Below, piece by piece: positions 1 through 29,995 of a stretch of 29,995 nt of DNA (its first letter is position 1; every line of letters begins with the position of its first letter). The notes beneath the pieces are model-generated. The model saw only the letters and a program-made list of their open reading frames with translations. It did not search any database and was not told the DNA's origin. The DNA is from a virus. Position numbers and translations under genes: made by a program. Location: the IMG/VR virus record IMGVR_UViG_3300010354_000027, positions 1 to 29,995 of that record; one strand, written 5' to 3'.

Positions 1-123
1 CCCCTAGGAAACGGAGCCGGCCCTTAAGGAATATCACGGCATGGGCAAGCCGGACGGCATCCCGAAACCAAAGGGTATCCGTCCGAGCCGGCACTAGGGC
101 AACCATGGCCTTGTTGCCGTAGG
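1..123. repeat. Terminal direct repeat, left copy
   Basis: These 123 bases are identical to 29873-29995. The repeat lies inside a coding sequence, and the reading frame is kept when the two ends are joined. It therefore most likely marks assembly of a circular or circularly permuted genome of 29872 bp, not a dedicated packaging repeat. Confidence 0.95.
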
Positions 124-442
124 CAAGGTTCCCGGCCGGGGTAGGTAACCGGCCTTGCCTTAGTGCCTCCTGCCTTTCTAGCTCCTTGGCCCATGCCGCC
201 AATGCCCTACCGTATGGGGGGTTGACGTAAACCAACCGGCCGGGAGCCGAGGCAAACCAATCTCGGCCTAGGGCATTGTCGGCCTCCGTCCAAGCCAACT
301 CGGCATGTACGATGCTTGCCGGGTTGCTACACGGATCCAAGGCTACCCCTTCCGGCCAACCGGCATGGAGGAGTTGCAATACGTCCGAGGGGGTACACCA
401 ATCCGGCCGATCCGAGGTTAGCAAGGCTCCGAGGTTAGCCAT
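1..442 (-). CDS. Phage Dam-type DNA N6-adenine methyltransferase, N-terminal part (continues across the circular junction)
   Basis: Probably methylates adenine in phage DNA, protecting it from host restriction. The gene starts at ATG 442 and runs off the left edge; joined to the right end it continues to a stop at 29763-29765, giving 183 residues (552 nt including the stop, exactly in frame). The N-terminus has DWCTPSDVL, then LDPCSNPAS, then the catalytic NPPYG tetrapeptide near residue 91, the layout of the phage DNA N-6-adenine-methyltransferase family (Pfam Dam). The C-terminal half ends with the family-like APFPSALIYY. The ATG overlaps the TAA of the upstream 296-aa gene by eight bases, suggesting coupled translation. 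Its target cannot be read from sequence; GATC sites remain common in this genome, which fits protection but does not prove it. Confidence 0.85.
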   Translation of the reverse strand, partial: MANLGALLTSDRPDWCTPSDVLQLLHAGWPEGVALDPCSNPASIVHAELAWTEADNALGRDWFASAPGRLVYVNPPYGRALAAWAKELERQEALRQGRLPTPAGNLAYGNKAMVALVPARTDTLWFRDAVRLAHAVIFLKGRLRFLG

Positions 443-1325
443 GCTTGCCCCCGAAAATTGGCCCATAGTTAGGGGTAACGGCAATCCTTCGGCCGTCCGG
501 GTAAACCTTGTCAAAGGCAACGGAGTAGGCCCTTTGATCCTCGGGGAGGGCTTGGTACCGGCTAAGGGTTGCTATGAGTTTAGTACCGGCTTGGTAGGTC
601 GTCTCCCCGGGCACTAGGCCGGCAATGTTGGCAAGCATGCTTACCAATGCCTCGGCCTTGGCTTTCTTTTGCCTATGGGCCCCAATAACGGCCGAGATAG
701 CCCGAGGCCTTTGCCCGAGGGTATGAACCCAAGCCTCAAGGCATGCCTCAATGGGGGCATAGGTTGACGAACCCGAAAGGCCGAAACGGCTAACCTGTGT
801 CTTCCGAGGCTTGGCTCCTTCCGTTTGGAGTTTGGCTTGCAACTCGGCAATGAGCCATGGCTTCGGGGTCATGTCGGTATCAAAGGGGTATCCATGCCAA
901 TCCCCGGCAATGCAACCCGAGCCCTTCCGGCTTTGGATATATTCGGCAATGGCCTCCTCCATTCCGGGGATGCTTTCGGGTACCTCGGGTACCTCGGGTA
1001 CCTCGGGTACCTTTGGTGCCTCGGGTACCCCGGGGAAGTTATCAAAGGTTGCCGGGGTTGCCGTTGCTAATGCGATAGCCCTATAAACCCCGGACCTTTC
1101 GATCCCGAGGGTTTCGGCAGCCTCAGTAACAAGATCCTCCAAGGGCTTATCCTGTATCGGCTTAGGCTCTGGCAACGTCTCGGCAATGCTAATCAACTGG
1201 CTCAATACGGCTCGGGTAAGGGCCCGCATGCTATCGCTAGCGATAACGGCTCCGAGGCTTGGATCTTGATTGCCGAGGAGGGCAACGAGGCCCCGTCCAA
1301 TCTTTACGGCTTCATCCGTTTGCAT
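435..1325 (-). CDS. Unknown 296-aa protein with possible HTH and VPE repeats
   Basis: Function not recognised. The start at ATG 1325 is fixed by the AAAGGAG Shine-Dalgarno just upstream. Residues about 70-88 (EAAETLGIERSGVYRAI) resemble a helix-turn-helix, suggesting DNA binding. They are followed by a linker of tandem Val-Pro-Glu units at about residues 99-117 and a C-terminal region of about 175 residues with no motif I know. Aromatic and glycine residues (WHGYPFD, SRFGLSG) are scattered through the second half. It sits between the replication genes and the Dam-type methyltransferase, so a role in DNA replication or its control is possible. No Walker motif is visible, so it is not a replicative helicase. 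The stop overlaps the start of the methyltransferase gene by eight bases. Confidence 0.8.
   Translation of the reverse strand: MQTDEAVKIGRGLVALLGNQDPSLGAVIASDSMRALTRAVLSQLISIAETLPEPKPIQDKPLEDLVTEAAETLGIERSGVYRAIALATATPATFDNFPGVPEAPKVPEVPEVPEVPESIPGMEEAIAEYIQSRKGSGCIAGDWHGYPFDTDMTPKPWLIAELQAKLQTEGAKPRKTQVSRFGLSGSSTYAPIEACLEAWVHTLGQRPRAISAVIGAHRQKKAKAEALVSMLANIAGLVPGETTYQAGTKLIATLSRYQALPEDQRAYSVAFDKVYPDGRRIAVTPNYGPIFGGKHG
976..1029. repeat. 9-bp tandem repeat encoding VPE units
   Basis: Four perfect tandem copies of tcgggtacc occupy 976-1011, followed by one diverged unit and a fifth perfect copy ending at 1029. Read on the minus strand it encodes repeated Val-Pro-Glu in the 296-aa protein. 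Because the unit is nine bases, copy-number change alters linker length without changing the frame. Confidence 0.9.
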
Positions 1326-1441
1326 CTCTCTCTCCTTTGTGTTGGTTTGGTTGATATGTTAGGCGGGCCGGGAGCTATACATCGGGGAGACGAAAGCAAC
1401 CCTACACCGACATCCCGGCCCCTTGTATCCTTGCCGGCCGG

Positions 1442-1789
1442 TTACATTGAGGATACACCTACCCCCAAAGGGGCTCCCTTGAGGGCCTTTCTAACGGCCG
1501 AGATAGCCCGGGCCGTATCAAGATTGATCTCCCCGTCGGGGAGCATGGCCTCGGCATAGGCTCGGGCCTCCTCCTTGGCTGCCTTGAGGCAGCAAAGATC
1601 CAACTCCGGAATCCGTCGGCCCGAGGCAACATGGGTTACCGTCCAACCAATGCCGGGGCTTTCAAAGGCCACAAGGCCGGGCACGTCCGTTTGATAGGCC
1701 ATGGCCAAGTATCCTCGGCCCTCGGCTATCTCCGTTCCTTGGTTTACCCGAATCCAAACGGAGGCCTCCCCGGGGATAGGCTTACTCAT
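1442..1789 (-). CDS. Unknown 115-aa protein
   Basis: Function not recognised. The chosen start, ATG 1789, overlaps the end of the helicase-loader gene by eight bases, like other coupled junctions here. The frame stays open upstream, but that region lies wholly inside the loader gene. The product has a beta-rich N-terminal half (SVWIRVNQG, GLVAFESPGIGWTVTHVASG) and a helical C-terminal half (LDLCCLKAAKEEARAYAEAM, then DTARAISAVRKALKGA). No catalytic motif is visible. It is the last gene before a 116-base gap preceding the 296-aa gene, within the replication block. Confidence 0.7.
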   Translation of the reverse strand: MSKPIPGEASVWIRVNQGTEIAEGRGYLAMAYQTDVPGLVAFESPGIGWTVTHVASGRRIPELDLCCLKAAKEEARAYAEAMLPDGEINLDTARAISAVRKALKGAPLGVGVSSM

Positions 1790-2327
1790 GGCTACCCCCG
1801 GCAAGCATCGGCAACTCCTCGGCCGGAGCAAGGGTAACGGTTGCCCTAAGTTGTGCCCCGTCCATTGCCCCGATGCTAAGGAGCATGCGGTCAACTTGAA
1901 CCTCCCGACGGATCCGGCCCGTTTCGGCTTCGTAATAACGGACAAAATGGGCCCTGTCGGTTGAATCATTCTCGGATTGGCAAAGGGCAAGCCAACCCAT
2001 GCGCCTAACGATTGCTTGGATCCGGGCATGGCTAAACTCGGGCTTGCCGTAGGTACCGTGCCTCATGATTGCCCTTTGGACCTCCCCCCAAGCCTCATCG
2101 GCAGCAGGGGCATCGTCCAACAACTCCGAGGCCTTGGCCCGGATCTCGGCAATGGTAGGCATGAAACGGCCCTCGGCAATGCAAGCCTCAACGGCAGCAT
2201 GCGCAACCTCAAAGGGGAGGTCAATCAACCTCCGAGCAAAGGCCTCAAGGCTTTGCTTTGTAATGGTTGCATTGGGGTAGCAATCGGCCAATGAGGCTAT
2301 TAGCCTCAATGCCTCCGAAAGTTTCAT
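1782..2327 (-). CDS. Helicase loader, G39P-like
   Basis: Probable loader that brings the replicative DnaB-type helicase to the phage origin. The 181-residue product has a helical N-terminus and the region AEGRFMPTIAEIRAKASELL at about residues 50-69, which matches the 'fPTiaEIr' core of the SPP1 G39P / replicative helicase inhibitor family. The rest is helical and less conserved. The start ATG overlaps the TGA of the initiator gene (ATGA), and its AAAGGAG site lies inside the end of that gene. The initiator-then-loader order is that of SPP1 genes 38-39 and lambda O-P. No helicase gene follows, so I infer that the host helicase is recruited. Family assignment is by motif and position, not by search. 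Confidence 0.7.
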   Translation of the reverse strand: MKLSEALRLIASLADCYPNATITKQSLEAFARRLIDLPFEVAHAAVEACIAEGRFMPTIAEIRAKASELLDDAPAADEAWGEVQRAIMRHGTYGKPEFSHARIQAIVRRMGWLALCQSENDSTDRAHFVRYYEAETGRIRREVQVDRMLLSIGAMDGAQLRATVTLAPAEELPMLAGGSHE

Positions 2328-3148
2328 GGCGTCTCCTTTGTATTGGTCCGGGCCTCCAAGGCCTCGGCTTGCATAATCATATCCCCTAGGGCTAGCCCGT
2401 CAATACGTCCGGCCTTGGATTGCCGAGGGGATGCCGGCTTAGGCCGTAGGGCCGGAGGAGCCTCCTTGTATGCCCCCGAACTAAGCCAACGGTACATGTT
2501 CGGGAGGTACGTCGGATCCGAGTTGGCAACCCAAACCCGAGCCGAGGCAACAATAGAAAGGGCTAGGCTCTTGTCAAAGGCAGCCGGAGCAACGGCAAGC
2601 ATAACCTCCCGGGGGCTACACCTACGATCCGGAGGCCATTCCGAAAGGATCAACCGGGCTAGCTCATCCCTCAAAGGGTCCAATGGGGCACTAGGGGAAA
2701 GGCTAGCCGTTTGCCTCGGCCCCCCATGATCCTCCTTATTGTCTTTCTCTTCTCTTGTCTTCTCTCCCCCGCTACGTTGCTCGGACGTAGCCGATACGTA
2801 GCCGCTACGTCGTTGCGACATGCGGAGACGATCCCGATCCCGTTTGGCCTTGATTGCCCCTATAGATTGCCGGGCCTCCCAATTGGGGATCCGGTAACCC
2901 TCGGTCATAGCCTCAAGCCAACCCGAGGCTAGCAAGGCCGTTACGGCTTGCTCCGAGGCCCCTAGGTTGATTGCTAGCTCCTCGGGTTGCAAGTCAATAT
3001 CCCCGGCTTCATGGTGCCTTCCGGCCAATCCCCATAGGGATACAAGGAGGCCGATTGCCCTAAACCTATCCCCCCCCATGTGCCGAGCCAACTTGGCTAT
3101 TCTCGGATGGTTTCCAAGGTCCGTATCAACTTTGATCCAACGATCCAT
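2324..3148 (-). CDS. Replication initiator (winged-helix N-terminus, O/gp38-like)
   Basis: Probable origin-binding initiator. The start is taken as ATG 3148 because AAAGGAGACGGC lies directly upstream; the longer open frame to 3181 would have to contain this ribosome binding site. The product has 274 residues. Residues 1-95 (DRWIKVDTDLGNHPRI, then LQPEELAINLGASEQAVTAL and a GWLEAMTEGYRI wing) look like the winged-helix domain of phage initiators and DnaD-like proteins. Residues about 100-155 form a charged, low-complexity hinge encoded over two 11-bp iterons. A helical C-terminal domain follows, with VMLAVAPAAF and NMYRWLSSGAYKE. The neighbouring loader gene and the iterons support a role in initiation. 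Which subfamily it belongs to is uncertain. Confidence 0.75.
   Translation of the reverse strand: MDRWIKVDTDLGNHPRIAKLARHMGGDRFRAIGLLVSLWGLAGRHHEAGDIDLQPEELAINLGASEQAVTALLASGWLEAMTEGYRIPNWEARQSIGAIKAKRDRDRLRMSQRRSGYVSATSEQRSGGEKTREEKDNKEDHGGPRQTASLSPSAPLDPLRDELARLILSEWPPDRRCSPREVMLAVAPAAFDKSLALSIVASARVWVANSDPTYLPNMYRWLSSGAYKEAPPALRPKPASPRQSKAGRIDGLALGDMIMQAEALEARTNTKETP
2787..2808. repeat. Origin-like iterons, cluster inside the initiator gene
   Basis: Two adjacent 11-bp units, gtagccgatac and gtagccgctac, lie in the hinge-coding part of the initiator gene; flanking partial copies of ctacgt extend the array. The same unit occurs three times in tandem at 3187-3219. Iterons inside the initiator gene are typical of lambda and SPP1 origins. 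Confidence 0.65.
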
Positions 3149-3186
3149 GCCGTCTCCTTTGTAATGGTTGGCTACGTCCAATGTTT

Positions 3187-3219
3187 GTAGCCGCTACGTA
3201 GCCGCTACGTAGCCGATAC
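3187..3219. repeat. Origin-like iterons, cluster upstream of the initiator gene
   Basis: Three tandem 11-bp units occupy 3187-3197, 3198-3208 and 3209-3219: gtagccgctac twice and gtagccgatac once. Each unit is close to a palindrome (GTAGC/GCTAC), as expected for a protein-binding site. The array sits between a terminator-like hairpin and the initiator start, so it may be part of the origin, an autoregulatory operator, or both. Confidence 0.65.
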
Positions 3220-3222
3220 AAA

Positions 3223-3249
3223 GCCGGCCCGAGCATACCCCGGGCCGGC
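3223..3249 (-). terminator. Terminator-like hairpin after the 106-aa gene
   Basis: A perfect 9-bp GC-rich stem (gccggcccg / cgggccggc) with a 9-base loop lies 13 bases past the stop of the 106-aa gene. On the minus strand it is followed by TTTGTAT, a weak U-tract. It may terminate or attenuate transcription into the initiator gene. Confidence 0.5.
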
Positions 3250-3262
3250 CCGTTTGGCTACC

Positions 3263-3583
3263 CTAGAAAGGGTATGAGGTTACGTCCTCGGCCTTTGGCA
3301 TGGCCGACGGTTGGCCGGCAAAGCCTCCCCGGTAAGGGTTGCCGGATTCGGCCCCTTGGTTCGGGTTATATGGCTCCGAAAGGCTAAGGGTATGAGTAGG
3401 ATGCCGATCCGTTGCCCTTTCCCCGGCCGGCCAAATCTCAAGGCTAACGTCCTCGGGGAGGCCCTTAGCCCGAGCCTCGGCAATCATGGCCTCCAACTTG
3501 GTAAGGCTAATCTTTGCCGACAAGATGATCCGGCCGTCTCGGAGGCTTCGGGCCCAAAGCCCGGTTATCTTTTGCTTGGCCAT
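3263..3583 (-). CDS. Small 106-aa protein with SSB-like C-terminal tail
   Basis: Function not certain. The start is ATG 3583, with CAAAGGAGACAAAC directly upstream. Residues 1-72 are a compact beta-rich segment (ITGLWARSLRDGRIILSAKI, then a helix LTKLEAMIAEARAKG and DVSLEIWPAGE), consistent with a small OB-like or beta-barrel fold. Residues about 73-95 are a Gly/Asn/Pro-rich linker. The tail ends in acidic then aromatic residues, EDVTSYPF, resembling the D/E-rich ...PF tip by which bacterial single-stranded-DNA-binding proteins recruit partners. It lies directly after the putative annealing protein and before the initiator, a usual place for a phage SSB. I infer SSB-like, but the fold is unproven. 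Confidence 0.75.
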   Translation of the reverse strand: MAKQKITGLWARSLRDGRIILSAKISLTKLEAMIAEARAKGLPEDVSLEIWPAGERATDRHPTHTLSLSEPYNPNQGAESGNPYRGGFAGQPSAMPKAEDVTSYPF

Positions 3584-3626
3584 GTTTGTCTCCTTTGCTA
3601 TGTCCGGCTTGCTTGCCGGTTGGTAT

Positions 3627-3655
3627 ACGGTAGCGTCAACCATCCTATGAGGCAA
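3627..3655 (-). promoter_or_regulatory. Possible promoter with leader hairpin before the 106-aa gene
   Basis: By alignment with the two stronger promoters near 26.5 and 26.0 kb, the minus strand reads TTGCCT (-35), 17 bases, TACCGT (-10), then TATACC. A CCGGCaagcaaGCCGG hairpin and AAAGGAG follow, as in the other two. The -10 is poor, so the call is weak; the shared leader is clearer than the promoter. Confidence 0.4.
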
Positions 3656-3700
3656 GGGGTTGGTTAGGGCCCCGTAGGTTTGTCCGAGGCCCTACCCCTT
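3654..3700 (-). terminator. Stem-loop after the annealing-protein gene
   Basis: On the minus strand AAGGGG-TAGGGCC pairs with GGCCCTA-CCCCTT around a 16-base loop, with five unpaired bases between the two 3' segments. It begins five bases after the stop of the annealing-protein gene. No U-tract follows, so it may be an mRNA 3'-end or processing structure instead of a true terminator. Confidence 0.4.
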
Positions 3701-3704
3701 GGCC

Positions 3705-4583
3705 CTAGAACGTCTCCATGTCAATCTCTGCCGGGCTCGGATCGTATGCCGAAACCAAGACCGCCATGTATTGATTGGCCTCATCCTTTGTCATGTCGGC
3801 AGCCCCTCGGCCGGGGGCATGGCCGAGGGCATTGGTAAGCCAACCCTCAACATGATCCCGGCAAGCCTTTGGACCCCATCCGAGGAGTTGCCACATGTGC
3901 CGAATCTCCTCCCTTTGCTCCTTGGTAACTTGCTCCTTTGTAGATTGCTCGGCCTTAGGAGTAAGTTGCTCGGGCTCGGCCTGCACGTCCAAGGCCTTTA
4001 CCGGCTCGGCAGCATGAACGGCAGCAAGGGGAACGGTAACGGCCCCCGGGATCGTCTCCGTCTCCGTCTCATCAAGCATTCCGAGGCCACAAGCCGAAAG
4101 GATAGCCCTCCGCTTGGCCTTGGTAATGGCTTTCATTATGAGATTGCCGGCAGCATCTCCCCGGGCTTGGCCCATAGGAACAACCCCGACGTCTTCCGAG
4201 ATCCGGCCGTCCGGATGGGTTACCCGGCAGACAACCTCATAAAGGCCGAGATCCGAAATATGCCGACGATCAACGATCTGGACACTAAGCCGACGGTTAG
4301 CCGAGAGTTGATCGGTAGCTGCCTTGGTAGCGTAAAGGGTTAGCTTCCCTTGCAAGTTAAGGTAAGCAAGGGGGCTCGTCCGAGGGTCCAACCCGGCAGC
4401 CTTGCAACGGGCAATATAAACCTCAACCCGTTGGGTTGCCGTCAACTTTCCAAGATCCCCCCCGACGATAAGGGCCTCCATCGTCTCGGGGCTAAGGGCA
4501 TCTCCATCGGCAGCCGGGCCGGTAACGGGTACGGGCAACTCGGGCATGGCATCCCGAAGCCTAACGGCATCTCTCCTTGTCAT
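3705..4583 (-). CDS. Putative single-strand annealing recombination protein
   Basis: Probably anneals single-stranded DNA during phage recombination or replication. The 292-residue product has a conserved-looking core at about residues 43-175: KLTATQRVEVYIARCKAAGL, the beta strands LAYLNLQGKLTLYATKAATD and LYEVVCRVTHPDGR, then the signature KAITKAKRRAILSACGLGML at 151-170 followed by DETE. Signatures of the form 'KAxTKAKRRxTLxxxGLGMLDETE' are common in phage proteins of the RecT/Rad52-like annealing type; exact family is uncertain. The remaining C-terminal part is a variable linker plus a small helical domain (TKEQREEIRHMWQLLGWG, then CRDHVEGWLTNALG) resembling the C-terminal helices of such proteins. 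The ATG overlaps the stop of the HTH gene (ATGA), with AAAGGAG inside that gene. Confidence 0.6.
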   Translation of the reverse strand: MTRRDAVRLRDAMPELPVPVTGPAADGDALSPETMEALIVGGDLGKLTATQRVEVYIARCKAAGLDPRTSPLAYLNLQGKLTLYATKAATDQLSANRRLSVQIVDRRHISDLGLYEVVCRVTHPDGRISEDVGVVPMGQARGDAAGNLIMKAITKAKRRAILSACGLGMLDETETETIPGAVTVPLAAVHAAEPVKALDVQAEPEQLTPKAEQSTKEQVTKEQREEIRHMWQLLGWGPKACRDHVEGWLTNALGHAPGRGAADMTKDEANQYMAVLVSAYDPSPAEIDMETF

Positions 4584-4801
4584 ACTGTCTCCTTTGTTTG
4601 GTTGGCCCTAGGATAGGGCCGGGGGTTGTAGCCCGTAGGATCAACGGTTAGTACCAACCGGGCAACCTTGGTACCGTCCGGGTAAGCCGTAATAACCTCC
4701 CGGGGGGAAGCCCTAAGCCGGCCCGAGGCTATGGCCCGGTACACGGCTTGGGGGCTAATCCCGAGGGCTACGGCAACCTGTTTAACCGTTAGGGCTTGCA
4801 A
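4580..4801 (-). CDS. Small excisionase/MerR-like helix-turn-helix protein
   Basis: A 73-residue probable DNA-binding protein. Residues 4-30 (LTVKQVAVALGISPQAVYRA followed by IASGRLRA) are a classic winged helix-turn-helix of the excisionase/MerR type, which binds an operator or bends DNA. No integrase is present, so it is more likely a regulator than an excisionase. The start is a TTG at 4801, overlapping the end of the 124-aa gene by 20 bases, with GAGGA upstream at suitable spacing; no ATG is available. The last codons carry the AAAGGAG site for the annealing protein. It is a candidate binder of the ATGTT-N11-AACAT sites near 5.2 and 6.1 kb. Confidence 0.75.
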   Translation of the reverse strand: MQALTVKQVAVALGISPQAVYRAIASGRLRASPREVITAYPDGTKVARLVLTVDPTGYNPRPYPRANQTKETV

Positions 4802-5156
4802 CGGCTACGTCCTCGGATGCCCAATCCATGATCAGGCTAATGCCCTTGGCAATGATCTCGGCTGCCGAGCCCCTAACCCTAAGGGCTACGTCCTCGGCCT
4901 CATGAATAATGCTTGCCGAGGCTTGATAATCATGGACGGATACGGAGATCTTGATACCGTGTACCGTGAGAGAGTTATGGTAGCGATTGCCTGAAAGGCC
5001 AAACTCCTCGGCCTTTCCCATGGTCCGTACCTTGAGTTGGCCGAAACCAACCTCAAAGCTATACCAAGCAACGACGGACTTACCCTCAACGGCATAATGC
5101 CGAGTTACGGATACCGTCTTTGAGCCGGACCAAAACAGTTGACTATTGTTTGCCAT
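4782..5156 (-). CDS. Unknown 124-aa early protein
   Basis: Function not recognised. The start is ATG 5156, chosen because CCAAAGGAGACGAAC lies directly upstream; the open frame to 5303 passes through this leader and is not supported. The product looks beta-rich (KTVSVTRHYAVEGKSVVAWY, then FEVGFGQLKVRTMG and LTVHGIKISVSVHDYQASAS), ending in one helix (AAEIIAKGISLIMDWA). There are no cysteine pairs, membrane segments or catalytic motifs. It begins after a probable operator-like inverted repeat and a small CCCC/GGGG hairpin in its leader, so it may be the first gene of a regulated unit containing the HTH gene and the annealing protein. Confidence 0.8.
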   Translation of the reverse strand: MANNSQLFWSGSKTVSVTRHYAVEGKSVVAWYSFEVGFGQLKVRTMGKAEEFGLSGNRYHNSLTVHGIKISVSVHDYQASASIIHEAEDVALRVRGSAAEIIAKGISLIMDWASEDVAVASPNG

Positions 5157-5190
5157 GTTCGTCTCCTTTGGTTTCCCCATCATAGGGGGT

Positions 5191-5213
5191 ATGTTGGTTG
5201 CCCGTAAACATGC
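5191..5213. promoter_or_regulatory. Operator-like inverted repeat, copy 1
   Basis: ATGTT and AACAT are separated by 11 bases, followed by gc. The same layout, with CCGTAAACATGC identical, occurs at 6061-6083. Both lie upstream of early genes with AAAGGAG leaders, 35 bases before the 124-aa gene here. Likely a regulator or promoter site; the protein is unknown. Confidence 0.5.
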
Positions 5214-5224
5214 TATCTGAAACC

Positions 5225-5755
5225 TTAACCTTGAATATAGAAGCCAACCCGATCCCGGAGGGGTTCGCAACCATCCGGGATCTCCCCCGTCTCCTTGAAC
5301 CAAGCCGACAAGGCAGACTTGCTAACCTCTTCTCGTATTGCCGAGGGGTTATGAACCCGAGCCCAACCAAGGGCAAGGTCCGGATTGCTAAGGCCCAAGC
5401 CGTCCGGGATCTTTCGGAAGGCAAGCCCAACTCCGTTAGGAAGGATGGCCTTTTGCCGTTTGCCCCCCTCGGCTTCGATCAGGTTACGGGCCAACCCCTC
5501 AAGGATCGGACCATAGGCCTCTCTCAGATAATCGGCAGCCTTGGCATGCCTTCCGGCCTCCCGAGCCATGGCCTCCTTGATCCGCTTGGCCTCGGCCTCA
5601 TGGAACAGGATCCGAGACGTGAGCCATGCTGCCTTCTCGGGGGTATCGGGTTGGAACCCGGGCCCCCCGGCCTCGGCAACGGCCGAAACAAGGGCATGAT
5701 AATCGTCGTCAAAGGCCGAGGCCTCGGACACTAGGATCTCCTGATTGTTTTCCAT
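5225..5755 (-). CDS. Gp157-like protein
   Basis: A 176-residue protein resembling the Siphovirus Gp157 family, whose biochemical role is not settled and whose members usually sit beside phage recombination genes. The start is ATG 5755, with TAGGAGGAGCA upstream overlapping the stop of the preceding gene; the long open frame to 6289 runs through a terminator and is rejected. Residues about 40-105 are a long charged helix, probably a coiled coil (EAEAKRIKEAMAREAGRHAK, then LREAYGPILEGLARNLIEAE). A beta hairpin follows (KAILPNGVGLAFRKIP), then AIREEVSKSALSAWFKETGE with IPDG, matching the family's end in order and content. The assignment is by architecture only. Confidence 0.6.
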   Translation of the reverse strand: MENNQEILVSEASAFDDDYHALVSAVAEAGGPGFQPDTPEKAAWLTSRILFHEAEAKRIKEAMAREAGRHAKAADYLREAYGPILEGLARNLIEAEGGKRQKAILPNGVGLAFRKIPDGLGLSNPDLALGWARVHNPSAIREEVSKSALSAWFKETGEIPDGCEPLRDRVGFYIQG

Positions 5756-5763
5756 TGCTCCTC

Positions 5764-6006
5764 CTAACGGCCCTTCCGAGCCTTGGTAACGGCCTTGGCT
5801 ACCGTCTTGGTAACCTTCTCGGCCTTGGCTGCCTTGTATCCCGTGCCGTATCCAACCCCGAGCCCAACCCCGAGGCCGAGGCCAAAGGTAAGGGCAAGGA
5901 TCGAAAGGACGGCAACGAGCCGACGGACGGCCCGATCTTGCCTTGCTCGGACGGCCCGAGCCTTGGAGGCTGCCGTAGGCCGAGCCGGATACATGGTCAT
6001 GTTCAT
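5764..6006 (-). CDS. Small membrane protein with glycine-zipper segment
   Basis: An 80-residue protein with a basic N-terminus (KARAVRARQDRAVRR), one membrane span at about residues 30-57 (LVAVLSILALTFGLGLGVGL then GVGYGTGY), and a lysine-rich tail with repeated KAVTKA-like units. The span alternates glycine with Leu/Val, a pattern favouring close helix packing. The start is ATG 6006 with AAAGGAGACGAT upstream. It is the first gene after the lysis-cassette terminator, so it may be among the earliest expressed. Possible roles include superinfection exclusion or a membrane anchor for replication, but nothing in the sequence decides. Confidence 0.75.
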   Translation of the reverse strand: MNMTMYPARPTAASKARAVRARQDRAVRRLVAVLSILALTFGLGLGVGLGVGYGTGYKAAKAEKVTKTVAKAVTKARKGR

Positions 6007-6059
6007 ATCGTCTCCTTTGGTTTGGTATGTCGGCCTTTGGCCGTGCCCCTAACATACAC

Positions 6060-6083
6060 CATGTTGGGATGCCGTAAACATGC
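6060..6083. promoter_or_regulatory. Operator-like inverted repeat, copy 2
   Basis: CATGTT and AACATG flank an 11-base spacer, a perfect 6-bp inverted repeat. It shares ATGTT-N11-AACATGC, including CCGTA in the spacer, with 5191-5213. It lies 54 bases upstream of the 80-aa gene and just after the terminator-like hairpin, where an early promoter or operator would be expected. Confidence 0.55.
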
Positions 6084-6090
6084 AAACGGC

Positions 6091-6129
6091 AAAATAAGCC
6101 AAACCCCCCAAGGCACGGACCAAGGGGGG
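6091..6129 (-). terminator. Terminator-like hairpin ending the late/lysis operon
   Basis: On the minus strand CCCCCC and GGGGGG (6124-6129 and 6104-6109 on the plus strand) form a stem with an inner GG/CC extension, followed by TTTGGCTTATTTT. This is the best candidate for the end of the late transcript that began upstream of the head genes. Confidence 0.6.
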
Positions 6130-6158
6130 TAAGGGGCCGGATTAGATTCGGCTCGGAT

Positions 6159-6182
6159 CCTAGGCGGTAACCCAAGCCTAGG
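6159..6182. repeat. Inverted repeat CCTAGGC / GCCTAGG
   Basis: A 7-bp perfect inverted repeat with a 10-base loop lies about 60 bases beyond the holin-candidate stop. It could form an mRNA hairpin upstream of the terminator. CCTAGG-centred repeats recur at 24212-24229. Confidence 0.45.
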
Positions 6183-6243
6183 CCGGGAAACGAGCGAGGA
6201 GCCGAAAGCCGAGCCAAGCCCGGGAAACTATAGTACCCCGGCC

Positions 6244-6546
6244 CTAGGCCTTTGGCAAGGCAGCCCCGGCCTTGTGAGAGAGTTGCCAAGCCCCGACGGC
6301 AGCAAGCAAAACGGAGACAAACTCGGCAGCCTTCGGGCCAAGATCCTCCCCGGTCAAGGGCCGGCCCTCGGCAAGGCTTGAGGCTACGGTAGCAGCAAGG
6401 GCAAGGCCGGCAGCCGTGAGCCGAATCCCAAGGCCTCCGCTAGGCCCGACGGGGGCCCGTTTGATCGCTTCGGTACCAAGGGCCACACAAAGCCCTTGGA
6501 CGGCCGGCAACTCGGCCAACCAACGGACAAGGCCGAGCCAATCCAT
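6244..6546 (-). CDS. Holin candidate
   Basis: Probably forms lesions in the host inner membrane to release the endolysin. The start is ATG 6546, with TTTAGGAGGATCC directly upstream. The 100-residue product has three hydrophobic segments: about residues 3-24, 43-60 (LTAAGLALAATVASSLA) and 74-92 (AAEFVSVLLAAVGAWQL), and a short basic/polar C-terminus (SHKAGAALPKA). Size, membrane segments and position directly after an endolysin gene fit a small holin. It matches no holin family that I recognise by sequence, so the call rests on context. It is the last gene before the terminator-like hairpin. Confidence 0.6.
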   Translation of the reverse strand: MDWLGLVRWLAELPAVQGLCVALGTEAIKRAPVGPSGGLGIRLTAAGLALAATVASSLAEGRPLTGEDLGPKAAEFVSVLLAAVGAWQLSHKAGAALPKA

Positions 6547-6554
6547 GGATCCTC

Positions 6555-7010
6555 CTAAACATTGCCCCCAAGCCTCCGTATGGCTTGCTTTATGCTCGGG
6601 GCCGGTTGGATATATGAGCCGTCGGCAAGTTGCTCCCAAAGGGTAGGCTTGCCTCCAATCCGTCTCCTAATGTCCACATGTATAAACCCCCGGGAGGGGT
6701 AAAGCCCAATGCCCCCGATTGCCGGGATCTTGCTTGCCTCGGCAACGGCCTTAAGTTGTGCCTTGAGATCCCCAATGCTTATATCGGCAGCCGTGCCGGC
6801 CGTATGTTGGCTCCCCGAGGCCCCTCCAATCAAACGGTTATATTCCGGGCTACGGTACCCGCTAGTGATAACCAACGGACGGCCGAGGGCAGCCCTTAGA
6901 GATTCCAAGGCCTCGGCTAATGCCTTGAGGGTTTCAATAGGAGCCCTATGGCCCTCGGGATCTTTCGGGCTTACAAACTCGGCTAGGCCAAAGTTTGGAG
7001 AGAGTTTCAA
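6555..7010 (-). CDS. Endolysin, peptidase M15 family (D-Ala-D-Ala carboxypeptidase-like)
   Basis: Cleaves peptide bonds in peptidoglycan at the end of infection. The 151-residue product has the M15 zinc site: SQHTAGTAAD at residues 67-76 (His69, Asp76) and IHVD with His111. ITSGYRSPEYNRLIGG at 49-63 is the family's substrate-side motif. There is no signal peptide, so export needs a holin. The start is inferred as TTG 7010, which overlaps the TGA of the 80-aa XhlA-like gene (TTGA); the resulting N-terminus KLSPNFGLAEFV matches the usual beginning of this family, which supports the choice. No separate cell-wall-binding domain is visible. Confidence 0.9.
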   Translation of the reverse strand: MKLSPNFGLAEFVSPKDPEGHRAPIETLKALAEALESLRAALGRPLVITSGYRSPEYNRLIGGASGSQHTAGTAADISIGDLKAQLKAVAEASKIPAIGGIGLYPSRGFIHVDIRRRIGGKPTLWEQLADGSYIQPAPSIKQAIRRLGGNV

Positions 7011-7249
7011 GGCCGGGTACCCGGAAAATGGGCAGCAATATAGCCGGCAGCAGCCCCGAGCAATGGGCCGGCAACCCGATCCCAAAGCAACTTAACCCCC
7101 CCTAGGCCAACGGCCTCAATACGGGAGATCCTCTTTTCATGATCCCTAAGCAACTCAACGATCCCGGGGTTGGCCGGGGTACCTAGGATTGCATCCCGGA
7201 GATCCTTAACGTCTCTCCGTAACTCAACGATCATGGGTTCGGTTTCCAT
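7007..7249 (-). CDS. XhlA-like lysis accessory protein
   Basis: An 80-residue protein with a charged helical N-terminus that looks like a short coiled coil (VELRRDVKDLRDAIL, then LLRDHEKRISRIEAVG) and a hydrophobic C-terminal segment (LLWDRVAGPLLGAAAGYIAA). This is the layout of haemolysin XhlA-type proteins that act with a holin at the membrane. The gene lies two bases after the tail-tip gene, and its TGA overlaps the TTG start of the endolysin, so it is part of the lysis cassette. The start is ATG 7249; a second ATG at codon 6 is possible. It could also be a second holin or a tail-tip-associated membrane protein. Confidence 0.6.
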   Translation of the reverse strand: METEPMIVELRRDVKDLRDAILGTPANPGIVELLRDHEKRISRIEAVGLGGVKLLWDRVAGPLLGAAAGYIAAHFPGTRP

Positions 7250-7251
7250 AC

Positions 7252-9738
7252 TTACACTATGATGGGCACGGCCCCGGCCGGCAACGTAGGAGCCCCGATC
7301 CTAATGTTTCTATATATCCCTTGGCTTTGGCTTTGGAATGGAAAGAAACGCTCATAGGATGCCCATTGGGCAGCCCCCGAGGCTAGGTTAGCCGTTATTG
7401 CAACTTGGCTACCGTCAACCAATACCCGTAGGTACATGTATCGGGTACCGGCTAGGTTGTAATGCTGCCACTCAAGCCGGACGGTATGAAAGGCCCCATC
7501 AAAGATAGCCCCGAGGTTAGCCGAAAGGGTATTAACCGTTGCCGATCCCGAGGAATCAAAACTCCTAGCCCCGGCCGTTACCGTGTTGGTACCGGCAGCC
7601 GTGCCCGAGGCCCTTTCAATATATAGCCCTTGGCTTGAGTTGCCGAGGATAAAGTATTGAACCCCCGAGGTTGAACCCGAGCCCGTTAGGCCATTGATCG
7701 GGAGTATGACTTGTGCCTCAATATAGCCGTTTTGCGTCAACCATGAGGGCCATTCCCAAGCCCCCTCGGGGAGGGCTTGATTGCCGATGGTTAGAACGTA
7801 GGTGCTAGGGAGGGCATAACTTGACGCTAGGCCGGAGGCAATCTTATCGGCCGTTGCCGATAGCATAGGGCCAAAGACGGCAAGGTTGCCGATAACGCTA
7901 TGAGAGATTCGGACCTCCGAATCAAAGGCATCCGGAGCAATCCGGGTTACGGTTGCTAGCCGATACCAAGTTGTACCGTCTCCGGTTGGAGACGTAGCCC
8001 CCGTAAAGCCGGTTGACGTTTGGCCAATGGTAAGGCTACACGTTGCCCCGTTTGCCGGACGTACCCATGCCGAAAGGGTAACGTATCGGCCGGCCAAATA
8101 TTCCGAGTTGACAACCGGTTGGTAAGCATATCCGTTGGCAACCGTGCTAGCGATTCTCCAACCGGGCATGCCGGTTGTGAAAGCCTCCCGGGTACCTAGG
8201 GTTGCATTGGTTGGATACCAACCTCCTCGGGTACCGGCCCCTAGGGTAGCCGTCCAATCGTAAACCTGATCCGTCCGAAGGAGTAGGTTTTGAGGCTCGG
8301 CATAGCCCCCGAGATCCCCGGACCTTTCTACCGTTGTTGCTACCGTCGGAATATAGGTTGTCGGGAAAGGGCCGGCCTCAACTTGATTCCCCCATACATT
8401 GAGGATCTCCCCGGTTGACCATGTGGCCCCTCCCCCGATTTGGATATAGTGGCCGGCCCCGGACATGGATCGGGTAACTTGGAACCTTTTCCATGTGGTA
8501 TCAACCGAGCATGCCGTATTGGTGCTACCGGCACCATCCCCTAGATATATGTTGATCGTGTTAGTGCCCGAGTTGGTACGGAGCCAAACGGTAAACGTCG
8601 TTGCCCCTGCTGCCGAGGCAAAAGATCGGTTTATATAGCTATCGGCAGCATTGGAGGTACTGTTCATGGCCGTGTTGGTACCGTCCGGGGCCGTTGCCGT
8701 GTAGACAATGGAGGTAAGGCCGGTTTTGGCATAAACGGCTTGGCTAAGGTCTTGGCTATAGGTTAGGAGGTTGGTCCTAGCCAACTCGACAATGAGGCCG
8801 GCCTTGGTTGAATCATAGCTAAGGATCGTGCCGAATCTCGGCTCCCCGGCAGCAATAAACCTAGAAGATCCGGCAGCCGAGACAACCGTAGCCGTATCTC
8901 TCCTTTGCCATGTCAGGATGGTAAGGGGATCGCTCATACGGTTATCGTCGTTGCCAACATACCTCCATCGGGTACCAAACGTGTTTACCCCGGTTGCCGA
9001 TGCAAGGAGGCTTCCGTTGGCTGCTTCAATACGGATCTCCGAGGAGCCGGGGGGAATATAAAGCCCCATGGCCTCCGTTACGATCCAAGGGGTAGCATTA
9101 GCAGCCCCGCTAGGATAGGCAATAACCCTCCGAGAGTAACCGGGAGCCGTGCAACGGACGTAAACAACCGTGCTAGCCGGAGGCCCATCAATACTTAATA
9201 CCAACGGGGTAGGGGCCGTGCCCGGGTTGGCAATGGTAAACCTCGGGCCGGTAAACTCATAGGCCGAAATATCCGGCACGTCTCGGGAGGCAGCTATCCC
9301 TTGGGATTGGATCCCATAGGTATACATGGCCTCCCAAGCCCCCGGGAGGGCCGAGGCTTGCATTGTATAGTCAATCCGGCCCCCGTATGCCCTAAGCCGA
9401 TCCGGACGGAGCCCGGTTGTTTGGATACTTAGGGCAAGGCTGCCGACTTGTAGCCGAGTTGGACGGCCGGCCATGGCCTCTTGGGCTTGCCCGAGCCGTT
9501 GCCAACCCTCGGCCATGCCTCCGGCATTGAGGAGGTAGCCGGCCAAAGTTATCTCCCGAGGGGGGAGTTGTTGGACTCCCGGCAAGATCCTTACCGTCTC
9601 CCCGAAGGTTTCAACCGTAGCCCCGGCCGTTGTGGCCGTACCATCGGCAAGCCCCGAGGCCTTTGCCCAATCAAACCGGGTATTAAGGCCGTCGTTCAAG
9701 TCAATCCGGCCGACAACCGGCCCCGTCGGGATCGTCAT
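7252..9738 (-). CDS. Tail-tip protein: Dit-like N-terminus with carbohydrate-binding-like domains
   Basis: Likely the adhesion component of the tail tip. The 828-residue product has an N-terminal part of about 270 residues resembling distal tail (Dit) proteins, with the NPGTAPTPLVLSIDG strand pair at 171-185. Residues about 315-475 form a beta-sandwich-like module with RTNLLTYSQDLSQAVYAKT and the phage-tail signature GPFPTTYIPT at 456-465. Residues about 483-645 look like a second module of the same kind (PQNLLLRTDQ, LSAWVRPANG), and about 660-828 a LamG/concanavalin-like module (GYIEAQVILPING, YMYLRVLVDG). Such modules usually bind cell-surface glycans. The start overlaps the preceding gene by ATGA. 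No separate fibre gene exists, so this is the main receptor-binding candidate. Confidence 0.7.
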   Translation of the reverse strand: MTIPTGPVVGRIDLNDGLNTRFDWAKASGLADGTATTAGATVETFGETVRILPGVQQLPPREITLAGYLLNAGGMAEGWQRLGQAQEAMAGRPTRLQVGSLALSIQTTGLRPDRLRAYGGRIDYTMQASALPGAWEAMYTYGIQSQGIAASRDVPDISAYEFTGPRFTIANPGTAPTPLVLSIDGPPASTVVYVRCTAPGYSRRVIAYPSGAANATPWIVTEAMGLYIPPGSSEIRIEAANGSLLASATGVNTFGTRWRYVGNDDNRMSDPLTILTWQRRDTATVVSAAGSSRFIAAGEPRFGTILSYDSTKAGLIVELARTNLLTYSQDLSQAVYAKTGLTSIVYTATAPDGTNTAMNSTSNAADSYINRSFASAAGATTFTVWLRTNSGTNTINIYLGDGAGSTNTACSVDTTWKRFQVTRSMSGAGHYIQIGGGATWSTGEILNVWGNQVEAGPFPTTYIPTVATTVERSGDLGGYAEPQNLLLRTDQVYDWTATLGAGTRGGWYPTNATLGTREAFTTGMPGWRIASTVANGYAYQPVVNSEYLAGRYVTLSAWVRPANGATCSLTIGQTSTGFTGATSPTGDGTTWYRLATVTRIAPDAFDSEVRISHSVIGNLAVFGPMLSATADKIASGLASSYALPSTYVLTIGNQALPEGAWEWPSWLTQNGYIEAQVILPINGLTGSGSTSGVQYFILGNSSQGLYIERASGTAAGTNTVTAGARSFDSSGSATVNTLSANLGAIFDGAFHTVRLEWQHYNLAGTRYMYLRVLVDGSQVAITANLASGAAQWASYERFFPFQSQSQGIYRNIRIGAPTLPAGAVPIIV

Positions 9739-12335
9739 GAGGCATAATCCATGAGGGTATACGTTGCCTCCCGGCTATCGGCTTTCCCCCCGTCGGCAAT
9801 GCCCCATACGAACAGGAGCCGGGGGGAGCCATCCCCTAGTGTAACGGCAACGGTATCCCCGAGATCAACCCTTGGATCCAATACGGCTCGGACACTATAC
9901 CTAGCCGAGCCTCGGATCAACTCATCCATGTATAGTTCGGCCATGTCTCGGGCTTCGTCTCCGTTTATGCCCGAAAGGGTTATGACCTTGGTTCTATGCC
10001 TTTGGTTGGTATAAACGGAGCTATAGTTTGCAAGGATACGCTTGGCAACGTCCGAGGCAATAAACCTATAGCTTGAGTTGGCAACTTGGATCCTTTGCCA
10101 CCAAACGGAGCCAGTATTGCCCCCGACGGCAACCGAAGACCAACCCGTAGGAGGGCTACCGGTTGTGTCATCCGTCAACTTGGCAGCCCAACCACCCAAG
10201 GTTGACGTTATTACCTCAATCTCCGTTAGGCTAGGCACAACGGCTACCCCGGTTGAATCGTCGGAGTAAAAGGTCAAGGTCAATACGAAATAGTATTGAT
10301 TATCAACCCAACTCCCAACTCCAAGGCTCCTTATTGCCTCCAACAAAAGATCTTGGCCTATTACGTTTTCAGAACCCGGATCTATCCCTATATAGTGAGG
10401 GCTTCCTATCATTACGGGTTGAAAGGTTGATCCGGTTGATCGTGCTATTGCGAACAATTGAGCGGTAAAGTATCCAACCGTGCCATGTATTTTGATAGCG
10501 TCAATATAGGGCACAAGATCAACCGGGTTTATGTCAAAGGTAAAGGTAACGGTTGATCCGTTGGTGCAAGTTGCGGCATTATTCCTGCTTCCGTCAAACA
10601 ATCTCTCCGGATTAGTCCAACCCGAGGAGGTTGCCGGCTTAAGCAAGGAGGCAATGTTTCTAGGCTCTTGTTTGGCTATCACAACGCATGACGTGTAGGG
10701 GCTATCCTCGGCCGTTATCTCGGCATCGGATATATTGCCTAAAACTAGGTCCGGAGCATCCTTTTGATAATACGATCCAAGGCCGATCTTGCCGTCGGGC
10801 CTATCGTGTAGGAAGGCATTGCCCGGGAGGCCTTGCTCGGACAAACGGCTAAGGAGAGTATCAAGATCCTCCCCTACGGCCCGAACCTCCGTAAAGAATC
10901 CCCCGGTTGGATTGCCGGCTACAAAATCGGCCGACGGTATTACGTTGGAGACAAGGTTAGCAAAGGCAGCCTCAATCTTGGCCGTGTTGGTATATCCGGA
11001 TCCGAGAGTCTCATCAAAGTAATAAAGGGGGAAGGATGCCGAGGAGGGGTAAACTCCTTCGGCCGTTGTATAGTGCCTCCCTTGTACCGGAATGATTCGG
11101 CCTATAGACGGCCTAACCTCAAAGGAGGATCTCCTATATTCCCCGACGGCACCAACGGCCGAATAAAGCCTAACCGGGGGCCCTACGGCCGAGATCCAAC
11201 GAGCATTACCATAGGGAAAAGCCCGCTTTGTCTCGGCCGTAGTAACCCGTATGGGATCCCCCTCGGCCGGGGCTGCCGAAAACGCAACCGAAAGGGTAAT
11301 AACCCCGGAGGCATTGGTTGAACCAATGGCCCTATATTCTTCGGTGCCGTCGGCCTTTGTCCAAGCTAGATAGTCCGTACTATAGGGAGCCGCCTGTGCT
11401 ACCAAGGCACGTCCGGACTCATAGGCCCTTGGATCTTGAACGATAATAACGGAAGCCGTGCAACCCGAGGAGGCATAGGTTTGGAAAGTATCCAAGACGG
11501 ATCGGCTAGGGGCCGCTCTGAAATTGTCTCCCGATACAAAGGTAGGAACAACGATCCAACGGCTTGTAACGGATGAGCTAAACGGAACGGCCCAAAATTG
11601 AGGCTCAATCCAACGAATATAGATTGTAGCTGCCGGGGCTACGGGCCCGGGAAAGGTAAGGCTAAGGGGTAGGCCGTCCGTTGCCGTTACCGTATAGTCC
11701 GTGCCAAATATATAGGAGGTTGCAAACGTAGCCGAGGAGCTAACGATAATGCTCCCGGCTACGGTTGCATCTAAGCTATGGAAAGCCCCGGGTATGCTGC
11801 CGGACCAACCAACGGCCCCGGTTGTAGCAACGGCCGAGGCTTTCCATTGGCAATAGCCGGTAAGGCTTGAGGCCGTCGAAAATTGAGTTACCGGGCTTTG
11901 AAAGGCAAGGTTTTGGATCTGATAGCCCTTGGCCCTTTGCAAGTTGCCGTAGGCTTTCACGGAGAGAGTTTGGACAATGGCCCCCTGTTGGATTGACTCG
12001 GCCTCCTCAATCTCCGTTATTGGCCCCGTAAAGTATGGCCATAGGTTGCCGTCCGAATCCGCTAGATCAATCTCCAAGTTGTAGAAGGTAAGGGGATCCG
12101 TAAACTCGGGGAGGGCATCGGCCAATATCTCAACGGACAACTCCCATGTCGGGTTATCAAAGGATGCCGTCCGGCTTCGGTTGACGATTGCATTGGACGG
12201 CAACTCCCAATACGTCCAAGCCGTCCGGCTTGTAATGTTGCCGTTTGTAGCAGCAATCCGGGCCGTCCATTGCAAGTTAAACGGGTTTACGATCCCCGAC
12301 GGTAGGACGGCCCCATATCTGCTAGTGCCAATCAT
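9735..12335 (-). CDS. Tail-tip/baseplate hub protein (Tal-like)
   Basis: Large structural protein of 866 residues following the tape measure gene, probably the tail hub. Its N-terminal part (FNLQWTARIAATNG, TWELSVEILADALPEF, YFTGPITEIEEAESIQQGA) and its last 100 residues (MAELYMDELIRGSARYSVRA, then LGDTVAVTLGDGSPRLLFVW) look like the two halves of a hub of the gpD/gp27 kind split around an insert. The middle contains a possible discoidin-like beta module (TSSGWTNPERLFDGSRNNAA, then TFTFDINPVDLVPYIDAIKI), a fold that often binds sugars. No peptidase or lysozyme motif is visible. Start and stop both overlap neighbours by ATGA. The usual order of hub and Dit-like gene appears reversed here, so the labels are provisional. 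Confidence 0.65.
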   Translation of the reverse strand: MIGTSRYGAVLPSGIVNPFNLQWTARIAATNGNITSRTAWTYWELPSNAIVNRSRTASFDNPTWELSVEILADALPEFTDPLTFYNLEIDLADSDGNLWPYFTGPITEIEEAESIQQGAIVQTLSVKAYGNLQRAKGYQIQNLAFQSPVTQFSTASSLTGYCQWKASAVATTGAVGWSGSIPGAFHSLDATVAGSIIVSSSATFATSYIFGTDYTVTATDGLPLSLTFPGPVAPAATIYIRWIEPQFWAVPFSSSVTSRWIVVPTFVSGDNFRAAPSRSVLDTFQTYASSGCTASVIIVQDPRAYESGRALVAQAAPYSTDYLAWTKADGTEEYRAIGSTNASGVITLSVAFSAAPAEGDPIRVTTAETKRAFPYGNARWISAVGPPVRLYSAVGAVGEYRRSSFEVRPSIGRIIPVQGRHYTTAEGVYPSSASFPLYYFDETLGSGYTNTAKIEAAFANLVSNVIPSADFVAGNPTGGFFTEVRAVGEDLDTLLSRLSEQGLPGNAFLHDRPDGKIGLGSYYQKDAPDLVLGNISDAEITAEDSPYTSCVVIAKQEPRNIASLLKPATSSGWTNPERLFDGSRNNAATCTNGSTVTFTFDINPVDLVPYIDAIKIHGTVGYFTAQLFAIARSTGSTFQPVMIGSPHYIGIDPGSENVIGQDLLLEAIRSLGVGSWVDNQYYFVLTLTFYSDDSTGVAVVPSLTEIEVITSTLGGWAAKLTDDTTGSPPTGWSSVAVGGNTGSVWWQRIQVANSSYRFIASDVAKRILANYSSVYTNQRHRTKVITLSGINGDEARDMAELYMDELIRGSARYSVRAVLDPRVDLGDTVAVTLGDGSPRLLFVWGIADGGKADSREATYTLMDYAS

Positions 12336-14830
12336 ACGGCCCGTGGTACCTCAATGGCCCGGGAGGAGGATCGGGCCGGACGGAATGAGAAACTCCGAGG
12401 CATGAAAGCATAACGGCTAATATCCTCGGGGTTGGTAAGGTAGGAGTAAACCGGCCGATCCGGGCTTGCTCCGGGTACCTCCGTTTCGGGGCTGCCTCCC
12501 CCCGTTGTCGGGCCCTCGGGGGTTGCTGCCGGCTCGGCAAGGGTAAGGGCAAGGCCCCTAAACAAGTTGGCAATATACTCAATGCTTGAGGCCGAATCCG
12601 AGGTAAAGCCCGTTGCTTGTCTAATCAACTCGGCAAGTTGGCTACCAACAAGATCCCCGGGAGCCGTCTTTCTAGCTGCCTCGGCTATGGCCTTGGCTTG
12701 CTCGGGGCTAGCCCTAAGGATGGCTCCGAAGATATCCTGACCTAGCTTGGTTGCAACCCCTCCGGCCTCGGCCGAGGCCCTTTCGGCAGCCGATAGCCGT
12801 GCCCGTTCAAACTCGGCTTGTTGGTCCGTAATGCCCCCGGCCTTAAGTCTCTCCTCAATGCCGAGCCTTATGCCCTCGGACAAGTTGCCCCGTTGGAACA
12901 AGGCAGCCTTATTAGCTGCCTCAATCCAAGCCCGTTTAACCTCTTCGGCATTGGCCTGTTCCTGTCTAAGCCTTTCGGCATTGGCCCGGGCTTTTTCGTT
13001 AGCCTCCTTGACTAGCTGTTTTTTGATCTCCTCAAACCTAGCGGCCTCATCCTTAGCTGCCTTGCCGGTTATAGTGCCCCAAAAGTTATTCCATTGGGTT
13101 TTTTGCGCATATAGATTGGAGATCTCATACTCGGCTTGGGCCTTTGCCTTTCGAATGATATAGTCCGAGGCTTCCGAGGATCCCCGGCTTAGGGTATCCC
13201 CGGCCTGCTCAAAGTTGCCGAGGGCAGCCCCTACCCCTTCCCCGAGCAACTTAACCCCGGCAGCAGCCCCGGCAAAGACAACCCCGGCCGGAGCCCCGGC
13301 AACCGTGCCGGTTGCACCAACGGCCAATGCCGACAGGATGCCGGATCCAATATTGCCAATGCCTCGGGCAATCTCGGACCCTCGGGGCCCGTTGCCCGAG
13401 ACAAGGCTACGGACCAAGCCCGAGGCAGCCTCAAGCATATCCCCGAGCAAGCCCCGAAGGATCTCCCCTTGGGCTTTCATGGCTTCCGTATCCCGATCCC
13501 TTATATCGGCAGCAGCCGAAAGGGCCTCAACGGAGCCCTCAAGGTTGCGCCTTGTCTCCTCCGTCCGGGCATCAATAACGGCATTATCCTCGGCTACGGC
13601 TGCCGAGATCTCGGCAAAATCGGCTATCTCCTTCCGGAGGTTACTAGCTGCCGATACCAAGGCCCCGAGGGCCATGGGGTTGAACGGCCCGAGGCCGGCC
13701 ATGGTTTCTGAAAGGGTACCCGTAGGGGCTGCCGAGCCGGCCGGCTTGGTTGGTTGGCTTCCGCTCCCCCCGGCCCAACGGATCCCGGTAAGCCCTCCGG
13801 CAACCTTGCTAGCATCAAAGCCCGCTGTAACCTTACCTACGGCCTCGGAAGCCTTCCTAGCCTCCTCCGTAACTCTCTCAAGTTGTGCCCTAACCCGTTT
13901 GGCCTCCTCAACCCCGGCCGAAAGGCTACCCCCCCCGATAACCCCTCCGAGGAAGGCCCCAATCGTGCCGGCAGCCCCGGCAAAGGCCGTTACGATCTTT
14001 GGCCCTAGCTCAACCAACTTGGTAAGCCAACCAAGGATAGCCAAGATTGCCGGTTGCAAAGTATTACCTATGCTTTGGGCTGCCTCGGCTGCCGACTTCT
14101 TAAGGCCGGCAAAGGCCCCGGTAACTCCTTCGGTTAGGCTCTTTTGCGTGAGACTAAGCCGAGCCGAGGCCGATTGGACGGCAGCCAAAACCTCAAGCTG
14201 AGACTTGGCTCCCTTTACCTCGGGGATCATGGTTCCGAGGGCTCGGGTTTGCCCTTGGAAAGCCATGCCTAGCTTTTGGGCAGCATCGGCAACGTCCGTA
14301 CCCGAGGCAACGGCAAGATCATGGATAACCGGGAGGAGGGCCTCAATGGCCTCCTTGTTGGCACCAAAGGTACCAAGGATTCCGGCAGCCCCGGCAATGG
14401 CGTCGTCGTCAAAAAATACGGATTGCCCGGCAAGGGCCGAGGCAGCAGCCGTAACCTCTTGTATGGCCTTGGCATTGCCTTGGAAAACCCCGGTTAGCCG
14501 GGCTGCCGTTTGCTCGGCCTCCATTAACTCGGCAACGGGGGCCCCGAGGCTCCGGGTTAGCCCGTCCAATACTTGCATGAACAATTCGCCGGCTACGGTG
14601 GCTTTTGCCATGCTGCCGGTAAGGGTTTCGGCCGGGAGCCGGATGCCTTGAAAGGCCCCGGCAATCTTGGCCCCGGCAGCCGATGCCGATTGGCCTAGCC
14701 CTTGAAAGAATTGGCCAAGCCTAGCAGCCTCCCCCTCAAGCCTTTGGAGGGCCGTTGCCGATTCGGATGCCGTCTTGGTAAGGCCGGATCCGTCGGCCGT
14801 AATACGGACGGAGACGGTTTGATCGGCCAT
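12332..14830 (-). CDS. Tail tape measure protein
   Basis: Determines tail length and occupies the tube lumen. The 832-residue product is mostly helical and Ala-rich, starting MADQTVSVRITADGSGL, the usual N-terminus of tape measure proteins. Hydrophobic stretches lie at about 255-310 (LQPAILAILGWLTKLVELG, IGAFLGGVIGGG) and about 490-550 (GIGNIGSGILSALAVGATGT and following), typical of segments that enter the host membrane during DNA delivery. A charged coiled-coil stretch follows (EANEKARANAERLRQEQANA). By the rule of about 1.5 angstroms per residue the tail would be near 125 nm. The gene follows the frameshifted chaperone, as in other long-tailed phages. Confidence 0.93.
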   Translation of the reverse strand: MADQTVSVRITADGSGLTKTASESATALQRLEGEAARLGQFFQGLGQSASAAGAKIAGAFQGIRLPAETLTGSMAKATVAGELFMQVLDGLTRSLGAPVAELMEAEQTAARLTGVFQGNAKAIQEVTAAASALAGQSVFFDDDAIAGAAGILGTFGANKEAIEALLPVIHDLAVASGTDVADAAQKLGMAFQGQTRALGTMIPEVKGAKSQLEVLAAVQSASARLSLTQKSLTEGVTGAFAGLKKSAAEAAQSIGNTLQPAILAILGWLTKLVELGPKIVTAFAGAAGTIGAFLGGVIGGGSLSAGVEEAKRVRAQLERVTEEARKASEAVGKVTAGFDASKVAGGLTGIRWAGGSGSQPTKPAGSAAPTGTLSETMAGLGPFNPMALGALVSAASNLRKEIADFAEISAAVAEDNAVIDARTEETRRNLEGSVEALSAAADIRDRDTEAMKAQGEILRGLLGDMLEAASGLVRSLVSGNGPRGSEIARGIGNIGSGILSALAVGATGTVAGAPAGVVFAGAAAGVKLLGEGVGAALGNFEQAGDTLSRGSSEASDYIIRKAKAQAEYEISNLYAQKTQWNNFWGTITGKAAKDEAARFEEIKKQLVKEANEKARANAERLRQEQANAEEVKRAWIEAANKAALFQRGNLSEGIRLGIEERLKAGGITDQQAEFERARLSAAERASAEAGGVATKLGQDIFGAILRASPEQAKAIAEAARKTAPGDLVGSQLAELIRQATGFTSDSASSIEYIANLFRGLALTLAEPAATPEGPTTGGGSPETEVPGASPDRPVYSYLTNPEDISRYAFMPRSFSFRPARSSSRAIEVPRAV

Positions 14831-14831
14831 G

Positions 14832-15349
14832 TTACCTACCCCTTACCCTAGCCTCGGCTCGGCTTGCTGCCCTAGCCTGCTCGGCCTCCATTGCCCGGAC
14901 TCTCCAAAGGCCATACCACATGGTTAACTCGGAGGAGGTTATCCTTTCGGCAAGATCCTCGGCCGAGGCTCCAAGTTTCTCGGCCAACTCATACAAACCC
15001 CTTAAGTCTCCGTCTCGGTAAAATTTTCGGCTGCCTCCTTTACGGCCCCTTGCTTGAGGCCATTAACCTCCAAGGCCTTCTCAATCAAGGCAGCAATCAA
15101 CCCGTCGGCCCCGTCAACTTCCGAGGGGGATGCCCAAAGGGGAGCCTCCTCATCCGGCAGCAAAACGCAACGGGCCAAAACTTGCAAGGCCCAATCATCC
15201 TTGAGATTGCCCTCGGCATCCATGGCTTCTTTACGCCATGTAAGCCTTTCCCGGACGGTAAGCTCACGGATCCTAACCGTTACCCCATTGGGAAGGGTAA
15301 ACGGCTTGGCCTCAACCGTTAAGGCCTTGAGGATATCTTCCCTAGCCAT
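14832..15349 (-). CDS. Tail assembly chaperone GT fusion, made by -1 frameshifting
   Basis: The long form of the tail chaperone, which with the short form coats the tape measure protein during tail assembly. It shares residues 1-110 with the short product, shifts -1 at A_AAT_TTT, and then reads 62 further codons to a TAA at 14832-14834, one base before the tape measure ATG. The extension begins YRDGDLRGLYELAEKLGASA and contains ERITSSELTMWYGLWRV, which matches the 'rI.s.Elt.W..y.r' signature of T-type extensions. The extension has no start of its own: an ATG in the zero frame after the G stop reaches a stop after 17 codons. Total length 172 residues. Ribosomal efficiency cannot be read from sequence. 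Confidence 0.85.
15002..15349 (-). CDS. Tail assembly chaperone, short form (G-like)
   Basis: A 115-residue protein with AREDILKALTVEAKPFTLPN and VRIRELTVRERLTWRKEAMD, typical of siphovirus tail chaperones between tail tube and tape measure genes. The rest is helical (GLIAALIEKALEVNGLKQGA). The start ATG overlaps the TAA of the tail tube gene (TAATG). Near its 3' end the heptamer A_AAT_TTT allows a share of ribosomes to make the GT fusion. The two products are expected in unequal amounts, with the short one in excess, as known for lambda G and GT. Confidence 0.87.
   Translation of the reverse strand: MAREDILKALTVEAKPFTLPNGVTVRIRELTVRERLTWRKEAMDAEGNLKDDWALQVLARCVLLPDEEAPLWASPSEVDGADGLIAALIEKALEVNGLKQGAVKEAAENFTETET
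15020..15026 (-). promoter_or_regulatory. Programmed -1 ribosomal frameshift site
   Basis: The minus strand reads A_AAT_TTT in the zero frame at codons 109-110 of the chaperone gene, a perfect X_XXY_YYZ slippery heptamer. After the slip, Asn and Phe tRNAs re-pair on AAA and TTT. The zero-frame stop follows six codons later. I did not identify a downstream pseudoknot. Confidence 0.88.
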
Positions 15350-15777
15350 TAATAGGCTCCCGAGGTAAGCCGGGAAACGTCTCCGGAGATCTGAAGGGTA
15401 GCCGTAAAGCTAACAACCCCATCAAAGGCAGCCGAGGACTCATAAGCCGTAACAATGCAAGTTGCCGAGTAACCCGGGGCCGTTGCCGAAAAGGTTGCCG
15501 TGCCGGTAGGGTTCAACTTGATAACCGGTTGGGTTGCCGGGTTGTTGTAGGCCGTATACAGGACGTTATCAATATTGGTAGCAGCCGTACCATCCCAACG
15601 GCCCTGAAGGCTCATAGTGCCTCCCTTAAGGCCCTCAATAAAGTCTCGGGAGCCATCTTGGAACGTTGTAGTTTCAAGGGCATCCTTTGTAAGGTTCTGG
15701 CTCACGTTGGTAAGGAAGGTACCTACCTCCGTGCTATCAATCTTGACCTTGTAACCCTTACCTGCCGTAAAAGCCAT
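15349..15777 (-). CDS. Major tail tube protein (paralog 1)
   Basis: A 142-residue protein, probably forming the rings of the tail tube. It begins MAFTAGKGYKVKIDSTEVG, and its core LTKDALETTTFQDGSRDFIE at about residues 29-48 followed by GLKGGTMSLQGRWD is typical of lambda gpV-like tail tube proteins. The upstream gene at 15792-16523 carries almost the same core (LTKDALETTTFQDGSRDYIE), so the two are paralogs. This one is the size of a bare tube domain. It lies immediately before the chaperone gene, sharing TAATG with it, the canonical position of the major tail protein. Confidence 0.85.
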   Translation of the reverse strand: MAFTAGKGYKVKIDSTEVGTFLTNVSQNLTKDALETTTFQDGSRDFIEGLKGGTMSLQGRWDGTAATNIDNVLYTAYNNPATQPVIKLNPTGTATFSATAPGYSATCIVTAYESSAAFDGVVSFTATLQISGDVSRLTSGAY

Positions 15778-15791
15778 GGTTTGGTCCCTCC

Positions 15792-16523
15792 TTAGAACCG
15801 AGCAAAGTTTACATGGGCCGTTGTGCTAGTGCCGATTGCACTAATACGGCCTCGGACGTACCGGCCGATGCTTACCCCCGACGCAATAAAGGTACGGCTT
15901 GAGGTTGCTGCCGATACCGTAAACGTTACATGCGGAGTCCATGAAACGTTATCGGGACTCGACTCAACAATGATCGTTGTATTGGTGCCGGTATGGGCCG
16001 TTGCATGGATAGTTGCAACCCCCCCGGCCGTTGTACCGGTAACGTTATCGGCAGCCGTAAAGGTTTGGATCCCCGTGTAGGCAGCATAGGGCACCATGCT
16101 TAGGGCCCGTTGCCAAGATCCGGGCCGGCCGGCCGTACCATCCGAGGAGGCTTGGATACTTGCCCCGACGGTAACCAAACCATCAAAGGCAGCCCCTAGC
16201 TCATAGCTCCCTTGCCAACCGTCCGTAACGTAGCCCGGGGTTGTAACGGCATCATTCCCGAGGAAGATACTAACCGCCTCCGTAGCCGTATCCGAAAACA
16301 CGGCATTAAGGATAACGTCCGAGGCCGAGGCAGCCGGATCGAAAAGCCCGCTAAGGGTAGCCGTGCCGTTCTTTAGGCCCTCAATATAATCCCGGCTACC
16401 ATCCTGAAAGGTTGTGGTTTCTAGGGCATCCTTGGTTAGGGAAAAGCTAGCGTTTTGGAGGTATGGCCCGAGGTTATAAACCCCGACAAGGATCCGGGCC
16501 CCTTTGCCTGCTACAAAGGCCAT
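15792..16523 (-). CDS. Second tail tube paralog with C-terminal surface domain
   Basis: A 243-residue protein whose first roughly 140 residues parallel the tail tube protein encoded next (MAFVAGKGARILVGVYNLG, LTKDALETTTFQDGSRDYIE, then GLKNGTATLSGLFD). The extra 100 residues form a separate beta-rich domain: TTIIVESSPDNVSWTPHVTF, then GRYVRGRISAIGTSTTAHVN. That domain resembles the 128-aa protein at 18302-18688 (LQGSMDNATWAELPHS, PPYLRVVAEATG). It may be a minor tube subunit displaying a surface domain or a specialised ring at one end. The ATG overlaps the TAA of the upstream gene. Which paralog builds the bulk of the tube is not decided by sequence. Confidence 0.75.
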   Translation of the reverse strand: MAFVAGKGARILVGVYNLGPYLQNASFSLTKDALETTTFQDGSRDYIEGLKNGTATLSGLFDPAASASDVILNAVFSDTATEAVSIFLGNDAVTTPGYVTDGWQGSYELGAAFDGLVTVGASIQASSDGTAGRPGSWQRALSMVPYAAYTGIQTFTAADNVTGTTAGGVATIHATAHTGTNTTIIVESSPDNVSWTPHVTFTVSAATSSRTFIASGVSIGRYVRGRISAIGTSTTAHVNFARF

Positions 16524-16738
16524 TAACCCTCCTCCCCGTTGGTATCACTAGCATGTACGGGCTCGGGCTCCTTGGCAACCGTTTCGGGCTGCCGTTCCGT
16601 TTGCTCGGGGAGGGTTTTCCCATCGTATGCAACTTGAATCAACCAAGGGGAATCAATCAACCATTCATGGGGAATCTCCTCCCCGGCTTTGATTCCCCTT
16701 TGGCTAGGATCGTGCCAAAGGTCAACCGTTGCGATCAT
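16523..16738 (-). CDS. Small 71-aa protein in the head-tail module
   Basis: Function not recognised. The product has a compact N-terminal segment (IATVDLWHDPSQRGIKAGEE, then IPHEWLIDSPWLIQVAYDG) followed by an acidic, proline-rich tail (EPEPVHASDTNGEEG). The first part resembles small head or tail proteins with a 'GeeiP' turn, such as those encoded beside capsid genes; a similar pattern (WAVGEVVSSEDAEYIAWLM) is seen in the 72-aa protein at 18688. It overlaps the tail terminator gene by ATGA and the second tube gene by TAATG, so it is surely translated with them. Confidence 0.7.
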   Translation of the reverse strand: MIATVDLWHDPSQRGIKAGEEIPHEWLIDSPWLIQVAYDGKTLPEQTERQPETVAKEPEPVHASDTNGEEG

Positions 16739-17139
16739 GCTAGTACCTCAATCGTAAACTCAACCCCGAGCAATGGAATGCCGGCATAATCATAGGCCCC
16801 GATATTTTGGGCTTGCAATACCCGGGCAAGGTTGCAAGCCCCCCCAAGGGTTGTATCGGCCTCAATGGCTGCAATAACCGAAGATGCCCCCGAGGAGGCT
16901 AGGTAAGCATCTAACCGATCCTGTGCCGATCGATCCGTAGCCTTGGCAACCAATACCCGGACGATAAGGGTAACGCTATCCCAACCCGATCCGAGACTTG
17001 CCCCATATCTGATAACACTCGGGGGGGCAACCAAGGCAGCCGGGGGGGAGAAGTTATCGGGGATCGTATCGTAGGCCCTAAGCCCGGCAATAGTAGCAAG
17101 CCGGACCTTGAGGCCGTCTCTAATGTTGGATATGTTCAT
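16735..17139 (-). CDS. Tail terminator protein candidate
   Basis: A 134-residue protein likely to cap the tail tube where it joins the head. It begins MNISNIRDGLKVRLATIAGL, has PPAALVAPPSVIRYGASLG and SVTLIVRVLVAKATDRSAQD in the middle, then ASSVIAAIEADTTLGGACN, and ends with a beta strand IPLLGVEFTIEVLA. This order (N-terminal helix, 'pPaalv.P', a long beta strand with 'RVLVA', helix, final strand) is common in tail terminators located between an HK97 gp10-like protein and the tail tube gene, exactly the place it has here. It overlaps both neighbours by ATGA. Confidence 0.7.
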   Translation of the reverse strand: MNISNIRDGLKVRLATIAGLRAYDTIPDNFSPPAALVAPPSVIRYGASLGSGWDSVTLIVRVLVAKATDRSAQDRLDAYLASSGASSVIAAIEADTTLGGACNLARVLQAQNIGAYDYAGIPLLGVEFTIEVLA

Positions 17140-17690
17140 GCGTCGGGGCCTTCCCCGAGGTTTCTAAGCAACCGGCCAACCATTGCACTATACTCCCGGG
17201 CAATCGTAGGCACGGCCTCCTCCAAGGCTCCTCGGAGGTATCGTCGGGGCTTAATCCCTCCCCGTTTGGCAATGGCCTTAGCAGCAGCATAGCCGAGGCT
17301 AGCCCCCCCCTTCTGCCGGCCCCATTCCAAAAGCCCTAGCACGGGTTGTCCGTTTGGATTCTTTCCAACGTAGGGGATATGGGGAGCCCTCGGCCATGTA
17401 GGATGGTCATGCACCATCCCCGTACCAAATTCCATGTAAGGGGCATAGTGTAGGTTGCTCCCTATGTCCACAAAGGTAGGGTTTTCGGATCCGTCAACTC
17501 TCTCCCGGATGCTTCCGGCAAGGGCTCCGAGATTCCTAGGGGCTCGGATTTGTGCAAGGCTTCGGACCAACATGCCCGAAGCATGGAGCCATGCTCGGGT
17601 TGCATCGGCCAAGGGGAGGTTATTGAGGCCTCGGATTGCCCGGCTAAACCCTCGGAGTTGTACGTCAAGGTCAAGGCCGGACGGGTTCAT
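17136..17690 (-). CDS. HK97 gp10-like head-tail joining protein
   Basis: A 184-residue neck protein candidate. The N-terminal helical part (LQLRGF-type start, SGMLVRSLAQIRAPRNLGAL with AGSIRERV) corresponds to the 'aP.dtG.LraSI' signature of HK97 gp10-like proteins. NLHYAPYMEFGTGMVHDHP at about residues 84-102 is the 'YApyvEfGT' signature. IKPRRYLRGALEEAVPTIAR near the end matches the family's final helix ('pf.rpAl'). A central insert of about 40 residues (HIPYVGKNPNGQPVLGLLEW) is longer than usual. Coupled by ATGA to both neighbours. It probably acts in joining tails to filled heads. Confidence 0.8.
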   Translation of the reverse strand: MNPSGLDLDVQLRGFSRAIRGLNNLPLADATRAWLHASGMLVRSLAQIRAPRNLGALAGSIRERVDGSENPTFVDIGSNLHYAPYMEFGTGMVHDHPTWPRAPHIPYVGKNPNGQPVLGLLEWGRQKGGASLGYAAAKAIAKRGGIKPRRYLRGALEEAVPTIAREYSAMVGRLLRNLGEGPDA

Positions 17691-18298
17691 ACCAATCCAA
17701 CCAAAGCAATCCTACGGAAGGGGGCAAGGAGGTTACGGGCTTGGGGGTCCAATCCGTTTATTGCTATGGTTGTACCAACCTCCCCTCCTCCGGCCGTGCC
17801 GAAAGGAGCATCCTTCCTACGGAACAAGGCAGCCGAGATCAATAGGCAAGCCTGCTTTACCCCGGGGGGAACGGTTGCCGAATAACCAAAGGTACCCGTA
17901 ACTCGGATTCCCCTACGGATCGGGATAAACGTTTTGCTTGCCCTAGGAACGATTGCCAATTGTTGCCAAGGCCGGCCGTTCAAGTTGGCATTGTCCGGCA
18001 ATAGCTCATAGTCCGTACCCGAAGATAGGGTATCGCTATAGGTTCGATCCTCTTGTAGATCTTGGGCAACGGCCGAAACGGACGTAGCATCGTCAATAAT
18101 GCAACGGAGGGGATCCAAGGCCGTATAATAACGGACTTCCGAGGCCGTATAGAATCGGGTACCCGTAAAGCCGTCAATCAACCGGCTAGCCCCCTCAATG
18201 CAAGCCTCAAGCATTGCATCATCTTGAGTATCAGCTACCTCAATGGTTAGCCTTGCTTTCAACTCGGAGAGAGTTGCATAACCGTTGGTAATAGGCAT
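17687..18298 (-). CDS. Head-tail connector, gp6-like
   Basis: A 203-residue connector that likely forms a ring under the portal. YATLSELKARLTIEVADTQD and DAMLEACIEGASRLIDGFTG at residues 7-46 form the N-terminal helices typical of HK97 gp6-like connectors. TDYELLPDNANLNGRPWQQL and IRRGIRVTGTFGYSATVPPG are the usual beta part, ending in VKQACLLISAALFRRKDAPF, the final helix. It sits between head genes and the gp10-like gene, as in other phages of this layout. Its ATG lies one base after the upstream stop. Confidence 0.82.
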   Translation of the reverse strand: MPITNGYATLSELKARLTIEVADTQDDAMLEACIEGASRLIDGFTGTRFYTASEVRYYTALDPLRCIIDDATSVSAVAQDLQEDRTYSDTLSSGTDYELLPDNANLNGRPWQQLAIVPRASKTFIPIRRGIRVTGTFGYSATVPPGVKQACLLISAALFRRKDAPFGTAGGGEVGTTIAINGLDPQARNLLAPFRRIALVGLV

Positions 18299-18301
18299 GG
18301 G

Positions 18302-18688
18302 CTAGGCCAAGGCCACCCAATAAGCCGAAAACGTAGCATTGGGGGTACCGGTAGCCTCGGCAACAACCCTAAGGTATGGAGGCAACGGCCCGTCAATCTT
18401 GGTAGCAAAATCGGCCGCAACGTTGCCGGTTAGTTCAATGTCCACAGAATGAGGCAACTCGGCCCAAGTTGCATTATCCATGCTGCCTTGCAAGTGAACA
18501 TGAAACTTATTGCCGGAGTTGTTGCCCGTGCCGGCCGTTTGAGTAACCCAAAGCAAGGCTCCGGCCATGTACCCTTGAAAGGTACCAACTTGGGGCCCCC
18601 GAGATACAAAGGCAATAACGCTAGATCCCGTTGCCGTTGCCGTCCGTTGGGCCAAAGGCAACCCGGCCCCCTCCAAAATCTCGGCCAT
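18302..18688 (-). CDS. Putative head decoration-like protein
   Basis: A 128-residue beta-rich protein between capsid and connector genes, a usual place for decoration or head-surface proteins. Its second half (KFHVHLQGSMDNATWAELPH, then PPYLRVVAEATGTPNATFSA) resembles the C-terminal domain of the second tail tube paralog (TTIIVESSPDNVSWTPHVTF, GRYVRGRISAIG): both have 'S.DN.sW', then a strand, then 'yvR...a.gt....f'. This suggests the same small beta-sandwich is used on head and tail. The N-terminal 45 residues are not recognised. The start ATG overlaps the TAA of the 72-aa gene. Function is inferred from position and fold pattern. Confidence 0.6.
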   Translation of the reverse strand: MAEILEGAGLPLAQRTATATGSSVIAFVSRGPQVGTFQGYMAGALLWVTQTAGTGNNSGNKFHVHLQGSMDNATWAELPHSVDIELTGNVAADFATKIDGPLPPYLRVVAEATGTPNATFSAYWVALA

Positions 18689-18906
18689 TACTTGATAACC
18701 TTTCGGAGACGGGCTACCGGCCCGGGCTTGCTAATCTCGGAGCCCTCGGCCTTGGCCTCCCCCTCCTCGGGAATGGACTCCCAAGCCGAGGGGCATTGGC
18801 GCATAAGCCATGCGATATATTCGGCATCCTCGGATGAGACAACCTCCCCGACGGCCCAAACGGCCCCGGCCGAGGAGTAAGCCTCCTTGCATCGGATCTT
18901 AGCCAT
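18688..18906 (-). CDS. Small 72-aa head-region protein
   Basis: Function not recognised. The start is ATG 18906, with TTAGGGAGGCAAC upstream. The sequence begins AKIRCKEAYSSAGAVWAVGE, then VVSSEDAEYIAWLMRQCPSA, and ends in a charged tail with acidic then basic residues (EGEAKAEGSEI, ARLRKVIK). The 'v.aGevv......ea..Li..g.a' pattern is seen in short phage head or tail accessory proteins encoded just after capsid genes. It is the first gene after a hairpin that follows the capsid gene, so it may be expressed at a lower level than capsid. Confidence 0.7.
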   Translation of the reverse strand: MAKIRCKEAYSSAGAVWAVGEVVSSEDAEYIAWLMRQCPSAWESIPEEGEAKAEGSEISKPGPVARLRKVIK

Positions 18907-18924
18907 GTTGCCTCCCTAAGGCAT

Positions 18925-18952
18925 GGGCCCCGGGTTGGCTTACCCGAGGCCC
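18925..18952 (-). terminator. Attenuator-like hairpin after the capsid gene
   Basis: On the minus strand GGGCCTCGGGT pairs with ACCCGGGGCCC, 11 bp with one U-G pair and a 6-base loop, just after the major capsid stop. No U-tract follows. A stable stem here commonly protects capsid mRNA or partly stops transcription. Confidence 0.5.
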
Positions 18953-18965
18953 CTTGCACTATCCC

Positions 18966-20339
18966 TTAAACCGTAATGTTACGGCCGACGGCTGCACACT
19001 CAATCGACGAAGCCGAGCCCGAGGGAGCGTAACGGCCGAGGCCGAAACGGATACGGGCCACAAGGGCAAGTTGATCCATGTCCGGCTTCTGCACAAGGCT
19101 AAGTTGAGTATCAGACTTGATACCAACCTTGAACCCGTTACGGTTGAACAAAACAATTTGGCCCTTGGTATTGTTTGCCGGGGTTGCCGAGATCTTACCG
19201 TCGGCTTCCGTCAAACCAACGGCCATGGTACGGACAACCGGATGCCCGAAGATGCTACCGATCTCCCCTCGGAGGATCGTTGCGTCGGGGCCATACTCAT
19301 TAACGGCTCGGAATCCTTGGAGGGCCGAGACGGCATGGTAAGTTGCCGGATCCATTACGTAAACAAGATCCTGTCGGTTAACCGGGTTGGACCAATCCTG
19401 AATATAGGTATTGTCAATCATCTTGTTGCGCAACTCGGAGAGAAGCGCAATCGTCGGGGCCCCGCCGAAGTCAAGGGTATTGTTAGTGTTATCTACAAGG
19501 GCAGCCTTCCGGATGCCGTCAAAGGCAAGGTAGAACTTGGTTGCTGCCGGGGCAGAATCGTCCGAGTTGATATTGCCCGTAGCCCCGGTCGTGGTATCCC
19601 CGTTAAGGATTGCACTATCGGCATAGAAGGCAAGGGCTCGGGCAACTTGAGCCCGAAGGTATGGGACCATCGGGATCAAGCTATCCTCAACCAACTCCCC
19701 GGTTGTGAGGAGGTTCCAAATCATCTTCTTAGCCGTAACAGCAGCAAACCGGGAGCCCGGCCGGCCGGTAGCAGCAAGATAAGTATTGTCCGAAGTGTTC
19801 TCCCCGAGGAAGTAAGGCTCCGGCATATCGGCCTCAATCGGGAGGTTAGCCGATGGGGCCGTCATGACGAAGCTGTCAAGGTTGCCGAAGATTTGGCTTT
19901 CTTGACGGGCCGACTCCCAAAGCTCCTGTACGTATTGCACGCCAATCAACTGGGCACCAAAGCCGGCAGCCCCCTCATTGAGGGTTGACTTGGTATAAAG
20001 GGGCACGGCCTCGGCCTTGGTTTCGGGGATATAGCGATGGCTCACGGCCTTGTAAGCATTACGAAGATCCTCCGAGGGGCCGGCCTTGGTACCGGTAAGG
20101 AGGTCATGCATAAACTGGATATCGGCAGACTTGAGGCCGAAAGATCCATACTTGGTACCGGCCGTGTTAGCGTCTCCGGCCTTAGCTGCAAGCAACTTAC
20201 CGGCAGCCCCTCGGGCCTCCCCTTCCGGGCCGACAATCTCCCGGACCATGGCCCGGAGCCTATCCTCGGACGGAATGGCCTCATTAACGGCCTTGTACCT
20301 ATCGGCAAGATCCCGGACAAGTCTCTCCAACTCGGACAT
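18966..20339 (-). CDS. Major capsid protein, HK97 fold
   Basis: The shell protein, 457 residues. The N-terminal 60 residues (ERLVRDLADRYKAVNEAIPS, then AMVREIVGPEGE) are a helical segment like the scaffolding delta domain removed by the prohead protease. The HK97 fold follows: TKSTLNEGAAGFGAQLIGVQ at about residues 116-135, TAKKMIWNLLTTGELVEDSL at about 203-222, then AFYADSAILNGDTTTGATGN and DLVYVMDPATYHAVSALQGF, and finally IFGHPVVRTMAVGLTE and FNRNGFKVGIKSD. These are the usual N-arm, spine-helix, P-domain and A-domain elements in order. The start is ATG 20339, with TAAGGAGGGCCG upstream. The adjacent protease gene supports processing. Confidence 0.93.
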   Translation of the reverse strand: MSELERLVRDLADRYKAVNEAIPSEDRLRAMVREIVGPEGEARGAAGKLLAAKAGDANTAGTKYGSFGLKSADIQFMHDLLTGTKAGPSEDLRNAYKAVSHRYIPETKAEAVPLYTKSTLNEGAAGFGAQLIGVQYVQELWESARQESQIFGNLDSFVMTAPSANLPIEADMPEPYFLGENTSDNTYLAATGRPGSRFAAVTAKKMIWNLLTTGELVEDSLIPMVPYLRAQVARALAFYADSAILNGDTTTGATGNINSDDSAPAATKFYLAFDGIRKAALVDNTNNTLDFGGAPTIALLSELRNKMIDNTYIQDWSNPVNRQDLVYVMDPATYHAVSALQGFRAVNEYGPDATILRGEIGSIFGHPVVRTMAVGLTEADGKISATPANNTKGQIVLFNRNGFKVGIKSDTQLSLVQKPDMDQLALVARIRFGLGRYAPSGSASSIECAAVGRNITV

Positions 20340-20353
20340 GGTAACGGCCCTCC

Positions 20354-21940
20354 TTAGGCCAAGACGGCCCGTAGCATATCGGCTAGGGCTTTGATATTGG
20401 CCTCGGGCATTGCCTCGGCCTCGGGGGGGTATGGGGATGGTTCAACCGGCACGGGCTCCTCCCCGGGTACCTGTGCAAGGAGTTGATCAACGGCCTCAAC
20501 CAAGGCCATGGCATGCTCCCGGATTGCCCGGACAATGCCCTCATTCTGCCGGTTAAGAACCCGGCCGGCCTTGCTGCCGTCCATTGGCTCCGTTGGCTCC
20601 TCGGGCTCGGCCGGCTCGGACATGTCTCCCTTGCCCTCGGCCTCGGCCCGAGCCTTTGCTACCAACTCTCTCAACCGTTCAAGGAGGGCCATTACCTCGG
20701 GCCGATCGGCCTCGGGAATATCAACCCCTCCCCGTGCCCCCCCGAGGGCAGCAGCAGCAGCAGCAAGGCCCGAGGCTACAAGGGTTAGCTCCCCGTCCTT
20801 GATATCGGCAAAGCCCAACTTGTAGCCGGTAAACTCCTCGGCCATGTCGGCATCATGCCAAAGGAAGGCCCGAGCATACTTGGCCCAATCAATCATGGCC
20901 TTGTCTCCCGAGCCGTCCGAGGATGCCCAAGTCCGTACCCGTGCCTCGGCTGCCGAACCATCCCAAGCCGAATCAAGATCAACCGGAAGATCCTCAAACT
21001 TGCCGGCAACCTTGGTTACGGTTGCAACCCCGGACCTACGGACAAGCATGGCCTCGGGGTTAGCCGGAATGGGCACTAGGGAAACCTCCAACAACTCGGC
21101 CCGCCTATGAATGAGGGCTCCGTCGGACCGTTCCCTTTCAAGGCTTCGGAAGCCAACCGAAACGGACCTAAGCATACCCTCAAGGATTAAGTTACGGGCA
21201 TGTCGGCCCTTATCGCAAGAGGAAAGGATAACGTCCAACTCCCAACCCGATGCAACCCTACGGATCGGGGGTAACCCTCGGCCGAGGATATCCATGATGC
21301 TTTCGGCCTCATGGCAATCCAAAATAACCGGGTTTGCCTCAAAGGATCGAAAATCCCAACCATCGGGATCGACAATCTCTCCTTGCCTATCCAAAGCCCC
21401 GGTTGTGATAGTAAACGTAAAAACCTCGGGGCCCGGCATATCTTCGGACTGGGCATACCCCTCGGAATCCTTGCCGAGGATAGCAGCCTTAAGGATGCCG
21501 GCTAACTCGGCCTCCGTTGCCGGCCTATGGGCAACATAGGAGGCTTGGACGTAACGCATGGATCTCCGTTCCCTAGCCTTGGCTTTGGCCTCGGCTATAA
21601 GCTTTCTCATATAGTCCAACCCCCGGGAGCCGATAGCAAGCCATTTTACCTGTGCTATAACCCCGGCCAAACGGAAATCTTCCCTATGCCGAGCAACCCA
21701 AGCCTCCCGAAGCCGGACGGCCTCCTCCTCCGTAGGGGTTTCGGGGGCCCTCCTATCCCGAGCCATTGGGGCAAGCCGGTTATATTGCTTGTTACCTAGG
21801 ACGTTGCCCCCGGCATCCCATAGCTCCGGGTAATTTTGCTTGATATCCGCGGCCTCCGAGACGGGGAAAAGGGGCCATTGGCTAGATTGTAGGGAGACGG
21901 GCTTATCTTCCCCGGCCTTTGGGAAGTTGGTTACCGGCAT
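20354..21940 (-). CDS. Prohead protease with N-terminal and C-terminal extensions
   Basis: Cleaves capsid precursors during head maturation. The 528-residue protein is longer than a minimal protease. Residues 1-130 form a separate helical domain (PVSEAADIKQNYPELWDAGG, WLAIGSRGLDYMRKLIAEAK). Residues about 165-305 are the HK97-type serine protease, with likely catalytic His210 in ILDCHEAESIMD and Ser261 in RSVSVGFRSLER, plus LLEVSLVPIPANPEAML. Residues 315-420 include LDSAWDGSAAEARVR, WAKYARAFLWHDADMAEEFT and AALGGARGGVDIP, a second domain often fused to this type of protease. The last 100 residues are acidic and Pro-rich, then helical, possibly scaffold-like. TAATG overlap with the portal gene. 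Confidence 0.88.
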   Translation of the reverse strand: MPVTNFPKAGEDKPVSLQSSQWPLFPVSEAADIKQNYPELWDAGGNVLGNKQYNRLAPMARDRRAPETPTEEEAVRLREAWVARHREDFRLAGVIAQVKWLAIGSRGLDYMRKLIAEAKAKARERRSMRYVQASYVAHRPATEAELAGILKAAILGKDSEGYAQSEDMPGPEVFTFTITTGALDRQGEIVDPDGWDFRSFEANPVILDCHEAESIMDILGRGLPPIRRVASGWELDVILSSCDKGRHARNLILEGMLRSVSVGFRSLERERSDGALIHRRAELLEVSLVPIPANPEAMLVRRSGVATVTKVAGKFEDLPVDLDSAWDGSAAEARVRTWASSDGSGDKAMIDWAKYARAFLWHDADMAEEFTGYKLGFADIKDGELTLVASGLAAAAAALGGARGGVDIPEADRPEVMALLERLRELVAKARAEAEGKGDMSEPAEPEEPTEPMDGSKAGRVLNRQNEGIVRAIREHAMALVEAVDQLLAQVPGEEPVPVEPSPYPPEAEAMPEANIKALADMLRAVLA

Positions 21941-24155
21941 TAGAAACCCTCCTCCTCGGCAGCCTCGGACTCAACCCCGGCCAAGTCTCCCTCCCTATCC
22001 CCGGCAGCCGAGCCAAGGACGGCAATAACGGTACACCTACAATTGATATCCTCGGCAGCAACCCCGAAGGATCCCGGGGTTGGCCCCGTAGCCCCGGACG
22101 GACTAACAAACGGCTCCCCGACGGGCACGGTTTGACCGTGCATGGCCTCATGGGTTTCCCGGACCCTATCGTCAAGGGTTGAAAGCCATGCCTTTTCGGC
22201 AACGATCCCGGATTGCCTAAAAGCCTCCTCGGCCCCCCCGTTATAAGCCCCGATAACCTCCGTCCTTGCAACCGTCTCGGCCCGTCTCGGGTTTGCCCCT
22301 ATCTCCGTTTGGACTCGGCCGGCAAGGGCTAGCATATCTTCCCCGGCCTCCATGCCGGCCTTGAGGCTACGCTTGAGGCCTTCCCATCTTGTCTCGGCAA
22401 TCTGCCGGGCAAACCGTTGGGCCCTTGCCGAAAGGAAAGCCATAGCATCGGGGGCCGTAATATCAAAACGGATACCGGCCCCGAGCCGACGCATGTTAAC
22501 TTGCCCCCCCATACGGTAGGCCTCCCGGATGGTAGGAGACATGGCCTCCTCGGCTTGCCCTTGCCAATAATCAAGGTCAAACGGATCCTCCGGATCAATA
22601 TCCCCGATTGCATCCCCCTCGGCCTTGGCCTTGGCCCCCATACGTCGGAGGAGATCTTCCGTTAGGGCCTCGGACCAATCAAGGTAAAGCCGGGCCATGT
22701 CGGCCTCATACGGCCGGGTAAGTCTATCCCGGCTCCTCATCTCGGCTTTATGCCGGGTACTAGCAAAGGCCGGTACCCGGCTAGGCACAAAAGGGGAAAC
22801 GTCCGGCCCCTCGGCATTGGCCTTTGTAACGGCCTTGGAGGCCGTTGGCTCCTCGGCCGGGGCCTCGGGGCTTGCCGGGCTCGGCCCCGGGCTTACCGGG
22901 CCGGCTAGGCCGGCTAGGGCAAGTTGGATCGGAGTATCCCCCCATGCGTAACCCGTGCCCCCGTCCGGAAGCAACTCGGGCCTATAGACTTGGAGCAACT
23001 TGTTAAGGGGTACCCCGAGGGCAGCAAGCTTTTGGAGTTGGTCCGTAACCTCCGTTTGATCCTCTTGTAGGGCTTGAACCCCGGAGGTATCAAACTCAAC
23101 CGTTAGATCCGAGCCAAACATGGGGGCAAGTTGCTCGGTTAGCTCCGAGGCAAGCATGGCCAACTCGGGCAAGATTGCATCCGTCCAAAGGGCCTTGTTT
23201 GCTTGCTCGGCATTGCTATAGGTTGCCCGGGAGAAGTCTTGAACCTTGGACGGGGGGATCTGGTATACCCGGCATATATCGTTCAAGGTCCAACCCATGA
23301 GGCCTAGAAACTCGGCATCCTTCGGGCTCATGGTTGGGGTTTGGAGGTTGACTTGATGAGAGAAAACCATAACCCTATGCCGACGATCCGAGCCGGCTAG
23401 GCGTCGGGTAAGTTGGGCCTCCAGTAACTCTCTCTCCTCCCGGGTAAAGGCCGTTTGGTTATCCGATGGGCTAAGGATACCCCCGGGGCTCATGCCGTTT
23501 TTGAAAATGGCCCCGTTGCTTTTCATAGCGTCAACCGAAGCCTCAACCGAAACCCTAGCAGCAGCAAGGGGGGAAAGGCCCCTAAACTCATCGGCCGGGT
23601 TCGGGTACCTAAACCAAATAACCTCCCCGGGGCCGAAGGCTAGCTCACGGTTGCCGTCCTTATAAATAAAGCCCTTGATATACCCCTCCGGATCGGGGAT
23701 CGGCTTCATTTTGTCGGACCTTGCATACCAAATCTCCTTAGGGGCTTGCCGTCCGTTGGCTCCCCTTTCCAAAACCCAAAAGGCCTCCCCCCATGTGCAA
23801 GGGCTGCCTCCGTCATGTACCAAAGCCGGGCCGGGGTCCAATGGGGGTTAACGTATTGGAGCAACTCGGCTAGGGGTCCGTCGGTTACCGGCTCCTTGAG
23901 GCCGTCCGAGCCTTTCCTATAAACCCGAAGGGGCACGGAGGCTATGGTTTGGCTACGGAGCCGGATGCAAGCATAAACCCCTACGGACAACTCGGCCCAA
24001 TTCTCGGGGGGGATTGCATACGGATCCCCTTCTCCATAGCCGTAGCCCATAGGGGTTAGGATGCCCCCCCCTTGGCCGACAACGGCCGGGCCCAACTTAA
24101 AGGCCTTGCTTACCAAGCCCCGAAGCCGAGCCCCGAGGGTTAGGGTATTGGCCAT
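21940..24155 (-). CDS. Portal protein fused to a MuF-like domain, with a -1 frame change
   Basis: The portal forms the ring through which DNA enters and leaves the head. The start is ATG 24155 with GGGAGG upstream. The first 123 residues (WAELSVGVYACIRLRSQTIA, then LQYVNPHWTPARLWYMTEAA) end at HGG in a G6 run; the rest is one frame back. Joined by a -1 shift, the sequence reads HGG-EAFWVLERGANG, exactly the portal consensus, giving 738 residues. Portal signatures continue with EIWYARSDK, VIWFRYPNPADEFRGLSPLA and IPPSKVQDFSRATYSNAEQA. The last 150 residues form a MuF-like minor head domain (ETVARTEVIGAYNGGAEEAF, VRETHEAMHGQ, DINCRC). Without a shift the N-terminal frame ends at 23706. A sequencing error, mutation or programmed slip are all possible. 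Confidence 0.85.
23787..23792 (-). other. G6 homopolymer frame-change point in the portal gene
   Basis: The minus strand reads CAT GGG GGG AGG in the N-terminal frame; the portal continues in the -1 frame as GAG GCC TTT TGG. One extra G would restore a single reading frame. A glycyl-tRNA on the second GGG can slip back one base and still pair perfectly. Confidence 0.85.
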
Positions 24156-24211
24156 GTTGCCTCCCATAGGAAAGACGGGGGCAAGTCAACCCGGCCCCCG
24201 TCCAAGCCTAC

Positions 24212-24229
24212 CCTAAGCCTAGGCTTAGG
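24212..24229. repeat. 18-bp perfect palindrome after the methyltransferase gene
   Basis: CCTAAGCCTAGGCTTAGG is a perfect palindrome overlapping the methyltransferase stop codon at 24225-24227. It could form a hairpin in the mRNA between the accessory segment and the portal gene, or be a binding site for a dimeric protein. Confidence 0.6.
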
Positions 24230-25496
24230 CAAAGAGCCCGAGTTGGCTACCCCCTCCCGGGATATAAACCTCCGGCATAATCCCCGAGGCCTCGGCAGCC
24301 TTGGCAACGGCCCATGCAAGCCGGCCCCTAATGATCGGGATATATTCCGGGGTTATCTCGGCCCCGACAAATCGAAAGCCCTCAAGGAGGGCAGCCTTGC
24401 CGGTTGAACCCGAGCCGGTAAACGGATCCAATATCAACCCGTTAGGGGGGGTTATGAGCCGGCAGCAATAACGCATGAGGTTTGTCGGCTTTACCGTAGG
24501 ATGCCAGTTAGCCCGAGCAACCGGCTCCCATTGGCCCTCGGGGCTATCAACCATCCCCCCCGGGTTTTTCCTTTGCAATAGGCCTAGGGGCAACTCACCT
24601 AGGCCCTCCTCCCGATCCTCGGGGCTAGCCTTCGGGCAATAGAAAAACCGGCCGACGGATCCGAGGCTATCAACCGGCAGCAAGGCCTCAACCTCGGGGC
24701 CCCCGTCATGTATGAAGTTTGCCGGCCAACGGCCCCGGCCCTCGGGCTTGGCTGCCCGTTTATCCCCTACGTCGTTGGACGTACAAAAGCCAACCGTGCC
24801 GGGATTGATTCGGCTTTCCCGGGTTGTCCAAACGGCATCATTAATAGGATCGTTAGGGTCAACCGGGATGCTAGTGCCGTTTATGTTTATGGCCCCCGTG
24901 CCGTGCCTAAGGACGTTATCGGCAAGGGTACCCTCCAAGGGTTTACGGGCTAGGATAATCGGCTCCCATGCCGGCTTGAGGGCCGTTCCCCAACCCTCCC
25001 ATTGCTCGGCCTCGGGGGTTGCATGGGCCGTAACCCTAACCCCGTTCCAATGTCCATTGAGGGCATTGGTAGCCTCCGGTAGCCCGGCTTGCCGGCCCTT
25101 GGCTCCGGGCATTGGCCCTAGGTCAATCGGGCCGTTTGCCAACTTTCGATCCATGGCCTTGCTAAGGTTTTGGCTCTTTGGAAACCCCGAGCCGTAAACC
25201 CATGAAAGGCAATCTCGGACTTGCCAACCGGCATCTTCTATTGCAACGGCTAGCCTATGAAAAGTACGGGTTGCACCAAAGGCCATGAGCCATGCCCCCG
25301 GCTTGGCAACCCGTAGGGCCTCGGCCCATACCCTTTGATCGTAGGCAATCCCCGAGGCATCCCATGCTCGGCCTAGAAACCCAATCTCATACGGGGGATC
25401 GGTTACCACGGCATCTATGGAGTTAGCCGGGAGGCCTTGCATAACCTCCCGGCAATCCCCGAGCCGTACCTCCCATTGGCCCTCGGCAGCCCTCAT
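24225..25496 (-). CDS. DNA methyltransferase, N4-cytosine/N6-adenine, beta class
   Basis: Methylates the exocyclic amino group of adenine or cytosine in DNA. In the 423-residue product the catalytic DPPY is at residues 33-36 (VVTDPPYEIGFLGRAWD) and the S-adenosylmethionine site FTGSGSTG at about 359-366 is near the C-terminus. That motif order (IV before I) marks the beta class of N4/N6 methyltransferases. VRDCLSWVYGSGFPKSQNLS and ANWHPTVKPTNLMRYCCRLI are typical flanking segments. The central part (about 120-320) is long and should hold target recognition. No matching restriction endonuclease gene is present, so it is an orphan, most likely for self-protection. The ATG overlaps the stop of the RHH gene (ATGA). 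Confidence 0.93.
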   Translation of the reverse strand: MRAAEGQWEVRLGDCREVMQGLPANSIDAVVTDPPYEIGFLGRAWDASGIAYDQRVWAEALRVAKPGAWLMAFGATRTFHRLAVAIEDAGWQVRDCLSWVYGSGFPKSQNLSKAMDRKLANGPIDLGPMPGAKGRQAGLPEATNALNGHWNGVRVTAHATPEAEQWEGWGTALKPAWEPIILARKPLEGTLADNVLRHGTGAININGTSIPVDPNDPINDAVWTTRESRINPGTVGFCTSNDVGDKRAAKPEGRGRWPANFIHDGGPEVEALLPVDSLGSVGRFFYCPKASPEDREEGLGELPLGLLQRKNPGGMVDSPEGQWEPVARANWHPTVKPTNLMRYCCRLITPPNGLILDPFTGSGSTGKAALLEGFRFVGAEITPEYIPIIRGRLAWAVAKAAEASGIMPEVYIPGGGSQLGLFA

Positions 25497-25669
25497 GCCT
25501 TGGCTGCCTCGGCATAAACAAGCATGGCAACAAGATCCCCGATTGGTAGGCCTCGGGCCGAGGCCAACTCCCGGAGGAGCCCGGCTGCCTCCTCGGGCAT
25601 CCGGATGCCAACTTGGACCTGCCCGGGCCGGCTAGGCCGGCCCCCCTTTGACTTGGTATTGCTTTCCAT
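25493..25669 (-). CDS. Ribbon-helix-helix DNA-binding protein candidate
   Basis: A 58-residue protein. The start is ATG 25669, with AAAGGAGATCAAGCA upstream; the open frame to 25795 passes through this site and is rejected. After a basic N-terminus (KSKGGRPSRPG) comes QVQVGIRMPEEAAGLLRELA and a second helix IGDLVAMLVYAEAAK, the strand-helix-helix plan of Arc/MetJ-type repressors, where alternate residues of the strand contact DNA. It overlaps the methyltransferase start (ATGA), so it probably regulates that gene or other genes of the same unit. Exact target unknown. Confidence 0.75.
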   Translation of the reverse strand: MESNTKSKGGRPSRPGQVQVGIRMPEEAAGLLRELASARGLPIGDLVAMLVYAEAAKA

Positions 25670-25686
25670 TGCTTGATCTCCTTTCG

Positions 25687-25920
25687 TTACTTGGCTTCGG
25701 GCTTGGAATAGCAAACGGCCAACAAGCCGGCAAAGCTCATAAAAAACCCCCCTTGGCTTGCCACATGGGCCTCCAAGGCCTCCATTGCTTGGCAAAGGCC
25801 TTTGTACACCTTAAGGGCCTCGGCATTGCCAAGATCCTCATTGAGGCCCGAATCCTTAAAAGACTCCATGGCCTTTCGGATATCTTGGGCCAACCGTGCC
25901 ATGTTGGTTGCTTGCGTCAT
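25687..25920 (-). CDS. Unknown 77-aa helical protein
   Basis: Function not recognised. The start is ATG 25920, with ACACAAAGGAGACGAAC directly upstream, one of the best ribosome binding sites here. The product is helical (MARLAQDIRKAMESFKDSGL, then LKVYKGLCQAMEALEAHVAS) and ends with a moderately hydrophobic stretch, GGFFMSFAGLLAVCY, that might touch a membrane. It is the first gene after a promoter with consensus-like -35 and -10 boxes, and is followed after 17 bases by the RHH gene, so it begins the unit that ends with the methyltransferase. It could be an anti-defence or host-takeover protein, but nothing shows this. Confidence 0.75.
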   Translation of the reverse strand: MTQATNMARLAQDIRKAMESFKDSGLNEDLGNAEALKVYKGLCQAMEALEAHVASQGGFFMSFAGLLAVCYSKPEAK

Positions 25921-25964
25921 GTTCGTCTCCTTTGTGTTAGTCCGGCTTGATTGCCGTTAGGTAT

Positions 25965-25992
25965 ATCCTAGCAGTTTGCCGGGGGCCGTCAA
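25965..25992 (-). promoter_or_regulatory. Promoter of the 77-aa / RHH / methyltransferase unit
   Basis: The minus strand reads TTGACG (-35), 16 bases ending in TGC, then TAGGAT (-10), an extended -10 sigma-70-type promoter. Downstream a CGGCaatcaaGCCG hairpin precedes ACACAAAGGAGACGAAC. The same design occurs at 26496-26523. It lies just after a terminator, so it would restart transcription. Confidence 0.7.
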
Positions 25993-26004
25993 TAGGGGTA
26001 ATGC

Positions 26005-26034
26005 AAAAGTTTGGCCCCGGGTTTCCCCGGGGCC
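26005..26034 (-). terminator. Intrinsic terminator after the 134-aa gene
   Basis: On the minus strand a perfect 9-bp stem, GGCCCCGGG / CCCGGGGCC with a GAAA tetraloop, starts nine bases after the stop and is followed by AAACTTTTG. Strong stem, stable loop and a short T-run make this the best terminator in the window. Confidence 0.75.
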
Positions 26035-26043
26035 CCTTTGCTC

Positions 26044-26448
26044 CTACTCCGTAACCTCAACCAACCGAAGGTTGTTATTCCAAGTTGCCTCAACCCGGAA
26101 GATCCGGCCGTCCATACGGATCCGGCCCCCAATCTCTGCCTTGATTGCCGGCTTCCGGATTCCTTGATTCCGGCCACCTGTAAGGATTGCCGGCATCGGG
26201 TTGGCCCAATACATTGCCTCCCCCCGAGCAACGGCCCGGGCCATACGCTCATCGGCCGTCTCATAGGGGCTCGGGTTAGCAGCAATGGAGTTAGCAACGC
26301 TGCCGGTTTCGAAAGCCTGCCAATACGTCTCCCCGGCCTTGGTCGTCCGAAGGATTGCAATCTTGTTACCTACGGCAACCTCGGGCTCCGAGCCAATATC
26401 AAAGACCGCAATGTTCGCCTGCTTGGCAACGAGGGTAATGCTTTCCAT
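26044..26448 (-). CDS. Unknown 134-aa protein in a promoter-terminator cassette
   Basis: Function not recognised. The start is ATG 26448, with ACACAAAGGAGACGAAC upstream; the frame open to 26523 contains this leader and the -10 region, so it is rejected. The product has beta-rich ends (ITLVAKQANIAVFDIGSEPE, then IAILRTTKAGETYWQAFETG, and GGRIRMDGRIFRVEATWNNN) around a helical middle (ETADERMARAVARGEAMYWA). No cysteines, membrane spans or catalytic motif are visible. It has its own promoter and its own terminator and sits between terminase and the portal, the pattern of a phage moron, so a role in host takeover, anti-defence or superinfection control is plausible but unproven. Confidence 0.8.
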   Translation of the reverse strand: MESITLVAKQANIAVFDIGSEPEVAVGNKIAILRTTKAGETYWQAFETGSVANSIAANPSPYETADERMARAVARGEAMYWANPMPAILTGGRNQGIRKPAIKAEIGGRIRMDGRIFRVEATWNNNLRLVEVTE

Positions 26449-26495
26449 GTTCGTCTCCTTTGTGTTGGTCCGGCTTGCTTGCTGCCGGTATATAT

Positions 26496-26523
26496 ATCCT
26501 AGCATAATCCTAGGCCTTGGCAA
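26496..26523 (-). promoter_or_regulatory. Promoter of the 134-aa gene
   Basis: The minus strand reads TTGCCA (-35), 16 bases ending in TGC, then TAGGAT (-10) followed by ATATATACC. A CCGGCagcaagcaaGCCGG hairpin and ACACAAAGGAGACGAAC come next. It matches the promoter at 25965-25992 in box sequence, spacing and leader. Confidence 0.72.
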
Positions 26524-26556
26524 GGGGTTTTCAGAAAATAGTTTTACGGATTGCTC

Positions 26557-27717
26557 CTAGGTCCAAGCAATAACCCGGCCGGCCCCGGCATAAGCATAGG
26601 CCATGGCATCAATCCAATCGTCATGCTCCCCGAGGGGGAAGGCCAACAACTCCCGGGTAAACTCCTCGGGCAAGCCGGGGTCAAGGTAAACCAAGCCCTG
26701 CTCCATTCGGGCCTCCAAGGGTTGGAAACGGGTAACCTTATCCCGATCCGGCCGTACCCCTCGGATCGGTAGGTCCGTTGTCCGTAGCAACTCGGATACA
26801 ACGGCTGCCTGATATTGGACGGTTTCTATTGCTATGCCTTCCGGCCGATGCTTGCCGGCCATGTCTCGGATAAACCTCAATACCCCGTCAAACGGAAGCC
26901 GAGCCCGGGAGGCGTCAAGGATATAGATCCGTCCGTCGGCAGCCTTGCCCATTACAACGGCTGCCGTATAGTCTGCTCCGTCCTTGGTGCTAATAGCAAG
27001 GTCAACCCCCATAGTTACGGTTAGCCGTTCCCCCTCGGGGGGCCGTCCAACCCGTAACCATTCCCGACGTACCCGAGCCCCGGCAGCCGATACAAACTCG
27101 GCCCCAAACTCCTGTCTAAACACGATGCTAGGCAAGTTGGACCTAGCCTCCGCTATCTCCTCGGGGTCAAGGTACGGGTTAGTCCAACTTGGCAACCTCC
27201 AAGCCCTCCAACCCGGGGTACCCTTCTCGGCCCGTAGGTAAGCCTCATGGAACCAATCCCCCTCACCGTTGGGGGTTGATATGAAAAGGCCCCGGCCCTT
27301 CCGATCCGACAAGGCCGGCCGGATTTGTTTTTGCCAAACGTCTCCCGGTACAAACGCTGCCTCGTCCAATATTGCTAGGTCCAAGCCCTCCCCCCGGAGG
27401 CTGCCGTGCCCAACGTCGGCAGACTTGAACCATAGCTCCCCTCCCCCGGGAAAGGAGATCATACGATCGGACTTGCTTACCTCCGAGCCGGGTATAGCCG
27501 AGGCCAACGGCACGGCTAGCCGATAGCCGATCATGCTTACCGGGTACGTCGGGGCTAGCCACCATGCCCGGCCCCCCTTGAGGGCCGTAGCAATGGCCTC
27601 AACGGCAGCTAACCGGGTTTTGCCCCAACGTCGGCCACAAACCAAAACCCTCCAACGGCTCGGATCGGCCACAACCTCCCGTTGGACTTCATGCAAGCCC
27701 GGGAGCCGGATCTTCAT
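26557..27717 (-). CDS. Terminase large subunit
   Basis: Motor and nuclease that packages DNA into the prohead. The 386-residue product has an adenine-side N-terminus, Walker A GRRWGKT at 28-34, Walker B LAILDE at 114-119, coupling motif ISTPN at 146-150, and the RNase H-like nuclease with Asp239 (GVDLAISTKDG), Glu298 (IAIETV) and Asp370 (DDWIDAM). All ATPase and nuclease residues are present. It is short for the family but complete. The start, ATG 27717, overlaps the small subunit's stop (ATGA); the longer frame to 27882 is antiparallel in sense to no motif and overlaps the small subunit entirely. The end lies just before the promoter of the 134-aa gene. Confidence 0.95.
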   Translation of the reverse strand: MKIRLPGLHEVQREVVADPSRWRVLVCGRRWGKTRLAAVEAIATALKGGRAWWLAPTYPVSMIGYRLAVPLASAIPGSEVSKSDRMISFPGGGELWFKSADVGHGSLRGEGLDLAILDEAAFVPGDVWQKQIRPALSDRKGRGLFISTPNGEGDWFHEAYLRAEKGTPGWRAWRLPSWTNPYLDPEEIAEARSNLPSIVFRQEFGAEFVSAAGARVRREWLRVGRPPEGERLTVTMGVDLAISTKDGADYTAAVVMGKAADGRIYILDASRARLPFDGVLRFIRDMAGKHRPEGIAIETVQYQAAVVSELLRTTDLPIRGVRPDRDKVTRFQPLEARMEQGLVYLDPGLPEEFTRELLAFPLGEHDDWIDAMAYAYAGAGRVIAWT

Positions 27718-28196
27718 TCCGTAGCCTCGGGTTCCCCTTCCCCGTCGGCCTCGGGCTTGGCATCCCCCCAACTCAGGATAATCTCCCCGGCATTGGCTCC
27801 GGCTAGGGTATGGGCAAGCCGATCCTTTCGGCCCCAATTCTCGGCATGCTTCCTTTCTAGGAACCATGCGGCCGCATGCCAATCCTCCTCGGCCGAGGCT
27901 TGGATCGTGTTGAGTGCCGTTATCTCGGCCTTGGCCGTGCCGGCCTCCAAGGCAGCTACAAAGGAGACAAAGGGCTCCTCCCCGGCCTTGGCCCTACGTT
28001 GCCACAATGAGAGAGTTGAACGGCCAATGCCGAGGGCTTTGCATATCGTCTCGTGATAGTGCCCCTTTTCGGCAAGTTGGCCGGCAGCAAGGATCATGGC
28101 CTCCGTACACTTGGTCTTGTGCCCGGCTTCCGTTTGGCCGTTACGGAGCCCTTCCCTCCCGGATCCCCTAGCACTATCCCCTGCTCTTCGGACCAT
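27714..28196 (-). CDS. Terminase small subunit
   Basis: Recognises phage DNA and recruits the large subunit. The product, 160 residues from this start, has a helix-turn-helix at about residues 30-68 (TEAMILAAGQLAEKGHYHET, then ICKALGIGRSTLSLWQRRAK), followed by the helical AKAEITALNTIQASAEEDWH and AAAWFLERKHAENWGRKD, both typical of small terminases of this kind. The C-terminus is acidic. GGAGGT seven bases before ATG 28196 favours this start, which overlaps the RusA gene by about 100 bases. An alternative, ATG 28097, overlaps the RusA stop as ATGA, the usual junction in this genome, but removes 33 residues and part of the region before the HTH. Confidence 0.85.
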   Translation of the reverse strand: MVRRAGDSARGSGREGLRNGQTEAGHKTKCTEAMILAAGQLAEKGHYHETICKALGIGRSTLSLWQRRAKAGEEPFVSFVAALEAGTAKAEITALNTIQASAEEDWHAAAWFLERKHAENWGRKDRLAHTLAGANAGEIILSWGDAKPEADGEGEPEATE

Positions 28197-28543
28197 GCCC
28201 ATACCTCCATCTCAATGCCGGCCGGATTGTCCGGCCCGGCTTTCACTAAGCTAAACACTAATGCCCGGACGTGCCTATCGTCGGCCCATAGGATTCCATT
28301 GCCTGCGTCCATGAGCCCCCCTAGGAGGTTGTCGGCATCCCCTCGGGGAGCCTTGGCATAGCAATAGGTAACCATGAGGGCCAAGGGCTCGGCATAGGGG
28401 ATATGCCCCGGGGCTGCCGTCCGAAGCAAGGCCCGGGTTTCATTTTTCCAATCCGTATAGCCCCCCGGCATGTACGCATGCCCATTGGTAACCCGAGGCC
28501 GGGCTTTTGGTTTCGGGTACCAATCCGGGAGCCAAACTCTCAA
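28094..28543 (-). CDS. rusA: RusA-like Holliday junction resolvase
   Basis: Cuts branched DNA, probably resolving replication or recombination intermediates before packaging. The 149-residue product has the RusA layout: LPDWYPKPKARPRVT at the N-terminus, a helix with WKNETRALLR, then GDADN at 68-72 with Asp69 and Asp71 and DAGNGILWADDR at 79-90, giving the acidic cluster that binds the metal. The family fold ends near residue 118 (IEMEVWAW); the remaining tail overlaps the terminase small-subunit gene. The start is TTG 28543, overlapping the TGA of the zinc-motif gene (TTGA). Position before terminase is common for phage resolvases. Confidence 0.88.
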   Translation of the reverse strand: MRVWLPDWYPKPKARPRVTNGHAYMPGGYTDWKNETRALLRTAAPGHIPYAEPLALMVTYCYAKAPRGDADNLLGGLMDAGNGILWADDRHVRALVFSLVKAGPDNPAGIEMEVWAWSEEQGIVLGDPGGKGSVTAKRKPGTRPSVRRP

Positions 28544-28905
28544 AGGAGGCCCTCCCGGATCCGTCGGGTAACCTCCCGATCAAAGGCTAGCCAACCAAGG
28601 TAGCAAGCCCGGCAAAGCCGAGCCTTGGCCTCTTGGGATCGGGGAGGGGTTCGGGTTGGCATGTCACAACCCGAGCAATCAAAGCCTAGCCATGTGCCGT
28701 CCGGCCGGCTCCGGTAAACCATTGCTAGGGCCTTGCAATCAAAACATAGGGGCTTTGGATCGTGAGGCTCGGGAAACCTTGAAACCGGCCTAACCCGTCG
28801 GCAGCCATGGCAAGCCCGAGCCGAGGGGGGGATAATCCGAGGATCTATCCGATCCTCCTCATCATATCGGGGGGGCAACCCATGGGCCTCCGGTAAGTTT
28901 GGCAT
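28540..28905 (-). CDS. Double zinc-ribbon protein, 121 aa
   Basis: Function not established. The product contains four CxxC knuckles: CHGC and CFDC around residues 32-57, and CSGC and CRAC around residues 77-101, each pair able to bind one zinc ion. Between and after them are basic helices (WLAFDREVTRRIREGLL). Such proteins often bind nucleic acid or act as transcription factors; some belong to HNH-like families, but no HNH residues are visible here. The start is ATG 28905. It is the third and largest of three zinc-motif genes between the Dam-type methyltransferase and RusA, and its TGA overlaps the TTG of RusA. Confidence 0.8.
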   Translation of the reverse strand: MPNLPEAHGLPPRYDEEDRIDPRIIPPSARACHGCRRVRPVSRFPEPHDPKPLCFDCKALAMVYRSRPDGTWLGFDCSGCDMPTRTPPRSQEAKARLCRACYLGWLAFDREVTRRIREGLL

Positions 28906-28910
28906 AGCCC

Positions 28911-29111
28911 CTAGCTCCGGCCTAACTCGGCTGCCTCGGCTTGGGCCTTCTCGGACAAGGCTACGGTAAGCCGTTGCAACCCGGCAAGCCTATCGGCAAC
29001 CCCCCCTAGGATGCCCTCCAAGGCCGTTAGGCCCTCGGCAATGGAGGCCAAGGCCTCCCCGAGTTTGAGGGCCTCGGCTTGCACGTCCGGCCCGTTGCTA
29101 CACGGCAGCAT
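28911..29111 (-). CDS. Small 66-aa helical protein
   Basis: Function not recognised. The start is taken as ATG 29111, overlapping the end of the upstream gene by 14 bases like other junctions in this cluster; the open frame to 29150 is less likely. After a short N-terminus (LPCSNGPD) the rest is amphipathic helix (AEALKLGEALASIAEGLTAL, GILGGVADRLAGLQRLTVAL, SEKAQAEAAELG), with regular leucines that suggest a coiled coil or helical bundle. No cysteine pair or membrane span. It may partner one of the neighbouring small proteins. Confidence 0.65.
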   Translation of the reverse strand: MLPCSNGPDVQAEALKLGEALASIAEGLTALEGILGGVADRLAGLQRLTVALSEKAQAEAAELGRS

Positions 29112-29331
29112 GGCCGGCCTTGTCGGGGTTATCAACCAACCCCCTAGCATCGGCCCAACGTTGCTCGGCCTTTCGGAGGGCCGAGATAGCCGAGGGGCTA
29201 GGTTGCACTAAGGCCTCATGCAAGGCAGCAAGCAAGGCCTCCGAGGCATCAAGGGCTCCCCTGTACCTTTCGGCCCGTTGGTAATGGGCATCGGCCCGGG
29301 CTACCAAGGCTTGTAACTCATCGGCAATCAT
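29098..29331 (-). CDS. Small 77-aa helical protein
   Basis: Function not recognised. The product is helical throughout its first 60 residues (IADELQALVARADAHYQRAE, ALDASEALLAALHEALVQPS, AISALRKAEQRWADARGLVD). Its start ATG overlaps the stop of the upstream zinc-motif gene (ATGA), and its end overlaps the next gene by 14 bases. Codon use resembles the rest of the genome, which supports a real gene. No motif indicates an activity. Confidence 0.7.
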   Translation of the reverse strand: MIADELQALVARADAHYQRAERYRGALDASEALLAALHEALVQPSPSAISALRKAEQRWADARGLVDNPDKAGHAAV

Positions 29332-29501
29332 GGGGAAGGCTTCCGGCTACACGGCAAGCAACGGCTAGCCCGGCCGGTTGACGATCCGAGCCGTTGCCCA
29401 AACTCGGCCCAAGGCTTGTAGGTAAGGCAACGGGTACAAACCCGGCCTTCCTTATCAACTCGGGTAACGTGAGGCTTTGGCCTAATCTCAATCGGCCTCA
29501 T
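29328..29501 (-). CDS. Small zinc-motif protein, 57 aa
   Basis: The product carries CTRC and CLPC about 20 residues apart (VCTRCLTYKPWAEFGQRLGS and ASRCLPCSRK), the pattern of a small zinc finger often found at the N-terminal end of phage HNH proteins ('C..C....p.eeF.......r...C..C'). No HNH part follows. It has basic flanks (IRPKPHVTRVDKEGR), fitting nucleic-acid binding. The start is ATG 29501, within the last codons of the upstream gene (14-base overlap); the frame open to 29690 is a shadow of that gene. Confidence 0.7.
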   Translation of the reverse strand: MRPIEIRPKPHVTRVDKEGRVCTRCLTYKPWAEFGQRLGSSTGRASRCLPCSRKPSP

Positions 29502-29775
29502 AACCGGCAATCTCCTCGGCCTCCTCGGCCACCGTATTGCAATCCGAACATAGCCCCTCGGCCTCGGCTCGGCCTTGATTGCATACCAAGCATGCCCCCC
29601 TTTCGGGTACCGGCTCCCCTTGCATAGCAGCATCCGCCATGGCCCGGAGGGTACCAAGGTTGAACCTTTGGCCTTTGATTGGCCGAGCAATCAACCCGAG
29701 CCAACCGTATAGCCGGTTGATCTCGGCCTCCGTTGCCTCAATCGCAAGCAAGGTACCAAGGGCTACGGAATCCAT
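29488..29775 (-). CDS. Small zinc-motif protein, 95 aa
   Basis: A 95-residue product with a helical N-terminal half (VALGTLLAIEATEAEINRLY, GWLGLIARPIKG) and one zinc-binding pair, CLVC and CSDC, at about residues 64-79. It ends in an acidic helix (NTVAEEAEEIAGYEAD). The start is ATG 29775, overlapping the methyltransferase end by 13 bases, with GAGGG at suitable spacing; a TTG at 29793 in the same frame is possible. The function is not known, but a regulator or DNA-processing helper is plausible from the zinc site and position. Confidence 0.7.
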   Translation of the reverse strand: MDSVALGTLLAIEATEAEINRLYGWLGLIARPIKGQRFNLGTLRAMADAAMQGEPVPERGACLVCNQGRAEAEGLCSDCNTVAEEAEEIAGYEAD

Positions 29776-29995
29776 GCCCCGGCCCTCAAGCAAGCCCCGG
29801 TAAAATCCCGATAGGCCTTGGTTTGGCCCCCGTAATAGATAAGGGCCGAGGGGAATGGGGCCCCGGCATCGGCCCCTAGGAAACGGAGCCGGCCCTTAAG
29901 GAATATCACGGCATGGGCAAGCCGGACGGCATCCCGAAACCAAAGGGTATCCGTCCGAGCCGGCACTAGGGCAACCATGGCCTTGTTGCCGTAGG
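29763..29995 (-). CDS. Phage Dam-type DNA methyltransferase, C-terminal part (continues from 1-442)
   Basis: This is the 3' part of the methyltransferase gene that starts at 442. On the circle, base 29872 is followed by base 1, and the frame is continuous. The segment here encodes the C-terminal domain: NKAMVALVPARTDTLWFRDA, LAHAVIFLKGRLRFLGADAG and APFPSALIYYG, matching the end of phage Dam family proteins, where a strand with 'vallPartdt.wf' and the 'rl.F.g....apfps' segment follow the catalytic motif. The stop is TAG at 29763-29765. Bases 29873-29995 duplicate the part seen at 1-123. Confidence 0.85.
   Translation of the reverse strand, partial: YGNKAMVALVPARTDTLWFRDAVRLAHAVIFLKGRLRFLGADAGAPFPSALIYYGGQTKAYRDFTGACLRAGAWIP
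29873..29995. repeat. Terminal direct repeat, right copy
   Basis: Identical over 123 bases to 1-123. Trimming one copy gives a circular unit of 29872 bp. Confidence 0.95.

Follow-up and report, generated by a model that had tools for sequence, protein, structure and literature searches.

Promoter-tagged small-gene cassettes between TerL and portal in an IMG/VR phage record: a probable exchangeable accessory or counter-defense slot

Morons of the HK97/HK022 type are accessory genes that carry their own promoter and terminator, and com-mom of phage Mu is an anti-restriction module. In cluster K mycobacteriophages, a start-associated Shine-Dalgarno (SD) box (SAS/ESAS), sometimes accompanied by an upstream inverted repeat and a SigA-like promoter, lies before the starts of intergenic non-structural genes, and that inverted repeat is conserved in sequence and lends no support to pairing at the RNA level (PMC3203893, PMC11373665). 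Conserved regulatory sequences are reported to mark anti-defense genes in archaeal viruses (PMC11065993), and the P2/P4 antiviral hotspots are phage loci at which defense-related cargo is rapidly exchanged between conserved genes (PMC9122126). Here, we compare with these systems the slot between the terminase large subunit (TerL) and portal genes of IMGVR_UViG_3300010354_000027. The window, that is, the whole stretch of DNA analysed (29,995 nt), is the entire IMG/VR virus record and has a direct terminal repeat of 123 nt, and all of its accepted genes lie on the (-) strand. From TerL to portal, the slot comprises a first unit (promoter P1, a 134-aa gene, and a terminator-like hairpin) and a second unit (promoter P2, a 77-aa gene, a 58-aa ribbon-helix-helix (RHH)-like gene, and an N6/N4 DNA methyltransferase gene), with the following features:

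26557..27717, (-): TerL, upstream border of the slot (phrog_2, E 3e-42; Pfam Terminase_6C/6N)
26487..26531, (-): promoter P1 (AAAACCCCTTGCCAAGGCCTAGGATTATGCTAGGATATATATACC); -35 at 26523-26518 and -10 at 26501-26496, TTGCCA-16-TAGGAT with an extended -10 (TG)
26470..26488, (-): putative 5' leader hairpin of the P1 unit, CCGGC-AGCAAGCAA-GCCGG, -7.5 kcal/mol; its 3' arm ends 21 nt before the ATG, and it is expected near +1
26449..26469, (-): unstructured leader with the SD site (ACCAACACAAAGGAGACGAAC) of the 134-aa gene, AAAGGAG box
26044..26448, (-): 134-aa gene, without known relatives
26003..26041, (-): terminator-like hairpin, -30.8 kcal/mol, z -5.45; like the terminators of relatives L215, L300, and L295 in place and type
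25960..26001, (-): promoter P2; -35 at 25992-25987 and -10 at 25970-25965, TTGACG-16-TAGGAT with TG
25943..25956, (-): putative 5' leader hairpin of the P2 unit, CGGC-AATCAA-GCCG
25921..25941, (-): unstructured leader with the SD site of the 77-aa gene, near-identical to the leader of the 134-aa gene
25687..25920, (-): 77-aa gene, predicted helical hairpin (AlphaFold2 single-sequence pLDDT 78)
25493..25669, (-): 58-aa RHH-like gene (RHH_1 weak, E 0.02, below the cut-off)
24225..25496, (-): N6/N4 DNA methyltransferase (PF01555, E 6e-26; phrog_67, E 7e-69), overlapping the RHH-like gene by 4 nt
24174..24202, (-): hairpin between methyltransferase and portal, -21.3 kcal/mol, 18 nt before the portal start
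21940..24155, (-): portal protein, downstream border of the slot (PF04860 in both pieces; frame broken near 23,793)

An earlier note on this DNA had described two independent units standing out among mostly coupled genes. Indeed, neighbors in the structural module mostly overlap by 1-4 nt or sit within ~17 nt of each other, which makes the gaps of 108 nt upstream of the 134-aa gene and 123 nt upstream of the 77-aa gene conspicuous; by hand count these are the largest gaps of that module, in a ranking that leaves out two stretches near 9.3 kb and 6.8 kb as start-choice artefacts of our script. As for the strong terminator that had been placed after the 134-aa gene, it consists of a 9-bp GC stem with a GAAA loop and short A/T-rich closing arms, and none of 200 shuffles was as stable; its U-run is short (CTTTTG), which is why the hairpin was missing from an automated terminator scan. 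The second unit, which closes with the hairpin ahead of portal, has a spacing of only 17 nt between the 77-aa and RHH-like genes, followed by the 4-nt overlap, and is therefore a short operon, which corrects the earlier description.

The portal gene is itself split into 23706-24155 and 21940-23841 by a frame change at a six-G run near 23,793, and the portal genes of relatives are intact; the break may be an assembly error, a broken gene, or frameshifting. In the tail region, two adjacent paralogous genes (15349-15777 and 15792-16523) are 44% identical. Directly before portal, many distant relatives (L028, L032-L034, L037, L039-L052, L057, L068, and L072-L081) have a 70-nt structured RNA with a two-part stem, compensatory changes in 12 of 15 pairs, and a conserved loop GGUGYGUUY. 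Its model gave strong matches at the TerL-portal junction only (779 kb searched), and no Rfam family matched; it is possibly a new cis-acting RNA. In the window itself the match was not convincing (E 0.52), and the portal leader can be no more than a remnant of it.

P1 and P2 have TGCTAGGATAT in common, of which no third copy occurs anywhere in the record, and in a scan with a generic sigma70 matrix they took ranks 3 and 5 among 59,918 positions. A second matrix was made from 13 promoters of other phages' TerL-portal inserts, with the window not in the training set. With this matrix, P1 ranked first and P2 second among 59,886 window positions, with the 13-nt block spacing kept, it being understood that the block limits were picked after the window had been seen. 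These ranks under an independent matrix, which uphold the matched promoters claimed earlier, are sequence evidence that each unit has a promoter of its own. Moreover, none of 2000 shuffles aligned as well as P1 of the window does with P1 of L215, and the P1/P2 resemblance is, judged from these sequences, not due to chance.

The 13 promoters of the relatives all lie at the TerL-portal junction, each ahead of a different small gene, and share AAACCCCTTG[AC].. plus CTG[CTA]TA...T, with little variation in the distance between the two; the window was already known when this consensus pattern was written. In a pattern search of nine relatives' loci, the motif was confined to the inserts, where it follows TerL by 15-27 nt and recurs ahead of the later cassettes; a narrower earlier pattern, run against all viral contigs, had matched only the L215 contig and one near-identical contig. 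In other phages, the promoter itself is a conserved mark of the slot, and this is the strongest evidence obtained. Elsewhere in the window, the fourth-best match to the matrix (at 3635) belongs to a further element:

3581..3643, (-): degenerate extra copy, comprising the promoter -35 block and the same leader hairpin, before a 106-aa early gene at 3583 (leader match)

In the same part of the record, tandem 11-nt CTACGTAGCCG-like repeats at 2769-2815 and 3169-3226 surround a replication-initiation-like gene and are possibly iterons.

The 37-nt leaders of the two units are 95% identical, and the predicted transcripts should start a few bases from the short hairpin and continue through ACYAACACAAAGGAGACGAAC to the ATG. 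The AAAGGAG box is further found at the early genes 6006, 5156, 4583, 3583, 3148, 2327, and 1325; it stands before seven of the 13 early or non-structural genes but before no structural gene (0 of 20; Fisher p 0.0004). Eight of nine leaders tested carry a hairpin, which ends 17-22 nt upstream of the start; its stems differ by gene yet pair (CCGGC/GCCGG, CCCC/GGGG, GGCTAC/GTAGCC, and GGCCCTA/TAGGGCC). The window therefore resembles the SAS/ESAS arrangement in having an SD box before the starts of non-structural genes, but differs from it in that (i) its stems keep pairing and not sequence, so that the leaders are not inverted repeats of conserved sequence lacking compensatory pairing, and (ii) its promoter family sits in a TerL-portal hotspot. 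A leader-only DNA pattern hit 20 scattered viral contigs, and a BLAST of the window proteins against these loci gave weak matches in only a few.

Of the 133 loci found by TerL and measured, 117 have a TerL-portal gap of less than 200 nt, a count in which some loci overlap or nearly duplicate others, whereas the gap in the window is 2402 nt; the window units thus lie between two genes that adjoin in related phages. In the nearest relatives, whose TerL is 64-67% identical, the gap is about 40-100 nt, and homologs of the 134-aa, 77-aa, and RHH-like genes were not found there. Comparison with relatives, as the earlier note had proposed, showed the 134-aa and 77-aa genes to be absent from every relative examined, and they are hence not conserved structural genes. 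Like morons, the units place small genes where relatives have two adjoining genes, and each brings a predicted promoter and ends in a terminator-like hairpin; unlike morons, the slot uses one conserved promoter family for unrelated cargo in several phages, repeated within a single insert, and its cargo is rich in DNA modification. Together, the promoter family and the mostly empty junction support moron-like, independent units.

TerL of the relatives with the promoter family is about 57% identical to that of the window, and the cassette-bearing loci are few, with about eight distinct inserts. Among them, L215 (TerL 57% identical) has a promoter, a 71-aa gene, a terminator, a second near-identical promoter, a 93-aa gene, a hairpin terminator, a 58-aa RHH-like gene, and Mom (PF25680, E 2e-33; phrog_1384, E 1e-45), with the same 4-nt overlap between RHH and enzyme. 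It mirrors the layout of the window almost piece by piece, Mom replacing the methyltransferase. Across the L215 subclade (TerL 83-100% identical to that of L215), the junction is hypervariable: the insert measures 0, 0.5, 0.9, 1.2, 1.65, 2.0, or 2.2 kb, and its other contents are 59aa-RHH, 94aa-RHH-DNA methylase, 61aa-89aa-RHH, 75aa-Mom-C5 methylase, 112aa, several small genes, or nothing. The flanks are 84-94% identical, and homology ends at the promoter/leader and restarts at RHH or portal. The first ORF of the insert is small (59-94 aa) and follows the same promoter in L215, L291, L292, L295, L297, L299, and L300, and the order of small gene(s) and then RHH, which the window has behind P2, recurs in L215, L291, L292, and L295, the RHH call being weak. 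A 94-aa family (phrog_9437) recurs behind the same promoter in inserts of L299, L300, L301, and L292 and is a good first protein to test. Among distant marine loci, L053 carries at its TerL-portal junction a 138-aa gene (10273-10689) with a perfect TTGACA-16-TATAAT promoter, and L054, 97-98% identical to it in most shared blocks, lacks this gene, a clean presence/absence pair that would be an independent instance of the same insertion event.

With regard to cargo, the window slot encodes a DNA-modification enzyme, the PF01555 methyltransferase. Its homolog in L006 (52% identical) lies directly after TerL with a 4-nt overlap, and those in L022, L213, and L215 lie directly before TerL. Relatives' inserts encode Mom (in L215 and L297), a C5 methylase (E 7e-57), and a phrog_757 DNA methylase (E 1e-70). 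The presence of Mom in the same slot recalls the com-mom module, from which the window differs in having an N6/N4 methyltransferase and an RHH-like regulator, with no Com homolog recognized. For the RHH-like protein, a search of 1,167 ORFs returned the RHH genes of L215, L291, L292, and L295 as the top four matches (E 0.003-0.018), and the reverse search placed the window protein first (E 0.012), making it the reciprocal best match of all four; an HMM built from these four near-identical sequences did not find it significantly (rank 2, E 0.11). Homology between the window RHH and those of the relatives is thus moderately supported.

The 134-aa protein had no significant match in Pfam, PHROG, NCBIfam, or PADLOC, nor among viral contigs, phages, plasmids, 400 genomes from the phylum to which the Chloroflexota MAG belongs, and the records of 11 relatives, one empty answer among these being of little weight; its AlphaFold model (pLDDT 38.8) was discarded. 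For the 77-aa protein, no homologs were found in the phage records and relatives searched, and Foldseek gave no match at E<=0.001 to its predicted structure and no informative neighbor. Neither protein resembles the small genes of L215, PADLOC returned nothing for the small proteins, and no known Acr or Aca was found. The slot shares with the archaeal viruses and with acr-aca loci a strong promoter that marks diverse small genes, and the RHH-like protein would be a candidate for the co-encoded small DNA-binding regulator; it differs in belonging to a tailed phage with sigma70-type promoters and DNA-modification enzymes. The 134-aa gene has an ordinary GC content and 9.9 GCG/CGC per kb against 3.6 overall, although on four occurrences only. 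Across the window, GCG and CGC are extremely avoided (45 and 64 copies against 1266 of GGC), an avoidance that relatives do not share and that is not due to codon choice alone, since it is present in all reading frames; TCGA is likewise scarce, with 16 copies where 96 would be expected.

We consider it probable that the TerL-portal junction is an exchangeable accessory or counter-defense slot, filled by promoter-tagged cassettes of one conserved promoter family; it looks so because relatives swap DNA-modifying and small genes behind the same promoter at the same spot. One could instead regard P1 and P2 as the structural operon's usual late or portal promoters, with the inserted genes expressed late, for example for methylation before packaging. 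Mom of phage Mu is a late gene, and four cassette-less relatives (L018, L021, L022, and L024) have a TAGGAT/TAGACT box between TerL and portal with GTGACG 18 nt upstream. However, the boxes scored in three of them fail the promoter-family matrix (2.2 in L021, 2.2 in L022, and -17 in L018, against 25.7 and 15.7 for P1 and P2), the empty L296/L213 junction has no such promoter, and the P1/P2 leaders match those of early and not of structural genes in the window, all of which makes this reading unlikely. An ancestral junction promoter, rejected because the TAGGAT-like boxes tested fail the family matrix and the empty L296 junction lacks one, survives only as part of this alternative.

The remaining alternatives concern the cargo, and we regard both as improbable. 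RHH proteins are common antitoxins, and the 77-aa gene sits just upstream of the RHH-like gene, as it would in a pair of the toxin-antitoxin or plasmid-maintenance type that has the methyltransferase as a passenger; yet RHH is retained in L291 and L295 next to quite different small genes and so has no fixed partner, and searches that included Pfam, PHROG, and PADLOC matched no known toxin family. If, on the other hand, functional cargo were limited to RHH and methyltransferase, the 134-aa and 77-aa genes would be small regulatory or chance ORFs, with which their lack of detected homologs and the low AlphaFold confidence for the former are consistent. Against this, each gene lies behind a strong promoter matching that of the other, a hairpin leader, and a perfect SD site, and most relatives' inserts likewise open with a 59-94 aa ORF behind the same promoter.

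For an exchangeable accessory or counter-defense slot, we propose the following mechanism. The slot would separate the transcription unit of the packaging genes from that of the portal/head operon, and each cassette would comprise a host-type extended -10 promoter, a short 5'-hairpin leader with a strong ribosome site, a single small gene or a few, and a terminator. The RHH-like protein is probably the second unit's own repressor, and the methyltransferase, translated together with it, would mark phage DNA against host restriction. Because homology breaks at the promoter/leader and restarts at RHH or portal, the repeated promoter/leader modules may act as recombination joints by which cassettes come and go. 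The 134-aa and 77-aa proteins have no relatives, so that it is their position that suggests a role, most likely in counter-defense or host takeover, and they would be made by host RNA polymerase without late regulation. That they are good counter-defense candidates, as had been suggested, agrees with the DNA-modification and small unknown genes with which relatives fill the slot. Overall, the observation in the earlier note was confirmed and its interpretation partly supported. Like the P2/P4 hotspots, the slot appears to hold exchanged defense-related cargo between conserved genes; it differs in its location and in that its cargo looks counter-restriction rather than host-protecting.

More tentatively, and as a possibility that we would currently not favor, the promoter/leader and terminator units could be the dedicated joints of a cassette-exchange platform at the TerL-portal junction, through which single-gene counter-defense cassettes are traded and remain controlled by a single promoter family and by repressors of the RHH type, and from which new anti-defense proteins, including the 134-aa and 77-aa proteins, could be found by promoter alone. 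If this is true, one short promoter motif would serve in uncultivated phages as bait for candidate counter-defense genes, most of which encode uncharacterized small proteins, and would show how such phages trade single genes without disturbing their virion genes. The 134-aa and 77-aa proteins would then be testable candidates, predicted to act from the start of infection against restriction or related defenses, or on the host.
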